DNA of 64,000 nt. Source: Lacibacter sp. H407 (GTDB taxonomy: Bacteria > Bacteroidota > Bacteroidia > Chitinophagales > Chitinophagaceae). The stretch covers positions 1,798,001 through 1,862,000 of the forward strand of contig NZ_JBBKTU010000001.1 of NCBI RefSeq assembly GCF_037892605.1. Reading direction: 5' to 3'. Below the pieces are notes generated by a model. It did not search any database. It was given only the letters and a program-made list of their open reading frames with translations, and was not told the origin of the DNA. The position numbers and the translations under genes are program-made. This document shows, piece by piece, positions 1-64,000 of the stretch. Position 1 is the stretch's first letter, and the number at the start of each line of letters is the position of its first letter.

Positions 1-35
1 TCTGCAATTTCAAACTGCTGAATAAAATGAACCAG

Positions 36-2105
36 TTACTTCTTCTTACATCCCTGAAAAACAGAAATCCCTGCATAGTAATTCCGTCCCGGTGCTACAT
101 TGTAAAAGCGATTTACAGCGGCGTTGATGTCATTTCCTAAACTGTAGGTTTCATTAAAGAGATTATCGGCACCAACAAATACTTCAGCACGAAGTTTTCC
201 AAAGTATAATTGTTTGTAGCCAAGTCTTGCACCCAGCAAATGAAAATCACCACCATAAAACGTATTGGCATCATTCAACGGCGTTTTCTCATTGTAGTTA
301 TAAGTAACGTTGAGATAAATACCGGGCTTTAGGGTTATATCAACTCCTGCGGCAACGATATGTTTTGGTACACTGGGTAGTTGCTTGCCACTGAAATCGT
401 TGGTGAGCTGTTTAAAATCTTTATAGGTAAAATCGTTATAGGAATAACTCAACCAAACATTTGCTGTTGAAAGAAACGTTTTTTCATCATCAACAATTGC
501 ATAGCGGGCAAATGTTTCCACACCATGTTGCCGTGTGCTGCCGGCATTCACAAAAAAATCGGCGCCGCCACCATCTCTGCGTTGCACAATTGTATTGCTG
601 AGGTTAAAGAGAAAGCCATTTACATCCAAAAATAATTTGCGTTTGTAGTTGAAACGGATACCAGCTTCATAGTTCCATCCTTCTTCTGCATTCAGGTTGG
701 TAGAGATAACGCCGGTAGAAGGCAACACTTCAGCAGAAGTGGGGGCAGAGAACCCTTTGGCAACAGACGCATACAACGACAATTCTTCTTTGATCTTTTT
801 CAAAACAGAAAGTCGTGGTGCAATTTCATTATCATACGTTCTGCGTTGCGGATTCAAAGGGAATTTATTCAGCCTTATGATCTCGATCTTATTCTGGTTA
901 ATGCTTGCGCCTGCAGTAATGATCCAGCCTTGTGGTAATTTCCAATCGGCTTGTGCAAATACATTCCATAAGAATGGATTCACTTCATCCTCAGTTTGCA
1001 GGCTATCGCTTGTGCCATTCACATTCTTATATACACGAATGTTATACCAGCCTCGTTGCAATTCGGCGCCGGCAACAAACTTTAATTCACCAATTACATT
1101 GCGTGGAGTAAACGCTAATACTGTTCTTCCACCGGCATGAGGCTCGCTGCGGCGTTCGAAGTTGCGAACGGTTGGGTTTGCAAACTGTGAATAAGCTCCA
1201 TATAAAGAAGTGGTATTCTTAAACGTTTCCGTGATCTGGAAGTCATGACTCAATCCTGCAAAGAATGTTTCCTGGTTCACACTTGCATTAGCTTGCGCAC
1301 TCGAAGGAGTAGCACCCACCCTTGGCCTTGCCTGTCTTGGATTGGCCGCAAACTCAGCAGGAGTTAATCCGCCGGGAGTTTGATACGAAAGATCAGCATA
1401 CATCACATACGTACGGATGCTTTGTTTTTCGTTGAGTGCAAAGCGGCTGTCCCAACTAAAAACTGTGCGGTCGAGTTTTGTCCAGTCACGATAGCCATCA
1501 CTGTGCAGTCGATTATAGCTGATGGTTTGTTGCGTTGCACCTTCGCCAATACGTACAACAGCATTTACATTACTCAAACCAAAAATGCCACCTGTATAAT
1601 CAATACCAACACCTGAAGGTTGGTTGTTGCCATTTGTTTTCAGTAACACGGCACCACCGCTGCCGCCACCATACAAACTGCTTGATGGTCCTTTCAATAC
1701 TTCAACCGAGTTGATATTATAAAAACCCAACAGGTTTAAATAAGTGGAGCCGCCGGGTTCGGTAAACGGAATATCGTTGAGGTATACTTTTACATTGCGC
1801 ACACCAAACGGCGAACGCAATGAACTGCCACGAATATTTAATCGGTAACTGCCGGGACTTCGTTCTTCCATGCGTACACCGGGTGCCGCATTCAGAGCTG
1901 GAACAATCGATGCGTTACTGAATCGGTTCAATTGTTTCTGGCCCACATAACTGATAGCTGCGGGAACATCCATGAGCTTACGGTTCTGTTCAAACGCTGT
2001 GATAACGACCTCGCCTAATTCTTTGGAACTGGAGTCGGGTTGAGACTGTGCAAATGAAAAAAGTGCAGCAACTGTTGCAAGCAGAGTTAGTGATTGGTTC
2101 TTCAT
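36..2105 (-). CDS. TonB-dependent outer membrane receptor
   Basis: This is an outer membrane TonB-dependent receptor that would import a ligand such as a siderophore or cofactor. The start at 2105 (MKNQS) gives a normal Sec signal peptide ending near AQSQ; the frame is open 32 codons further, but that extension would bury the signal. A plug domain of roughly residues 30-155 (LGEVVITA at its start, RLNIRGSS and VEVLKGP inside) is followed by a 22-strand-type barrel. Length (689 aa) is usual. There is no carboxypeptidase-like N-terminal domain and no SusD partner, which argues against glycan import. The C-terminus ends GCKKK rather than the usual aromatic residue. It is divergent from the permease gene; the ligand cannot be told from sequence. 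Confidence 0.9.
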   Translation of the reverse strand: MKNQSLTLLATVAALFSFAQSQPDSSSKELGEVVITAFEQNRKLMDVPAAISYVGQKQLNRFSNASIVPALNAAPGVRMEERSPGSYRLNIRGSSLRSPFGVRNVKVYLNDIPFTEPGGSTYLNLLGFYNINSVEVLKGPSSSLYGGGSGGAVLLKTNGNNQPSGVGIDYTGGIFGLSNVNAVVRIGEGATQQTISYNRLHSDGYRDWTKLDRTVFSWDSRFALNEKQSIRTYVMYADLSYQTPGGLTPAEFAANPRQARPRVGATPSSAQANASVNQETFFAGLSHDFQITETFKNTTSLYGAYSQFANPTVRNFERRSEPHAGGRTVLAFTPRNVIGELKFVAGAELQRGWYNIRVYKNVNGTSDSLQTEDEVNPFLWNVFAQADWKLPQGWIITAGASINQNKIEIIRLNKFPLNPQRRTYDNEIAPRLSVLKKIKEELSLYASVAKGFSAPTSAEVLPSTGVISTNLNAEEGWNYEAGIRFNYKRKLFLDVNGFLFNLSNTIVQRRDGGGADFFVNAGSTRQHGVETFARYAIVDDEKTFLSTANVWLSYSYNDFTYKDFKQLTNDFSGKQLPSVPKHIVAAGVDITLKPGIYLNVTYNYNEKTPLNDANTFYGGDFHLLGARLGYKQLYFGKLRAEVFVGADNLFNETYSLGNDINAAVNRFYNVAPGRNYYAGISVFQGCKKK

Positions 2106-2279
2106 GGAGTAAAAATAAGCAAAAGAGGAAGCCAATAAGCAATCGTTAATGTGCAACAGGCAAATTAATGAGGTGGGGACGAATAAATCACACATCAGCA
2201 ATCATACATCCGACATCTTTCCTGTGTTTTTGTTTTTAGAATACATAGAAAAGTTATCTTCAACGCCAGAAGAAAAAGC

Positions 2280-3599
2280 ATGAAAACTTCAACCAACAAA
2301 CTCAACCTGTTTTCGTTTACCATGATCGTTGTAGGTCTGGTGATCGGTATGGGTATTTTCCGTACAGCAGCCACGAGTGCAAAAGATGCCATTGATCCAT
2401 CGGTTTACTTTAGTGCATGGCTTATTGGTGGTTTGGTGGCCTTATGTGGTGCATTAACTTATGCAGAGATCGGCAGCCGCTTTCCCGTAACAGGTGGTTA
2501 TTATAAAGTGTTTGCACAAGCCTATCATCCAAGTATTGCCTTTGCTATTAACTGTTTGATCTTAGTTAGTAATGCAGCAAGCTTAAGTGGTGTGGCATTG
2601 ATCGGTAGCGGTTACTTATTAAAATTATTTCCCGGTGAATGGACAGATATTCATAAGGCGTTGGTGAGCTGTGCGGCGATCGCTATCTTTTATTTTATTA
2701 ACCTGCGTGGTTTGAAGTTGAGTTCAATGGCGCAGAATATTTTAATGATCATCAAGATCGGAATGATATTGGTGTTGATCGCTGCGTTATTCTTCCCCGA
2801 TAAATATGCTGTACAGGAAACAACTACTGCAGTAACAACATTCAGTAATATGGACTGGATCAAAAGTCTTGGTGTGAGTTTGATCGCTGTTTCATTTACC
2901 TATGGTGGTTACCAGCAAACCATCAACTTCGGGAATGAAGTACAAAACCCCACCAAAAATATTCCACGTGGTATTTTCATGGGTATTGCCATCATCATTG
3001 GCTTGTACTTGCTGGTGAATATGAGTTATTATAATCTGGTAGGCTTTCAACAAATGAAAGGCGAACGTGAAATTGCTTACGTGGTGATCGATAAAATATT
3101 CGGATCAACCGGTGCTACCGTTTTCTCAGCCTTTTTATTTTTAGGTGTGTTGGCGTACGTAAACGGTTTACTCATGAGCAATCCTCGGGTGATGTATGCA
3201 ATGGGCGATGATGGAAGTTTGCCAAAAATCTTTGCCAAACAAAATGAAAAGACCAATGTGCTTACATTTTCGTTAACGGTGTTTGCAGCTCTTTGCATCA
3301 TCATCTTATTCTTTGCGCAGGAGTTTGAAAAAATATTGGCCTTCACTATTTTTCTTGATTGTTTTGGAATGGTATTGAGCAGCGCTACTATTTTCTGGTT
3401 CCGTAAAAAGACAAAGCATTTAGATGGTACAGGTATTTATAAAATGAAACTATTTCCATTGATGCCCATCATTTTTATAGCAGCTTATTTGTTTGTAGGA
3501 ACAAGTATTGCGATTGCCGATCCAACAGCAGCGTTAACGGGGCTTGGCGTATTGGTAACATTTATCATCATTTATTTTATTTTTCATCGAAAAAAATAA
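2280..3599 (+). CDS. APC-family amino acid permease
   Basis: A 439-aa polytopic inner membrane protein with about 12 hydrophobic helices. The first helix carries the APC-superfamily signature GLVIGMGIF, and the second half has the YGGYQ and NPTKNIPRG segments typical of LAT/APC amino acid transporters. It probably carries an amino acid by proton symport or exchange. It leads a tight cluster: the VOC gene follows after 4 bases and the PLP enzyme after another 9, so one transcript is likely, and a sulfur-containing amino acid is a reasonable but unproven substrate. Confidence 0.88.
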   Translation: MKTSTNKLNLFSFTMIVVGLVIGMGIFRTAATSAKDAIDPSVYFSAWLIGGLVALCGALTYAEIGSRFPVTGGYYKVFAQAYHPSIAFAINCLILVSNAASLSGVALIGSGYLLKLFPGEWTDIHKALVSCAAIAIFYFINLRGLKLSSMAQNILMIIKIGMILVLIAALFFPDKYAVQETTTAVTTFSNMDWIKSLGVSLIAVSFTYGGYQQTINFGNEVQNPTKNIPRGIFMGIAIIIGLYLLVNMSYYNLVGFQQMKGEREIAYVVIDKIFGSTGATVFSAFLFLGVLAYVNGLLMSNPRVMYAMGDDGSLPKIFAKQNEKTNVLTFSLTVFAALCIIILFFAQEFEKILAFTIFLDCFGMVLSSATIFWFRKKTKHLDGTGIYKMKLFPLMPIIFIAAYLFVGTSIAIADPTAALTGLGVLVTFIIIYFIFHRKK

Positions 3600-3603
3600 C
3601 AGT

Positions 3604-3951
3604 ATGCTGCAGAAACTCCGCACAGTTATTTATCATACCAACGATCTTGACGCAGCCAAAAGCTGGTACACTTCACTAACAGGTAAAGAACCTTATTTTG
3701 ATGAAGTATTTTATGTGGGTTTTGATATCAATGGTTTTGAATTGGGGCTTGATCCTGATATGAGCAACACACAAAAAGGCAATCACAGTACTGCCTATTG
3801 GACTGTTGATGATATACAGTCAGCCGTTGAAAAAGCAGTGTCAATTGGTGCAACCATTATTGATCCTGTACACAATGTTGGCGGCACAATAGAAGTAGCA
3901 ATTGTAGAAGATCCATTCGGCAATCATATTGGATTTATAACCGGCGCATAA
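3604..3951 (+). CDS. VOC-family (glyoxalase/dioxygenase-fold) protein
   Basis: A 115-aa protein with the two-module vicinal-oxygen-chelate fold: an N-terminal LRTVIYHTNDLDAAKSWY module, and a C-terminal module ending in VEDPFGNHIGF, the usual VOC close. Length fits a single-domain, dimeric VOC protein. The reaction cannot be told from sequence; such proteins include glyoxalases, isomerases and resistance proteins. It lies 4 bases after the permease and 9 bases before the trans-sulfuration enzyme, which suggests a role in the same amino acid pathway. Confidence 0.8.
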   Translation: MLQKLRTVIYHTNDLDAAKSWYTSLTGKEPYFDEVFYVGFDINGFELGLDPDMSNTQKGNHSTAYWTVDDIQSAVEKAVSIGATIIDPVHNVGGTIEVAIVEDPFGNHIGFITGA

Positions 3952-3960
3952 TATTTTATA

Positions 3961-5130
3961 ATGGACATTTCATATATCCTCAACGAACTGGGCGAAGACC
4001 GTGAGCATTATTTCAATGCCATTGCGCCACCCATTATACAGACAAGTAATTTTCGTTTTAATAAAGTAGATGAATTGCGTGCTGCATTTGCCGATGAGAT
4101 GAGTACCTATCTCTACAGTCGTGGATTAAACCCAACAGTTGATATTCTTCGCAAAAAGTTAGCAGCATTGGATGGAGCAGAAGATTGTTTGGTATTCAAC
4201 AACGGAGCAGCCGCCATCTTTGCAGGCGTACTGGCTAATGTAAAAGCAGGCGATCATATTGTAAGTGTGAGCAAGCCCTATACTTGGGTGCAACGTTTGT
4301 TCGATGTGATCTTGCCAAGGTTTGGCGTTTTTACAACCTATGTTGATGGACGGCGAACCGAGAACTACTTCGAAGCTACAAAGCCCAACACTACGTTTTA
4401 TTATCTGGAAAGTCCCAACAGTTGGGATTTTGCTATGCAGGATATACGTGCTATTGCTGCCTATGCCAAACAACACAACATCACTACGTTGATCGATAAC
4501 AGCTATTGTACACCCCTTTATCAAAAACCCATCGAAATGGGCATTGATCTGGCGATGCAAACTGCCACCAAGTATATCGGCGGACATAGTGATACATTGG
4601 GCGGTGTACTGAGTGGCACTCATGCCATGATGAAAAAGATCTTCGACAGCGAGTACCTCAACATCGGCAGCGGAATTCAACCCTTCAACGCCTGGCTGCT
4701 GATAAGGGGGCTGCGAACGTTGCCAACAAGGCTGGAGCGTATCAACCAAACTACCCGGCAAGTCGTCGATTTTATAAAGCATCATCCGGCAATTAGCGGC
4801 ATTATCTATCCGTTTGATGAAAGCTTTGACCAATACAAGTTAGCCAAACAACAAATGAAGGAGGCGCCGGGGCTGTTTACCTTTTATATAAAAGCTGTAT
4901 CCCGGCAACAGATTGTAACCTTTTGCGAAAGTTTGCTACATATACAAATGGCAGTAAGTTGGGGAGGCCATGAAAGTTTGCTGTTACCAAAGTGCGCCGG
5001 TATTCGGGATGAGGACTTTGATACAGCGAATAAGGAGCATCAGATGATCCGGTTGTATGTTGGATTAGAAGAGGCCGGATATCTGATCAGCGATCTGAAA
5101 CAGGCATTCGAAAAAGCAGGATTGGGTTGA
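3961..5130 (+). CDS. Trans-sulfuration family PLP enzyme (cystathionine/methionine lyase type)
   Basis: A 389-aa fold-type I PLP enzyme of the Cys/Met metabolism family, which includes cystathionine gamma-synthase, cystathionine lyases and methionine gamma-lyase. Visible marks are YLYSRGLNPTVDILRKKLAAL near residue 50, the FNNGAAAIFAG phosphate-binding loop, a DNSYCTPLYQKP strand, and ATKYIGGHSD with the Schiff-base lysine at K204. Members are cytosolic and usually tetrameric. Third gene of the permease-VOC operon, so catabolism of an imported sulfur amino acid is inferred. Which of the family reactions it catalyses is not decidable here. Confidence 0.87.
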   Translation: MDISYILNELGEDREHYFNAIAPPIIQTSNFRFNKVDELRAAFADEMSTYLYSRGLNPTVDILRKKLAALDGAEDCLVFNNGAAAIFAGVLANVKAGDHIVSVSKPYTWVQRLFDVILPRFGVFTTYVDGRRTENYFEATKPNTTFYYLESPNSWDFAMQDIRAIAAYAKQHNITTLIDNSYCTPLYQKPIEMGIDLAMQTATKYIGGHSDTLGGVLSGTHAMMKKIFDSEYLNIGSGIQPFNAWLLIRGLRTLPTRLERINQTTRQVVDFIKHHPAISGIIYPFDESFDQYKLAKQQMKEAPGLFTFYIKAVSRQQIVTFCESLLHIQMAVSWGGHESLLLPKCAGIRDEDFDTANKEHQMIRLYVGLEEAGYLISDLKQAFEKAGLG

Positions 5131-5234
5131 TGTAGTTGAATAATTTCAGAAAACTCAAACCATCATGTGCCCGCTGGTCAAAAATCAATAAATTCGTGCC
5201 CCAAACGTCACTATATTGTCATTTTAAACTATAT

Positions 5235-6704
5235 ATGAAGAAGATTTCACCGGTTTTACTCTTATCATCCATCCTTGTTTTTATCGGAACTACGTTGCAA
5301 GCTCAGGAAAAATGGGATCTCGTTCGTTGCGTAGAGTATGCCATTGCAAATAATGTATCTGTGCGCCAGGCCGATGTGCAGGCTCGTTTAGCTGATCTTA
5401 CCTACAAGCAAAGCAGACTTGCCCAATACCCCAACGCGAATTTCACCACTTCTACCGGAACAAACTTTGGTCGTGCCGTAAACCCTACTACTAACTTATT
5501 TGAAAACACAACATTGTTGTTCCAGCAATATGGGTTGAATGTAAATGCATTGTTGTTTAACTGGAACAGTGTAAAAAACGGCATCCTCAGTTCAAAATAT
5601 AATGTGGCTGCAGCCAATGCCTCTGTTGAGAGTACAAAAAACGACATTGCCTTATCGGTAGCTACAACCTACTTGCAGGCATTGCTTTCAAAAGAGCAGG
5701 CAAAAATTGCAGAAGTACAGATGCAATTAACAAGAGCACGTTTAACCGATACACGCAAACGGGTAGATGCAGGCTCCTTGCCTGAGTTAAATGCATTGGA
5801 ACTGGAGTCGCAATATGCTGCGGATAGTGCGAATTTCATTAATGCTTCTACTACAGCGCAACAAACGTTGCTTACGCTGAAGGCAACCTTGAATCTTGAT
5901 GCAGCGCAACCATTTGATATTACAGAGCCACCGGTTGCAATGATACCGGTTGAAAATATTGGTGATCTGCAGCCGGATGTTGTGTATAATATGGCTTTGC
6001 AAACACAACCACGGCAACGTGTAAACGATCTTCGTATCAAGTCTCTTGAAGCAAATGTAAAATCGATCCGTGGCCAGTTTTATCCATCCATTTCTGCATT
6101 TGGAGGATTGGGAACCAATTTTGCCAGCCCCAACAGTAAAGTAACCGGATTTAACTTCCTCGGATATGATCCCATTACGCCGCTTTCGCCAATTGTGAAT
6201 GTAGGAGGTACCAATTATTTTGTTCAAAGTCCTGATGTTGCCATACTATCTTCTAAAAAAGGTTTTGGAGAAATGTGGTCAGGATGGGGTACTCAAATGA
6301 ATCAGAACTTCCGTCAAAATATCGGGATTCAGATATCTGTTCCCATCTTCAACGGAGCAACGGTACGTACCAATTACAATCGTTCAAAACTTGAAGTGCA
6401 AAATGCAAAGCTGATAAAGGAACAGGCCGATATGCAATTGAAAAATGATATTTATCAGGCTTACAATGCTGCTGTAAATGCAATGCAACGATTTAATGCA
6501 AGTAAGAAAACCCTCGAGGTAACAGAACGTGCAAATGTATTGGCGCAAAAACGTTATGAAGCAGGATTGCTGCAAACAATTGAATTGATCACGAACCAGA
6601 ATAATTTATTCCGTGCACGCATTCAAAATATTTCAGATCAGTTTGATTATGTATTCCGCATGAAAGTGCTGGAGTTTTACAAAGGACTTGGTTTACGTTT
6701 ATAA
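5235..6704 (+). CDS. TolC-family outer membrane efflux protein
   Basis: A 489-aa outer membrane channel protein of the TolC family. The ATG at 5235 starts a clean signal peptide (MKKISPVLL... ending near LQAQ); an open extension of 33 codons upstream is not credible. After it come two repeats rich in long alpha-helices, typical of the periplasmic tunnel, such as LSVATTYLQALLSKEQ and the C-terminal NVLAQKRYEAGLLQTIELI. The HlyD-type adaptor follows 38 bases downstream, so the two probably form an export complex, but no inner membrane pump is encoded next to them. Confidence 0.9.
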   Translation: MKKISPVLLLSSILVFIGTTLQAQEKWDLVRCVEYAIANNVSVRQADVQARLADLTYKQSRLAQYPNANFTTSTGTNFGRAVNPTTNLFENTTLLFQQYGLNVNALLFNWNSVKNGILSSKYNVAAANASVESTKNDIALSVATTYLQALLSKEQAKIAEVQMQLTRARLTDTRKRVDAGSLPELNALELESQYAADSANFINASTTAQQTLLTLKATLNLDAAQPFDITEPPVAMIPVENIGDLQPDVVYNMALQTQPRQRVNDLRIKSLEANVKSIRGQFYPSISAFGGLGTNFASPNSKVTGFNFLGYDPITPLSPIVNVGGTNYFVQSPDVAILSSKKGFGEMWSGWGTQMNQNFRQNIGIQISVPIFNGATVRTNYNRSKLEVQNAKLIKEQADMQLKNDIYQAYNAAVNAMQRFNASKKTLEVTERANVLAQKRYEAGLLQTIELITNQNNLFRARIQNISDQFDYVFRMKVLEFYKGLGLRL

Positions 6705-6742
6705 GCGAATCACTATTTTAAATAAGGAATTAACAACCGAAT

Positions 6743-8125
6743 ATGAATAAGAAAATCTGGTGGACCATTGGAATTCTCCTGGTAGTAGCCACCACCCTTC
6801 TCATCCTGAAGAAAAAAGAGATCATTGGAAAAAAAGAAGCAGTAAAAGTTGCCACTGAAAAAATCATCCGTCGAACCATTATTGAAACAGTTAGTGCAAG
6901 TGGTAAAGTGTATCCTGAAGATGAACGTAAAGTAAGCTCCGATGTGAGTGGGGAAGTAGTAGAAATGTATGTGGAGGAAGGCGACAGTGTACGGAAAGGT
7001 CAACTGTTGGCGAAAGTATTTGCCGATGTGTTAACTTCTGCGAAAGACCGTGCAGCATCAGTTGTAAATCAGCAACAGGCACAGGTAGGTAATACAGAAG
7101 CATCACTCAAAGCATTTGAAGCTAGATTAACACAAGCGAAACAAAGCTACGATCGCCAGAAAAAACTGTTTGATGAAAAAGTAATTTCAAGAGCTGAGTT
7201 TGAACAGGCAGAAAGTGCTTACCTCACTGCAAAAGCTGATCTGGATGCAGCAAGACAAACCATCCGCAGCGGTAAAGCAAGTGTGCAAAGTGCACAGGCC
7301 AGTTTAACAGAGGCACAAAAAAATCTCTCACGTACAGGCATCATTTCACCAATGGATGGTATTGTTTCATTGTTGGCGGTAAAGAAAGGTGAACGTGTAG
7401 CAGGTAATAGTTTTAGCCTTGGTACTGAAATTATGCGTGTTGCTGATATGAGTAAAATTGAAGTGCGGGTTGATGTGGGTGAGAATGATATTCCAAAAGT
7501 GAAGATCGGCGACAGTGCCATTATTGAAGTGGATGCATACAATGATCGCAAGTTCATGGGTGTGGTTACACAAATATCCAGCAGCAGTACATCAGCACAA
7601 TCAGTTGCAGCCACCGCTACAGGTGATGTAACCAATTACAAAGTGTACATCCGTATCGATCAATCATCCTATGCCGATTTAATTGATCCGGTAAAAGGAA
7701 GAAATCTTCCCTTCCGTCCGGGTATGAGTGCAAGTGCAGATATTATGACTACACGCCAGGAAAATGTGTTGGCAGTTCCCATCCTTGCGGTAACAACAAG
7801 AGATAAGAATGAAGCAAGCGCCGTAGCAAAAGCAAAAGAAGAGCAGGATAAAAAGAAAGCACAGGGTCAGGAAGTAACAACTACCAACAATGCCGTGGTG
7901 ACCGATGAAATGGAAGAAGTGGTATTTGTAATAAAAGCTGATGGAACTGTTAAGAAGGTAGCCATTCGTACCAATATTCAGGATAATGAATACATTGAAG
8001 TAATGAGTGGATTGAAAGAAGGAGATGAAGTGGTAAGTGCACCGTATAATACCATCAGTAAAACACTGAAAGATGGCATGAAAGTGTTGGTGGTGCCAAA
8101 AGATAAAGTATACGACGAAAAATAA
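6743..8125 (+). CDS. HlyD/MacA-type periplasmic adaptor subunit
   Basis: A 460-aa membrane fusion protein linking an inner membrane pump to TolC. Residues about 5-23 form the membrane anchor. The biotinyl-lipoyl half-motifs (VYVEEGDSVRKGQLL and ISPMDGIVSLLAVKKGERV) flank a coiled-coil hairpin of alternating Q/A/K-rich helices at about residues 95-190, and beta-barrel and membrane-proximal domains follow. A charged, Q/K-rich insert lies near residues 355-385. It closes the operon: a strong hairpin terminator begins 21 bases after the stop. The pump partner (MacB or RND type) is not in the window. Confidence 0.9.
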   Translation: MNKKIWWTIGILLVVATTLLILKKKEIIGKKEAVKVATEKIIRRTIIETVSASGKVYPEDERKVSSDVSGEVVEMYVEEGDSVRKGQLLAKVFADVLTSAKDRAASVVNQQQAQVGNTEASLKAFEARLTQAKQSYDRQKKLFDEKVISRAEFEQAESAYLTAKADLDAARQTIRSGKASVQSAQASLTEAQKNLSRTGIISPMDGIVSLLAVKKGERVAGNSFSLGTEIMRVADMSKIEVRVDVGENDIPKVKIGDSAIIEVDAYNDRKFMGVVTQISSSSTSAQSVAATATGDVTNYKVYIRIDQSSYADLIDPVKGRNLPFRPGMSASADIMTTRQENVLAVPILAVTTRDKNEASAVAKAKEEQDKKKAQGQEVTTTNNAVVTDEMEEVVFVIKADGTVKKVAIRTNIQDNEYIEVMSGLKEGDEVVSAPYNTISKTLKDGMKVLVVPKDKVYDEK

Positions 8126-8146
8126 ATTCGAAAAAAGTAAAGCTAA

Positions 8147-8176
8147 AATCCCGCCAACAGGCGGGATTCTTTTATT
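8147..8176 (+). terminator. Rho-independent terminator after the efflux operon
   Basis: A perfect 9-bp stem AATCCCGCC/GGCGGGATT with an AACA loop, followed by a T-rich run. It sits between the adaptor gene and gpsA, so gpsA must have its own promoter or rely on read-through. Confidence 0.85.
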
Positions 8177-8200
8177 TTAGATGAACTGAAAATCAACTGC

Positions 8201-9277
8201 TTGAAAAAAGAAGAACAGAATCAACGTTTTGCGATGATCGGGAGCGGCAGTTTTGCCACCGCCCTTGCCAAGATCCTTAATGGAAACGGTGTGCATTTGC
8301 ATTGGTGTGTGCGTAGCCAGCATATCATTGATCATGTAAAAAAATATGGTCACAATCCCAGTTATCTGCGGTCGGCTACATTTCAAAACAATCTCTTATC
8401 GCTTAGCACGAATCTGGAGGAAACCATTCAGCAGGCCGATTACATTATACTTGCTATTCCATCAGCCTATACAGAAGAAGTGTTGGATACGCTGCCCAAA
8501 GATATTTTTCATGGTAAAAAGATCATCTCAGCTATCAAGGGCATTATGCCTCGTGGAAATATATTGCTCAACGATCATCTGAAAAATGAGTTTGGCTTTG
8601 ATGTGAATGATTATTACACCATCATGGGCCCATGTCATGCAGAAGAAGTGGCATCTGAAAAATTATCCTACCTCACGTTTACCGGCATCAATCAAACCAC
8701 TTCACAATGGATCGCCGATCAGTTCCGCAATCATTATATCAATACTGTTATTAATGATGATGTATATGGTGTGCAGTTTGCCGCTATCCTCAAAAATATT
8801 TATGCGTTAGGAAGTGGTATTGCACATGGTCTTGAGTATGGCGATAATTTTTTAAGTGTACTCATCGCCAATGCGGCCGATGAGATGGCGGGCTTTCTGC
8901 GCAAAGTAGGTATCCGCAATATGGAAGTGGGTGTACACAAAGAGCCGATACCCGGTGTACAGTTAATGAAAACATCGCTCCGTAAATCGGCCAACTATGC
9001 TGCCAGTGTGTACATGGGCGATCTGTTGGTTACCTGTTATTCACTGTACAGCCGTAACCGTACGTTTGGAAATATGATCGGTAAAGGGTTTAGTGTAAAA
9101 GCTGCACAACTGGAAATGAATATGGTGGCCGAAGGTTACAATGCCAGCAAATGTTTTTTTCATATCAATAAAGAAGTAGGTGCTGATATGCCGATTGCTA
9201 CAGCGATCTATTCTATTCTTTGGGAAAATGTACAACCGGCCGTTGCGTTTGAGCAGTTAGAGCTGGTGTTGATTTGA
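8201..9277 (+). CDS. gpsA: NAD(P)-dependent glycerol-3-phosphate dehydrogenase
   Basis: Reduces dihydroxyacetone phosphate to sn-glycerol 3-phosphate, the backbone for phospholipid synthesis, in the cytosol. The Rossmann motif GSGSFATAL lies at the N-terminus, MGPCHAEEVA in the middle, and the catalytic-lysine region AAILKNIYALGSGIAHGLEYGDN in the C-terminal domain. The 358-aa length is slightly above the family norm. The best start is TTG at 8201; the first ATG (8234) would cut into the first Rossmann strand, just before the glycine-rich loop. No Shine-Dalgarno is visible. Confidence 0.93.
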   Translation: MKKEEQNQRFAMIGSGSFATALAKILNGNGVHLHWCVRSQHIIDHVKKYGHNPSYLRSATFQNNLLSLSTNLEETIQQADYIILAIPSAYTEEVLDTLPKDIFHGKKIISAIKGIMPRGNILLNDHLKNEFGFDVNDYYTIMGPCHAEEVASEKLSYLTFTGINQTTSQWIADQFRNHYINTVINDDVYGVQFAAILKNIYALGSGIAHGLEYGDNFLSVLIANAADEMAGFLRKVGIRNMEVGVHKEPIPGVQLMKTSLRKSANYAASVYMGDLLVTCYSLYSRNRTFGNMIGKGFSVKAAQLEMNMVAEGYNASKCFFHINKEVGADMPIATAIYSILWENVQPAVAFEQLELVLI

Positions 9278-9279
9278 GT

Positions 9280-9317
9280 TGTGTCGACACATCTGAAAAT
9301 ACCTGACACATTTGTCA
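9280..9317. promoter_or_regulatory. Two adjacent palindromes (possible operators)
   Basis: TGTGTCGACACA at 9280-9291 is a perfect 12-bp palindrome, and TGACA-N4-TGTCA at 9304-9317 is a perfect 5-bp inverted repeat. They lie just after gpsA and upstream of the small open frame at 9401. Symmetric spacing of this sort is typical of dimeric repressor sites, but no cognate regulator is encoded nearby. Confidence 0.35.
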
Positions 9318-9400
9318 AAAGAACAGGAAGCCTTGTTAAAATTCGTTCTTGCAGTAAAAGCTTTCTTTTCTCTTTGTAACTTTATACAAACAAAAAAACG

Positions 9401-9511
9401 ATGCCTGTTTCTTTTACCGGTTTTGGCGCCTGGGTATTACTACTGATGCTGGTGGTGGGCATTGTTCAGCATGTACTTTCAAACAGAAAGCCAAAAAAAC
9501 ACTTCTTCTAA
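9401..9511 (+). CDS. Putative 36-aa single-pass membrane protein
   Basis: A short frame with ATG at 9401 and TAA at 9509-9511. The product is MPVSFTGFGAW followed by a hydrophobic helix (VLLLMLVVGIVQHVL) and a basic tail (SNRKPKKHFF), which fits an N-out/C-in single-pass inner membrane microprotein. It lies alone between gpsA and a convergent gene. A weak -7-like TAACTTTA is found at 9377-9384. There is no family assignment; it could be a chance frame, though the helix plus positive tail is suggestive. Confidence 0.42.
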   Translation: MPVSFTGFGAWVLLLMLVVGIVQHVLSNRKPKKHFF

Positions 9512-9522
9512 GTACTTCTTTT

Positions 9523-10245
9523 TTATTTATTATTTGATGGCGTTAATTCTTTGCTGATTTCGGTTTGCATGCTGTAAGCTGCTTTGTAGTAATAGTAAAT
9601 GGCAGCCGTCATTGCCAGATGACTTACATCGTTGTAATTAAACCACTCGTTAATGCCCAGTTGAAATGCATGACAGAGCATTGCTGCGATTCCCCATCCT
9701 GTGGCAATAAATAGGTTTACCAAACCGGGATCTTTTGTTTTGAGATACATGTAAAACATAAAGCAGAATACAACTACAAACAAACCGTAGATGGCATGCA
9801 GAATCACGTACACAAAGTTTAATGTATAGAGCGAAAGAAACATAAATGCAAGGATCTCTATATAATTCAGCGTTGAAAAAAAACGGCCGACTGAAAAGGG
9901 CAGTACAGTGCGTCCATGACGGATAGCAGCCCGTTCAAAAAAGGCTACTGCAGCCATACTCAAATACCATCCCGGTACTTTTCCATACATGCCGGTGGCA
10001 TACAGAAACGCATGTCCAACTACGCCGCCAACAATTGTAGCAATTCCCATCAACAGAAAAAACAAACTGATATACCTGTGTACCGGCGAAAATTGAGTGA
10101 GCTGTTTTTTTCGTAAACCATAGTATGCATAAAAACAAACGGCCGCAATAATAAGATTTGTAAGAACCGTAAACGGTTCAAGTATGGTGATGCCAAACCA
10201 TTCAACACCCGGCATACGGGAAATATCAGCAGCTGGCTGAAGCAT
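9523..10245 (-). CDS. Polytopic membrane protein of unknown function, His-rich helices
   Basis: A 240-aa integral membrane protein with about seven hydrophobic helices and short loops. Histidines lie within or at the ends of helices (VVGHAFLY, MLCHAFQLG, NDVSHLAMTAA), along with an acidic residue in the N-D-V-S-H segment. This arrangement resembles the CREST hydrolase superfamily (ceramidase/PAQR type), in which S, D and three H bind zinc, but the match is by eye only. No operon partner; it is convergent with the 36-aa frame and divergent from the lipoprotein gene at 10.4 kb. Confidence 0.7.
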   Translation of the reverse strand: MLQPAADISRMPGVEWFGITILEPFTVLTNLIIAAVCFYAYYGLRKKQLTQFSPVHRYISLFFLLMGIATIVGGVVGHAFLYATGMYGKVPGWYLSMAAVAFFERAAIRHGRTVLPFSVGRFFSTLNYIEILAFMFLSLYTLNFVYVILHAIYGLFVVVFCFMFYMYLKTKDPGLVNLFIATGWGIAAMLCHAFQLGINEWFNYNDVSHLAMTAAIYYYYKAAYSMQTEISKELTPSNNK

Positions 10246-10408
10246 GAGCGATCTTGGTTTTACAGTGAGAGATCATCGCGGCTTCTTCAATTTACGAAAT
10301 AACCTTCGTTGTTGCAAGAGGGTGAGAATGAAAGCTGATGAAAAAAAGTAAAAAATATTAGGAAAATTGAAAAGGAGTTTTTAAGTTTAGTATCTAAACC
10401 TAACAATT

Positions 10409-10448
10409 ATGAAAAAACATCTCCAAGCAGCTTTTGCTGTTTTTTTTT
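10409..10448 (+). other. Out-of-frame lipoprotein signal start and T9 homopolymer
   Basis: ATG at 10409 begins MKKHLQAAFAVFF and then meets a run of nine T (10440-10448). Read as written, the frame stops shortly afterwards. With eight T it joins exactly the downstream frame FTFTLISSC, giving a textbook lipoprotein signal peptide with lipobox LISSC. The tract is therefore a natural slippage point, a sequencing indel, or a disabling mutation. Confidence 0.75.
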
Positions 10449-11561
10449 ACTTTCACTTTGATATCTTCTTGTCAAAAAAACTCACGACATCATGACCTCT
10501 TGACTCAGGAATCTGGTTCCAAATTGACAATATCTATTGCTAGAGAGTGGTTTAATAATATTTACCAACAAGGCAATTCTTCAATTGGTTTAAAAAATCA
10601 AAAAAAAGAATTTAGCCATATTGAAGTAGTATGGGACAAATCACATGCCTTTGAAGATGATGAATTTTGGGTAGTCGAATCACCTTTATTGGAATCCACA
10701 GTACATTATTTGAAATTCAGGAATGATGATTTTCACGAAAGCGAACCAAGGTTATTGATTTTAAAGGATAAAAAAAAGGGAAATATTTTTTGTATAAAAA
10801 TGAATATTCAATCTAATACCACAAGTGAGTATAACCAAGGTTTTTATAAAAATGTTCCGAAAGATTTTTCTGGATCAGTATTTTTCTCAAGTTTAAAGAA
10901 TCAAATTATTTGTGGCTGGGAGTATAAAAATGGTGGCACAACTAGACAAATAAAACCAATTGGAAAAAAGGTTAACAGTAGAATTGACGATCCCAATAAT
11001 GACTGTATAACATATATAGTTGATACTTATGAGCGTACATGTTTTGATAATTATTGCAGTGAATGGACTTTAGTGAACTCTCAAGAAGTTAATACTTGCC
11101 CAAATTCAGGTGGAAGTGGCGGTGCATTCGAAGATGTCGACGAAATTATTTTAAATAACTTTAAGGAGAATTTCGAAATGATAGCTACCGCAAAAGATAT
11201 CGTTTCAACAACTATTTCTGTAAATGATACGCTTAGAGTAAAACGATACAAGTGGATTGCGGCAGAAGCAGCCACTATAGTAGCTCAAAGTTCAGAAATA
11301 GGTCATCATAGGAGATCAGGTCCGAATGTTAGCAACTGGACTTGGAAATCTTTAGCACATGAAAGGGTTCAGGTTCTCGGAATTATTATAGGGGGGTCTG
11401 TTAGTATTACAAATGATATTGGATACCCCACTATTGGCACTTATAATTCAGCCATGTCTCTAGCATTTACAACAAATTACTCGTGTATAATTCCCAATAA
11501 ATCCCCCATCTCTTGGTCAATGGAGTATAATACAACGGCATATATTAATATTAATGATTAA
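10434..11561 (+). CDS. Hypothetical lipoprotein, 5' end frameshifted
   Basis: A long open frame of unknown function; the only start in frame is TTG at 10434, inside what should be the hydrophobic core of the signal peptide. The real start is probably ATG 10409, one base out of frame across a T9 tract. After the lipobox cysteine the product is hydrophilic, with four cysteines in a C-I-T-Y...TCFDNYCSEW...NTC stretch (about residues 185-225) that could form disulfides, then a GGSGG linker and an unrecognised C-terminal domain of about 150 residues. Base composition is markedly more AT-rich than in gpsA or hemW, suggesting accessory DNA. The following gene starts 12 bases downstream. Confidence 0.6.
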   Translation: MLFFFTFTLISSCQKNSRHHDLLTQESGSKLTISIAREWFNNIYQQGNSSIGLKNQKKEFSHIEVVWDKSHAFEDDEFWVVESPLLESTVHYLKFRNDDFHESEPRLLILKDKKKGNIFCIKMNIQSNTTSEYNQGFYKNVPKDFSGSVFFSSLKNQIICGWEYKNGGTTRQIKPIGKKVNSRIDDPNNDCITYIVDTYERTCFDNYCSEWTLVNSQEVNTCPNSGGSGGAFEDVDEIILNNFKENFEMIATAKDIVSTTISVNDTLRVKRYKWIAAEAATIVAQSSEIGHHRRSGPNVSNWTWKSLAHERVQVLGIIIGGSVSITNDIGYPTIGTYNSAMSLAFTTNYSCIIPNKSPISWSMEYNTTAYININD

Positions 11562-11573
11562 TGTGAATTCAAT

Positions 11574-12362
11574 ATGAAAGTTCTGTTTTTGATTTTACTA
11601 GTGCTTGGTTATCTGATTAGTGGCTCTTGCTATAATGCAAAAAAAATGAAAATTGAAAACAGAACTTTCATATTAAGAACACAGTTTACGGTTGTAGGGA
11701 TAAAAAATGATACTGTGTTTGTAAACAAAATAGAGGATAGTGTTTTTATTAAGGAGTATCATGGATTTCGAGTGATATTGACTTCAGTATTAGAAAGCAC
11801 ATCCAGATTGGATTTTGATAGGGCTGGAAATTTTTTAGGACAAAGTGCTATGGGTGGTCAAACAAGAAAATATATTCTTAATGTCATTAAGAAAAGTGAC
11901 AGTCTTGGTAATCGATATTATGATATGAAGTTATCTAATATTAGATCTTTTTCTAGTGACTCGTTCTACAGGGTAAAACTATTCAAAGGAGTAGATTTTT
12001 TTGATCCTGAGTTATACAAGGAGGTGAAATCAGAAACTTTCTCTGATGAAAGTATAGTAAATACATATTTACCTACAAATAGTACAAGTAAGGAAAAAAT
12101 TGATACTTTGCGATTTCATTTTACAAAGCGTACGTATAACGATTTTATTTCGTTTTCTACTTTTTTAGAAGATAAACAAAAAATGAAAATAAATAGAGTT
12201 GAGTATTCATTCAAAGAGGATGAAGTTACTTATAGTCCCCGTATAATACCTATGCGACAGATGATATGGGAATTGGTTGAAACGGAAAAAATACCTAATG
12301 AAGAGGCTATAAATAGATTTCTGAGTGACAGTTTGAAGCTGAAAACTTATGCTAAGATGTGA
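11574..12362 (+). CDS. Hypothetical lipoprotein
   Basis: A 262-aa protein of unknown function. The N-terminus MKVLFLILLVLGYLISGSC is a lipoprotein signal with the cysteine at residue 19. The mature part is hydrophilic and rich in beta-forming residues, with no recognised domain. It starts 12 bases after the frameshifted lipoprotein gene and shares its AT-rich composition, so the two are probably co-transcribed and may work together at the cell envelope. Its 3' end overlaps the convergent hemW stop region by 11 bases. Confidence 0.7.
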   Translation: MKVLFLILLVLGYLISGSCYNAKKMKIENRTFILRTQFTVVGIKNDTVFVNKIEDSVFIKEYHGFRVILTSVLESTSRLDFDRAGNFLGQSAMGGQTRKYILNVIKKSDSLGNRYYDMKLSNIRSFSSDSFYRVKLFKGVDFFDPELYKEVKSETFSDESIVNTYLPTNSTSKEKIDTLRFHFTKRTYNDFISFSTFLEDKQKMKINRVEYSFKEDEVTYSPRIIPMRQMIWELVETEKIPNEEAINRFLSDSLKLKTYAKM

Positions 12363-13488
12363 AAAAGCAACTTGCCGAAATATTGTCAGCAAACAATTTG
12401 CCAGTTTTAGTAAGTATTAGGTGATTGCTTCTCAATACAAGTAAGCCTTTACTGATATGGTCTGCTGCATTACGACTTAATTCAGTTATTTTCTCTTGTC
12501 CAAATTTCTTTGTAATATGGTTCAGATCACAACCTTCCATCAACCGTAAGCTCGTCATGATGTATTCATTCAACTGTTGCGTTTCAGTCAGTTCTTCTTT
12601 TTCAAACGGGATGATCGCTTGTTCCAACGATTGAATGTATTGCTGATTATTGGCAACATTCCATTGCCGGCTGTTGCCGTTGAACGAATGTGCCGATGGT
12701 CCAAGACCAAGATAATGTGTACCGTGCCAATAACTGCTGTTGTGTTTGCTTCGGTGGCCGGGTTTTGCAAAATTGGATATTTCGTAATGTTCAAAACCTG
12801 CTTGTTGCAGATGATCCATCAGCAATAAAAACTGGCGACTTTGTTGTTCGGGGTCAACATCCTGTTTTTGATGCTGACGTATCTGTTTATCTAACGGTGT
12901 TTTTTCTTCAACCGTTAATGCATAGCAGGAAAGATGATTGATGTTTTGTTGCAACACCCAGTTTAAATTATATAACCACTTCTCATCAGTTAGTCCGGGA
13001 GTACCATAGATCAGATCAACCGTAAAACTATCGAATCCTGCGGCTCTTGCTTTGCTGATCACTTGTTTTGCTTCATCAGAGGTATGTGCACGGTTCATCC
13101 AGCGAAGATCTTCCTCAAACAACGATTGGATACCAATACTGAGACGATTGATGCCGAGTTGTTTCCAACCTTTCAGCTTATCATCATTTACATCATCGGG
13201 GTTTGCTTCTAATGTAATTTCAGCAGATGGATCAATGCTAAAATGCTGATGAAGTTGCTGCATGATCATTTTCAATTCATCAATTTGCAGAATGCTGGGT
13301 GTACCTCCTCCGAAATAAATTGTTTCGACAGTTTGACCCTGGAGATAGCCGGCTTTCGATTGAAGTTCGATCTCTTTCAATAAAGCCTCAACAAAATCGT
13401 TCTTATAGTGCAGACTTGTACTGAAATGAAAATTACAGTAATTGCATGCCTGTCTGCAAAACGGAATATGAATATAAATACCAGCCAT
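12352..13488 (-). CDS. hemW: HemW, radical SAM heme chaperone
   Basis: A radical SAM protein of the HemW/HemN-like family. Known HemW members bind heme and deliver it to apoproteins and are often misnamed coproporphyrinogen III oxidase. The [4Fe-4S] ligands are C11, C15 and C18 in CRQACNYCNF, followed by YFGGGTPS and the RLSIGIQS segment. The CNYCNF form with aromatic Y and F is HemW-like, and the N-terminal extra cysteine of true HemN is absent. Length (378 aa) is typical. It is the last conserved gene before the AT-rich island. Confidence 0.9.
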   Translation of the reverse strand: MAGIYIHIPFCRQACNYCNFHFSTSLHYKNDFVEALLKEIELQSKAGYLQGQTVETIYFGGGTPSILQIDELKMIMQQLHQHFSIDPSAEITLEANPDDVNDDKLKGWKQLGINRLSIGIQSLFEEDLRWMNRAHTSDEAKQVISKARAAGFDSFTVDLIYGTPGLTDEKWLYNLNWVLQQNINHLSCYALTVEEKTPLDKQIRQHQKQDVDPEQQSRQFLLLMDHLQQAGFEHYEISNFAKPGHRSKHNSSYWHGTHYLGLGPSAHSFNGNSRQWNVANNQQYIQSLEQAIIPFEKEELTETQQLNEYIMTSLRLMEGCDLNHITKKFGQEKITELSRNAADHISKGLLVLRSNHLILTKTGKLFADNISASCFFTS

Positions 13489-14302
13489 TGCTTTGATTAG
13501 TTATAAACTGGTATATAATGCCCTGATTCTTTTTAAATACGCCGAGTAACAAAGTATCATGATAACAGTTCGATAAAAAAATTAAATCCGTTAAGTTTGG
13601 ATCTTACTTAGATATATACCCAAAAGTACTATCAAAGGTATGCGCAATTATGAGTTTTTAAATATTCAGGTTGATAAGGATTGCCCGAAGAAAGTGAAGC
13701 GGATTGCAGAGGCAGATAAGGAACTACGAAAGCCGATTCAATCAATCATGAATAACAGAGTATCAGCTGATTTTTTTACAGCATGGATACAAAGCTTCGG
13801 AAAGTATAAATTACAATTTGCTGAACTAACTGGATGAATGCCTGCAATATGCAAAATGTAATCCTTCGAGTGGAAACCCGCAGATACGACAAGCTTTTAA
13901 TCGTATGCCTTTAAAAAACAATCCAAAGTTTTTGCTTCTATAGTTAACGGTACTTAATTCTCCTGGAGACTCGTGACCTTTTTATACCCGCACTATGAAC
14001 TGTTTATCCCTTCAGTTTAGTTCAAATTAATTCAATTTACATGTGTGAAAAGTGAAACCCTGATAGGATTCAATCTATAGGGTAGCCAAGATATTACTAC
14101 ACCTAATATCTATCAATTGCTTATAACTAAGGGAAAAAATCAAAATCATGCCCACGGCATTTAGCAAAATATAGAATTTGGAAATGTACGAATTCAATTT
14201 CCGCTGTTATATCAGTGACAAAGCAGATTTTCTTTTTATAAATAGAAGATACAATGTTATGTTTTTTCTGAGTTCAACTTTTTTATTACCTAATATATTA
14301 TT
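13489..14302. other. 814-base AT-rich stretch with no confident gene
   Basis: The stretch between hemW and the beta-helix gene is AT-rich and broken by stops on both strands. One short frame at 13640-13837 is listed separately. I see no transposase, tRNA, attachment-site repeat or terminator-quality hairpin. It marks the left side of the putative acquired island. Confidence 0.5.
13640..13837 (+). CDS. Doubtful 65-aa protein
   Basis: An ATG-started frame preceded closely by AAAGG, coding for a basic and acidic, soluble 65-aa peptide (MRNYEFLNIQ...). No family is recognised, and nothing around it suggests a function. It may be a real small gene, a truncated remnant of an accessory gene, or chance. 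It is listed because it is the only frame of note in an 814-base gap. Confidence 0.27.
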   Translation: MRNYEFLNIQVDKDCPKKVKRIAEADKELRKPIQSIMNNRVSADFFTAWIQSFGKYKLQFAELTG

Positions 14303-17300
14303 ATGAAGAAAAAATTACTTTTTGTATTATTTGCGATTGCCTGTCTGTATAGCTCAGCACAACAGGTTTATCGGGAAGATTTTGAGTCTGCAAACATCGG
14401 GGATAATGGTAGTCTGTTAGGCTGGAACAGTTTCTTTGACAGGGGAGCTAGTAGAGTGGTTCAAGGCAGTGTCGGCAATACTTCAAAGGTTCTTTTGGCT
14501 TCAAACTCCGTTGGCGGCGATCATTTTTTAAGATCTCCGTTATTTGAAATACAAGGTGGAAAAAGTTATACAATCAAGTTTGATATTTCTTTGTCGAATG
14601 CCGTTTATCTTATTCGTATACGTACGGAAGACAATCTTGGAAACAATACCCTTATGCCTATTTCAGGGGTTAGCTTAAGTACTACCAATGGCACGGTAAA
14701 CAATGCAAATGCGTCAAGAATAGAAAACCTGACACCTAATGTGTTTGGTACCACAACAGTTACATTTATAGCTCCTCCGGGGCAAACCAAGGCACAATTA
14801 CAGATTTATCAGTTTGGGATAAACAGTTTTATGTTGGACAATGTATTTGTGGATAGCAAAACATTGGGTTATTGGCAATCTGAAGCTGAACTTGGTGTAC
14901 TTGCTGGTAATGCCTCTGCAACTTCGGGATGTACCAACGCATCCGGTGGTTCATTTGTGAACTTAGAAAAAGAAAGTGGAAATACCTTAACTTTTAATGA
15001 TGTTTCGGTGAGTGAGGCAGGTACCTACAGCCTTAACACGAAGTATTTTTATAACGGGGGCGATAGCTATTTATCCTTTTTTGTAAATGGGGTTTTTGTA
15101 AAGCAGGTTTTGGTAAAACAAGCACCTTGGTGCTTTCAGGCGCCTGCAACGTCCACCAGGGTTGAATTGCCACTCAAAAAGGGAATCAATTCGATTAAGG
15201 TTGCCCCATCTCAAGGAAAACCTTCACCATTTTTAGACCGATTTGAGCTAAGTGAAAAACCTGTGAACGATTGGTTTTCTGAAGCTGAAGCAGGTTCTCT
15301 GTCCGGTGCTGGTTCGCAAATCATAACAGGCTGTACAAATGCCTCGAACAGTTCTTTTGTCAACTTGTACGGATCAACAAATAATCGTTTGTCGTTTAAT
15401 AATGTTACTGTACCGGAGGCTGGCTATTACAAATTAAACTTTGCTTATTTCGGGATTACTGAAGGGCAAAGCTTGAATGTTTTGGTGAATGGAAGCTCAA
15501 AAACAATTTCTTCAATTAAAACCGGAAGTCTGTGTAGGGATGGTGGAGCTTTGTTTGAAAGTGTTTTAATTGAATTTAATGCAGGTGTCAACACTTTGGA
15601 ATTTAAACCTATTGGTGGCAACGTAACCACGCCTTCTATCGACTGGTTGGAGTTAATTAAATTTACTCCTGCTACCATTAATCTTGCTTTGACAAAGCAA
15701 CGTTTGATGCCCGGTGAAACCATTGTTATTATGGCGAAAAGTGATATCCCTGTGAATGGAGACAATTCTTTTCAATTTAGTATAACGGGAATCGATCCGT
15801 CAGACTATTCGGTTAGCAATACTGAAATAATTATTGGGTTAGGAAAATCTGTAGGTGCTGTTTCTTTTACGCCAAATAAAGGAATTGGTGAGAAATCAAT
15901 ACAAATAACATTAACGGGAACTACTTCAAAAGATGTGGTGCTGGGTAACAGGCTAAGTAATAATGCTGAAATTACCACTATTCCTAAAACTTTTTATGTT
16001 AGCTCTTCTGAAGGTGACGATAGTAATGATGGTAAATCGGAAGCAACTCCGTTAAAAACACTTGCAAGGGTTACCGAATTGGGTCAAATTACCGGTGACG
16101 ATATTCTTTTTAAAACCGGCGATGTTTTTAACGGCCAATTGGTTATTTCTGCCAGCGGAGTTGAAAACGATCCGATTGTGGTAAGCAGTTACGGTGAAGG
16201 AGATAAACCGTTATTGAATGGAAGTAATGCTCCCGATGGTAAAGGTTCGTATCTGGAAGTTATTCGTGTTGAAAATCGGGATAATATTCAAATTAAAAAT
16301 TTAGCCATCACAAATCCAAGAAGTAGTTCCCGTGAAGGCGTCCCTGATTCGGAAAGCTTCGGCATTTACCTGTTAAACTCAGGAACTGAAAAATTGGAGA
16401 ATTTTGTATTTAAAAATCTTACCATTACCAATGTTTTTTCTGTTTCGAATATTAATGATGTTCCTTTTGATGCAATAAGGGTAACAGGTATTTTTGCTGA
16501 AACGGACAATAGTCACCCGGGCTCTGTAAAGTATATTGAAGATGTTTTGGTCGAAGATTGTTATTTCTCCAGAATTGGGAAGTTAGGTTTTTGGTCGAGA
16601 CGGATATTTTCACCCAATGAAATCCTTGACAGGGAATCCATAAAAAATCGTGATGTTATTTTCAGAAACAATACTGTTTTTGAAAATGGGGGGTCTGGTA
16701 TTGTACTGTCAAGCACAGCGAATGCGCTTGTGGAATCTAATATTTTTGAGTTCACAGGTTCAGGGGTTGTTCCAAATAAAATGACTGCCCGTGGCAGCGG
16801 TGCTTGGTTTTTTCAGAGTACCGATGTCGTTGCTCAATATAATATTTCCAGACATGCCCGTGGAAGTAATGACTCTTATGGAATGCATATTGATTATGGT
16901 AATAAAAATATTTTATTTCAGTATAACTACTCTGAAGATTCTGAAGGTGGCTTTGTGGAAATATTGGGTGACAATATTAACAGTATCTGGAGATATAACA
17001 TTAGTGTGAATGACGGGTTGAGGCAACGAAAAGGAAATACGTTATGGATATCAGATTTTGCTGGTACCAGAAGTATTAGGTCTTCCAAAAATTATATTTA
17101 TAATAATTCAGTTTACGTGGGGAACGGTTTAACGCCCGATATTTCCATAGAATCCAATGATGCTTACATATATAACAATATATTCCAGTCGGTTAATGGC
17201 TCAAAAATAGGAGAGGAATATATTTTGGATACTAAAGAAGGAACCTTAGATATTTCAAATAACATTTTTGATGGGGATATAAATACTGTTTTTAAGGGTC

Positions 17301-18139
17301 TTGATACAAAAGCGGTAATAGCTGATCCAAAATATGTGGAGCCAGGAAAATTGGAGGCTGCTGGCTACAGGCTTTTCAAAAATAGTCCGGCCCTTAAGAA
17401 TAGGGAAGAAAAACCGCACCCCTCTTTTCCGGCAGCCGGCACCGGTATCTTTGCCCATATTTCTGAGGAACCAACTACAGATTTCTTTGGGAATTCCCTT
17501 TTTGATGAATATGGAGCGCCGCTCACGCCAATTGGTGCGTATGCTGGAAAAGGTTTAAAAGTTGATAAGTTGATTGTAGTGGCAGATTGTGGTGCCCCTT
17601 CTGAAAATACTGTCAAGTGGGCTGTTAAGAACCCAAATGATTTTTCGGTATTAGTTAATTGGAAGGTATTGGAATCTGGTGAAACAGGATCAATACTTGC
17701 CCTTCCCGGAGATAGTTTCATCGAAACACAAAAAGTAATGGGTATGGATATTCAAACTCTTGAAATATCGTGGAACGATGAAAAAGGGAAATTAGGTATC
17801 ACAAAAAATGACACGAAAGAGTGCACTAAAATTTCTAATAAAACAACTTCTTTTTCAGAAGAAGATATTCCGGATTATTTGGAAGTGATTTATCCCAATC
17901 CTGTCAGTAAAAATGGAATCTTGAATTTATTAATTTCTTCCAAAGTTAATAGACAAGCTATTATTCAGATTTATGGACTTGATGGAAGAATCATCAAAAA
18001 TGAAAATAGACAAGTAAATGCAGGGAAAACCCTTGTTCAAATTAATTTGAATGAGTATGATTTAAGAGAGAATACAATTGTTGCTCTTAAAGTAACGATC
18101 GGCGAAAAAAAGTTTACCAGGAAAATTATAATTCAATAA
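14303..18139 (+). CDS. Secreted right-handed beta-helix protein with type IX sorting domain
   Basis: A 1278-aa multidomain exported protein, probably a polysaccharide lyase or hydrolase. Order: signal peptide (residues 1-19, ending SSAQQ); a jelly-roll region (about 20-190, VYREDFES...FMLDNVFVDS); two related CBM6/35-like modules (about 191-325 and 326-450, each opening SEAE and containing GCTNAS and SFVNL); a short beta-sandwich linker (about 455-560); a right-handed parallel beta-helix beginning FYVSSSEGDDSNDGKSEATPL (about 565-1010); and a C-terminal type IX sorting domain (about 1190-1278, with YPNPVSKNG and a final KFTRKIIIQ). The sorting domain ties it to the GldKLMN machinery encoded at 26.7-31.6 kb. 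No catalytic triad can be assigned by eye. AT-rich coding and flanking gaps suggest horizontal origin. Confidence 0.88.
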   Translation: MKKKLLFVLFAIACLYSSAQQVYREDFESANIGDNGSLLGWNSFFDRGASRVVQGSVGNTSKVLLASNSVGGDHFLRSPLFEIQGGKSYTIKFDISLSNAVYLIRIRTEDNLGNNTLMPISGVSLSTTNGTVNNANASRIENLTPNVFGTTTVTFIAPPGQTKAQLQIYQFGINSFMLDNVFVDSKTLGYWQSEAELGVLAGNASATSGCTNASGGSFVNLEKESGNTLTFNDVSVSEAGTYSLNTKYFYNGGDSYLSFFVNGVFVKQVLVKQAPWCFQAPATSTRVELPLKKGINSIKVAPSQGKPSPFLDRFELSEKPVNDWFSEAEAGSLSGAGSQIITGCTNASNSSFVNLYGSTNNRLSFNNVTVPEAGYYKLNFAYFGITEGQSLNVLVNGSSKTISSIKTGSLCRDGGALFESVLIEFNAGVNTLEFKPIGGNVTTPSIDWLELIKFTPATINLALTKQRLMPGETIVIMAKSDIPVNGDNSFQFSITGIDPSDYSVSNTEIIIGLGKSVGAVSFTPNKGIGEKSIQITLTGTTSKDVVLGNRLSNNAEITTIPKTFYVSSSEGDDSNDGKSEATPLKTLARVTELGQITGDDILFKTGDVFNGQLVISASGVENDPIVVSSYGEGDKPLLNGSNAPDGKGSYLEVIRVENRDNIQIKNLAITNPRSSSREGVPDSESFGIYLLNSGTEKLENFVFKNLTITNVFSVSNINDVPFDAIRVTGIFAETDNSHPGSVKYIEDVLVEDCYFSRIGKLGFWSRRIFSPNEILDRESIKNRDVIFRNNTVFENGGSGIVLSSTANALVESNIFEFTGSGVVPNKMTARGSGAWFFQSTDVVAQYNISRHARGSNDSYGMHIDYGNKNILFQYNYSEDSEGGFVEILGDNINSIWRYNISVNDGLRQRKGNTLWISDFAGTRSIRSSKNYIYNNSVYVGNGLTPDISIESNDAYIYNNIFQSVNGSKIGEEYILDTKEGTLDISNNIFDGDINTVFKGLDTKAVIADPKYVEPGKLEAAGYRLFKNSPALKNREEKPHPSFPAAGTGIFAHISEEPTTDFFGNSLFDEYGAPLTPIGAYAGKGLKVDKLIVVADCGAPSENTVKWAVKNPNDFSVLVNWKVLESGETGSILALPGDSFIETQKVMGMDIQTLEISWNDEKGKLGITKNDTKECTKISNKTTSFSEEDIPDYLEVIYPNPVSKNGILNLLISSKVNRQAIIQIYGLDGRIIKNENRQVNAGKTLVQINLNEYDLRENTIVALKVTIGEKKFTRKIIIQ

Positions 18140-18326
18140 AAGGTTCTGGCTAAACTCAACATGTTTATGGCAAATTATTGATGCGTCTATTAATGCAGGA
18201 AGGTATATAGATCGGTTTGTTTTTGGCACCAATCCTTACTGGATTCTCTTTATTGCATTGAATGAATCGTCTCCGGAAAGTATAAAAGGTCAAAAATTAA
18301 TTATTCAATCAAAAGGATACTTATAA
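18128..18326 (+). pseudogene. Remnant of an unidentified gene (about 60 codons, no start)
   Basis: Just after the beta-helix gene, a frame is open from a stop near 18128 to TAA at 18324-18326 with no in-frame ATG or plausible alternative start. The C-terminal part reads like real protein (RYIDRFVFGTNPYWILFIAL, then IKGQKLIIQS), suggesting the tail of a deleted gene. I do not recognise the family. It supports past rearrangement inside this island. Confidence 0.33.
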
Positions 18327-18333
18327 AAATAAA

Positions 18334-20283
18334 ATGGAACTAAACTATCTTTTAAGTGTATCAAAAAACAAAGTTGTTTTAGTTTTTTTATTAATCATTA
18401 CACTAACTATAAACGCCCAAACTTCTAAAACGTCAATTCAAAATGATACCAAATTAATCGTCAATTCAGATTTTGAAACAGGTAATTTAGATGGTTGGAA
18501 ACACTGGAAAACAAAAAATTCCGTCATCACTAACGAAGCATATTCAGGAAAATATGCCATTAAAATCGGACCAGAAAGAGGGTTTTGTATTCAGGAAACT
18601 AAAGTAAGACCCAACAGCCTTTACAGAATTTCAGCTTTTGTAAAAACACAGTCAGGCGCCGAAGAAGTTCAATTAGTAGTCAGTGATTTTGGGGGTCCTG
18701 CAAAATCTGTTTCAAGTGCGCTTACCGAATACAGCAAAGTGAGTGTTGACTTTCAAACAGCTTTTAGTACAGATAAGTTATTAATATCGTTAATCCATCC
18801 TTCAGGAAATGGCAGTGGTTATGCTGATCAAATTGAATTGATCTATTTAGGCGAAGCACCCGCACCCAAAATACAGGAATTCGTAAAAATTCCTGAAAGA
18901 GTGCTTAAAGAAGAAGGTGGTGTTAGGCAATTACCAAACAACAAAATGGATTGGTTTCTTGATGACAAATTTGGCATGTTTATCCATTGGGGAGTTTATG
19001 CTGCCATGGATGAAGGCGCTGAATGGATAAGACACCAAGAAGCATGGGGATTTGAATACTATCAAAGGCGGGCAAGAAACCCCAAAACGGGTTTTACAGC
19101 TTCAAAATTCGATGCCAATGAATGGGCATCTTTGGCAAAAAAAGCGGGTATGAAATACATGGCCTTAACCACAAGGCATCATGATGGATACGCCCTTTTT
19201 GATAGCAAGCACCCTTTTAGTTGGACAAGTCAAAAAGATTTAGGACGTGATTTTGTCAGAGAGTATACTGCTGCAGTAAGAGCGGCTGGACTTCGTGTGG
19301 GCATGTATTATTCGCCTATGAGTTGGCGTTATCCAGGCTATTATGATGTGACCGGAAAAGATGTAAAACCCAATGTTTGGGGCTACAAAACAGCTGCCTG
19401 GCATAAAGAAGATGCCCGTGACATGAAAGAGGAAGTCTATGAGCAAGTAACAACAATCTTAAAAGATTATGGCAAAATAGATTATATGTTTTGGGACGGC
19501 GGCTGGTTAGGGCAGACCATTAACCCAGAATTGGAAAGAGCTTTTTGGGATCCTGGAAAGTATCAAAATCCAGATAATGAATGGCCAATTAATGAAAAAT
19601 ATATCACCAAAGACGATGCAACCGGTAAACCTTTAGGCATCATGGGATTGGTCCGTAAATTCCAACCCGATTTGGTGGTGAATGAACGCTTTTCATGGAT
19701 TGGTGATGTGCATGCGGAAGAAGGCGGTAGTGCTACATCTGGCGATATTCGCTTTGAACATTATGGCGAAAAATGCGTGAGTCTTCAAAAAGGTGGCTGG
19801 GGTTACAGACCTAATAGAGATGTTTATAGTTTTGAAGATGTGGCGGTTTTCTTGTCTAACTGTGTGGTTCGAAATATCAATTTATTATTGAATGTGGCAC
19901 CAGATAGAGAAGGCGTTATTCCTGAAAACCAACAGAAAGTGTTACGTCAAACAGGTGATTGGCTATCGAAAGTAGGGCAAGGCATTTATGGCACCAGAGG
20001 TGGACCATGGCAGCCGCTTTTTGGTGAATATGGATTTACGTTTAAAGAGAACAAAATTTATTGTCACGTTTATCAAGGCTATCGCAATCTTAACACAAGA
20101 ACATTTACGCCCCAGTCTTTAGGAAATAAAAAAGTGAGCAAAGTGGTCAATCTTTATGACGGCAACGAACTTAAATGGGTAAAAAATAACGATAAAACAA
20201 TCACGATTAGTGGAGTTGATTATTCCTTAAATCCAGCAACCACGATTTTGGAAATTACCCTAACAGAATCTGTATATAAATAG
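18334..20283 (+). CDS. GH29 alpha-L-fucosidase with N-terminal carbohydrate-binding-like module
   Basis: A 649-aa exported glycoside hydrolase that would release alpha-linked L-fucose with retention of configuration. A signal peptide ends near residue 28 (TINAQ). Residues about 40-180 form a CBM4/9-like jelly roll (NSDFETGNLDGWKHW). The GH29 domain starts at WFLDDKFGMFIHWGVYA and contains TTRHHDGYALFDS, GMYYSPMSWR and IDYMFWDGGW; the aspartate in the last (D388) is in the position of the GH29 nucleophile. The C-terminal beta-domain lacks a type IX sorting sequence, so export is probably to the periplasm. Pairing with the beta-helix protein points to breakdown of a fucosylated glycan. Confidence 0.93.
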   Translation: MELNYLLSVSKNKVVLVFLLIITLTINAQTSKTSIQNDTKLIVNSDFETGNLDGWKHWKTKNSVITNEAYSGKYAIKIGPERGFCIQETKVRPNSLYRISAFVKTQSGAEEVQLVVSDFGGPAKSVSSALTEYSKVSVDFQTAFSTDKLLISLIHPSGNGSGYADQIELIYLGEAPAPKIQEFVKIPERVLKEEGGVRQLPNNKMDWFLDDKFGMFIHWGVYAAMDEGAEWIRHQEAWGFEYYQRRARNPKTGFTASKFDANEWASLAKKAGMKYMALTTRHHDGYALFDSKHPFSWTSQKDLGRDFVREYTAAVRAAGLRVGMYYSPMSWRYPGYYDVTGKDVKPNVWGYKTAAWHKEDARDMKEEVYEQVTTILKDYGKIDYMFWDGGWLGQTINPELERAFWDPGKYQNPDNEWPINEKYITKDDATGKPLGIMGLVRKFQPDLVVNERFSWIGDVHAEEGGSATSGDIRFEHYGEKCVSLQKGGWGYRPNRDVYSFEDVAVFLSNCVVRNINLLLNVAPDREGVIPENQQKVLRQTGDWLSKVGQGIYGTRGGPWQPLFGEYGFTFKENKIYCHVYQGYRNLNTRTFTPQSLGNKKVSKVVNLYDGNELKWVKNNDKTITISGVDYSLNPATTILEITLTESVYK

Positions 20284-20811
20284 ACAACAAACAATTCTCT
20301 GAGAAATGTAATTTGACTTTGTAGTAGTGCGCTAGTTACGATTTGGGAAGTAATCTTAAAATTCACCAAATGCCGCCGCTGGGAGTTTTTCAATGAAGAG
20401 AAGTCGTTCTTTTTGGTTTATAATTAATCAAAAATAAATTGTTGGAAAACCAAGGTTGGGTCCATCGCATTCAAAAGGAGCCATGAACCTGTCAAATTGA
20501 TTTATTTTAAGTTCCGGATGCGATTTATTTTGCGATTAAAGATTGAAACGATAGCTCCCGATTTTTCATGGGGAATATAGCAACCATCAGACTGAACGGG
20601 CAGTGAAGGCGTATTAAAACGCTCAAAGCATTTTAACTCTATTTTTAGCCTACTGTAATATGATTTTACTTTCCCGCAGAACCTGCCTGTAAAAAGGATT
20701 ATGAATATAATTGCCTGCCATGTTTCTGTACAACCGATCAATAAAAGAAAAAAGGAATCGAAGTTTCAGTCAAATGAAAGCTTAATTTCGACATTGCAAA
20801 ACTAACCGTTC
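20284..20811. other. 528-base stretch with no confident gene
   Basis: Between the fucosidase and the BamA-like gene both strands are interrupted by stops. A 79-codon minus-strand frame (20502-20741) has no recognisable domain and no supporting context. No hairpin terminator of good quality, repeat or IS end is visible. It forms the right side of the putative island. Confidence 0.5.
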
Positions 20812-22617
20812 GTGCATCAAAAACGTTCAGCATTTTATAAAACTGTTTTTCTTATCGGTAGCTTTTGCCTGCTGTTATTCACCGTAGGTGCACAAACCAA
20901 GTACCAATTGCAATATCGTTTTATTGATACAACCGACGTATCCACTTCGTTAGGATTACAACAGGAATTTTTTGACAGGATCAGTTGTTCGCAATACATT
21001 TTTGACTTGCCGAAGTTGTTACAGAAAAAAGGATTTGTTACAGCTTCTGTTGATTCGGTACAAATGGATTCAACAAAAGCAGATGTGTTGCTATTTCTCG
21101 GGCAAAGTTATCGTTGGGCAAAACTGAATGCAGATTCTATTCCGCAAGAACTACTCAACGCAGCAGGTTATCGTGATAAAAACTTTAAACTGCAACCACT
21201 TGATTATATCGCTGTTCAGCAATTACAAACAAAATTACTCGACCGTTTGGAAAACACCGGCTATCCGTTTGCTAATGTGTACCTGGATAGTTTTGAATTG
21301 CAAAATGATGGTATCAATGCAGTGCTGAAAATCGATGAAGGGCCCTTGTATAAAATAGATAGTATTCGTGTGTATGGCGATGTAAAGATCAGTAACCGTT
21401 TTCTGCAACGGTATCTTGAAATACAAGATGGTTCCATTTATCAAAAACAAAAATTATTAAACATCAGTCCACGTTTATTGCAATTACCTTACTTGCTGGA
21501 AGAACAAAAGTGGAACATGAGTTTCCTGGGAACGGGTTCAATTGTGAATCTTTATCTCAAAGAGCGAAAGAGCAGCCAGATCAATGGTTTGATTGGTTTT
21601 CTTCCATCGAACGATCAATTAGGCGGCAGTAAATTATTAATAACAGGTGATTTTAATCTTAACCTCAAAAACGGCTTTGGTTTAGGAGAAGCGTTGAGTA
21701 TTGTGTTTCAGCAAATACAGGTACAATCGCCTCGCTTGCAATTAGGTTATCAGCAACCATTTTTATTTGGTTCTCCCTTTGGCGTTGATTTTTCATTTGA
21801 CGGTTTTAAAAAAGACAGCAGCTTTCTCAACATCAATTTGCAGATGGGCGTGCAATATGCATTTGGCGGCAACCGCAGCGGAAAGATTTTTTATCAGCAG
21901 TTTATTTCAACGCTGCTGGATGTTGATACCAATGCTATCCGCAACAGCAAACGATTGCCCGATCAGATCGATCAAACTACCTCAAATATTGGGTTGGAAT
22001 ACGAATGGTTTACCACCGATTACCGATTCAATCCACGCAAAGGTTTTGATATGAAGTTCACCGGTTCGGCAGGTATCCGTCGAATACGACCCAACAATAA
22101 TATTTCAAACCTGAAAGATCCATTCAATCCCGGTTTCAATTATCAATCGCTGTACGATTCTGTTGGTCTTCGGGCATACACTTTCCGATTGCGGGGAAGT
22201 ATAGCGAAGTATTTTAAAACCGGAAAACAAACCACGATCAAAACAGCCGTGAATGCCGGCTTGGTCCAAAGCCCACGCATTTTCAGAAATGAGTTATATC
22301 AGTTAGGTGGATTTCGATTGTTGCGTGGGTTTGATGAAGAGAGCATTTTTGCATCTGCCTATGCAGTGGCAACGGCGGAGTATCGAATACTTATTGGATT
22401 GAACAGTTATATCTATGCGTTTGCAGACGGCGGATGGGCAAGGAACAACAGCCAGTTTGCTAATACGAGCAATACATATATCGGTTCTGGGCTTGGCTTG
22501 GCGTTTGAAACAAAGGCCGGCATTTTCAATATTGCATTTGCGGCGGGTAAGCGGGATGATCTTCCGTTCAATCTTCGGCAGAGTAAAATTCATTTCGGCT
22601 ATGTGAATTTTTTCTGA
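20812..22617 (+). CDS. BamA/TamA-family (Omp85) outer membrane protein
   Basis: A 601-aa outer membrane protein of the Omp85 surface-antigen family. A signal peptide (ending near VGAQ) follows the GTG start at 20812. Residues about 30-260 hold POTRA-like repeats (such as GPLYKIDSIRVYGDVKISNRFL), and the rest is a 16-strand-type barrel with RKGFDMKFTGSAG, the GGFRLLRGFDEESIF lid-loop signature and a terminal aromatic (VNFF). Length is shorter than true BamA, so an accessory role in protein or lipid insertion is likelier. It is followed by the DUF4271 gene, which has its own promoter. Confidence 0.87.
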   Translation: MHQKRSAFYKTVFLIGSFCLLLFTVGAQTKYQLQYRFIDTTDVSTSLGLQQEFFDRISCSQYIFDLPKLLQKKGFVTASVDSVQMDSTKADVLLFLGQSYRWAKLNADSIPQELLNAAGYRDKNFKLQPLDYIAVQQLQTKLLDRLENTGYPFANVYLDSFELQNDGINAVLKIDEGPLYKIDSIRVYGDVKISNRFLQRYLEIQDGSIYQKQKLLNISPRLLQLPYLLEEQKWNMSFLGTGSIVNLYLKERKSSQINGLIGFLPSNDQLGGSKLLITGDFNLNLKNGFGLGEALSIVFQQIQVQSPRLQLGYQQPFLFGSPFGVDFSFDGFKKDSSFLNINLQMGVQYAFGGNRSGKIFYQQFISTLLDVDTNAIRNSKRLPDQIDQTTSNIGLEYEWFTTDYRFNPRKGFDMKFTGSAGIRRIRPNNNISNLKDPFNPGFNYQSLYDSVGLRAYTFRLRGSIAKYFKTGKQTTIKTAVNAGLVQSPRIFRNELYQLGGFRLLRGFDEESIFASAYAVATAEYRILIGLNSYIYAFADGGWARNNSQFANTSNTYIGSGLGLAFETKAGIFNIAFAAGKRDDLPFNLRQSKIHFGYVNFF

Positions 22618-22674
22618 TGGACAACAATTCAAATTTTCTGTTACAGAAATTTGTTTTGTGAACAGTGAAGTTTG

Positions 22675-22706
22675 TTGTGTTGGTTACAACCGTAATAGTA
22701 TTTTTG
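22675..22706 (+). promoter_or_regulatory. Bacteroidota-type promoter for the DUF4271 gene
   Basis: A -33 TTG at 22675-22677 and a -7 box TATTTTTG (22699-22706) matching TAnnTTTG, with 21 bases between. The predicted transcript would start only a few bases before the ATG at 22717, giving a very short or absent leader. Confidence 0.5.
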
Positions 22707-22716
22707 CAATCAACGC

Positions 22717-23604
22717 ATGCGCTATTATCTACTCTTTCTTTTTTTGTTGTTCAACATTGTTGCCAACGCACAGGATTCACCTGTTGTAAAGCAACCGGCT
22801 GATTCGTTGTTACCCGGGTTAACAATTGCGCCCATTACAAATGTTGTTGCGCCAACTCCTGTTGTTCCTTTTGATTCCTGTTACCGAAGCGTGCTGCAGC
22901 AATCAAAGTTGAAGTTGTTTGCATCCCCTCAATTTCAAATTGAAAAAGAAAAGCAATTGCTGCAAAAAGAATGGCTGTTTTATTATATCCTCGGACTTTC
23001 GTTGTTGTTTGGTTTGTTGCGTTTGAGTTATCTCCGATACTTCAACGACATGTTCCGTGTTTTTTTCCGCACCTCCTTACGGGTAAACCAGATACGGGAA
23101 CAGTTGGTGCAATCGGGCCTGCAGTCGTTATTGTTTAATTTGTTTTTTGCAGTTGCAGCAGGCACTTATGTTTATTTACTCATTGATTATTTTGACGTAT
23201 CTATCCAGGTGCCGGAGTTGTTCATTCCGCTGATCACTGCGGGGGTAATTGCGTTATTATACCTTGGCAAATATATTTTCCTTCATTTCAGCGGCTGGTT
23301 ATTCAGTATGAAAACGGCGGCCGAAACCTATTCGTTTGTTGTGTTTTTGATCAATAAGATCATCGGCATTATTTTGTTGCCTTTCCTGTTTGTGATCGCT
23401 TTTGCCGAACGGGGTTTGGCAGGGGTTGCTATAACTATTTCCCTGTCAATTATTACCGCATTATTTCTGTACCGGTTTTTGCGGGCGTACGGACCTGTTC
23501 AGTCTGAGATCAAAGTGGGGCGCTTTCATTTTTTCATCTTTTTCCTGGCTTTTGAAATTGCCCCCCTGCTACTGATCTACAAGGTGATCCTTGGTTTTTT
23601 GTAA
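22717..23604 (+). CDS. DUF4271 membrane protein
   Basis: A 295-aa protein with an N-terminal signal (ending NIVANAQ), a proline-rich periplasmic segment (about residues 20-75) and then about six transmembrane helices. The helical part matches the DUF4271 family of Bacteroidota; its function is unknown. It lies immediately upstream of hemD, with 56 bases between. I recall DUF4271 next to hemD in related genomes, so the link may be conserved, but the biochemical reason is unclear. Confidence 0.78.
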   Translation: MRYYLLFLFLLFNIVANAQDSPVVKQPADSLLPGLTIAPITNVVAPTPVVPFDSCYRSVLQQSKLKLFASPQFQIEKEKQLLQKEWLFYYILGLSLLFGLLRLSYLRYFNDMFRVFFRTSLRVNQIREQLVQSGLQSLLFNLFFAVAAGTYVYLLIDYFDVSIQVPELFIPLITAGVIALLYLGKYIFLHFSGWLFSMKTAAETYSFVVFLINKIIGIILLPFLFVIAFAERGLAGVAITISLSIITALFLYRFLRAYGPVQSEIKVGRFHFFIFFLAFEIAPLLLIYKVILGFL

Positions 23605-23615
23605 GAAAATGTGCT

Positions 23616-23623
23616 TACCTTTG
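23616..23623 (+). promoter_or_regulatory. -7 box upstream of hemD
   Basis: TACCTTTG matches the Bacteroidota -7 consensus TAnnTTTG, 37 bases before the hemD ATG. A TTG at 23591-23593 is a possible -33 element, with 22-base spacing, which is slightly long. Confidence 0.45.
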
Positions 23624-23660
23624 CAGAAATTTTCCAAATACACGCAAGGAAAAAACCGGT

Positions 23661-24431
23661 ATGAAGCCCCAAAAAGAAAAAGCGATCAAGACTATTCTGA
23701 TAACGCAGCCCAAGCCGGAATCCGAGAAGTCTCCATACTACGAACTTGCCCGGAAGTACAATCTTGAATTGTCGTTTCAGCCCTTTATACGCATTGAAGG
23801 CATTCCCTCAAAAGATTTCCGCAAGCAAAAAATTGACATTACCAGTTTCTCCGCTGTGATATTCACCAGCCGAAACGCTATTGATCATTTTTTTCGCATT
23901 TGCGAAGAAATGCGGATCGTAGTTTCACAGGAAACAAAATATTTCTGCATCACAGAAGCGGTGGCCTTGTATCTTCAGAAATTTATTCTTTACCGCAAAC
24001 GCAAAGTATTTTATGGTGCCGATGGTACCAATAAAAGTTTGTTTGATGTAGTGAACAAGCACAAAGGCAACGAACGCTTTCTGTATCCCTGCAGCGAAAA
24101 TCTCGATAACGAGATCACTACCTGGTTGCGGAATCATAACTGCGAATTTGAAACACCCATCCTTTATAAGACAGTTAGCAATGATGTAAAAGACCTGGTT
24201 ACGACCGGTGATTTTGACATCATTTGTTTTTTTACGCCAAGCGGTGTAAAAAGCTTAATCGAAAACCTTCCCAAATACAAACAGAACGGAACCTTCATTG
24301 GTGCATTTGGCGTTAATACGTTCAAAGCTGTAGAAGAAGCCGGGCTGCAATTACAGATCAAAGCTCCCGATCCGCAGGCACCAAGTATGGTTTCTGCATT
24401 GGACAAATTTTTAGCACAGGCTACTAAGTAA
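23661..24431 (+). CDS. hemD: Uroporphyrinogen-III synthase
   Basis: Cyclises hydroxymethylbilane to uroporphyrinogen III with inversion of ring D, the branch point for heme and related tetrapyrroles, in the cytosol. The 256-aa protein has the two-lobed HemD layout: ILITQPKPESEKSPYYELA at the N-terminus, FTSRNAIDHFF in the first lobe, then CSENLDNEI, ICFFTPSGVKSLIE and GAFGVNTFKAVEEAGL in the second. The family is poorly conserved, so the call rests on these short motifs together with length. Confidence 0.88.
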   Translation: MKPQKEKAIKTILITQPKPESEKSPYYELARKYNLELSFQPFIRIEGIPSKDFRKQKIDITSFSAVIFTSRNAIDHFFRICEEMRIVVSQETKYFCITEAVALYLQKFILYRKRKVFYGADGTNKSLFDVVNKHKGNERFLYPCSENLDNEITTWLRNHNCEFETPILYKTVSNDVKDLVTTGDFDIICFFTPSGVKSLIENLPKYKQNGTFIGAFGVNTFKAVEEAGLQLQIKAPDPQAPSMVSALDKFLAQATK

Positions 24432-24496
24432 TTTCATTTTCTTTTTTCTCCGCAAACAAAGTAGGTTTGCTGTTGCACAAATTGTGCTGAGGTTTT

Positions 24497-26560
24497 ATGC
24501 AACACAACAATCGTTTAGCACAAGAGAACAGTCCATATTTATTGCAACATGCACACAATCCGGTTGATTGGTTTCCCTGGGGTAATGAAGCATTGCAAAA
24601 AGCAATTGCAGAAGACAAACCTATTCTTGTAAGTATTGGTTATTCTTCCTGCCATTGGTGCCATGTAATGGAACGTGAAAGTTTTGAAGATGAAGCAACT
24701 GCTGCTATCATGAACCGGCATTTTGTGAATATTAAAATTGATCGGGAAGAACGGCCGGATCTTGATCATATTTATATGGATGCTGTACAGGCGATGACGG
24801 GTAGTGGAGGATGGCCGCTCAATGTTTTTCTTACACCCGATCTGAAACCGTTTTATGGCGGCACTTATTTTCCTCCAGTAAAGGCATACAACCGTAGTTC
24901 CTGGAAAGAAGTGTTGTACGGTGTTGCGAATGCATTTACTGAACGCAGAGATGAGATCAATTCGCAGGCAGATGAATTGCTGCAACATTTGCAAAATGCA
25001 AATTCCTTTGGCACGCAAAAAGTAATTACGCTTGATTTTCCCAATGAAGAGTTGTTTGTTAAAAAGCAAGGAGAGCTCATGTTTGAAAACAGTATGAAAT
25101 CGGCCGACAAAACATGGGGCGGTTTTGGAGGAGCGCCGAAGTTCCCTCAAACATTCACCATTTCATGGTTATTGCAGTATGCTTATTTCAGTAACAACAA
25201 TGAAGCCTTGAAACAGGCATGTCTCAGCCTTGATAAAATGATCCAGGGAGGAATTTATGATCATGCAGGTGGAGGCTTTTCACGTTACAGCACCGATACC
25301 GAATGGTTGGCACCGCATTTTGAAAAAATGTTGTACGATAATGCATTGCTTGTAATTGTATTGAGCGATGCATATAAACTTACCAAACAGCCACATTATA
25401 AACGGGCGATAGAAGAAACATTGCAGTTTATTGAACGGGAGATGACTTCTCCTGAAAATGGATTTTATTCTGCATTAGATGCAGACAGTGAAGGAGTGGA
25501 AGGGAAATACTATACATGGCTGAAGGAAGAAGTGGATGCCGTTTTACAAAACGATGCAGAACTCTTCTGTAAGTTTTATGATGTTACAGCACATGGCAAT
25601 TGGGAGCAAGTAAATATTCTTCGTACCAAACAGACCGCAACTGATTTTTGTAATGAGAATGGGTTGGAGTTAAGTGCTTTTGAAGCAAAAATGCTTACCT
25701 GTCTTGATCAATTATTGGCAGTAAGAGAAAAGCGTATTCGTCCTTTACTCGACGATAAGATCATTCTTGGCTGGAACGCATTAATGAACAGTGCCTATAG
25801 CAAAGCCTTTGCTGCCACCGGGAAAGAAGAATACAGAAAAAAAGCTATCAGCAATATGCAACTTCTGTTGAAAGTATTTCAAAGCAGTGAAGGCATGTGG
25901 CATGTATATAAGGAAGGCATGGCAAAATACCCGGCTTTTCTCGATGATTATGCGTTTCTTATTCAGTCGCTCATTCATTTACAGGAAATAACGGCCGATA
26001 CCGGTTATCTCGAAAAAGCAAAAGAGCTTGTTGCTTATGTGACCACTCATTTTTCAGAAGAGGAAACGGGTTATTTCTTCTTTACCAAAGCAAACCAGGC
26101 TGATATCGTTGTCCGGAAAAAAGAAGTATACGATGGGGCTGTGCCTTCGGGCAATTCCGTGATGGCAGTTAACCTGCATTACCTTGGTATAGTGTATGAT
26201 CAACCCGATTGGCGTGAACGAAGTACCCGTATGTTGTTGGGTTTGCAGGATGCTGTACTGCGTTACCCGGGTTCTTTTGGGGTTTGGGCAGGCCTTTTTT
26301 TGAACCAGATCAAGGGTTTTCAGGAGCTGGCAATTGTTGGAAAGGAGTATGAAAGCAAAAAAGACGAGGTATTGAGTTGGTATCAGCCGAATTTAATTCT
26401 GCAGTCTTCCGCAGAAATGAATAGTAGTTTCCCGCTATTATTCAATAGGGAGCCTCCGCCGGGTACCACCTTTTACTACTTATGTAAAGGGTATGCATGC
26501 CTCAAACCAACCGCTGAAACACAGGAAATACGGGAAGTTTTGGCCTCAGTTACAGGGTAA
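24497..26560 (+). CDS. DUF255 thioredoxin-domain protein (YyaL/SPATA20 family)
   Basis: A 687-aa cytosolic protein of the YyaL/spermatogenesis-associated-protein-20 family. Residues 1-160 form a thioredoxin-like domain with NPVDWFPWG and a redox CHWC pair (C52, C55); the remainder is an alpha/alpha-toroid of the glycan epimerase/hydrolase type, with [14 protein letters not shown] and [12 protein letters not shown]. Its biochemical role is not established. It ends about 160 bases before gldK, with a separate promoter between them, so there is no sign of co-transcription with the secretion genes. Confidence 0.9.
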
Positions 26561-26677
26561 AACAATAAAATAATTAAATGCCCGTTATCGTTGACGAGCT
26601 ATAAAAACATTTTGAATATTTAAAAATTAATTATTAGCATTGCGATGAATTTTAAGGTGATTCCTGAAAGGAGTACT

Positions 26678-26685
26678 TAAATTTG
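26678..26685 (+). promoter_or_regulatory. Candidate -7 box of the gldKLMN operon
   Basis: TAAATTTG matches TAnnTTTG, 37 bases upstream of the gldK ATG. No clear -33 TTG lies at the right distance, so the call rests on the -7 box and position. Confidence 0.42.
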
Positions 26686-26722
26686 TCCAATACCTTAATC
26701 AAGAAAATTAAATTCTTAACAA

Positions 26723-27991
26723 ATGAAGAACCAACTGTTAAGTTGCCTAACAATCGCCGCCCTATCCGTACTAGCTGTCAGCTGCGGTAAATCGAAGTCT
26801 TCTTCGAAATCAGCAAACAACGGTCAACTTGTTGGTGCAGCCTATGGGGCCAAGCAAAACAACAACACGCATATGGGAATGGTGATGATTCCTCAAGGGA
26901 CCTTTCATATGGGTCCAAGTGATGAGGACATCAACTACGCATACACTGCACGTAACCGCCAGGTGTCGATCAGTGGCTTCTGGATGGATGCCACCGAGAT
27001 CACCAATAGCGAGTACAAGCAATTTATCTTCTACGTACGTGATTCCATTGCAGCTACTGTGTTGAACTACATCGATCCGAAAACAAATTCGATCGACTGG
27101 AAAAAAGCAGCCGGTATCTGGAAAGAGAAGAATGTATATGAAAAACTGGGCCAGATGATGATGGCACCGGATGATCGCATCTTCGGTAAAATGGAAATCG
27201 ATCCTGACAAATTGATTTATCAGGAAGAATATGTGGATTACAAAGCTGCTGCTTACCGCAAACCAAACGAACCTCGTTCAAAATTCATTATCAAGAATCC
27301 GATTAAAGTATATCCCGATACATTGGTGTGGGTACGTGATTTCTCATACAGCTACAATGAGCCAATGAGTCAGCGTTACTTTGCACACCCTGCGTTCGCA
27401 AACTATCCTGTGGTTGGTACCACATGGAAACAGGCAAATGCATTTTGTAACTGGCGTACACGTCACCTCAATAATTTCAACGACGCAAAAGGTTATGCAA
27501 CAGAATCAAGCTACCGCTTGCCATCTGAAGCTGAGTGGGAATATGCAGCCCGTGGCGGACGTTCACAATCGATGTTCCCTTGGGGTAACTATTATCTCCG
27601 TAACCGTAAAGGTTGTTTAATGGCCAACTTCAAACCCGGTCGTGGTAACTATCCTGAAGACGGTGGTTTCTATACTGTGCGTGCCGATGCTTATTGGCCA
27701 AACGATTTCGGCTTATATAACATGGCCGGTAACGTTGCAGAGTGGACAGGTTCTCTTTACTACGAAGGTGCTTACAACTTTGCACACGACATGAACCCCG
27801 ATATCCGTTATAATGCGAAGGACAGCGATCCTCCACGTATGAAACGTAAAGTGGTTCGTGGTGGTAGCTGGCAGAGTGTTGGTTACTTCCTGCAAACAAG
27901 TACCCGCAACTATGAGTACCAGGATACAGCGAAATCGTATATCGGCTTCCGCTGTGTGATTAACCTTCCACCAATGATGAAGAAGCGTTAA
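26723..27991 (+). CDS. gldK: GldK, type IX secretion ring lipoprotein
   Basis: Outer-membrane-associated lipoprotein that with GldN forms the periplasmic ring of the type IX secretion system. The signal ends in lipobox LAVSC (cysteine 21). The mature part is a formylglycine-generating-enzyme-like (SUMF1) domain: GMVMIPQGTFHMGPSDED, then VGTTWKQANAFCNWRT, YRLPSEAEWEYAARGG, GLYNMAGNVAEWTGS and VVRGGSW...GFRCV. No catalytic cysteine pair is evident near the end, consistent with a structural role. Length (422 aa) is normal. First gene of gldK-L-M-N. Confidence 0.96.
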   Translation: MKNQLLSCLTIAALSVLAVSCGKSKSSSKSANNGQLVGAAYGAKQNNNTHMGMVMIPQGTFHMGPSDEDINYAYTARNRQVSISGFWMDATEITNSEYKQFIFYVRDSIAATVLNYIDPKTNSIDWKKAAGIWKEKNVYEKLGQMMMAPDDRIFGKMEIDPDKLIYQEEYVDYKAAAYRKPNEPRSKFIIKNPIKVYPDTLVWVRDFSYSYNEPMSQRYFAHPAFANYPVVGTTWKQANAFCNWRTRHLNNFNDAKGYATESSYRLPSEAEWEYAARGGRSQSMFPWGNYYLRNRKGCLMANFKPGRGNYPEDGGFYTVRADAYWPNDFGLYNMAGNVAEWTGSLYYEGAYNFAHDMNPDIRYNAKDSDPPRMKRKVVRGGSWQSVGYFLQTSTRNYEYQDTAKSYIGFRCVINLPPMMKKR

Positions 27992-28103
27992 TGCCTCAAC
28001 CATTTAAATTTTGTATCCCAATATTTACCTTTTAGTCCAAAAACCTAGTTTTTTGAGCTGATCTCAAACCATCAATGATTTACCTTTTTTAAAACCAACT
28101 TTT

Positions 28104-28850
28104 ATGGCAGTCTCTAAATCAACCGAAAAAATCACAAACATTATCGTATCCGCTGGTGCCGCCGTTGTAATCTTCGGAGCGTGGGCCAAAATTCTCCACC
28201 TTTCTTTTGCTGACATGATGCTTACTGTAGGTCTGTTGACCGAAGCAGGTATCTTCTTAGTATATGCTTACCTGGCGTCGCAAGGATATGGTATGCACGA
28301 GGAACATAAAGCTGCAGCTCCCGCAGGAACACCTGCGTTAGCTTCTCTAGATAAAATGATGAATGAAGCGAACATTACTCCAACCAGTCTCAAAAGCCTG
28401 GGCGATAATTTCCAGAAACTGAACAACACAGTTGGTGGAATTAAAGATGTAAGTGATGTAGTTGCATCAACCGGTGAATTAAGTGCAAAATCAAAAGAAG
28501 CAGCACAAGTGTTGGGCGGCATGAAAGATGCTTACCAACAGGCTGCTGCAACTGTAACTTCTTTCAACCTCGCTGCAGAAGGTACAAAAGCATACCATGA
28601 GCAAGTACAGGTAATGACCAAGAACCTTGGTTCTTTAAATACGATCTACGAATTGGAATTACAGGATACCAATAATCACCTGAAAGCAATGAACAAATTC
28701 TACGGTAACCTCACACAGGCATCTGATGCTATGTTGGGTAGTGTAGATGATGCAAAACGTGCACAGGAGCAAATTGCTGCGCTTGCCAAAAATCTCGGCA
28801 CATTGAACAATGTGTATGGTAATATGATCAACGCAATGCAAGGAAGATAA
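28104..28850 (+). CDS. gldL: GldL, type IX secretion motor protein
   Basis: Inner membrane stator-like protein that with GldM uses the proton motive force to drive type IX secretion and gliding. Two transmembrane helices lie at about residues 12-31 and 36-58. E47, within the second helix (LLTEAGIFLVYAYL), is in the position of the glutamate needed for proton flow in the Flavobacterium homologue. The rest is a cytoplasmic, mostly alpha-helical tail with repeated L-N-x-V/I-Y segments. The gene lies between gldK and gldM. Confidence 0.96.
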   Translation: MAVSKSTEKITNIIVSAGAAVVIFGAWAKILHLSFADMMLTVGLLTEAGIFLVYAYLASQGYGMHEEHKAAAPAGTPALASLDKMMNEANITPTSLKSLGDNFQKLNNTVGGIKDVSDVVASTGELSAKSKEAAQVLGGMKDAYQQAAATVTSFNLAAEGTKAYHEQVQVMTKNLGSLNTIYELELQDTNNHLKAMNKFYGNLTQASDAMLGSVDDAKRAQEQIAALAKNLGTLNNVYGNMINAMQGR

Positions 28851-28903
28851 ACAACAGACGAATCAAAACTAATTACCTGATTTAAAACCAAAATCCGAGA
28901 ATC

Positions 28904-30427
28904 ATGGCACTACCTAAAGAGCCCCGGCAGAAGATGATCAACCTCATGTACCTCGTGTTAACAGCACTGTTAGCATTGAACGTATCTGCAGAGATCATTA
29001 ACGCCTTCAAAGTAGTTGACAATAGTCTTACCACTACCAATACAGTCGTAAACCGTTCTACAGAAACGATCATGGAATCGTTCAAAATTAAGCTCGCTGC
29101 ACCTGAATCAAGAGTAAAAGCCGAGATATGGATGCCAAAGGCTGAAACGGCTGTTCGTCTTACAAAAGAGGTAACTGATTATATTGAGCAACTGAAACTT
29201 AAAATTAAAGTTGAGGGAGGTTACGACCCAAAAGATCCGAACTCAACATTTAAAGAAGATAATGTTGACATTGCTACCCGCATCATGGATAAGCAAGGCG
29301 AAGGTGAAAAACTTCGTAAAAAACTGGAAGAATACAGAACAAAGATGTTGGCGATTGATCCGGCAATCGGAAAGTTGTTTGAAAAGAACCTGCCGATCAA
29401 CACCGAGATACCTAAGTCAACTACCCGCAAAATGGGTAAAGTAACGTGGGCTTCTGCATACTTCCACATGACTCCAACTGTTGCGGCATTAACCATGCTG
29501 AGCAAATTCCAGAACGATGTGAAGACAACCGAAAGCCGTTTGGTAAATGAGTTTCATAATCAAGTTGGTCAGGTTGTTGTTCGTTTCGATGCCTTTGAAC
29601 CAATTGTAGGTGCTAACACTACTTACCTGTTTCCAGGACAGGAAATGGAAATCACAGCCGGTTTAGGTGCATTCAGTAAAAGCAAGCTCCCTACTGTTTC
29701 AATTGCGGGTTCGCCTGTTGAACTGAACGAGAAGGGAATGGCTGTAAGGAAATTTAAAGTTGGAAGTACAAGTGGTTCTGTAAAAGTAGTTGTAAACTAT
29801 ACAGATCAGGATGGTAACCCTCAATCAAAAGAAACAAATCTTAATTATACTGTAGGTACTGCAACCGGCGCTTTTGTGAGTGCTGAAAAAGTGAAAGTAT
29901 TGTATATCGGTTTAGATAATGAGCTCGCTGTGAGTGGTGGAAGCGTGGGTGACGAAAAAGTAACTGTCAGCATCAATAATGGTTCGCTTAGCAAAATCGG
30001 CCCGGGTCGATATATTGCAAAACCAAATACACCTGGTAAAGCAATCGTTACTGTTAATTCCGATGGTAAACCAAGCAGCTTTGAATTCAGGGTAAAAACA
30101 GTTCCGGATCCGGTTGCAATGGTTGGTGCAAGTAAAGGTGGCCGTATTCAATCAAACATTTTCAAGGCACAACGAGGCATCAGAGCCGATTTGGAGAACT
30201 TTGTATTTGAAGGCGTACAATTTACAGTTACAGGGTTTGTGATCTACTTAACCGGTGCAGGTTTTCCTGATCCTCAGTTCCGTCAGGTAAATGGTAACTC
30301 ATTTGATGCAGTTCAGGACTTGATCAATAAGGCAAAGCCAGGTACGACCATTACGCTTGATGAAATTCAGGTATCTGGTCCGGGTGGTCGCAGAAAAATT
30401 CCTGGTCCGTTTTTCAATCTTTATTAA
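28904..30427 (+). CDS. gldM: GldM, type IX secretion motor shaft
   Basis: A 507-aa inner membrane protein with one N-terminal helix (about residues 12-32, INLMYLVLTALLALNVSAE) and a long periplasmic part with a helical domain (to about residue 215) and beta-rich repeats (from about residue 220), which spans the periplasm to the GldK/GldN ring. The basic N-terminus MALPKEPRQK is typical of the family. The next gene's best start lies 54 bases after the stop. Confidence 0.96.
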   Translation: MALPKEPRQKMINLMYLVLTALLALNVSAEIINAFKVVDNSLTTTNTVVNRSTETIMESFKIKLAAPESRVKAEIWMPKAETAVRLTKEVTDYIEQLKLKIKVEGGYDPKDPNSTFKEDNVDIATRIMDKQGEGEKLRKKLEEYRTKMLAIDPAIGKLFEKNLPINTEIPKSTTRKMGKVTWASAYFHMTPTVAALTMLSKFQNDVKTTESRLVNEFHNQVGQVVVRFDAFEPIVGANTTYLFPGQEMEITAGLGAFSKSKLPTVSIAGSPVELNEKGMAVRKFKVGSTSGSVKVVVNYTDQDGNPQSKETNLNYTVGTATGAFVSAEKVKVLYIGLDNELAVSGGSVGDEKVTVSINNGSLSKIGPGRYIAKPNTPGKAIVTVNSDGKPSSFEFRVKTVPDPVAMVGASKGGRIQSNIFKAQRGIRADLENFVFEGVQFTVTGFVIYLTGAGFPDPQFRQVNGNSFDAVQDLINKAKPGTTITLDEIQVSGPGGRRKIPGPFFNLY

Positions 30428-30481
30428 GACTTGTATATTATTTCGATAAAATCTGCGTTTAAACAGTATAAAACCGGTAAA

Positions 30482-31555
30482 ATGAAAATGAAAAACCTTG
30501 GCGTTGGTCTATTGGTTGCATCCCTGATGGTTTCGGGTGTTGTTTCTGCTCAACAGCGGAAGAAAACAACACGTAAAACTACACCGCCGAAGCAACAAAC
30601 ATCCGGCTATGGCTCATCGGGTTATGGTACACCACCAACTCAGCAACAACCACAGCAGAATTCTGCGTATGGTAATAATAACCAGCAGCAACAAACAAAT
30701 CAGCCTTTAGTAAATATTCCAATTGTAGTTGTTCAATCTACCGGTAATTCAGCAATGGATACGATTATACCTTCCTTGCGTAATGATGCATCCATTGAGC
30801 GTAATCTTATAAAAGATCGTCAACCGTTGGCATATGAACATATCCGTGAGGATGATGCGGTATACCGCCAGCGTGTATGGAGAGAGTTAGATACTCGTGA
30901 AAAAATGAATCTGCCTTTCCGCTATGCTGCGGACGAGGATAATGGCAACCAACGTTTCATTTCAATTATTTTGAAAGCAATACGTGACAGGGAAGTTACT
31001 GCGTTTGATGCATCTCTTGATGATCGATTCACTACTCCGCTTACTCCTGATAAAGTAATGCAATCTTTTTCAGGTGGCGTTGATACAGTGCCAGTATATG
31101 ACATGCAGGGAAATATTGAAAAATACGAAGTACGTACTCGTGAATTTGATCCGGATAGCATTTACCAGTTCCGTATAAAAGAAGAGTGGGTATTTGATAA
31201 AGAATCATCACGCATGTTTGTGCGGATCTTAGGAATTTGCCCAATCAAACCTCAGTATACTTCGTCAGGTGTATTTGTGGGAATGATTCCATTGTTCTGG
31301 ATTTATTATCCTGATGCCCGCAGCGTTCTTTCACGTTACGAAGCATTCAATGGCAAAAACTTTGGTGCACGTATGACATGGGAAGAATTGTTTGAAAACC
31401 GCATGTTCAGCAGCTATATTACCAAAACAACTATGGATAATCCGTATGATCGTCGTTTGAAAGATTATATCAAAGATCCGATCCTTCGCTTATTAGAAGG
31501 GGAGAATATCAAAGACAAAATTTTCAATTACGAGCAGGATCTATGGTCGTACTAA
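30482..31555 (+). CDS. gldN: GldN, type IX secretion ring protein
   Basis: Periplasmic partner of GldK in the ring that takes cargo to the outer membrane channel. The start at 30482 (MKMKNLGVGLLVASL) gives a clean signal peptide ending near VVSAQQ; an open TTG extension upstream is less likely. A Q/G/Y-rich low-complexity region (about residues 25-75) precedes the conserved domain with IREDDAVYRQRVWRELDTREKMN and a C-terminal RLKDYIKDPILRLLEGENIKD. Last gene of the operon; a strong terminator follows after 18 bases. Confidence 0.95.
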   Translation: MKMKNLGVGLLVASLMVSGVVSAQQRKKTTRKTTPPKQQTSGYGSSGYGTPPTQQQPQQNSAYGNNNQQQQTNQPLVNIPIVVVQSTGNSAMDTIIPSLRNDASIERNLIKDRQPLAYEHIREDDAVYRQRVWRELDTREKMNLPFRYAADEDNGNQRFISIILKAIRDREVTAFDASLDDRFTTPLTPDKVMQSFSGGVDTVPVYDMQGNIEKYEVRTREFDPDSIYQFRIKEEWVFDKESSRMFVRILGICPIKPQYTSSGVFVGMIPLFWIYYPDARSVLSRYEAFNGKNFGARMTWEELFENRMFSSYITKTTMDNPYDRRLKDYIKDPILRLLEGENIKDKIFNYEQDLWSY

Positions 31556-31573
31556 GGTAAAAATATATTGTAT

Positions 31574-31604
31574 AAAAAAACCGCCCCGTCAGGGCGGTTT
31601 TTTT
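31574..31604 (+). terminator. Terminator of gldKLMN
   Basis: A6/T6-flanked hairpin: CCGCCC (31581-31586), a five-base loop, GGGCGG (31592-31597), then seven T. The A-run makes it usable from both strands. Confidence 0.9.
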
Positions 31605-31697
31605 ATTGCCTGTTGATAATATTATAATTGAATTACAAGTGATTACGATAGAGAAATTTGAAAATTGCAACAGAAAAAATACGCAACTTTTTTTTAA

Positions 31698-31717
31698 AAT
31701 ACCCGTATTAGGGTATT
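31698..31717. promoter_or_regulatory. Inverted repeat AATACCC-N6-GGGTATT (possible operator)
   Basis: A perfect 7-bp inverted repeat with a six-base GTATTA spacer. Its right arm overlaps the putative -33 TTG at 31716-31718, as expected for a repressor site. Confidence 0.4.
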
Positions 31718-31745
31718 GCTTTTATAGGAAGTGTTTGTATCTTCG
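31716..31745 (+). promoter_or_regulatory. Bacteroidota-type promoter before a non-coding transcript
   Basis: TTG at 31716-31718, 19-base spacer, then TATCTTCG at 31738-31745, one mismatch from TAnnTTTG. No protein gene follows on this strand; a hairpin with a T8 run begins about 35 bases further on. Confidence 0.42.
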
Positions 31746-31749
31746 TTTC

Positions 31750-31812
31750 GGTTTTTCATAGGATATTGGATTTTAAAGACGGGGCTGGATTTCTATCCTG
31801 GCCCCATTTTTT
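31750..31812 (+). ncRNA. Candidate small RNA, about 60 nt, ending in a terminator
   Basis: Between gldN and convergent uvrC there is a promoter-like pair, a short stretch without an open frame, and a hairpin GGGGC/GCCCC plus GGAT/ATCC (31781-31805) followed by ATTTTTTTT. This is the layout of an independent small RNA. An alternative is that the hairpin only terminates uvrC from the opposite strand, but the T8 run lies on the plus-strand 3' side, which favours plus-strand use. No known RNA family is recognised. Confidence 0.35.
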
Positions 31813-31818
31813 TTGCTC

Positions 31819-33630
31819 TCACTCTTCATTCTTCTCCAATGCCTGTTTGATCAACTTCGCCCTGCTTTCTCCAATTACATTTGCAATCGCTTCTGCAGAA
31901 GCATTGCTGATATTATTGATCGATTTAAACTCTTTCATCAACACATCAATGGTTTCTTTACCGATGCCTTTAATGTCATCCAATTGCGTTTTAAATGCAC
32001 CCTTGCTTCTTTTTTGCCGGTGGAATGTAATACCAAAGCGATGTACTTCATCCCGTATTGTACGTATCAGGCGTAATGATTCACCATTGTAATCCAGCTT
32101 CAACGATTCATTATCTCCCGGAAAAAATAATTCTTCTACATTCTTCGCAAGCCCAACAACTGTCATTTGTTTATGCAGCTTTAATTCACGAATGCTTTCC
32201 ATAGCAGAAGATAATTGACCTTTACCGCCATCAATAATTACCAATTGAGGCAATGGAGCTTGTTCTTCAAGTAATCGTTTATAACGTCGCATTACCACTT
32301 CCTTCATCGATGCAAAATCGTTGATTCCGGTTACTGTTTTGATATTGAATTTTCTGTAATCATTTTTGCTGGGCTCGCCGTTTTTGAAACAAACCATGGC
32401 AGCCACCGGGTAGGCTCCCTGGAAATTGGAGTTATCAAAGCATTCAATATGCGTTGGTAATTGTTGCAGATGAAGATCTTGTTGCAACTGTTCAATGATC
32501 TTGATGCTGTTTTCTTTTCGTTTATCAGTAAGCTGCAATGCTTTCTTTCGTTTGTATTCTTCAAAAAAGATCGCTACGTTTTTTTGCGATAGCTCCAGCA
32601 ATTTTTTCTTTTCACCAGATTTCGGAACAGTTATTTTTAACTGTTCATCTAATAGTTCCAATTCAACAGGCACGATCAATTCAGGTGAAAGACTTTCAAA
32701 ACGGTTGCGGATATAACTCACTGCAAATTCAAGAATTTCTTTTTCTGTTTCACCTAAATGACTTTCGAGTTGCAGATTTTCTGTTTGAATAATACTTCCG
32801 TTTTGCACCATCATATAGTTGAGGAATGCTTTTTCTTCCTGTATAATGATGGAGATAACATCTGCATCTCCTAAGCGTGGGTTTACTACCGTAGAAGTAG
32901 CACGATAGTTTTCGAGATGTTCAATTTTTTTACGATTGATCTCGGCCCGCTCAAAATTCATCTCCTTTGCAAATTGCTTCATCTCTTCTTTCAAATGACG
33001 GATCACCGGCGAAAGATTTCCCTTTAGAATATTTTTGACTTGCTCCAGATCGTTCTGATAATCTTCCAGCGATTGCAATCCTTCGCAGGGTCCCTTACAA
33101 TTTCCCAAATGATATTCAAGACATACTTTGAACTTTCCTTTTTTAATATTGCTTTCGCTGAGGTTTAGTTTGCAATTTCGGATGGGAATGTGCTGTCTGA
33201 TGAAATCGATCAGATCTCTCACTTTTGCAACGGATGTAAACGGGCCAAGATAGGTTGAGCCATCTTGTATTTTTCTTCGTGTTAGAAAAACTCTTGGGAA
33301 TGGTTCTTTTTTGATAACGATAAAGGGATAGCTTTTATCATCTTTCAGATCAATATTAAATACAGGCTGAAATTGTTTGATCAATGAATTCTCGAGGAAA
33401 AAAGCATCCTGTTCTGAATTCACTACTGTAAACTCAATGCTGTTGATGCGCCGTACCAGTTCCTGTGTTTTGTATGATTGCAGCGTTTTCGTGAAATAAG
33501 AAGAAACACGCTTACGTAAATGTTTGGCTTTACCTACATACAATAGTTTCTTGTCAGCATCATAATATTTATAAATGCCGGGCTGTGTAGGTATGCCGGG
33601 TAATACTTTTTTTAATTCAACGTCGGTCAT
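31819..33630 (-). CDS. uvrC: UvrABC excinuclease subunit C
   Basis: Makes the 3' and 5' incisions of nucleotide excision repair after UvrB loads at damage. The 603-aa protein has an N-terminal GIY-YIG nuclease (GIYKYYDADKKLLYVGKAKHL), a cysteine cluster with CLEYHLGNCKGPCEG (about residues 160-180), a UVR helix pair, the RNase H-like endonuclease domain (HIECFDNSNFQG, PQLVIIDGGKGQL, DEVHRFGITFHR) and a C-terminal helix-hairpin-helix (LDDIKGIGKETIDVL). Only two bases separate it from the upstream lipoprotein gene, so they share a transcript. Confidence 0.97.
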   Translation of the reverse strand: MTDVELKKVLPGIPTQPGIYKYYDADKKLLYVGKAKHLRKRVSSYFTKTLQSYKTQELVRRINSIEFTVVNSEQDAFFLENSLIKQFQPVFNIDLKDDKSYPFIVIKKEPFPRVFLTRRKIQDGSTYLGPFTSVAKVRDLIDFIRQHIPIRNCKLNLSESNIKKGKFKVCLEYHLGNCKGPCEGLQSLEDYQNDLEQVKNILKGNLSPVIRHLKEEMKQFAKEMNFERAEINRKKIEHLENYRATSTVVNPRLGDADVISIIIQEEKAFLNYMMVQNGSIIQTENLQLESHLGETEKEILEFAVSYIRNRFESLSPELIVPVELELLDEQLKITVPKSGEKKKLLELSQKNVAIFFEEYKRKKALQLTDKRKENSIKIIEQLQQDLHLQQLPTHIECFDNSNFQGAYPVAAMVCFKNGEPSKNDYRKFNIKTVTGINDFASMKEVVMRRYKRLLEEQAPLPQLVIIDGGKGQLSSAMESIRELKLHKQMTVVGLAKNVEELFFPGDNESLKLDYNGESLRLIRTIRDEVHRFGITFHRQKRSKGAFKTQLDDIKGIGKETIDVLMKEFKSINNISNASAEAIANVIGESRAKLIKQALEKNEE

Positions 33631-33632
33631 CG

Positions 33633-34202
33633 TTAATAATCTTCTCGTTCATCCCAAATCACTTTCTCGGTAATCACTTTTTCCGGCTGATCTTTTTTAG
33701 CGGTGGAAGTAATGAGTACAAAACTTTTATTGTGTTTCCAAAGTAATTGTTGTGTAACTGATGAATCGCCTTTTTGTTCATGACGGATCAGGTATAATTG
33801 ACTGATCCGTTCTTTTTCAGGGTTCACATAAATATCAACTCTGGACACAGGCGATTTTTCGTTCACTGCATCATAAGTAATGGTAACTGTTTCAATGGTG
33901 GCATCAGCAAAAGATATCTCTTTGAAGTTCTCTTCAAAATTTTTCTTCTCCAGTTCTTTTACAAGAAAGGGCTGTACAATTGCTTTCACCTGCTCTTTGC
34001 TGATAAATTGGGAGTCGGTATAAATGCTGTCTTGCTGTACTACTTTTAAAAAAGCAAAAGGGACCGTATCAATATATTTCAGTTGCCCCTTCATGTAGGA
34101 GCTTACATCAATATAATTCTTTGGTTCCTGTTTCTTGTTTTTACAGCTGGAGAATGTAAATAAAACTGCCAGAAATGCAGCAGCGAACATAATACGTATC
34201 AT
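33633..34202 (-). CDS. Hypothetical lipoprotein upstream of uvrC
   Basis: A 189-aa protein of unknown function. The signal peptide ends in lipobox FSSC (cysteine 20), followed by a K/Q/E-rich mature N-terminus and an alpha/beta domain of about 150 residues without recognised motifs. It is co-directional with uvrC, two bases upstream of its start, so co-transcription is nearly certain, although an envelope lipoprotein has no obvious link to DNA repair. Confidence 0.75.
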   Translation of the reverse strand: MIRIMFAAAFLAVLFTFSSCKNKKQEPKNYIDVSSYMKGQLKYIDTVPFAFLKVVQQDSIYTDSQFISKEQVKAIVQPFLVKELEKKNFEENFKEISFADATIETVTITYDAVNEKSPVSRVDIYVNPEKERISQLYLIRHEQKGDSSVTQQLLWKHNKSFVLITSTAKKDQPEKVITEKVIWDEREDY

Positions 34203-34238
34203 GCCGTAAAAATATCGAAAACTATAATGGGAATGTGC

Positions 34239-34254
34239 GCCGAAAATGTTCGGC
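34239..34254 (-). terminator. Weak hairpin after the ECF-partner gene
   Basis: GCCGAA-AATG-TTCGGC, a 6-bp stem with a four-base loop, just downstream of the stop of the minus-strand gene at 34261. No U-run follows directly, so termination is uncertain. Confidence 0.3.
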
Positions 34255-34260
34255 AGAAAA

Positions 34261-35655
34261 TCACCTTAGGGTTTTAACAATGCCAATACGGAATCCATAA
34301 TCAACTAAATGTTCTTTGATGGGATAATCGCCTCTTACATTTGAGAAAAGCTGATAACGCAACTGAGGACCAGCCTGGAATTGCACATTGTTGATATCCC
34401 ACCGAAGAAATGTTTCAAGGGCTGTATTCAGATTTAAGTTGCTTAACAGATCGGGTGCTTTGATATATTTCTTTAAATCGTTTGTAAGCAGGTAGCCGGA
34501 AGCTGCGATCAGGTAAGTTGGCTGAACATTCGCTGCCATATGCCACTGCAATTTCTGCCTGCCTGTTAATTTTAATTCCAGACCAACAGGTATTGAAACC
34601 TGGTATGTTTCGTTCGCCACTTCAGTCATTAGATAACGGTTGCCATCTGTATTCAATGAACTCACACGCTGAATGGTGGAAGAATAATTAAGCACAACAG
34701 TTGCTAACTGCGGCGCTGCTCTGAAAACTTCCACGTTATGACGGGTATAATTAAACTGCAAACCGGTTCTGAACTTCACATTTTTTGAAACAGGGAACAA
34801 AACAGATGCTCCGGCCTCCAGCCCTATTAAAGGACGATGCCTTACTACATTTTCAGGGGTTTGTTGAGGAAAGTTGCCGAATGTAAATTTATTGTCGCTG
34901 TATAAAACACGGTAACTCGCCGAAGGTGTAATATGGAACTGCAATAGTTTTTTATCTTTTCTGCTGCTGATCATCGGGACATTCACTTCATAATTCAATT
35001 CAGCATCGGTGAGCATTGTTTCAGGCACTAAATCTGTTGTAGCAATTGTTTCTGAAGCAACAAGAGGCTCGATTTCGCCTGGTGCTTTGATCCTTACTTC
35101 AGGCTTGATCGATGGAGCTTCAATATGTATAGTAGCTTTTTGTAATGATTGCTCTGTTGGGTTGGTTGTAACAACTGTTTCCTCAGGTAACACTGCAGGA
35201 CTTACTTCTTTCGATGAAACTTGTGAGGTCTCTTGTGTATTATTTTGTGAAGCAATTTCTTCAGCTACTGCTGTTGTATTGAACACAACCGGCTGCTCAG
35301 ATTTTTCGATTGCCGGAACAGTAGTTGTTATCGGAATTATTTTAGCCGGTGTTCTTTGTACAGATATACTAACCGATGCTGTGCTTACAGCCGGATTTTG
35401 TTCAGAAACTGAGGCTATAAAAGAGGTGAAATCGGATTGTTTGTTTGTTGTTTGATCGTTGGAAAGAGAAACAGAGATACCAATAAGAAGCAATGCACTT
35501 AAACCAATGGACTTGAAATTGATGATGCGGTTTTGATGACGGATGCGTTTTTGAATATTTTCCCACGACTGTTGGGATGGGTACATTTTATACTCATCTG
35601 CCTTTTCCTTCAGCATTCCTTCAAAAGATTCGTCCTTGTACATGTAGCGCTCCAT
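34261..35655 (-). CDS. Predicted inner-membrane-anchored protein with C-terminal beta-barrel-like domain
   Basis: A 464-aa protein encoded directly after an ECF sigma factor and so probably its regulator or output. Residues 1-47 are charged and helical (ESFEGMLKEKADEYKMYPSQQSWENIQKRI), as in Bacteroidota anti-sigma-like proteins. About 48-64 form one transmembrane helix (IGLSALLLIGISVSL). Residues about 70-225 are a T/S/P/V/E-rich unstructured linker. About 235-464 are beta-rich with alternating patterns (FHITPSASYRVLY, LIGLEAGASVLF, FRTGLQFNYTRHNV) like a PorT/OmpA-type barrel, ending GFRIGIVKTLR. No signal peptide precedes the helix. Function is not known. Confidence 0.72.
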   Translation of the reverse strand: MERYMYKDESFEGMLKEKADEYKMYPSQQSWENIQKRIRHQNRIINFKSIGLSALLLIGISVSLSNDQTTNKQSDFTSFIASVSEQNPAVSTASVSISVQRTPAKIIPITTTVPAIEKSEQPVVFNTTAVAEEIASQNNTQETSQVSSKEVSPAVLPEETVVTTNPTEQSLQKATIHIEAPSIKPEVRIKAPGEIEPLVASETIATTDLVPETMLTDAELNYEVNVPMISSRKDKKLLQFHITPSASYRVLYSDNKFTFGNFPQQTPENVVRHRPLIGLEAGASVLFPVSKNVKFRTGLQFNYTRHNVEVFRAAPQLATVVLNYSSTIQRVSSLNTDGNRYLMTEVANETYQVSIPVGLELKLTGRQKLQWHMAANVQPTYLIAASGYLLTNDLKKYIKAPDLLSNLNLNTALETFLRWDINNVQFQAGPQLRYQLFSNVRGDYPIKEHLVDYGFRIGIVKTLR

Positions 35656-35688
35656 AATCAGTTTTGGTTTGGTAGTAGTACGGATAAT

Positions 35689-36273
35689 TTAAAACCGAGC
35701 ATGGGCTGCTGCCACCCATTCACCTTGTTTCTGCGGCCGGAAAATGATTTTTTTCTGAATCAAGATCTGCTCCAGCATGGCTTTGGCTCTTGTGTATTGC
35801 GATCGGCTGGTACTTTCTTCAATATCCAGCATACCGGCAATTTCCCGATGTGTGTACCCGTCTATTGCAAACAGGTTTAACACCGTTCGGTAGCCAATGG
35901 GCAGCATTCTGATACATTCAACTACCTGCTTGGCCTGGATGATCGAAGGCACACTATCTTCCCTTACATGTAAGGTGTGGGCTTGTGCAATGTCAACACT
36001 GTCATTAAACTTCTTGTGTTTCTTTAAGTGATTAATGCAGGTGTGCACGATAATCCGCCTGATCCAACCTTCAAAAGAGCCTTTACTTTGAAACTGATGA
36101 ATTTGAGTGAATACCCTGATAAAACCTTCTTGCAACATATCTTCCGCATCTTCCCGGTTGCGGGCAAAACGGTAACAAACGGATAACATTTTAGGACTGT
36201 ACTTACTATACAATTCCTGCTGTGCAGCCGGTTGATTTTTAAGACATCCTTGTAAGATTGCTTCCTCAGACAT
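35689..36273 (-). CDS. ECF-type RNA polymerase sigma factor
   Basis: A 194-aa sigma-70 family protein of extracytoplasmic-function type. Region 2 is seen as YSKYSPKMLSVCYRFARNREDAEDMLQEGFIRVF with the core-binding and -10 recognition helices; region 4 as RMLPIGYRTVLNLFAIDGYTHREIAGMLDIEESTSRSQYTRAK, a helix-turn-helix. It directs transcription of an unknown regulon. The anti-sigma-like gene starts 33 bases downstream. The short C-terminal tail (PQKQGEWVAAAHARF) is not part of the fold. Confidence 0.93.
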   Translation of the reverse strand: MSEEAILQGCLKNQPAAQQELYSKYSPKMLSVCYRFARNREDAEDMLQEGFIRVFTQIHQFQSKGSFEGWIRRIIVHTCINHLKKHKKFNDSVDIAQAHTLHVREDSVPSIIQAKQVVECIRMLPIGYRTVLNLFAIDGYTHREIAGMLDIEESTSRSQYTRAKAMLEQILIQKKIIFRPQKQGEWVAAAHARF

Positions 36274-36406
36274 TCACAGATGGGTTTGCAACCCTCAAGT
36301 TAGACAAATTCTTTGAAACTACTGCTGCTTTAGTGTCAAAATAAAGCAAGGAAATCAAGGTCTGTCAATCGTTTGAAGTCCATTTTCAGAAACTAGTTCA
36401 ACGTTT

Positions 36407-36436
36407 AAAAAAGGCAGGATCAATCCTGCCTTTTTT
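36407..36436. terminator. Bidirectional terminator that contains the PepSY stop codon
   Basis: A6-GGCAGGAT, a two-base CA loop, ATCCTGCC-T6: a near-perfect palindrome usable in both directions. Read on the minus strand, the last sense codons and the TGA stop (36420-36422) of the PepSY gene lie inside the hairpin. Confidence 0.85.
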
Positions 36437-36989
36437 CTTTTTTATTCCTGATCCGTTTGGGATTATACCAAAGCCAGAAACCTGTGAAGGTGAGCAGGAG
36501 CAGGCTAACACCCATGAAGGTTGTATAGGAAAGTTTCAACAGTCCATTGTTGTTTTTGATGAGATTGTCGAGTATAGAACCATCGTGTAAATGCTCAATG
36601 AAATCAGCCCGTCGTTTCTCAATATGGAGCACATTCCCGGTTGTGCAATCGAGTTGTACGGCCCAGTAATGATCCTTGAATACAAATTTCACCATTCCCT
36701 TACCCGGCCGTGCATCGATCCGGTCAATAGTTGCAGATAGGTCCAGGGATATACTGTCGTGAATCGTTTTGATGGCAATTGATTGTAACGAATCAAACGA
36801 CAGCCATTGCTTTACATCAGCGGTTGTTCCCTGATAGGAATTAGCCAATAAATAACCATTGCTGTTCTTTTTCCAGCCAAGGAGTAAACCGGTGGCCGCA
36901 ATAAAAAAGAAAAAGATAAACAAACCCGAGCCGATCCAGCGATGAATTTTGCGATACCATCTGGTTCGTTTTACAATTGTTTGGGACAT
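36420..36989 (-). CDS. PepSY-domain membrane protein
   Basis: A 189-aa PepSY-associated membrane protein. Helix 1 (about residues 15-36, IGSGLFIFFFFIAATGLLLGW) follows a basic RTRWYRKIHRWIG start, a periplasmic PepSY-like domain fills about 40-145, and helix 2 (LSYTTFMGVSLLLLTFTGFWLWY) is close to the C-terminus. Such proteins commonly sit next to TonB receptors for iron chelates, and some reduce ferric iron. It starts 11 bases after the receptor stop, so it is the last gene of that operon. Confidence 0.85.
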   Translation of the reverse strand: MSQTIVKRTRWYRKIHRWIGSGLFIFFFFIAATGLLLGWKKNSNGYLLANSYQGTTADVKQWLSFDSLQSIAIKTIHDSISLDLSATIDRIDARPGKGMVKFVFKDHYWAVQLDCTTGNVLHIEKRRADFIEHLHDGSILDNLIKNNNGLLKLSYTTFMGVSLLLLTFTGFWLWYNPKRIRNKKEKRQD

Positions 36990-37000
36990 TGTTACTTGGT

Positions 37001-39277
37001 TTAAAAATTGACTCTTGCTGCAACAATGAAATTTCTGCCGGGCGCAGAAAAACCCGAAGCAAAATTTCGATAGTTGCGATCAAAGATGTTTTCTACAGCA
37101 AATTGCAGTGTTGCAAACTCAAAGCTATACGAAGTACGAAGATTAAATGTAACCCAGCCCGGCATTCCATCGGCAGTTGCATATTGAGCATTGTCTTCTC
37201 CATCTGCATTGTACGCATCAAGTTTTTTCCAGCCATTGTATAATGCAAACAATTCAGCCATCACTTTATCTTTTTGATAGCTGATACTTGTTTTGCCAAA
37301 CACGGGTGGAATGTGATCAAGTGGTTTGGATGATACTTTTTTGCTTACCAATGCATAGCTGCCATTGCTTTGTTTCTCGTATACCGATGAGTTTTTTGTA
37401 TCGTCGGTTTCAAAACGGCCTCTGGTAAAATTGATCTGGCTGCTGAAGGTTATATACTTCGCAAAAGTTGCATACAGAGAAGCAGAGAAACCATACAAGT
37501 ATGCTTTGTTTGCATTTGTATTGGCAAGAACCTGACTTCTTATGCCGTTATAATCAATAGAGTCCTCGCCATTTAATCGATACGGGGCTTTTACCAATGC
37601 ATTACGGAACCATGTGTAAAAAGCACTTACCTCAAAGCGTACATTCTTGCCAATATTTTGACTAAGGCCAAGATCAACATTATATGTTCGTTCCGGTTTA
37701 ATATCGGCATTCGGCACAACTACCTGACGGGCGGCTGTACTTGACTCGAAGATCTTTGCAAGATCATCAACATTTGGTGCACGGAAACCACTAGCCACAT
37801 TTGCACTCAACTTTGAACCCGCAACCGGTAAATACACTAAGCCGATATTTCCGGTAACAGTTGTGTTGTTTTGATTGATCTCGGTAAAAGGCAGATTTAA
37901 AAATGAGTTATCAGCAATGGTTGAATGAAGGCGAATTGTTTGTACACGCAAACCATCATTCAATATCCACTTTTTATTTTTGAATTTGAAAACGTGTTGT
38001 GCAAACAAACCTGCATTTAATTGGGTATTCTTTCCGTTCGGATATCTCGTATCGATTTTTGTTGCTGCCCCGGTATTGATGTTTACTCGTGACGCAGTTG
38101 ACTTTAATGTGTTGAACTGTCCATCTGTACCCAATGTTAATTCATTACCACCCCAGATTTTACGTGTATCCAAAACAAAGCCCGCTACCTGCACATTTTC
38201 CACTCTTCCATCCAAACGATCGTAACGACGATAATCTCTCGTGTAACGGCTTTCCTCAATTGCCTGGTAGTTTACATTCAGGTTAATATTATCGAACCAA
38301 CCTGCTTTGCCAATACTTACTTCATACGAAGTAAGTAAACGTTCCTGTGGCCCATAATACCATTCTGCATAACGTAATGTGCCATTGCGTTTATCCTGCA
38401 AACGATCATAACGGGGAACATTGGTAGTATTTGAGTATTGCACATTCAACATGTGCGATACTTTTTCTGATTGCTTGAACAACAGTTTCTGCAACATATC
38501 CCATTGCTTGTAACCGGAAAATTTCTGTACCTGTGGATCCGGGTTTTTTACAACAGAATCAATACCGTTGATGCGTGTCATAAAAGAATCTCTGCGCCCG
38601 AATGTTGGATAATCATCAGGATAATTCTTTCCCATTTTCACATCACCAAAATCACTGAAGGTGTACGATTGTAACCAGGCAAATTTTTTCCAGCCAAGAT
38701 TAATATCTGCATGAATTGTTTTTTCATTGTTAGCAGAACTGTAACGTGCAAAGCCACTTCCTTTCACTAACATTTTTTTACCCTCTGTTGCAAGTATGGG
38801 TGCTTTGGTACGAAAATGTACAACCCCACCTAATGCATCACTGCCATAAATGGTTGATGCAGGCCCATACAATACTTCCATACTGCTTAACATATTCTGG
38901 TCAACCGTAATTGCGTTCTGTAAATGACCTGCACGATAGATCAGATTGTTCAATCGTACACCATCTACTACCAACAATACACGGCTTGCTTCAAAGCCGC
39001 GGATAACCGGGCTGCTGCCGCCTTGTTGACTTTTTTGTACAAACACATTTCCAGTATTGATCAACAGATCGCCTGTATTCTGTGCGTTCACCCTGCTGAT
39101 ATATTTTGAACTGATGACATCAATACGTTGTGCAATATTTAATTTCTTTTCGGGAAACTTACTGGCACTGATCACCACTTCTGACAATTCTTTTAACGTA
39201 CTATCGCTTGCTGTTTCCTGCGCATGCGCCCACAAGCCGGCAAAACTTGCCAGGAAAGCAAATGCTGTTCTTCTCAT
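37001..39277 (-). CDS. TonB-dependent receptor, iron/heme or metal-chelate type
   Basis: A 758-aa outer membrane receptor. The start at 39277 (MRRTAFAFLASF) gives a signal peptide ending WAHAQ; ten upstream codons are open but unlikely to be used. The plug (about residues 25-150) opens with LKELSEVVISASKFPEKKLNIAQ and includes SPVIRGFEASRVLLVVDGVRLNN and MEVLYGPASTIYGSDALGGVVHF; the barrel ends FIVAARVNF with the usual terminal aromatic. The sequence style is that of heme or siderophore receptors. The downstream PepSY gene supports a role in iron or another metal, but the ligand is inferred. Confidence 0.92.
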   Translation of the reverse strand: MRRTAFAFLASFAGLWAHAQETASDSTLKELSEVVISASKFPEKKLNIAQRIDVISSKYISRVNAQNTGDLLINTGNVFVQKSQQGGSSPVIRGFEASRVLLVVDGVRLNNLIYRAGHLQNAITVDQNMLSSMEVLYGPASTIYGSDALGGVVHFRTKAPILATEGKKMLVKGSGFARYSSANNEKTIHADINLGWKKFAWLQSYTFSDFGDVKMGKNYPDDYPTFGRRDSFMTRINGIDSVVKNPDPQVQKFSGYKQWDMLQKLLFKQSEKVSHMLNVQYSNTTNVPRYDRLQDKRNGTLRYAEWYYGPQERLLTSYEVSIGKAGWFDNINLNVNYQAIEESRYTRDYRRYDRLDGRVENVQVAGFVLDTRKIWGGNELTLGTDGQFNTLKSTASRVNINTGAATKIDTRYPNGKNTQLNAGLFAQHVFKFKNKKWILNDGLRVQTIRLHSTIADNSFLNLPFTEINQNNTTVTGNIGLVYLPVAGSKLSANVASGFRAPNVDDLAKIFESSTAARQVVVPNADIKPERTYNVDLGLSQNIGKNVRFEVSAFYTWFRNALVKAPYRLNGEDSIDYNGIRSQVLANTNANKAYLYGFSASLYATFAKYITFSSQINFTRGRFETDDTKNSSVYEKQSNGSYALVSKKVSSKPLDHIPPVFGKTSISYQKDKVMAELFALYNGWKKLDAYNADGEDNAQYATADGMPGWVTFNLRTSYSFEFATLQFAVENIFDRNYRNFASGFSAPGRNFIVAARVNF

Positions 39278-39379
39278 TTGTTTAGTTTGATAAAATATAA
39301 ATACCAATTACCTGACAACAAGATTGATCGATTCATCTTATTGCAGGTTCATGTTCAAAATCTGTCGATTGAAATATAT

Positions 39380-39877
39380 TTATACAAATCGGGGCGGGGG
39401 AGTAAGAAAGCCCAAAAAAGGGGAGTGATAAAAAGATTGCCGGAACAGATTTTTTAAAACAACTGGTTCGGCTCTGTATGAAAAGATGTTCGCTGCGTCA
39501 ACCGGTAATGCTAAAGCAGCTAATAACTGTACTGTTTGTTTTGATTGTTTCGATTGTTGTTCCGACTGTTGACGGATCATCCGCTTTAATTCTTTCTCTT
39601 TTGCATCATACAATCCGGTAAGAACAAGTTCATCTCCATCAACCACTATTTTCTTTACATCAAACATTTCAGTTCCAAGTACACATTCTTTCTTTGGCTT
39701 TACCCAATGAATGGAATTTGTTTTTACACGAATGCTGATGAGTTCCTGTTTTTCCAGTTTCTCCAGCATTTCGTGTTGAACATGCAGTTGTTTGAGTTGT
39801 AATATTACAGGCGATAACATGGGCACACATAAACCAATGAGTAAGCATGCGGCTGTTATCGTTCTGATGAAGTACAT
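39380..39877 (-). CDS. Small membrane or exported protein between gpmI and the TonB receptor
   Basis: A 165-aa protein of unknown function. The ATG at 39877 shares its A with the gpmI stop (TAATG), indicating translational coupling; a longer frame running into gpmI is rejected. An N-terminal hydrophobic helix (about residues 5-27, possibly a signal), an acidic and basic middle, a Q/S/K-rich stretch (MIRQQSEQQSKQSKQ), and a C-terminus ending FLTPPPRFV. Short exported proteins of this form often precede metal-related TonB receptors in Bacteroidota, so a helper role in uptake is possible but unproven. Confidence 0.68.
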   Translation of the reverse strand: MYFIRTITAACLLIGLCVPMLSPVILQLKQLHVQHEMLEKLEKQELISIRVKTNSIHWVKPKKECVLGTEMFDVKKIVVDGDELVLTGLYDAKEKELKRMIRQQSEQQSKQSKQTVQLLAALALPVDAANIFSYRAEPVVLKNLFRQSFYHSPFLGFLTPPPRFV

Positions 39878-41397
39878 TATTGATCGATCAATACATCGCC
39901 GGTCATTTCTTTTGGTACCGGCAATCCCATAATAGTTAAGATGGACGGTGCAATATCTCCCAATTTTCCGGCTTTCAGATTTCCTTTCCATGAACGGCTG
40001 ATCACAAACAGGGGAACTGGGTTTAATGTATGTGCGGTATTGGGTGTGCCGTCTTCATTGATCATATAATCTGCGTTTCCATGATCGGCTGTAAGAAAAA
40101 CAGTATAGCCGTGTTCCAATGCCGCAGTAACAACACGCTTAACACAAGCATCCACCGTTTCAACAGCTTTAATAGCCGCCGGGAATACGCCGGTGTGGCC
40201 CACCATATCTGCGTTTGCATAGTTCAAACAAATAAAATCAGCAGTTTCATCTTCAATTTCAGGAACAATGGCATCAGTAACTTCTACTGCACTCATTTCC
40301 GGTTGCAGATCGTAAGTAGCAACCTTGGGCGATTGGATCATAATGCGTTTCTCACCTTCAAACGGCTTTTCACGCCCGCCACTAAAGAAAAAACTTACAT
40401 GCGGATATTTTTCAGTTTCAGCTATACGTATTTGTGTACGCCCATGTAATTCTAACACTTCACCTAATGTTTTACTTAGGTTATCCGTTTCAAAAACTAC
40501 ATGCACATTATTATATGTTTTATCATACTCCGTCATAGTGGTATAATGCAGGTTGCGTTTATGCATTCCATGTTCGGGCATATCAATTTGCGTAAGTACC
40601 TGCGTTATTTCACGACAACGATCGGTGCGGAAGTTGAAACAGATTACTGCATCACCATCTTTGATAGTAGAATTGACTGCGTTCGAATTGATAAGCGGTT
40701 TCAGAAATTCATCTGTAATGCCGTTTTCATAGGAAGCAGCGAGTGCTTTTAAAACATCTGTTGTTGTTTCACCAATACCATTCACCAATGCATCGTATGC
40801 AAGTTTTACACGCTCCCAACGTTTATCTCGGTCCATTGCATAGTAACGGCCTGTAACAGACGCAATTATTCCAACGCTTGTATCAAGATGTTGCTGCAGA
40901 TCGGTCAAATATCCCAATCCACTTTTGGGGTCGGTATCTCTGCCATCGGTAAATGCATGGATGAAAACGTTACTTAGTCCTTTTGTTTTGCACAAAGTGG
41001 TAATGGCTTTCAAATGACTGGTGTGCGAGTGTACACCGCCATCGCTCACCAAACCAATGATGTGCAGGGGTTTTTGATTGGCAATTGCATAATCAATACT
41101 TTCATTCAATATTTTGTTGGCCACAAATTCACCACTGCGAACAGCAACGTGAATACGCTGTAACTCCTGGTATACAATACGGCCGGCACCCAGGTTGAGA
41201 TGACCAACTTCACTATTCCCCATCTGTCCGTCCGGTAAGCCTACAGCTTCACCACAGGTAATTAATGTTGTGTTCGGGAACTGAGCGTAAAGACTGCTAA
41301 CAAAAGGCACATTGGCATTTTGGATGGCATCAGCCGTTTTTACCGGTCCTAGACCCCATCCGTCCATTATTACGAGAATTGCTTTATTCTTTGTCAT
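39877..41397 (-). CDS. gpmI: 2,3-bisphosphoglycerate-independent phosphoglycerate mutase
   Basis: Interconverts 3- and 2-phosphoglycerate in glycolysis and gluconeogenesis; known members need two Mn2+ ions. The 506-aa protein has MDGWGLG with metal-binding D12, QMGNSEVGHLNLGAG with the phospho-accepting S62, the VSDGGVHSH and TDGRDTDP motifs of the transferase domain, and FLTADHGNADYM near the end. First gene of a probable four-gene operon with a small membrane protein, a TonB receptor and a PepSY protein. Confidence 0.97.
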   Translation of the reverse strand: MTKNKAILVIMDGWGLGPVKTADAIQNANVPFVSSLYAQFPNTTLITCGEAVGLPDGQMGNSEVGHLNLGAGRIVYQELQRIHVAVRSGEFVANKILNESIDYAIANQKPLHIIGLVSDGGVHSHTSHLKAITTLCKTKGLSNVFIHAFTDGRDTDPKSGLGYLTDLQQHLDTSVGIIASVTGRYYAMDRDKRWERVKLAYDALVNGIGETTTDVLKALAASYENGITDEFLKPLINSNAVNSTIKDGDAVICFNFRTDRCREITQVLTQIDMPEHGMHKRNLHYTTMTEYDKTYNNVHVVFETDNLSKTLGEVLELHGRTQIRIAETEKYPHVSFFFSGGREKPFEGEKRIMIQSPKVATYDLQPEMSAVEVTDAIVPEIEDETADFICLNYANADMVGHTGVFPAAIKAVETVDACVKRVVTAALEHGYTVFLTADHGNADYMINEDGTPNTAHTLNPVPLFVISRSWKGNLKAGKLGDIAPSILTIMGLPVPKEMTGDVLIDQ

Positions 41398-41490
41398 ACG
41401 ACCAAAATTACTTTATTTGGGTCAAAATCATTTGATTACAAACGTTAGGCAACGATTGGTTAACTTTATACGTCTGTATAATTGTTAGTT

Positions 41491-41504
41491 GGCATGTTTT
41501 TAGC
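41491..41504 (+). promoter_or_regulatory. Sigma-54-like promoter upstream of the DUF4783 gene
   Basis: TTGGCATG-TTTT-TAGCA has GG at 41491-41492 and GC at 41503-41504 with exactly ten bases between, the hallmark -24/-12 spacing, and two mismatches from TTGGCACG-N4-TTGCA. The predicted start would be near 41515, 16 bases before the ATG. Confidence 0.4.
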
Positions 41505-41530
41505 AATTATGATGTCCTAAACCTATTGAT

Positions 41531-41920
41531 ATGAAAATGAGGTATTTTTTACAAATGACTTTTTTGCTTTCCCTGACTGTTTTTTTGTATTCGTTTACAC
41601 AGAAAGATGATATTGTGGCTGCCTTGAAAACAGGTAGCGTAGAAAAAATGGCGAAGTATTTTGATAATACAGTGGATGTAACAGTTCCGGGTAAAAGTAA
41701 TTCCTTCAGTAAAGGACAGGCGGAGCTGGTGATCAGAGATTTCTTTAACCTGAATAAAGTACGAAACTTTGAAGTGCAGCACTCGGGCAGCAATCCATCA
41801 TCCAATTTTATTATTGGAACACTCACTTCGGCAGGAGGTACCTATCGCACAACTGTTTACATGCGTACAAAAGGTGATAAGCAATTGATCCAGGGTGTTG
41901 AATTTGAACAGAAGAATTAA
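41531..41920 (+). CDS. DUF4783 exported protein
   Basis: A 129-aa protein of the DUF4783 family, restricted as far as I know to Bacteroidota. A signal peptide (MKMRYFLQMTFLLSL, ending near LYSFTQ) is followed by an NTF2-like alpha+beta fold: DIVAALKTGSVEKMAKYFDNTVDVTVPG, then KGQAELVIRDFF and a C-terminal sheet (TYRTTVYMRTKGDKQLIQGVEFE). Function unknown, probably periplasmic. It lies just upstream of nadC but a terminator separates them. Confidence 0.82.
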   Translation: MKMRYFLQMTFLLSLTVFLYSFTQKDDIVAALKTGSVEKMAKYFDNTVDVTVPGKSNSFSKGQAELVIRDFFNLNKVRNFEVQHSGSNPSSNFIIGTLTSAGGTYRTTVYMRTKGDKQLIQGVEFEQKN

Positions 41921-41944
41921 GCAAACGGAAAAGATAATATGATG

Positions 41945-41972
41945 AGCCCTCCGATATGCGGAGGGCTTTTTT
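41945..41972 (+). terminator. Terminator between the DUF4783 gene and nadC
   Basis: AGCCCTCCG-ATATG-CGGAGGGCT, a perfect 9-bp stem, followed by a T-run. It forces the nadC start to lie downstream of about 41975. Confidence 0.88.
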
Positions 41973-42000
41973 GTGCATAACAGTGAACAAAAATTTCATG

Positions 42001-42008
42001 TACGTTTG
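42001..42008 (+). promoter_or_regulatory. -7-like box immediately before nadC
   Basis: TACGTTTG matches TAnnTTTG exactly but ends four bases before the preferred nadC ATG (42013), so use of this box would give a leaderless mRNA. A start at 41998 would place the box inside the coding region. Confidence 0.3.
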
Positions 42009-42012
42009 TGGC

Positions 42013-42873
42013 ATGGTAGCAAACTATAATGAACTGTTACAACAGCTCATTGCTTCGGCATTAAAAGAAGATATTGGTGAAGGCGATCATTCAACACTCA
42101 GTTGTATTTCACCCGAAACAAAAGGGAAAGCTGTTTTGAAAATTAAAGAAGCCGGAATTCTTGCCGGCATGAAAGTGGCTGAAGCTATTTTTCGTTTTCA
42201 ACAACCCGATATTGTTTTTCATGCATATATGAAGGATGGTGATCAGATGAAGTTTGGTGACATTGCGTTTGATGTGGAAGCAACTGTTCATACAATTTTA
42301 CAATGCGAACGGCTGGTGTTGAACTGTATGCAACGTATGAGCGGAATTGCAACGCTTACAAAAACCTATTCCGATAAATTAGCCGGTTATAAAACACGTA
42401 TTCTCGATACACGTAAAACAACACCTAATTTCCGCTTACTCGAGAAAGAAGCAGTAGCAATTGGGGGAGGACATAATCATCGGTTTGCATTGTACGATAT
42501 GATCATGCTGAAAGATAATCATATTGATTATTGTGGTGGCATTGAAGCAGCCATTGAAAAAGCATATAAATATGTACAAGAGGTAAAACCTGGTTTAAAA
42601 ATAGAAGTAGAAACAAGAAGCCTGGATGATGTAAAAAAAGTACTGGCAACGGGTAAAGTAAACCGCATCATGTTAGATAACTTTACAGCAGAACAGATAA
42701 AAGAAGCAGTTGCTTTAATAGGTGAGCAAGTTGAAACAGAGGCAAGCGGAGGAATAAATCTTTCAAACATTCAAACATATGCAGCTGCAGGTGTGGATTA
42801 TGTGAGTGTAGGTGCATTGATCCACCAGGCACGCAGTCTTGATCTGAGTTTAAAAGCAGTTGTTGAACAGTAA
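42013..42873 (+). CDS. nadC: Nicotinate-nucleotide diphosphorylase (carboxylating)
   Basis: Converts quinolinate and PRPP to nicotinate mononucleotide in NAD synthesis. The 286-aa product from the 42013 ATG (MVANYNELLQQLIASAL) has the family start; frames from 41956 or 41998 are also open, but the first begins inside the terminator. Motifs: ALKEDIGEGDHST near the N-terminus, ILDTRKTTPNFRLLEKEAVAIGGGHNHR with substrate-binding basic residues, LKDNHI, VEVETRS-type strand, and a final ASGGINLSNIQTYAAAGVDYVSVGAL. Confidence 0.93.
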   Translation: MVANYNELLQQLIASALKEDIGEGDHSTLSCISPETKGKAVLKIKEAGILAGMKVAEAIFRFQQPDIVFHAYMKDGDQMKFGDIAFDVEATVHTILQCERLVLNCMQRMSGIATLTKTYSDKLAGYKTRILDTRKTTPNFRLLEKEAVAIGGGHNHRFALYDMIMLKDNHIDYCGGIEAAIEKAYKYVQEVKPGLKIEVETRSLDDVKKVLATGKVNRIMLDNFTAEQIKEAVALIGEQVETEASGGINLSNIQTYAAAGVDYVSVGALIHQARSLDLSLKAVVEQ

Positions 42874-42884
42874 AAGAAGAAATC

Positions 42885-43232
42885 ATGAGTAAAAAATTTA
42901 AACCCGATAAAGGCGGATTTGTTTTTAGTACCGATCCAAACTTTCGTTTTGAAGATGAGGAACGGGTGCCACAGGCAACCTTACCGCCCGCACAACAAAA
43001 TCTCCGTGTAAAACTGGAAACAAAACATCGTGCAGGAAAAACGGTTACATTGGTTGATGGATTTGTGGGAACCGACGAGGATGCAGAAAAGCTGGGTAAA
43101 CAATTAAAGAATCAATGTGGCAGCGGTGGATCGGTGAAGGACGGTGAAATTATTGTACAGGGTGACCACCGTGAAAAAGTAGTACAATACTTATTGAAAA
43201 ATGGATACAGCAAAACAAAAAAGGCCGGCTGA
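42885..43232 (+). CDS. SUI1/YciH-family translation factor-like protein
   Basis: A 115-aa homologue of eukaryotic eIF1 and bacterial YciH. The C-terminal SUI1 domain (about residues 40-112) shows KTVTLVDGFVGTDEDAEKLGKQLKNQCGSGGSVKDGEIIVQGDH. In Escherichia coli the homologue affects start-codon fidelity in vitro; its role in Bacteroidota is not established. It starts 11 bases after nadC and is probably co-transcribed. Confidence 0.9.
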   Translation: MSKKFKPDKGGFVFSTDPNFRFEDEERVPQATLPPAQQNLRVKLETKHRAGKTVTLVDGFVGTDEDAEKLGKQLKNQCGSGGSVKDGEIIVQGDHREKVVQYLLKNGYSKTKKAG

Positions 43233-43309
43233 TGTTTTCTGTTGAAGCAAACAGGGTTTTAATTATTTTTACAAGAACACGATAAGTCAACCAAACCATC
43301 TAACCCGTG

Positions 43310-43555
43310 ATGTCAATTATTCTGTTAGGCGCATATACAGCAAGACTTGAACTGTTTAAGTTCTTCTTCTTTCTGTCATTCGGAGCTTTGATCTGGAGCT
43401 TTTTTCTGTTTTACGATGCTTCCGGATCAAGCAGCCGCCGCCGCAAGAAAAAGCGGGCCATCATTCTCATGGTCATCTCCTCTGTATTGGTAGCAGGCAT
43501 GTCAGTTACATGGCTGATGAGCAAGACAAATGTGGGCTGGTGGTTCGACAAGTAA
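43310..43555 (+). CDS. Small two-helix membrane protein
   Basis: An 81-aa protein of unknown function with two transmembrane helices (about residues 10-32 and 49-68) separated by a very basic loop (SSSRRRKKKRA), which would face the cytoplasm. GTG precedes the ATG by one codon; the ATG is preferred. It lies after the YciH gene and is convergent with the iron-sulfur protein gene, three bases away. Confidence 0.65.
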   Translation: MSIILLGAYTARLELFKFFFFLSFGALIWSFFLFYDASGSSSRRRKKKRAIILMVISSVLVAGMSVTWLMSKTNVGWWFDK

Positions 43556-43558
43556 ACA

Positions 43559-43831
43559 TCATTCTTTTTCTGCATCTTCCGCATCATTCATAAAATAGCT
43601 GAGAGCCCCGCTTGGACATTTACTTACCTGCGCAATAATTTGTTCGGTTGAGGCTCCATTTGGGTCTATCCACGGGCGTTTACCAGGGTTAAACACATCT
43701 CTCAATCCTTTCCAGCAAAGTGTGGAATGGATACAAGAATCAGGTTTCCAAACAATGGTTACTTCTCCGTTTTTGTATTTATGCGTTGACTTTGGCATAT
43801 TGATCTTTGTTGTTTTTAAGCCATTCTTCAT
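43559..43831 (-). CDS. Divergent 4Fe-4S mono-cluster protein (Fer4_19/YjdI type)
   Basis: A 90-aa small iron-sulfur protein. WKPDSCIHSTLCWKGLRDVF, then PWIDPNGASTEQIIAQVSKCPSGALSYF, are the marks of the YjdI family, which has fewer cysteines than standard ferredoxins (three here). A second possible start at 43798 (MPKSTHKY) would give 79 residues and fits the family equally well. Its redox partner is unknown. Confidence 0.83.
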   Translation of the reverse strand: MKNGLKTTKINMPKSTHKYKNGEVTIVWKPDSCIHSTLCWKGLRDVFNPGKRPWIDPNGASTEQIIAQVSKCPSGALSYFMNDAEDAEKE

Positions 43832-43883
43832 CTCAATGGCTGCAGTTCTCTAAAATTCGATTATTTTTATAGCAAATTAATAC

Positions 43884-44270
43884 ATGGTTTTCAAAATTTC
43901 AGAAGGCGTTAAGGTAAGTGTGGAAACTTACTACCAACCGGATTACAGCGATCCGGTTGCTGCTGAATTTATGTTTGCCTACCGCATTACCATTGAAAAC
44001 AACAACACCTTTCCCGTAAAGCTTCTGCAACGTCACTGGAATATTTTCGATAGCAATGGATCTTATAAAGAAATTGATGGCGAAGGAGTAGTGGGTGTTC
44101 AACCGGTGATTCTTCCAGGCGATCAGTACCAATATGTAAGTGGTTGTAACCTGAAAACCGAGATGGGTAAAATGGAAGGTAATTACAGCATGGAAAACAT
44201 GCACACAAAAAAGCAATTCAAAGTAAACATCCCGATGTTTGAGATGATCGCTCCCTTCAAAAATAATTAA
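43884..44270 (+). CDS. apaG: ApaG protein
   Basis: A 128-aa protein with the ApaG/FBXO3 beta-sandwich: GVKVSVETYYQPDYSDPVAAEFMFAYRITIENNN, LLQRHWNIFDSNG, and GVVGVQPVILPGDQYQYVSGCNLKTEMGKMEGNY. In enterobacteria ApaG affects Co2+ and Mg2+ resistance; the molecular role is unresolved. A single gene, divergent from the iron-sulfur protein gene. Confidence 0.93.
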   Translation: MVFKISEGVKVSVETYYQPDYSDPVAAEFMFAYRITIENNNTFPVKLLQRHWNIFDSNGSYKEIDGEGVVGVQPVILPGDQYQYVSGCNLKTEMGKMEGNYSMENMHTKKQFKVNIPMFEMIAPFKNN

Positions 44271-44337
44271 GTGTTGAATTTAACAGTATTGGGGCTATAA
44301 CAGCCTTCTACAAAACTATTTCCTTGCTTTTTTAATG

Positions 44338-44345
44338 TATCTTTG
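44338..44345 (+). promoter_or_regulatory. -7 box of the desaturase gene
   Basis: TATCTTTG matches TAnnTTTG exactly, 38 bases before the ATG. No TTG is seen at the optimal -33 distance. Confidence 0.45.
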
Positions 44346-44383
44346 ACCACTGCATTTTCTGTACATAAAAGGCAGCTTTTTCA

Positions 44384-45466
44384 ATGGCAAAAGTTACTTT
44401 CAACAACAAGAATTCTGTATTTTTTTCTGATCTCAAACAAGCAGTAGAGAATTATTTTTCGCAAACAAATACACGAAAAACGGGCAATTTCAAGCTTTAT
44501 CTTAAAACAATTGTTTTAATTCCCGCAGCACTACTCATTTACATATTGTTATTAACAGTATCTATGCCGGTATGGTTGTCGTTGACATTGTGTGCGGTGT
44601 TGGGTATTGTGTTTGCAAGCATTGGATTTAATGTAATGCACGATGCGAATCATGGTAGTTACAGCAGTAAAAAATGGGTAAACAGCTTATTAGGTTATAC
44701 CATCAATGCGCTGGGTGGAAATGCATTTATCTGGAAGTTCAAGCATAACATTATTCATCATACTTATACCAACGTAGATGGTGTGGATGATGATATTGCA
44801 CGAAGCCCGTTAATGCGTCAATGCCAGTCGCAAATATGGAAACCGGCTCATAAGTATCAACATATTTACGTTGTGTTTCTTTATGCGATCTCTTCGTTAG
44901 CCTGGGCCGCATATCTTGATTTTGATAAATACTTCAAAAAGAAAGTGAATAATACGCCCATGCAGAAAATGAGCGTGAATGATCATGTTGTTTTTTGGGT
45001 GAGTAAACTATTGTATGCTTTCTTCTATATCGCTTTACCAATTATGGTTGTTGGCTTTGTGCCTTGGTTGGTTGGATACCTTGTAATGGAAATTGTACTC
45101 GGCTTTGTTTTGGCTATCGTGTTTCAACTGGCACATGTGGTGGAAGAAACGGAATTTGAATATGCCGGACCTAATGAAGCATTGCTTATTGAAAACGAAT
45201 GGGCTGTACACCAGATAAAAACAACTTCAAACTTTGCACCACGTAATAGAATTGTTTCATGGTTTGCAGGTGGTTTGAATTACCAGGTGGAGCATCATCT
45301 TTTCCCCCGTATCAGCCACATTCATTACCCTGCTATCAGTAAAATAGTAGAACAGAAGTGTAAGGAATATAAACTGCCTTATAATTCAATTAAAACGATG
45401 AGAGCAGCGATTGTATCTCACTTCAAGATGATGAAACAAATGGGTCGTCCGCCGCAAACAGCTTAA
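44384..45466 (+). CDS. Acyl-CoA/lipid fatty acid desaturase
   Basis: A 360-aa membrane di-iron desaturase that introduces a cis double bond in fatty acyl chains. The histidine boxes are present in order: HDANHGS, HNIIHHTYTN and QVEHHLFP, with four hydrophobic segments (about residues 47-66, 70-90 and two near 205-245). The QxxHH third box is that of front-end (delta-6-like) enzymes, but the cytochrome b5 domain is absent. Its stop codon overlaps that of the convergent gldB-like gene. Confidence 0.92.
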   Translation: MAKVTFNNKNSVFFSDLKQAVENYFSQTNTRKTGNFKLYLKTIVLIPAALLIYILLLTVSMPVWLSLTLCAVLGIVFASIGFNVMHDANHGSYSSKKWVNSLLGYTINALGGNAFIWKFKHNIIHHTYTNVDGVDDDIARSPLMRQCQSQIWKPAHKYQHIYVVFLYAISSLAWAAYLDFDKYFKKKVNNTPMQKMSVNDHVVFWVSKLLYAFFYIALPIMVVGFVPWLVGYLVMEIVLGFVLAIVFQLAHVVEETEFEYAGPNEALLIENEWAVHQIKTTSNFAPRNRIVSWFAGGLNYQVEHHLFPRISHIHYPAISKIVEQKCKEYKLPYNSIKTMRAAIVSHFKMMKQMGRPPQTA

Positions 45467-46506
45467 TGCGGTTTGTAATCTGATTCGTTGAAGATGGTCT
45501 TGTTCGATGTTTTCATCAACTGTGGTAAAGTAACTGCAGGATTTTTCTCCATGTACGATCGTACAATTTCCCAACCGAGAAAGGCTCCAATATTACCCGG
45601 GCTTTGTTCAGGCATTCCCTGCGTTGTTGGCCCATCTGTAATAAAATTCTGGATACGTGAAGGATCAATTTCGTAAAGCAGATTTTGCTGGATGAAGAAA
45701 TTGTAAATGCTTCGTTCATTTTCTTTACACCAGTTGAGTTGTTTGCCTGTATAGCCGATCAACAATGTATCGTTACTGTTTGGCAGGAATTGGTTCAACA
45801 GGTACAAACGTTTTCCTTTTTCTACAAAACGTTCGATCAACGGATAGCGGTTGCTACTGTCGGGGTATAAATCATCAATCACTAATGTAAATACATCACT
45901 TGCAATAAACTCCTTGCTGAACCTGCGGCTGCGGTATTGGGGAGCAATGCTGCTGATATAACCTTGATCATTATAGATCGAATAATCTTTCCCTAAGTAA
46001 AATTGCAATCCGATAGCCAGAAAATTTTCTCCGAGATAATTAGGGCTTGGTTCATTATTACTCATGGGTGCTAATGCATCCATTGGTCCAACAGTTGTAA
46101 TGACCGTTGGAATTTGATACGATGGGAAATAATGCTTCACATACCGGAAACCGTTTGTGAGTTCTTCTGCTGTGTTGCTGAAATTTTTATACAACTTCTG
46201 CGACGCTTCATATACCGGTTGATTCAGGTGTAGAAAACGTTTGCTTCCATCATACACCAGGAAGTTGCTATCCACCAAAGGTCCTAACCCCAGCACATGA
46301 TTCACAAACAAAGGCAAAAATTGAGGGTGCTTCTGTTGCACCTGTGCCAAACCGGACTTTGTATTGTTGCTATCAATGCCAAAAAAATCCTGTTCAAATC
46401 GCTCAACCTTCAGATCAACCTTGATACCCGATACATCCGGTACATTGGTTTGATTGTTACAGGCAATGAGTGTGAAAATGAAGAAAATGGGGATGAGATT
46501 TTTCAT
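45463..46506 (-). CDS. gldB: GldB-like gliding motility lipoprotein
   Basis: A 347-aa lipoprotein; the start at 46506 (MKNLIPIFFIF) gives lipobox TLIAC, preferred to a GTG three codons upstream. The mature part matches the GldB family of Bacteroidota: VDLKVERFEQDFFGID, PTVITTVGP, LAIGLQFYLGKDYSIY and a C-terminal IGAFLGWEIVRSYMEKNPAVTLPQLM. GldB is needed for gliding in Flavobacterium, but homologues occur widely in non-gliding members. It is divergent from nadE with a 215-base, palindrome-rich intergenic region. Confidence 0.8.
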   Translation of the reverse strand: MKNLIPIFFIFTLIACNNQTNVPDVSGIKVDLKVERFEQDFFGIDSNNTKSGLAQVQQKHPQFLPLFVNHVLGLGPLVDSNFLVYDGSKRFLHLNQPVYEASQKLYKNFSNTAEELTNGFRYVKHYFPSYQIPTVITTVGPMDALAPMSNNEPSPNYLGENFLAIGLQFYLGKDYSIYNDQGYISSIAPQYRSRRFSKEFIASDVFTLVIDDLYPDSSNRYPLIERFVEKGKRLYLLNQFLPNSNDTLLIGYTGKQLNWCKENERSIYNFFIQQNLLYEIDPSRIQNFITDGPTTQGMPEQSPGNIGAFLGWEIVRSYMEKNPAVTLPQLMKTSNKTIFNESDYKPH

Positions 46507-46563
46507 GTTGCTCACTAACGGAATATTAATGTGTTAATTGTTATTGCTTTTTGGCCACATAGT

Positions 46564-46623
46564 ATAACCATAAAAATTATTATCTCTTTGGATATATGTT
46601 AGTTTGGCCATTTTTATGGTTAT
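46564..46623. repeat. Perfect 14-bp inverted repeat in the gldB-nadE intergenic region
   Basis: ATAACCATAAAAAT (46564-46577) and its exact complement ATTTTTATGGTTAT (46610-46623) enclose 32 bases. A TTGGCCA heptamer also occurs twice close by (46551-46557 and 46604-46610). It could be a looped operator or a hairpin in the nadE leader. Confidence 0.6.
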
Positions 46624-46655
46624 TTCATATGATTGTTGTGCGGTTCTGTGGCTGA

Positions 46656-46695
46656 AATTCGTGAAATTTGACGAATAATCCCGATAATTATCGGG
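46656..46695. promoter_or_regulatory. Twin palindromes upstream of nadE
   Basis: ATTCGT-G-AAATTT-G-ACGAAT (46656-46675) is palindromic except for the two G positions, and TCCCGATAATTATCGGGA (46678-46695) is a perfect 18-bp palindrome with no loop. They are two bases apart and end 26 bases before the nadE ATG. Loop-free palindromes fit protein-binding sites better than RNA hairpins. Confidence 0.5.
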
Positions 46696-46721
46696 AGTAA
46701 AAAACAATAATATACAAGCGA

Positions 46722-48404
46722 ATGAAGATATTTCTTGCCCAGCAAAATTATCATATTGGAAATTTCGAGAGCAATACGCAAAAGATTATTGAAGCGATCC
46801 AAGCGGCAAAAGCACAAGGTGGTGAATTGATCATGTTTAGTGAGTTGAGTGTATGTGGCTATCCGCCCAGAGATTTTTTAGAGTTCAACGACTTTCTCAA
46901 TAAATGCAATGACGCTATTGATCAAATCAGGCAACATGCAGATACAATAGCAGTGATCATTGGTGCACCCGATCATAACAAACGTGTTGAAGGAAAAGAT
47001 CTGCATAATGCTGCTTACTTTCTCTATGAAAAAGAAGTAAAGGCTGTTGTTCATAAAACATGTTTGCCCAATTATGATGTGTTTGATGAGTACCGTTATT
47101 TCGAACCGGCTTACGATTGGAACATTGTAGAGTTTAAAGGAAAGAAATTGGCGATCACTATTTGTGAAGATATCTGGAACCTCGGCGATAATCCGTTGTA
47201 TCGTATTTGTCCAATGGATGAATTGATGAAATATCAACCGGATGTGATGTTGAATATCTCTGCATCTCCGTTTGATTATACCCATGTTGAAGATCGGAAA
47301 GCAATTGTAAAACTGAATGTGCAGAAATACAAACTGCCGATGCTGTATTGCAATTGTGTAGGCAGCCAAACAGAAATTGTTTTTGATGGAGGTTCGCTGG
47401 TGTTTGATAAGCATGCAAACATGATCAAACATTTATCCTTGTTTGATGAAGAACTGGTGGGTTTTGAGTTGAACGATGATGGCACATTTGCAGAACCGGT
47501 TGTTGCAACCGCTGATACATTACCCAACGAAGAATTTAGTCCGGCACATTTAGATGAAACTTTGTGCATTGCTGAAATACACAATGCCATTGTACTCGGC
47601 ATCAGGGATTATTTTCAAAAGATGGGTTTCAGCAAAGCCATTCTCGGAAGTAGCGGAGGTATTGACAGTGCTGTAACGTTAGCATTGGCATGCACAGCAT
47701 TGGGTAAAGAAAATGTGCGTGCTGTTTTATTGCCATCACAGTATTCAACAGATCATAGTATAAGCGATGCAGAACAACTGAGTAAAAATCTCGGTAACCC
47801 GTATGATATAGTGCCCATCAAAAATATTTATGATGCATTCTTGACAGAGTTGAAACCCATCTTTAACGATTTACCTTTTTCATTGGCAGAAGAAAACATT
47901 CAAAGCCGTAGCCGTGGAAATTTGTTGATGGCTATTGCGAATAAGTTTGGATACATTCTGCTCAACACATCTAATAAAAGTGAGCTGGCAACCGGTTACG
48001 GAACGCTCTATGGTGATATGGCCGGTGGTATTGGTGTCCTGGGCGATTGTTACAAATTGCAGGTATATGAACTGGCGAAGTACATCAACCGGAATGAAGA
48101 AATTATTCCAACAAATATCATTAGCAAACCACCAAGTGCAGAGTTAAGGCCCGGACAAAAAGATTCTGATTCATTACCTGATTATTCCATTCTTGATAAA
48201 GTGTTGTATCAATACATCGAACGCCGTCAAGGGCCGAAAGAGATCAAAGCAATGGGTTATGATGCAGCGTTGGTTGATCGTATTTTGAAAATGGTGAATG
48301 TGAATGAATACAAACGTAATCAGTTCTGTCCCATTATTCGTGTTTCGCCAAAAGCATTTGGAGTGGGCAGGAGAGTGCCAATCGTAGGAAAATATCTTTC
48401 ATAA
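46722..48404 (+). CDS. nadE: Glutamine-dependent NAD+ synthase
   Basis: Amidates deamido-NAD to NAD using glutamine; last step of NAD synthesis. The 560-aa protein has an N-terminal carbon-nitrogen hydrolase (glutaminase) domain with FSELSVCGYPPRDFL, a KTCLPNYDVFDEYRYF lysine region and TICEDIWN, and a C-terminal synthetase domain from about residue 285 with the ATP loop LGSSGGIDSAVTLALA and TSNKSELATGYGTLYGDMAGG. With nadC at 42.0 kb, two NAD genes lie within 5 kb, though not in one operon. Confidence 0.96.
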   Translation: MKIFLAQQNYHIGNFESNTQKIIEAIQAAKAQGGELIMFSELSVCGYPPRDFLEFNDFLNKCNDAIDQIRQHADTIAVIIGAPDHNKRVEGKDLHNAAYFLYEKEVKAVVHKTCLPNYDVFDEYRYFEPAYDWNIVEFKGKKLAITICEDIWNLGDNPLYRICPMDELMKYQPDVMLNISASPFDYTHVEDRKAIVKLNVQKYKLPMLYCNCVGSQTEIVFDGGSLVFDKHANMIKHLSLFDEELVGFELNDDGTFAEPVVATADTLPNEEFSPAHLDETLCIAEIHNAIVLGIRDYFQKMGFSKAILGSSGGIDSAVTLALACTALGKENVRAVLLPSQYSTDHSISDAEQLSKNLGNPYDIVPIKNIYDAFLTELKPIFNDLPFSLAEENIQSRSRGNLLMAIANKFGYILLNTSNKSELATGYGTLYGDMAGGIGVLGDCYKLQVYELAKYINRNEEIIPTNIISKPPSAELRPGQKDSDSLPDYSILDKVLYQYIERRQGPKEIKAMGYDAALVDRILKMVNVNEYKRNQFCPIIRVSPKAFGVGRRVPIVGKYLS

Positions 48405-48415
48405 AATTTATAAGC

Positions 48416-48847
48416 ATGCAACGGGAAGGTTTCGCTATCACAACGGAAACAAGTTTTTTCAATGTTGAATTTATTCATGCTTTTCTGTCGAAATCTTATT
48501 GGGCAGAAAATATTCCACTTGAAACTGTTCAACGATCGATCGACAATTCACTTTGCTTTGGTGTGTTTCATTTAGGTCGGCAGATCGGCTTTGCAAGAGT
48601 CATTAGCGATAAAACAACCTTTGCATACCTTGCCGATGTATTTATTGATGAAGCTTATCGAGGACAGGGCTTAAGCAAATGGCTGATGGAAGAGATCATG
48701 GCTCACCCGGATCTGCAAGGGTTACGAAGAATGATGCTGGCTACCCGTGATGCACATGGCTTGTATACACAGTTTGGGTTTACGGAACTTACTTTTCCCG
48801 AACGATGGATGCAGATACATCGTCCGGATATTTATAAAAAGCAATAG
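48416..48847 (+). CDS. GNAT-family N-acetyltransferase
   Basis: A 143-aa GNAT-fold protein. The acetyl-CoA-binding strand and loop are LADVFIDEAYRGQGLSKWLMEEI, followed by GLRRMMLATRDAHGLYTQFGF. The acceptor is unknown; the group includes amine and small-molecule acetyltransferases. It starts 11 bases after nadE and may be co-transcribed. Confidence 0.88.
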   Translation: MQREGFAITTETSFFNVEFIHAFLSKSYWAENIPLETVQRSIDNSLCFGVFHLGRQIGFARVISDKTTFAYLADVFIDEAYRGQGLSKWLMEEIMAHPDLQGLRRMMLATRDAHGLYTQFGFTELTFPERWMQIHRPDIYKKQ

Positions 48848-48919
48848 TTACGCCTCTACTCAGAATTAGCTTGCATTTCTTTAATTAAATGCGGAATTTT
48901 AAAGAATTGACCTTTCCGC

Positions 48920-49756
48920 ATGTATTATCGCAAATATCAACCATCGTCTGTATTGGCTCCTTTTGTGGAGTGTTATTTCATTTGGGATTCAGAAGGCCCA
49001 ATGGAGGAAGCGATGGTGATAGAATCTCCTCCCAATAGTTTTTGCTCGATCGTATTCAATTATGGTGATCCCTATTTTTTGCAGAATAAGAAGTATGATC
49101 GTCTTGCTGTGCCAATGCAGTTTGTTGCCGGGTTAAGTATTTATAGTTATAGACTGTTTTTACAAGGGCAGATTGGTATTGCAGGTATCGTTTTCAAACC
49201 CGCAGCCCTCGCTACCATTTTCGGATTGCCCATGTATGAGTACACAGAAGAACGGATCGATCTGTATCGTGTATTTAAAAAGCAGGTAATTGATGAAACG
49301 ATTTTAAAAATAAAATCGGCAGGTGACGAAACGCAACGGGTACGAGTGCTGGAAGAATTCATCATGCAGCAATACCATGTGCAAAAACCTGAACCTGATT
49401 ATATCGATCAGGCTGCAAATTTTATTGTTGAGCACAACGGAATGCTGCAGGTTACTGATTTGCTGAAAGAGAGTTTTATGAGTCGCCGTACGTTTGAACG
49501 CAGGTTTTTTCAAAAGGTGGGATTAAGCCCAAAGTATTATGCACGCATCCGTCGCATTGGGTATCTCTGCAATTTAATTGCAGGTAAAAAGAAAGTAGAC
49601 TGGTCAAAAATTTTTTACGAATGTGAGTTTTACGACCAGGCGCATTTTATCAAAGACTTTGAAGAGTTTACAGGTCGCACACCCCAGCAGTATCTGAAGG
49701 AAAATACAGAACTCGCCAATTATCTGGATAAGCCTGTCACAAAGCCCATGCAATAA
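48920..49756 (+). CDS. AraC-family transcriptional regulator
   Basis: A 278-aa regulator. The N-terminal half (about residues 1-150) is a ligand-binding-type domain common in Bacteroidota (YYRKYQPSSVLAPFVECYFIWDSEG), and the C-terminal half is an AraC helix-turn-helix pair: VTDLLKESFMSRRTFERRFFQKVGLSPKYYARIRRI and then FYECEFYDQAHFIKDFEEFTGRTPQQYL. The effector is unknown. It is followed by two NTF2-like genes in the same direction, which are candidates for its targets. Confidence 0.9.
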   Translation: MYYRKYQPSSVLAPFVECYFIWDSEGPMEEAMVIESPPNSFCSIVFNYGDPYFLQNKKYDRLAVPMQFVAGLSIYSYRLFLQGQIGIAGIVFKPAALATIFGLPMYEYTEERIDLYRVFKKQVIDETILKIKSAGDETQRVRVLEEFIMQQYHVQKPEPDYIDQAANFIVEHNGMLQVTDLLKESFMSRRTFERRFFQKVGLSPKYYARIRRIGYLCNLIAGKKKVDWSKIFYECEFYDQAHFIKDFEEFTGRTPQQYLKENTELANYLDKPVTKPMQ

Positions 49757-49841
49757 ACTGTCGCAGTTTTACAATAGCTTGTCGCATCCTTACAATTGAT
49801 GCTGATAGTTGTCCAATACTTTAGCAGTAAATATTACTGTT

Positions 49842-50381
49842 ATGAAAAAAATAGTTCTTTCGTTTACATTGTTGCTGTTCTTGGCCTGTAATCAAACAGA
49901 ACAAAAAGAAATAGTTTCCGCAGCTGACTTTAATGAAGAAGCAGAAAAGGCTGCTATTATGAAAACCATTGAAAATGAAACATCTTCCTTTTATAGACGT
50001 GATTATGAAGGATGGAAACAAAACTATATTCAGAAAGATTACGCTTTTCAAGGCTGGAGCAATGATGATGCTACGTTTGATGCGTCGGTGGGTTGGCAGG
50101 CAATCGATAAACGAATTGGTGAGTACATTAAAAACAATCCGGTTAAAGAAGGAGGAAGTTCACACCCACGTGTTGAGCGAAGAAATATGGCGATAACATT
50201 TTTTACCGATTCACTGGCCTTCCTGGTTTGGGATCAGTACAATGCGGATCAGGAGAATAAGTTTTTTACATTAAGTAAAGATCAGCGGATTATGGAAAAG
50301 GAAAACGGACAATGGAAAATTGCCAATGTATCTTCTTTCTGGGATTACAAAAACAAAATATCTGTAGACAGTTTACAATAA
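49842..50381 (+). CDS. NTF2-like lipoprotein
   Basis: A 179-aa lipoprotein; the ATG at 49842 gives MKKIVLSFTLLLFLAC with lipobox FLAC, preferred to an open 11-codon extension. The mature domain resembles SnoaL/DUF4440 (EEAEKAAIMKTIENETSSFYRRDYEGWKQNYIQKDYAFQGWSN), a fold used for small-ligand binding. It lies between the AraC gene and another NTF2-like gene. Function unknown. Confidence 0.75.
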   Translation: MKKIVLSFTLLLFLACNQTEQKEIVSAADFNEEAEKAAIMKTIENETSSFYRRDYEGWKQNYIQKDYAFQGWSNDDATFDASVGWQAIDKRIGEYIKNNPVKEGGSSHPRVERRNMAITFFTDSLAFLVWDQYNADQENKFFTLSKDQRIMEKENGQWKIANVSSFWDYKNKISVDSLQ

Positions 50382-50406
50382 TCGTTTCATTCATTAAATC
50401 TTTATT

Positions 50407-50847
50407 ATGGACACTCTTGTAAAACAACAACACGAACTGAGTTTAAAAAACGCCTGTGTTGAATTTATGTTTGCCTACCAGCAAAAGAATGTAGAAAAGA
50501 TGCTTAGTCTTTGCGATGAAGACGGCAAAGTAAATTTTATTCCCTTAGGCGATGCCGGTAAAGGAAAAATCGGAGAATTAGGCAGAGCTATCTGGTCCGG
50601 ATTAATTGATAGCTTCCCCGATATTGACAACACGTTAGATGCGGCCGTTGCTGAAGAAGAAAACACTGTACGTTGCCAGGTGGTGATAAGTGGAACACAG
50701 GAAAAAGACTTTGCCGGTATTGAAAACAAAGGCAAGCACTTTGATAGTGACCACATTTTCATCTTTCATTTAAACCCACACAACAAGATCGACAGTATTC
50801 ATATCAGCTGGGATCATGCTGATTTTCAGAAGCAGCTGGGTAGCTAA
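50407..50847 (+). CDS. SnoaL/NTF2-like protein
   Basis: A 146-aa cytosolic protein of the NTF2/SnoaL-like fold: NACVEFMFAYQQKNVEKMLSLCDEDGKVNFIPLGD, then AIWSGLIDSFPDIDNTLDAAVAEEENTVRCQVVISGTQ and HFDSDHIFIFHLN. Polyketide-cyclase-like, but the reaction is unknown. A terminator follows 25 bases after the stop. Confidence 0.78.
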   Translation: MDTLVKQQHELSLKNACVEFMFAYQQKNVEKMLSLCDEDGKVNFIPLGDAGKGKIGELGRAIWSGLIDSFPDIDNTLDAAVAEEENTVRCQVVISGTQEKDFAGIENKGKHFDSDHIFIFHLNPHNKIDSIHISWDHADFQKQLGS

Positions 50848-50872
50848 TAAACATGATGATGTACAAAATATG

Positions 50873-50897
50873 AACAGACCTAAACGGTCTGTTTTTT
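50873..50897 (+). terminator. Terminator before serS
   Basis: AACAGACC-TAAAC-GGTCTGTT, 8-bp stem, then T-run. Confidence 0.85.
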
Positions 50898-50937
50898 AGT
50901 TGCCAAACTCCGTTATGGTATACTTTGCAGCGAATCA

Positions 50938-50945
50938 TATCTTTG
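50938..50945 (+). promoter_or_regulatory. -7 box of serS
   Basis: TATCTTTG matches TAnnTTTG exactly, 17 bases before the ATG, so the leader would be about 12 nt. No -33 TTG at the ideal distance. Confidence 0.45.
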
Positions 50946-50962
50946 CCACAAATTTTTGAGTT

Positions 50963-52234
50963 ATGTTACAATTGGCATTTATCCGCCAGAACAGGGAGTT
51001 GGTGAAAGAACGCTTGGCCGTGAAAAACTTTGCAAACCTTGATCTGGTTGATGAAATTATTGCAGTAGATGAACAGCGTCGTAAAAAGCAGCTGGAGAAT
51101 GATGACCTGGCAGCAAAAGTAAATGCAGCTTCCAAAGAAATTGGTATGCTCATGGGCAAGGGACAAAAAGCAGAAGCCGAGCAAAAGAAAACTGAAGTAT
51201 CTCAGTTTAAAGAATCATCCAAACAAATTGCAGAGGAGCTCGCATCATTTGAACAAAAGGTAAATGAGCTGTTGGTGCGTTTGCCAAATCTTCCATCTGC
51301 ATTAGTGCCTGTTGGTAAAACAGCAGAAGACAATGTGAATGTAAAAGAAAGTGGTACTGAACCAGTATTAAGTGCTGATGCAAAACCACATTGGGAGTTG
51401 ATCGAGCAATACGATATTGTAAACTTTGAACTGGGTGTAAAGATCACAGGCAGAGGATTTCCGGTGTACAAAGGCAAAGGTGCAAAGTTGCAACGTGCAC
51501 TCATCAGTTATTTTCTTGATTATAATACTGCGGCCGGTTATACTGAATATATTCCGCCTTATATGGTGAATGAAGCATCTGCTTACGGCACCGGTCAACT
51601 GCCCGATAAAGAAGGACAGATGTATCATATGCAGGAAGATAATTTTTTCATGATCCCAACTGCTGAAGTACCTGTTACTAATATTTATCGTGATGAGATC
51701 GTAAAGGAAAGTGAGTTGCCGATCAAGATGACAGCTTACACGCCTTGTTTCCGCAGAGAAGCCGGAAGTTTTGGTGCAGATGTTCGTGGTTTGAATCGTG
51801 TGCACCAGTTCGATAAAGTGGAGATCATTCAATTGGTGCATCCTGATAAAAGTTATGAAGTGCTGGATGAAATGGTAGCACATGTTGAGAAGCTGTTACA
51901 GAATCTCGGCTTGAAATACCGTATCCTTCGTTTATGCGGTGGCGATATGGGCTTCACTTCTGCACTTACCTACGATTTTGAAGTGTGGAGTGCTGCACAA
52001 AAGAAATGGTTGGAATGCAGCAGCGTAAGTAATTTTGAAAATTACCAGACCAACCGTATGAAAGTTCGGTTTAAAGATGAGCATGGTAAAATGCAATTGG
52101 TGCATTCATTGAACGGAAGCTCACTGGCTCTACCAAGAATTCTTGCATCCTTGTTGGAGAATAATCAAACAGAAAATGGAATTAAAATACCTGAAGTACT
52201 GCAATCCTATTTTGGAGCAGATATCCTGAACTAA
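50963..52234 (+). CDS. serS: Seryl-tRNA synthetase
   Basis: Charges tRNA-Ser with serine. The 423-aa class II synthetase begins with the long antiparallel coiled-coil tRNA-binding arm (about residues 30-100) and then the catalytic domain: TGRGFPVYKGKGAKLQRALISYFLD, EVPVTNIYRDEIV, the motif 2 region TPCFRREAGSFGADVRGLNRVHQFDKVEI, and motif 3 NGSSLALPRILASLLENNQ. Terminator follows. Confidence 0.97.
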   Translation: MLQLAFIRQNRELVKERLAVKNFANLDLVDEIIAVDEQRRKKQLENDDLAAKVNAASKEIGMLMGKGQKAEAEQKKTEVSQFKESSKQIAEELASFEQKVNELLVRLPNLPSALVPVGKTAEDNVNVKESGTEPVLSADAKPHWELIEQYDIVNFELGVKITGRGFPVYKGKGAKLQRALISYFLDYNTAAGYTEYIPPYMVNEASAYGTGQLPDKEGQMYHMQEDNFFMIPTAEVPVTNIYRDEIVKESELPIKMTAYTPCFRREAGSFGADVRGLNRVHQFDKVEIIQLVHPDKSYEVLDEMVAHVEKLLQNLGLKYRILRLCGGDMGFTSALTYDFEVWSAAQKKWLECSSVSNFENYQTNRMKVRFKDEHGKMQLVHSLNGSSLALPRILASLLENNQTENGIKIPEVLQSYFGADILN

Positions 52235-52255
52235 AATTGGAATGATATATAAATG

Positions 52256-52291
52256 AAAAGACCCTTGCAGTTATTGCAGGGGTCTTTTTTT
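52256..52291. terminator. Bidirectional terminator between serS and the M43 protease
   Basis: A 14-bp stem with one T-G pair (AAAAGACCCTTGCA against TGCAGGGGTCTTTT), five-base loop, A-run and T-run on the two sides; it suits both convergent genes. Confidence 0.87.
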
Positions 52292-52304
52292 AGTTAGCAG
52301 GAAA

Positions 52305-53279
52305 TTATCTTAATGTTTCTCTTGGTCCACCAACAGCATATGTTGCCTGCATACGCAACGCCTGCTTTTGTGTGAACATATACATACAGGCATCATCAGT
52401 GTAATCCATATAGTTCATCGTCATTTCAATACTGCCATCACAAACACTGATCTTATTAGCAGGAGGGCAACCAAAATTGTACGTTCCATGAAGAGGTGTA
52501 TCATCCACACGATCGTTGCCACATTTGCGATCGCCCCATATATGCGAAAGATTAAAGTAGTGACCAACTTCATGTGTAGTAGTGCGACCAAGATCAAACT
52601 CCTCATACAAATTGTAAGAACGACCTCTTCCAAACGCAAGTGTTGTAATAACTACACCATCTGTGGCCTTGTTGCCACCGGGAAATTGTGCATAGCCAAG
52701 AATGCCACCTACCATATTACAAACCCATATGTTTAAAGTTGTTTCAGGGCTTGTTGCATCAATGCCGCCACGCTTTGAATTTTTCATTGCATTATCGGTA
52801 TAGAAAGCGGTGATTGCTGTATTTTTTCTTACAACCTGTTGCAACACAAATTTTATTTTAATGTCACCTGATTTTACGCTGTTGTACGTTGATGTTGAAA
52901 ACAGGTCTTTGTTAGTTGCTGCAAAATCTTCATTCAACACATCAATTTGTGAGTTGATCTGTCTTTCAGAAATATTTTGTGCTGCTGTGTTGTAAAGCAC
53001 ATTTACCACTACCGGTAATTCTAATGTGCCATCGGCCAGTAAACGATAAGCAGCCGGGTCTTTCATATATCGTTGCGTAAAGTTTTCGATCTCATCCATT
53101 CTTTTTTGGAGTGATGGATCTTTTTTTAATTGCTCTTCAAAAACTTCGTAGGTTTTGCATAATCTTCCATGTCGCTCGTTCATCTTGTTTTTCTCTGCTA
53201 TATCTGTTTGATCATTTTTCCGCTCACAGCCGATCAAAACAAGAAAGGAAAGTGTCAATATGAAATGAAAAGTTTTCAT
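52305..53279 (-). CDS. M43-family zinc metalloprotease lipoprotein (copy 1)
   Basis: A 324-aa exported protease of the pappalysin (MEROPS M43) family. Lipobox LIGC in the N-terminal signal; a prodomain-like region; then the zinc site HEVGHYFNLSHIWGD (HExxHxxxxxH, third ligand H) and the Met-turn region MTMNYMDYTDDACMYMFT. It ends with GGPRETLR and no type IX sorting domain, so it is likely an envelope lipoprotein. A closely related gene follows on the same strand (53421-54404), indicating tandem duplication. Confidence 0.9.
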   Translation of the reverse strand: MKTFHFILTLSFLVLIGCERKNDQTDIAEKNKMNERHGRLCKTYEVFEEQLKKDPSLQKRMDEIENFTQRYMKDPAAYRLLADGTLELPVVVNVLYNTAAQNISERQINSQIDVLNEDFAATNKDLFSTSTYNSVKSGDIKIKFVLQQVVRKNTAITAFYTDNAMKNSKRGGIDATSPETTLNIWVCNMVGGILGYAQFPGGNKATDGVVITTLAFGRGRSYNLYEEFDLGRTTTHEVGHYFNLSHIWGDRKCGNDRVDDTPLHGTYNFGCPPANKISVCDGSIEMTMNYMDYTDDACMYMFTQKQALRMQATYAVGGPRETLR

Positions 53280-53370
53280 GTGTTTTAGTTGAGGTGTATG
53301 AAATGATTTGAGTCTTATAAGTTACAATCTTATACTGAAGATTAAAAGCAAAACGACAGGTTTCATAAAT

Positions 53371-53395
53371 AAAAAGACCCGCCATTTGGCGGGTC
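53371..53395 (-). terminator. Terminator of M43 copy 2
   Basis: GACCCGCC-ATTT-GGCGGGTC, 8-bp stem; the A5 on the plus strand is the U-run on the minus strand. It separates the two M43 genes transcriptionally. Confidence 0.82.
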
Positions 53396-53420
53396 AGGTT
53401 TTCTCATGCGTGATTGCCTT

Positions 53421-54404
53421 TTAGCGTAAACTTGCTCTTGGACCACCTGCTACGTAAGTTGCCTGCATACGTGCTGCCTGTCCGGCAGTAAACATATACA
53501 TACATGCATCGTATGTATAATCCATATAATTCATAGTCATTTCAATGGGGCTTCCGCTGCAAGTGCTATAGTGTGGATATGCCGGGCATCCGCCATTTGA
53601 TGTGTTATGTTGTGGAGTATCACCAACCTGATCATTACCGCAAGTTGCATCACCCCAGATATGGCGAAGATTGAAATAATGACCTACTTCATGGGTAGCT
53701 GTTCTTCCTTTGTTAAATGAAGTAAATAAAGGATAGTTTCCTCTTCCAAATGCATTGTTATCAATTACAACACCATCGGTAGCAAGACTGCCGCCGGGAA
53801 ATTGCGCATATCCTAATATGCTGTTGCTGAGGTTACATACCCAAATGTTTAAAGTAGTTTCTGGTGAAGTTGGGCTGATACCACCACGGGAACTTCTCTT
53901 CATATCATCATTTGTGCGCCAGCTTGTTTTGGTAGTTGACTTACGTGTAACATTTGCTGTGGTCCAAACAAATCTAATTTGAATGTCACCTGAGCGAACT
54001 CCCTGAAATATGGAAGGTGTTAAACTATAATCAGTATTGCTTGCAGCAAAATCTTCATTTAACACGTCGATCTGTGATTGAATTTGCGCATTAGAAACAT
54101 TTTCAGCAGCTGTTTTGTATAAAACATTTACATGAACTGGTAATTCCATTACTCCATTCACGATTCTATAAGCGGATGGATCAGCCATTACTCTCTGTGT
54201 AAACGCTTCAATTTCATCCATTCTTTTTTTGAGTGAGGGATCTGCTTTCATGTTTGCCTGCAATACTTCATAACTATAACAGCTACGGGCAGAGGCCTGG
54301 GTTAATTCAACTTCCTCTTCCATTTGTTCTTTGTCTGATACGGATTTACTGCATCCAAAAAACAATAACAGCGATGCCGCTGCCAATACCGATACTTTCT
54401 TCAT
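53421..54404 (-). CDS. M43-family zinc metalloprotease lipoprotein (copy 2)
   Basis: A 327-aa paralogue of the preceding gene. The ATG at 54404 (MKKVSVLAAASLLLFFGC) is chosen for its lipobox FFGC; the frame is open a further 35 codons but with no signal. It has the same layout as copy 1: region with RMDEIEAFTQRVM, ILGYAQFPGGSLATDG, zinc site HEVGHYFNLRHIWGD and Met-turn MTMNYMDYTYDACMYMFT. The variable parts are at the N-terminus and the loop before ILGYAQFPGG. It has its own terminator. Confidence 0.9.
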   Translation of the reverse strand: MKKVSVLAAASLLLFFGCSKSVSDKEQMEEEVELTQASARSCYSYEVLQANMKADPSLKKRMDEIEAFTQRVMADPSAYRIVNGVMELPVHVNVLYKTAAENVSNAQIQSQIDVLNEDFAASNTDYSLTPSIFQGVRSGDIQIRFVWTTANVTRKSTTKTSWRTNDDMKRSSRGGISPTSPETTLNIWVCNLSNSILGYAQFPGGSLATDGVVIDNNAFGRGNYPLFTSFNKGRTATHEVGHYFNLRHIWGDATCGNDQVGDTPQHNTSNGGCPAYPHYSTCSGSPIEMTMNYMDYTYDACMYMFTAGQAARMQATYVAGGPRASLR

Positions 54405-54571
54405 TTGTTGTTGTTTAGGTTTAGGTGAAAAAAAGTGACTGGTGAATTTATAATTTTTTAACTGACATATGTTAGCAAACTCATAATTTTTTTTGTAACG
54501 GCGCTGCAAATAAAGGGATAGCTGTGTTATATGACAAATAACTGATAATGAGTTCGTAAAACTACGATCTC

Positions 54572-54624
54572 AGGCAGTTCTTAAGGATTTCCTAAGAAAC
54601 ATTCCATTAGGAATTTACCTGCCT
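54572..54624. promoter_or_regulatory. Nested inverted repeats upstream of an outer membrane protein gene
   Basis: AGGCAG (54572-54577) pairs with CTGCCT (54619-54624), and inside lies TTCCTAA (54589-54595) pairing with TTAGGAA (54607-54613). They are 38 bases before the ATG at 54663, in the divergent region shared with M43 copy 2. Confidence 0.35.
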
Positions 54625-54662
54625 TCGATGCTTTAACATTGCTTCAAACTAAATTAATTGCT

Positions 54663-55316
54663 ATGAAAAAAATCATTGTGCTTCTTCTTGCATCCACTTT
54701 TATTGCGTCCGCAAATGCCCAATTTCAAAAAGGGGATAAATTGCTTGGTTTAGGCTTGAATGTTAACTCCTCAAGTTTACAACGGCAAGAGAACAACTTT
54801 ACGCAAATAAGTAAAGAGGAGTTTTCCAGTATTTCAACAGAATTAGGATTTGCAACAAAACAGAATCTTGTTGTAGGGTTTTACCTGAGTGGAGGATTGG
54901 GAACGAATGAAACAGAGTACAGGAATCCCTTACCCACTACGTTTAAAAGTAAATTATATAACGTGGGCGGCGGTTTATTTGTCCGTAATTACAAAAAACT
55001 TGCTGGTAATTTTTTTGTTTTTGGTGACTTACGAACCGGCATAAATGCTGCTGAAACAAAAAATACCACCTCTGACTTAATAGAAAATAATAGGCTTGGG
55101 GTGAGTGCCGGTATTTATCCCGGGCTGGCTTACAAATGGAACAGCAGTTTTTTGTTAGATATAAGATTTTCAGATCTTCTTAGTATAAATTATACAGAAC
55201 AAAGAAGCAACATGGGAGCTACTGCAATTGAAACGAAAAATTTTAACGTAGGATCCAGTTTAGGTCTTGGTTACCTGTACAACATCGGTATTGGTGCCCG
55301 CTGGATTATCAAATAA
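54663..55316 (+). CDS. Outer membrane beta-barrel protein
   Basis: A 217-aa exported protein; the ATG at 54663 gives a signal peptide MKKIIVLLLASTF ending near ANAQ. The mature region has alternating strands of the OmpW/PorT style (LLGLGLNVNSSSL, LVVGFYLSGGLGTNET, LYNVGGGLFVRNYKKL, GVSAGIYPGLAYKW, GLGYLYNIGIGARWIIK). Function unknown. Convergent with alkB, 21 bases between stop codons, so no shared transcript. Confidence 0.75.
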   Translation: MKKIIVLLLASTFIASANAQFQKGDKLLGLGLNVNSSSLQRQENNFTQISKEEFSSISTELGFATKQNLVVGFYLSGGLGTNETEYRNPLPTTFKSKLYNVGGGLFVRNYKKLAGNFFVFGDLRTGINAAETKNTTSDLIENNRLGVSAGIYPGLAYKWNSSFLLDIRFSDLLSINYTEQRSNMGATAIETKNFNVGSSLGLGYLYNIGIGARWIIK

Positions 55317-55337
55317 ACATATTACAAGAACGCCTAT

Positions 55338-56402
55338 TTACCCTGCAAGGGGCATCGCAACCGGTGCCTCTTTTTTTATGCGCTTGTTCATAATGTAAAA
55401 CCAAAGCGGCGGAATATGCGCCAGTATCATCATACCGGGATAACCGGTTGGCATCTGCATCGAATGATCGTGATGACGTAATACCTGGTATTTTCTGCTG
55501 GCAAGATAATGATGATCGCTATGTCTGCTCAATTCAAACAACATCAATCGTCCAACCACATGGTTACTGTTCCAGCTATGATGTGGCATGGTACGTTCAT
55601 ACTGTCCGCTTGCAGTTTGTTTGCGGCTTAACCCATAATGTTCAATATAGTTGACACATTCCAACAGTAACATTCCGATCAACGCCGAAAATAAGAACGC
55701 AGCAAGTATCTTCCATCCAAACACAACAATTATCGTTGTAATAAGTGCAAACTGAAGTAGTTGGAGTTGCAGCATTTCATTGTGTAAACTGAATTTCGAT
55801 TTCCCTTTTTTCTGAACATCCGCATTGGCAATTTTCCATGCACTTAAGTAGGTAAATAATAAAGTACGTGGGTAAAACGCAAACACACTCTCATTAAATC
55901 TTGCGCTTGAAGGATCTTCGTGGGTGGCTACATTTTTATGATGTCCCTTATTATGCTCAATAAAAAAATGCGTGTAAAGCGATGTAAGCAGTAATGCTTT
56001 TGCCATCAATTGTTCTGTCTTGTTCACCCGATGCCCCAGTTCATGTGCCACATTAATTCCAAACACACCACAAAGCAAACCCATGCTGATGATGCGGCCT
56101 GCTTTATCAAACGTAGTGAGACCATCGTGTTGTAGTGAAAATAAAAATGTAATAAGCAAAACATACTGCAACGGCAAAATGAGGTACAGAATATAATCGT
56201 AAGTTTTATCTGCTTTTGCTAATTCTTCTTCTGCTACATTGAGATTACTGATATCGGGCCGTATAAATAATTCGATCAATGGAATAAATGCAAATGCATA
56301 GATCACCGGAATAAAAGTGATCCATCCCGTGCTGTTAAATGCATACCATGCTGCCACAAACAAAATAAATGGACTGAGGTATTTATATGGGCCAATCTTC
56401 AT
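55338..56402 (-). CDS. alkB: Alkane 1-monooxygenase
   Basis: Membrane non-heme di-iron enzyme that hydroxylates the terminal carbon of medium-chain alkanes. The 354-aa protein has about six transmembrane helices and the AlkB histidine set: HELGHR, HNKGHHKN, the signature NYIEHYGL, and HSDHHYL near the C-terminus. These distinguish it from desaturases. The electron donor rubredoxin and its reductase are not encoded in the window, and no fused rubredoxin is present. Some members act on other substrates, so alkane use is inferred. Confidence 0.9.
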   Translation of the reverse strand: MKIGPYKYLSPFILFVAAWYAFNSTGWITFIPVIYAFAFIPLIELFIRPDISNLNVAEEELAKADKTYDYILYLILPLQYVLLITFLFSLQHDGLTTFDKAGRIISMGLLCGVFGINVAHELGHRVNKTEQLMAKALLLTSLYTHFFIEHNKGHHKNVATHEDPSSARFNESVFAFYPRTLLFTYLSAWKIANADVQKKGKSKFSLHNEMLQLQLLQFALITTIIVVFGWKILAAFLFSALIGMLLLECVNYIEHYGLSRKQTASGQYERTMPHHSWNSNHVVGRLMLFELSRHSDHHYLASRKYQVLRHHDHSMQMPTGYPGMMILAHIPPLWFYIMNKRIKKEAPVAMPLAG

Positions 56403-56506
56403 GTTTTAAATGTAAGAAGAAGCTCTGGACAAACGATTTTTTCATTTCTTTCGTTTACCATTAAACTATCGGAACTTCAGCAAGTCTTAACGCAATAATT
56501 TTTTAC

Positions 56507-57931
56507 ATGGCAGCATCTGTACAGTTGAAAAATCAGCATCTTTTATGGCGGGCAGGTTTTGGCCCCGCCGTTGAACAGTGGAACGATCTTACGAAAGCAT
56601 CTCCGGCAAAATTGTACGAAGCACTTGAAAAAGCCTCCCGCAAAGAACCGATGCCATTGAAAGTGGCAACGAATTTTGTGGAGGGTTTGATGAATGGAGT
56701 TGATGGCGTTCGCCGAACCGAAATGAATCGGGAACAGGTACAAGCCATGCAAAAAAAATCAAGAGAAGAGATCCGCAATCTAAACCTAGAGTGGCTCGAT
56801 GAAATGGTGAACAGCGAACAACAGCTCCGTGAAAAACTGGCGTTCTTCTGGCATGGACATTTTGCTTGCCGTAATCTGAATGCTTTATATCAGCAGGACC
56901 TCTTGCACATCATCCGCAAGAATGCAATTGGAAATTTCGGAACCTTGTTAAAAGAAGTGAGCCGTAGTGCGGCCATGCTTGCTTTCCTTAATAATCAACA
57001 GAACCGCAAGCAAAAACCCAACGAAAACTTTGCCCGTGAAGTGATGGAGTTGTTTACCATGGGTCGTGGCAACTATACTGAAAAGGATATTAAAGAAGCT
57101 GCACGTGCATTTACCGGTTGGCAGTTTAAACTGAATGGTGAATTTATTTTTAGAGCCAACCTGCACGATACAGGTTCCAAAACGGTGTTGGGACAAACAG
57201 GAAATTTTGATGGTGATGATATCCTTGATCTTTTATTGAAACAAAAGCAAACAGCGCTGTATATCACCCGAAAAATGTATCGCTTTTTTGTGAATGAACA
57301 GGTGGATGAAAAAAGAGTAGAGTGGTTAGCCGATCGATTTTACAAAAGCGATTATGAGATCAAAACTGTTTTGAAAGATATTTTTACAAGCGACTGGTTT
57401 TATGAAGAAAAGAATATTGGCACCCGAGTAAAGTCGCCGGTTGATCTGTTGGTGGGTATTCGTCGTTCGATGCCAATGCAGATCGAAAATGAAGATGCGC
57501 AATTGTTTTTGCAAAAAGTACTGGGACAAATATTATTCTATCCGCCAAATGTGGCAGGATGGCCGGGTGGTTTGAACTGGATCGATAGTTCATCGTTGAT
57601 GTTCCGTATGCGTATTCCGCAGCTCATGGCGAATAAAGAAGCATTTCAATTCAAAGCAAAAAATGATGACGATCAGGAGATGGGTCGTGCAGGACGAATG
57701 CCCGGTCGAGTTGTAAATACAACCATTCAATGGGAACAAGCATTTAAACAACTGGAAAAAGTGCAGCGGGAACAATTACTCAGCAATGTTGCGTCAATTA
57801 TTTGGCAAACAGACGCAGCTAAGTTGAATAAGCCAATGGTGGAAAAATTTGTAGATGCGTCCAGTCGTGACCGTTATGTACAAACATCGATTATACAGTT
57901 GATGTGTACACCGGAATATCAAATGTGCTAA
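56507..57931 (+). CDS. DUF1800-family protein
   Basis: A 474-aa protein of the DUF1800 family: HLLWRAGFGP near the N-terminus, WLDEMVNSEQQLREKLAFFWHGHF, NFAREVMELFTMGRGNYTEKDIKEAARAFTGW, and FYPPNVAGWPGG. These proteins are paired with DUF1501 proteins in many phyla; the function is unknown. No signal peptide is evident here. The DUF1501 gene starts 75 bases downstream, with a degenerate heptamer repeat between. Confidence 0.88.
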   Translation: MAASVQLKNQHLLWRAGFGPAVEQWNDLTKASPAKLYEALEKASRKEPMPLKVATNFVEGLMNGVDGVRRTEMNREQVQAMQKKSREEIRNLNLEWLDEMVNSEQQLREKLAFFWHGHFACRNLNALYQQDLLHIIRKNAIGNFGTLLKEVSRSAAMLAFLNNQQNRKQKPNENFAREVMELFTMGRGNYTEKDIKEAARAFTGWQFKLNGEFIFRANLHDTGSKTVLGQTGNFDGDDILDLLLKQKQTALYITRKMYRFFVNEQVDEKRVEWLADRFYKSDYEIKTVLKDIFTSDWFYEEKNIGTRVKSPVDLLVGIRRSMPMQIENEDAQLFLQKVLGQILFYPPNVAGWPGGLNWIDSSSLMFRMRIPQLMANKEAFQFKAKNDDDQEMGRAGRMPGRVVNTTIQWEQAFKQLEKVQREQLLSNVASIIWQTDAAKLNKPMVEKFVDASSRDRYVQTSIIQLMCTPEYQMC

Positions 57932-57941
57932 ACAAAAGTTT

Positions 57942-57997
57942 GAAGTAAGAAGTACGAGGTACGAATCTTACCTCCTGCATCTTATCTCTTACATCAA
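57942..57997. repeat. Degenerate heptamer repeats between the DUF1800 and DUF1501 genes
   Basis: Consecutive seven-base units GAAGTAA, GAAGTAC, GAGGTAC, GAATCTT are followed by the complementary-type units ACCTCCT, GCATCTT, ATCTCTT, ACATCAA, so the array is also an imperfect inverted repeat (GAGGTA pairs with TACCTC). Confidence 0.5.
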
Positions 57998-58006
57998 TCT
58001 TATACT

Positions 58007-59203
58007 ATGTATTTTAAGCGTAAAGAATTTCTCCAGCTCGGTTCACTTGCAACAGCATCGATGTTGATGCCGCAATTTTTAAAGGCATTTGAATCGGGTA
58101 AGTTTGTTCCTCCGGGAAATAAAGTAACCGTTATCATTCAATTGAGTGGCGGTAACGATGGATTGAATACAGTGATCCCTTACCGAAACGATTTGTATTA
58201 CAGCAATCGTCCACGGTTGGGAATTCAACGCAATGCTGCATTGGCACTAACCGATGAAGCAGGTTTGCATCCATCGCTTACTGCGTTTAAAGAGTTGTAT
58301 GATGAGGGCAGCATGGGGATATTCAACAGTGTGGGTTATCCCAATCCGGATAAAAGTCATTTCCGCAGTATGGATATCTGGCATACTGCAAGCGATAGCC
58401 GTGATTACTGGAACACCGGTTGGGTAGGCCGTTATTTAGATGCGCAATGCAAGGGTTGTGATAAACCAACACAGGCATTGGAAATTGATGATGTATTGAG
58501 TCTTGCCTTAAAAGGAGATCAGATCAAAGGCATTGCAGTGGAAGATCCACGCCGTTTATATACCAGCAGCCAGGAACGTTATTTCAAAGAAATATTAGCA
58601 CAACACAAGCATGAACACGAACAGCCGGTTGACTATTTGTACAAAACAATGGCTGAAACTATTTCCAGTGCCGATTATATTTTTAAACAAAGCAAACAAC
58701 GTCCGTCAGCAGAATCGTATCCGAATTCTGATTTGGGAAAAGGCTTGAAAACAATTGCTTCACTCATCTTCAGTGAGATCAATACCAAAGTGTATTATAT
58801 CTCCTTGGGAAGTTTTGATACACATATCAACCAGGAAGGGCAGCAGAAACGTTTGTTTACAGAATTGAATGATGCTGTAAAAGCATTTGTAAAAGATCTG
58901 AAAGCCAACAATCGCTTTGATGACGTATTGCTGTTTACATTTTCTGAATTCGGAAGAAGAGTAGCACAGAATGCCAGCAATGGCACTGATCATGGAAAGG
59001 CAAATAATATGTTTTTTATTGGAGGCGGATTGAAACAGCAGGGTATTTATAATCCATTACCCGATCTTACAAATCTCGATGATGGCGATGTGAAATTTCA
59101 GCTCGATTTCAAACAGGTATATGCCACGGTTTTGAATAACTGGCTCGGTGCTGATGCCAATGCCATTTTGCAGCAAAACATTCAGCCACTAAGTTTTATA
59201 TAA
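58007..59203 (+). CDS. DUF1501-family protein
   Basis: A 398-aa protein of the DUF1501 family, distantly related to the alkaline-phosphatase/sulfatase fold. It begins with a Tat-like or cleavable leader (YFKRKEFLQLGSLATASMLMPQF), then VIIQLSGGNDGLNTVIPY, SHFRSMDIWHTAS, and LGSFDTHINQEGQQKRLF...LLFTFSEFGRRVAQNASNGTDHGKANNMFFIGGGL. Its partner is the DUF1800 gene upstream; presumably the two act together in the envelope. A strong hairpin follows. Confidence 0.88.
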   Translation: MYFKRKEFLQLGSLATASMLMPQFLKAFESGKFVPPGNKVTVIIQLSGGNDGLNTVIPYRNDLYYSNRPRLGIQRNAALALTDEAGLHPSLTAFKELYDEGSMGIFNSVGYPNPDKSHFRSMDIWHTASDSRDYWNTGWVGRYLDAQCKGCDKPTQALEIDDVLSLALKGDQIKGIAVEDPRRLYTSSQERYFKEILAQHKHEHEQPVDYLYKTMAETISSADYIFKQSKQRPSAESYPNSDLGKGLKTIASLIFSEINTKVYYISLGSFDTHINQEGQQKRLFTELNDAVKAFVKDLKANNRFDDVLLFTFSEFGRRVAQNASNGTDHGKANNMFFIGGGLKQQGIYNPLPDLTNLDDGDVKFQLDFKQVYATVLNNWLGADANAILQQNIQPLSFI

Positions 59204-59247
59204 GCCATCAACTCGTTGCTACTCAGCCAGAGTTGACTTGATGAGGG

Positions 59248-59278
59248 AACAGAGCCGCCCAAACCGGGCGGCTCTGTT
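59248..59278 (+). terminator. Long hairpin after the DUF1501 gene
   Basis: AACAGAGCCGCCC-AAACC-GGGCGGCTCTGTT, a perfect 13-bp GC-rich stem. It lacks a clear U-run but is strong enough to terminate. Confidence 0.7.
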
Positions 59279-59317
59279 GCGTAAAATTACCGTAGAAAGA
59301 TTAGGTGAAAACTCCTA

Positions 59318-59348
59318 TTGTTTGAGGCGGAATGCAAGGGTATATTTG
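59318..59348 (+). promoter_or_regulatory. Bacteroidota-type promoter of the glycosyltransferase
   Basis: TTG at 59318-59320, 20-base spacer, TATATTTG at 59341-59348 (exact TAnnTTTG). The best-spaced promoter in the window; the leader would be about 38 nt. Confidence 0.6.
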
Positions 59349-59390
59349 TATTGTCCAATTATTTGAAAAATCAAACATCCTCCAATTCCT

Positions 59391-60443
59391 ATGGAAGTAT
59401 CATACTTCTTCCGTAAAAAAAGGCTTCATGCCTTCAGTATCGAATCGTTATTCGATAATGTACAGGCACAGGTGGCTGAAACAACAAGTTTCAAGGCCAA
59501 CAAAATTGAGGTTCCTTCTATCAGAAACATTTTTGTAAACATTTTCAAGTCACGCAGCAGTCAGGGCACTGTTAATCATATCACCGGTGATATTCATTAT
59601 GTATCGCTTGGTATGAAAAAACGCAACACTGTTCTCACAATTCACGACTGTGTGTTTTTAACGAAGTATAACAAATGGAACCTGAAATACTGGATGTTTA
59701 AATTCTTCTGGTACCAGTTACCTATGTGGCGTGCAAGCACCATTACGGTGATCAGCGAGAAAACAAAACGTGAACTCATGAACTTAACCGGTGTAAGAGC
59801 CGATAAAGTAAAAGTGGTTCCAAACTTTTTTGATCCACGTTTTGAATTTGCACCGAAACAATTCAACACACAGAAGCCACGCATTCTGCAGATCGGAACA
59901 AAAGAAAATAAAAACATTCACAACCTGGCGAAAGCATTGAAAGGTGTGAATTGTGAATTACATATTATCGGCAGCCTTGATGTGGAAACACAACTTGTAC
60001 TGCAGGAAAATAAGATCGACTTTAAAACACACACTAATCTTTCATTTGATGAATTGAAACGTCAATACATCCTTTGCGATATGGTCGTGTTTGCTTCAAC
60101 CTATGAAGGTTTTGGTTTGCCGATTTTGGAAGCATGTGCAGTTGGTCGTCCGTTAGTGACGAGCCGTATTTCTCCAATGGATGAAATTGCAGACGATGCA
60201 GCTTGCAAAGTAAATCCTTACAATGTACTTGATATCCGTCGTGGTGTATTAAAGGTGATCGAGAATGAAACATACCGTGACCAGTTGGTGAACAATGGTT
60301 GGAAAATGCGTTACAAATACAGCATCGACAACATCACCAATAAGTACACGGCGTTGTATGAAGAAATTGCTACGCAACCTGCTTCTGAATTTTTTATGTT
60401 CCGCCAGGCAAAAGCGGCTGCTTCTTTTCTTGGATTAGTTTAA
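59391..60443 (+). CDS. Glycosyltransferase family 4 protein
   Basis: A 350-aa GT-B transferase. N-terminal half: TVLTIHDCVFL and STITVISEKTKRELMNLTGVRADKVKVVPN. C-terminal half: ILQIGTKENKNIHNLAKAL, LSFDELKRQYILCDMVVFASTYEGFGLPILEACAVGRPLVTSRISPMDEIADDAA, which is the GT4 donor-binding signature with the E(x7)E pair. It probably adds a sugar to a surface polysaccharide or lipid. It stands alone between two terminators; donor and acceptor unknown. Confidence 0.9.
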   Translation: MEVSYFFRKKRLHAFSIESLFDNVQAQVAETTSFKANKIEVPSIRNIFVNIFKSRSSQGTVNHITGDIHYVSLGMKKRNTVLTIHDCVFLTKYNKWNLKYWMFKFFWYQLPMWRASTITVISEKTKRELMNLTGVRADKVKVVPNFFDPRFEFAPKQFNTQKPRILQIGTKENKNIHNLAKALKGVNCELHIIGSLDVETQLVLQENKIDFKTHTNLSFDELKRQYILCDMVVFASTYEGFGLPILEACAVGRPLVTSRISPMDEIADDAACKVNPYNVLDIRRGVLKVIENETYRDQLVNNGWKMRYKYSIDNITNKYTALYEEIATQPASEFFMFRQAKAAASFLGLV

Positions 60444-60497
60444 AACAACCTTGTACTTACTTACCCGTTCTTATAGTAGTTAGTTGTAGTTAAAAAT

Positions 60498-60522
60498 AAA
60501 AGCCTCCATTCGGAGGCTTTTT
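60498..60522 (+). terminator. Terminator after the glycosyltransferase
   Basis: AAAAGCCTCC-ATTC-GGAGGCTTTTT, perfect 10-bp stem with A- and T-runs, so also usable by the convergent OPT gene. Confidence 0.88.
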
Positions 60523-60580
60523 ATATTTTCCATCTGACGGAACGTTTTCTTTTTCATTGTCAGAAGAGAGCGTCAGACAA

Positions 60581-62635
60581 TTATTCCTGGATCTTTTCTG
60601 TTTTCTTAATGCCGATCCTGTAAAGTGTAAAGCCCATTATAGCAAAGAACAAAACACCTAACAGGAAATATCCGTTCTCACCAAACCACCCAACCAAGCC
60701 ATGTTCTAAATTTATTTTTTGCAGGAATGCCTGTGTGGCATCTGGAGCCGAGAAAAATGCGATCAATACACCTGCTAACGCACCTCCGGCAACTAAACCT
60801 GTGGCAAATAAGTTTCCTTTTCCCAGATCTTCTTCTTCAGCAGTTAATACTTCACCACTTTTTTTCTTTTTCCTGTCAACCAACCCACGAATGGCACCAC
60901 CAGCAAAAATGGGAAGTGTTGTGGATAATGGTAAGTATAAACCAACAGCAAAGCTTAATGATTTTATTCCGCATAGTTCCATTGTAAAAGCAATAAACAC
61001 TCCAACCAAAACAAACTGCCAGTCAAGATTAAAGGAAAGAATTCCTTTAATGAGGGTGGCCATCAATGTTCCCTGTGGTGCAGGATATTTATCTGTACCT
61101 ATCAAATGTGTTACACCCTGTGCTAACATTTCAGCACTTGGTTTGTCCAGAATTTTAATGGTTGCCCCAATGGCAATGGATGAAACAATGGCACCAATAA
61201 ACAATGCAATCTGTTGATATTTTGGTGTAGCTCCAACAATATAACCTGTCTTAAGATCCTGTGATGTTGCACCTGCATTGGCGGCAGCAATACAAATCAT
61301 ACCGCCAACAACCAGCGCCATGGGTTCATAGACTTTACCCGTCCAGCCAACAGCAATAAAAATCAGACAGGTACCCATAATTGTAGCAATGGTCATACCA
61401 CTGATAGGATTGTTGGAAGAGCCAATCAAACCAACAATTCGGGATGATACGGTGACAAAGAAAGCTCCGAAGATGACAACGAGTAATCCCAATAGTAATT
61501 TACTGCCAATACTTTCTCCCGGAATCTGTGGCATTAAGGCCATGAGAATAATTAATACCAGGCTTCCAATGCCTACAATTTTAATATTCAAATCTCTTTC
61601 TGTTCTTTTTACTTCTATAGGTTCGCCTTCCTGTTTCTTCATAGAGCCAATACTGCTTTTGAAGGAAGAGATGATGGTTGGAATAGTTTTGATCAACGTA
61701 ATAAAACCACCGGCAGCAACTGCACCGGCACCTATCTGCCTGATATATGCCCGATAAATGGCTGTTGAAAAATCGGTGAATGTATGATTGATGGGATCCC
61801 ATCCACCTGGCCCACCTGTTTTATCCAGTCCGCCTAAATAGCCCAGCTTCACCAATTGGGCAGCGATAGTATCGGGAGGAACCAGTGACGCAAGCAAAGG
61901 AGTAAAAGCAAACCATGCAATAACACCACCGGCTACCAGCACACCACTGATCTTTGGGCCAATGATGTAACCAACACCTAAATACTCTGGTGTAATTTCT
62001 CCACTCACCTTTGCTGATGGAAAAAATTTGTTTGCCTGTTGGGTCATCCAGAAAGGTGTTTCGGCAATTACATGAAAAATCTTTTGTAAAAACGCATAAC
62101 CAAATGCAAAGCCCAAACCCATGAATGCAGTCTTGGCAAAATTGCCACCCCGCTCACCTGCTTTTAATACACTGGCGCAGGCTGTTCCTTCTGGATAGGG
62201 AAGCACACCATGTTCTTTTACAATCAAAGCCCGGCGTAATGGGATCATCATCAATGTGCCAAGGATACCACCCAGAATGGCGAGTGTAAGAATAGTGAAA
62301 TAGTTGAAAAACTGCGAACTGTCCTTTTCACTTAAAAACAAAAAGCCCGGTAAAGTAAACACCACACCGGCTGCAATACTTTCGCCTGCACTTCCTGTTG
62401 TTTGAATAATGTTGTTTTCAAGAATCGTTGTTTTTAAAAAGCGACGGCCTAATGTAATAGCGATGACTGCAATGGGGATGGATGCACTTACTGTAAGTCC
62501 TGCTTTTAAAGCGAGATAAACTGTTGAAGCGCCAAAAAGAATTCCGAAAGCAGCACCAACCAGTACACTTTTAACGGTGAATTCGGCCATCTTACTTTCA
62601 TCAGGAACAAAGGGTTGAAATTTTTGATCAGACAT
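60581..62635 (-). CDS. OPT-family oligopeptide/metal-chelate transporter
   Basis: A 684-aa inner membrane transporter of the OPT superfamily (peptide or YSL-like metal chelate uptake). About 15 helices. Signatures include [69 protein letters not shown]-type region (here [18 protein letters not shown]), [15 protein letters not shown] and [21 protein letters not shown]. The substrate is not decidable. It is independent of the Bax-inhibitor gene, from which it is separated by a terminator. Confidence 0.93.
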   Translation of the reverse strand: [684 protein letters not shown]

Positions 62636-62701
62636 ATGGCTTTTAGTTTAGGATAAGGAAGATAGGAAAAACTTTAGCACAGTTTAGAAAGGGATGTACA
62701 C

Positions 62702-62729
62702 AAAAAAGCCCGCCATTGGCGAGCCTTTT
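62702..62729 (-). terminator. Terminator of the Bax-inhibitor-1 gene
   Basis: On the minus strand: AGGCTCGCC-AAT-GGCGGGCTT followed by a U-run (A6 at 62702-62707 on plus). The stem includes two G-U pairs. Confidence 0.75.
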
Positions 62730-62748
62730 GAAAAAATGTATGTGTAAC

Positions 62749-63510
62749 TTATTTACGACTGTTCATCTTAGCCAGTAAACGAAGAATTTCTAAATACAAC
62801 CATACTAATGTTACCAGCAAGCCAAATGCGCCGTACCATTCCATAAATTTCGGTGCGCCCATTTCACTTCCTTTTTCGATCATATCAAAATCAAGGATCA
62901 AATTCAATGCAGCAATGGCAATCACAGCCAGCGAAAAAATAATGCTGAACATCGAACCATTGGTAGAAGACATGAAGGAGAAGTTAATTCCAAAAAAGCC
63001 GAGGATCCATGTAAGGAGATAGAACACAGCAATACTTGCTGTTGCTACAAATATGATGGAACGGAAACGCTCAGTTACTTTAATGATGCGTAATGTAAAC
63101 AGGAGGTACATACTTGCCGCTACTGCAAACGTGAGCAACACTGCATGTGTAATAATGCCGGGATATTTTTCCTGGAACATAAAATTGAAGTAGGCTGAAA
63201 TGCCTCCAACAAATAAACCTTCCACAATGGCATAAGCCGGAGCAAGGAACGGACTCCATTCTTTTTTGAACGTGATCACCAATGCAATTACCAAACCACC
63301 CAACGCACCACCGATCACCATGGGCATAATATTTTTTCCTGCATCAAACCACTGCCAGGCAAATGCTGCGCCTGCCATCACCATCAGCATTAAGAAGCCA
63401 AACTTGTTCATGGTACCACGAACGGTCATGGTTTCGCCGCTGAAAACAGTGTCGGTTGTTTGAAATTGCTTTTCACTGAGAGTAGGATTACCTGACTTGA
63501 ATAAAGACAT
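62749..63510 (-). CDS. Bax inhibitor-1/YccA-family membrane protein
   Basis: A 253-aa protein with seven transmembrane helices of the BI-1/YccA family: MTVRGTMNKFGFLMLMVMAGAAFAWQ, ATASIAVFYLLTWILGFFG, and LDFDMIEKGSEMGAPKFMEWYGAFGLLVTLVWLYLEILRLLA with the conserved Asp pair of the calcium-leak/pH-sensor family. In bacteria YccA modulates FtsH; other members act as calcium channels. The role here is unknown. Confidence 0.92.
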   Translation of the reverse strand: MSLFKSGNPTLSEKQFQTTDTVFSGETMTVRGTMNKFGFLMLMVMAGAAFAWQWFDAGKNIMPMVIGGALGGLVIALVITFKKEWSPFLAPAYAIVEGLFVGGISAYFNFMFQEKYPGIITHAVLLTFAVAASMYLLFTLRIIKVTERFRSIIFVATASIAVFYLLTWILGFFGINFSFMSSTNGSMFSIIFSLAVIAIAALNLILDFDMIEKGSEMGAPKFMEWYGAFGLLVTLVWLYLEILRLLAKMNSRK

Positions 63511-63551
63511 GGTGTAAAAATTTTAGGATTGTAAAGTTAACGGATAATTTT

Positions 63552-64000
63552 TTATTGCTTCAGTCCGGGATAGCGGCTCACAAATTCGATCTGATAATCG
63601 CTTTTTGTTTTGATGTGTTGAATAAAATGGCGAAGTGAGGCTACATCCGTTGAATCAGCAAAAGCCTGGTCGTGTGTTAACAGCACCATATGATCAGGTG
63701 TTTTGGTTCGGTTATGAAAAAAAGCACTGTCTACCTGTTTGATCAATTCTTCACTGCTTTGTTTCAACTTCAGCGAATCGTTAAAGTGCCATTCAATATC
63801 CCAGCCCACCACAACAAACCCTGCATTGTAAAGCGAATCGGCGGCAGCTTTGCTTTTTACAATGTCTGTTGCATTAACGGCTGCTGTTCGCCAGATATTC
63901 CGGCCGGGCGTTCGTGCAATTTTGTTGTTGAGTTGTAAGGAGTCGTCCGTTCGTTTAAAATCAGCAACTACAGCACTATCGTTACTGTAGAATTTTGAAA
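63552..64000 (-). CDS. Polysaccharide deacetylase-like protein, C-terminal part (cut by the window edge)
   Basis: The frame is open from the right-hand window edge to the stop at 63552-63554, giving about 148 residues; the N-terminus lies outside. The visible part has RTPGRNIWRTAAV (like the RPPYG motif 3 of NodB domains), AGFVVVGWDIEWHFND, and DHMVLLTHDQAF close to the end, as in polysaccharide deacetylases. The N-terminal catalytic Asp and the His pair would be outside the window, so activity cannot be judged. Confidence 0.7.
   Translation of the reverse strand, partial: SKFYSNDSAVVADFKRTDDSLQLNNKIARTPGRNIWRTAAVNATDIVKSKAAADSLYNAGFVVVGWDIEWHFNDSLKLKQSSEELIKQVDSAFFHNRTKTPDHMVLLTHDQAFADSTDVASLRHFIQHIKTKSDYQIEFVSRYPGLKQ

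Follow-up and report, generated by a model that had tools for sequence, protein, structure and literature searches.

A T9 tract places a lipoprotein gene of Lacibacter sp. H407 out of frame: a candidate for slipped-strand phase variation in a Chitinophagaceae family

The window, the whole 64,000-nucleotide stretch of the Lacibacter sp. H407 genome analysed here, contains a lipoprotein gene whose reading is interrupted by a homopolymer shortly behind its start (Table 1). In the present T9 reading, the ATG at 10409-10411 opens the sequence MKKHLQAAFAVFF followed by YFHF…, and the TGA at 10493-10495 ends the frame after 28 codons. The positions of ATG, T9 and TGA thus confirm the initial annotation in that the tract puts a lipoprotein signal with the lipobox LISSC out of frame. 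When the length of the tract was changed, T8 yielded a protein of 383 aa (MKKHLQAAFAVFFTFTLISSC; N-terminus MKKHLQAAFAVFFTFTLISSCQKN) and T11 one of 384 aa, while only the 28-codon ORF resulted from T9 and products of 16-17 aa from T7 or T10. Deletion of one T therefore joins the frames as originally proposed, but it is not the only change to do so, since the addition of two T works too. Only in the T8 and T11 readings is there an N-terminus of the signal peptidase II type as judged by eye, consisting of an n-region with Lys/Arg, a hydrophobic core and the lipobox. The lipobox cysteine is residue 21 in the T8 reading and, when counted by eye, likewise in L002 (MKKTAFISGVSIMLMMLCFSC), the nearest homologue with an intact gene.

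Ahead of the lipobox, the long frame from 10413 to 11561 contains no ATG and, as the only possible internal start, the TTG at 10434 (MLFFFTFTLISSC). We consider initiation there unlikely: the resulting n-region would lack a positive charge, and the ATG at 10409 has both the upstream motif of the family and an MKK beginning. Loose TAAACC-like motifs were found 5' of 17 of 23 family starts compared to 3 of 28 starts of SusD genes, which represent an imperfect control because SusD genes are usually preceded by SusC. The ATG at 10409 is supported as the start because such a motif lies 8 nt upstream, as in the intact members. The remainder of the gene is intact, as a 382-codon frame stays open and the family profile is matched over its full length. 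There is good support for reading positions 10409-11561 as one lipoprotein gene whose frame is shifted by a tract, in line with the earlier claim of a single gene: the lipobox cysteine is invariant in the family, the start motif is shared and the restored signal is as long as that of the nearest homologue. Surface exposure of the protein is presumed from its lipoprotein class only.

Table 1. Features of the lipoprotein locus, in positions of the window
Feature	Position	Strand	Remarks
TAAACC motif	10395..10400	+	8 nt 5' of ATG 10409; common to intact family members
Present T9 reading	10409..10495	+	28 codons, MKKHLQAAFAVFFYFHFDIFLSKKLTTS, then TGA
Long open lipoprotein frame	10413..11561	+	382 codons between stops; 375 aa if read from TTG 10434
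Hairpin AAGCAGC-UUUU-GCUGUUU	10425..10442	+	terminator-like, within coding region; leads into U tract
T9 homopolymer	10440..10448	+	31 nt past ATG start; long frame needs one T fewer
LISSC lipobox	10458..10472	+	carries the family's invariant lipidated Cys
Partner gene	11574..12362	+	lipoprotein of 262 aa (MKVLFLILLVLGYLISGSC); without match in Pfam, NCBIfam or PADLOC

Two other genomes carry weak homologues of the partner gene directly 3' of family members (at L011 in G165 and L013 in G145), and because of this adjacency the two genes may form an old, conserved unit. An AlphaFold2 model of the lipoprotein, based on a 13-row alignment, had a mean pLDDT of 71; its C-terminal beta domain (residues 250-375) is predicted well, a beta domain at the N-terminus with less certainty. 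Fold searches gave no standout match (best E value of 0.04 with Foldseek, best Z score of 5.9 with VIA-align), and the protein had no match in NCBIfam or PADLOC, nor in Pfam above the cut-off. Because no family or fold match stands out, we make no functional claim beyond that of a lipoprotein. Further along the window, positions 14303-18139 code for a protein of 1278 aa with CBM35 domains, a match to right-handed beta-helix proteins and a weak C-terminal match to Por_Secre_tail.

Whole-genome searches within the same bacterial family recovered relatives of the lipoprotein in 17 of 396 genomes when the single protein was used as query and in 67 of 396 with a profile; this bacterial family is the Chitinophagaceae, as one of its genomes is a Filimonas MAG. 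Scans of genome contigs gave no relatives with the single protein and three with the alignment, and a plasmid collection contained no match. The alignment of 13 members (profile A1) exhibits four invariant columns, corresponding to C13 (the lipobox cysteine), W274, S286 and H309 of the window protein, which shares the lipobox cysteine and the conserved W, S, H and C positions of the family and is 36% identical to its nearest homologue. Searches in the genera around the genomes G339 and G296 produced homologues at only about 26-34% identity, yet these exposed members with poly-C tracts. The poly-C relatives are distant from the window protein (about 16-25% identity), and we regard the two subgroups as homologous because of a profile comparison by hhalign (probability 97.6, E value 3.9e-12). 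Judged by these comparisons, the lipoprotein is a member of an unnamed, uncharacterised and patchily distributed family of the Chitinophagaceae. Within its own genus, the lipoprotein had no match in nine sampled other genomes, and the partner gene had no detectable homologue in the 13 other genomes searched; on this distribution, the lipoprotein gene is accessory. The comparison of sister strains suggested by the initial annotation was run on sister species, where the other genus genomes searched contained no orthologue.

Most family members are readable from the start into the lipobox, but nine others besides the window gene are blocked by a homopolymer between the ATG and the core of the signal peptide. 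They belong to seven genomes and carry tracts of T7 (G052), C7 (G296), C8 (G339), G12 (G042), C9 (G705), C10 and C7 (G362), and C12 and C15 (G646); the G042 case is less certain, as translation of the frame could also begin at an internal ATG within the G tract, and several of the poly-C relatives derive from fragmented assemblies. In all ten broken members, including that of the window, a change by one base, or the equivalent change by two bases in the opposite direction, restores an ORF of 201-495 aa; the one-base repair is a loss in seven of the ten and a gain in three. The control consisted of SusD lipoproteins from the same eight genomes, of which 28 had a usable start. In all of them, the sequence from start to lipobox is intact and free of G/C runs of at least six, so that 9 of 13 family members are tract-broken vs. 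none of the 28 SusD lipoproteins (Fisher p = 2e-6, an indicative value, as the 9 of 13 were counted post hoc and two genomes contribute two broken members each). The few frame breaks in the mature regions of family members (L124, L171, L260/L283) are not located at tracts. There are also intact members without tracts, and two members (L008 and L144) carry a T9 in frame.

The ON frame was seen neither among the ten tract-broken members nor among those with G/C tracts, although random tract lengths would place about a third there. Tracts of G or C in the signal region were never found ON, either at L167, L168, L169, L171, L172, L119, L108 and L113 or at the readable loci outside the family. Such a bias may indicate that natural populations mostly hold these genes OFF. 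The tracts outside the family occur in G646 and G042, which contain poly-C runs of 9-13 directly after or within the signal sequences of unrelated exported proteins (L194, L205 and L217 in G042; L206 and, twice, L213 in G646), all of them out of frame. In cytoplasmic genes, poly-G tracts mostly keep the frame, e.g., in those for shikimate kinase and chorismate synthase (named by eye from the sequence). In addition, a C11 tract in G339 (L180, contig C110) and a G12 tract in G296 (L195, contig C119) are located shortly 5' of signal-bearing genes, an arrangement known from phase variation of the promoter type. Taken together, out-of-frame poly-C tracts in genes for exported proteins and tracts upstream of signal-bearing genes are arranged as in contingency loci. 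Some poly-C runs of 13-17 coincide with contig ends or N gaps (L216 in contig C78 and L218 in contig C282 of G042; L292 in contig C162 of G292), which would follow from a mixture of tract lengths in the sequenced population or from a failure of assembly at the run. No G/C contingency tract is present in the genome of Lacibacter sp. H407, as far as the ten G/C tracts of at least seven bases are concerned.

The T9 at 10440-10448 is the only T9 or A9 in the 64 kb of the window, compared to an average of 12.3 in dinucleotide shuffles. A scan of the window for frame joins at tracts of at least six bases gave many trivial out-of-frame ATGs in known genes and is not used as evidence. The host genome (4.87 Mb in 4 contigs, nearly complete) contains 72 A/T tracts of at least nine and 10 G/C tracts of at least seven bases, and each of these 82 tracts was examined for frames that the gain or loss of one or two bases would connect. 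An evident gene is broken only by the T9 at 10440-10448; the other tracts within evident genes are in frame, including T9 or A9 tracts in the signal peptides of L056, L064, L082 and L083, and the few tracts that allow a longer ORF at changed length are intergenic or 5' of an intact gene, as judged by eye. A systematic homopolymer error of the assembly was rejected because the 71 other A/T and the 10 G/C tracts disrupt no evident gene. It is also very improbable that a single sequencing or assembly error hides a real T8 and a simply intact gene: the gene is perfect at T8, but with no other gene broken at any of these tracts, the sole error would have to coincide with a family repeatedly broken at tracts. 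The sequencing indel put forward initially as an alternative has thus become unlikely. Fixed loss deserves more weight, although we judge it to be clearly the lesser prospect compared with switching. It would imply that one slip at the T9 inactivated the gene in this lineage and set it on the way to a pseudogene, the tract being merely a weak point. This would agree with an accessory gene for which the search of other genomes of the genus found no full relative, and with the in-frame state of all other long in-gene tracts of the genome, such that only a dispensable gene shows a slip. However, the other 375 codons are intact with no second disruption seen, and so is the partner gene. In addition, nine other members of the family are interrupted by tracts within one short region they have in common and never at tracts elsewhere in the gene, a pattern that random decay does not predict.

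Another mechanism is suggested by the hairpin ahead of the T9, which has 7 bp and a stability of -8.2 kcal/mol (z score of -3.9) and is the most stable one before any T9 of the genome, barring eight of terminator-grade stability. RNA polymerase might slip on the U9 with the aid of this hairpin, so that a fraction of mRNA with U8 would provide low amounts of the lipoprotein from a fixed T9; alternatively, hairpin and U9 might act as an attenuator. A stable 7-bp hairpin directly abutting the U tract and a homopolymer of at least eight bases, which is a typical slippage site (PMC3711429), would fit such a mechanism, but no comparable hairpin occurs in the other tract-bearing family members examined and it therefore does not explain the family. 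Because most members contain C or G tracts and three of the ten need the opposite shift, a shared programmed slip is unlikely as well, and we regard transcriptional slippage or attenuation as rather improbable. The best explanation, which we hold to be somewhat better than an even bet, is slipped-strand phase variation of a gene that was caught by the assembly in its OFF state. The locus has a 5' homopolymer that sets the frame, the rest of the gene is intact, and nine relatives have runs of T, C or G, 7-15 bases long, in the corresponding region. One-base slipped-strand mispairing would be the simplest mechanism to fit all ten members, whatever the tract base.

According to this preferred model of phase variation, slippage of DNA polymerase by slipped-strand mispairing would alter the tract between start codon and lipobox by one base. 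With T8 or T11, the gene would be ON and the ribosome would proceed into the signal peptide, the lipobox and the mature protein, while T9 would represent the OFF state of the sequenced genome, in which translation ends after 28 codons. The tract would then flip back and forth in Lacibacter sp. H407, ON cells would display a lipoprotein at the outer membrane or surface, and switching might be under selection because it varies the cell surface, perhaps as a defence against phages, predators or grazers. The initial proposal of a phase-variable lipoprotein is strengthened at the level of the family by nine further tract-broken members and intact SusD controls, but for the window gene itself we infer switching of the T9 from the habit of the family. 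Several observations count against a switch. The other A/T tracts of at least nine bases in signal peptides of the genome are in frame and the genome contains no G/C contingency tracts; the poly-C relatives are distant and none of the tract-broken members was seen ON. As the in-frame T9 members L008 and L144 indicate, a T9 within the signal peptide does not necessarily represent a switch. Tracts of A or T are usually more stable than those of G or C. For comparable tracts, PMC2831843 gives switch rates of about 1e-4 (A9 to A8, swrA of B. subtilis) and 3e-4 (T8 to T7, flhA of C. coli).

The closest known parallel is P78 of Mycoplasma fermentans, a surface lipoprotein that switches through the gain or loss of bases in a short A/T homopolymer early in its coding sequence (Theiss and Wise 1997, as related in PMC3711429 and PMC2831843). 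As described there, its switching was seen experimentally, and it differs in belonging to a mycoplasma, in its poly-A tract and in its location in an ABC-transporter operon; the proteins are unrelated as far as known. Poly-G/C genes of Neisseria and Helicobacter as well as swrA (A8/A9) and flhA (T7/T8) likewise contain early coding tracts of 7-15 bases whose length decides the frame (PMC2831843), whereas here a Bacteroidota lipoprotein family carries the tract in or just before the signal peptide and variation is deduced from relatives only. For Bacteroidota, phase variation has been proposed for the FSD adhesin genes of Ornithobacterium hominis (PMC13183296), surface genes that belong to another gene family. 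Programmed transcriptional realignment, e.g., in some dnaX genes, also involves a homopolymer of at least eight bases at the frame junction (PMC3711429), but the window family has neither a conserved hairpin nor a conserved tract type and needs more than one class of frame shift. In the literature we found, phase variation in Bacteroidota mostly proceeds by DNA inversion, e.g., of capsule promoters, and a search of the non-subscription literature returned no paper linking Chitinophagaceae with homopolymer phase variation. The mechanism is already known from other bacteria; neither the gene family nor its reliance on more than one tract base seems to have been described in the literature searched.

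More generally, we tentatively propose, with somewhat less than even confidence, that free-living Chitinophagaceae maintain a dispersed repertoire of lipoprotein genes that is OFF in most cells and switched by homopolymers within the signal peptide or promoter or adjacent to them, with a lineage-specific tract base (C in one genus, T here), as contingency loci similar to those of mucosal pathogens. If true, homopolymer-switched lipoproteins would add a second route of surface variation in environmental Chitinophagaceae, possibly directed against phages or grazers. It would also account for such genes looking broken in assemblies, where annotation may miss them.

The genome of Lacibacter sp. 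H407 contains a second, distant member of the family (L130, G000:C1:2126815-2132823), which is intact with an apparent GTG start and has a T9 tract about 20 nt 5' of this codon.
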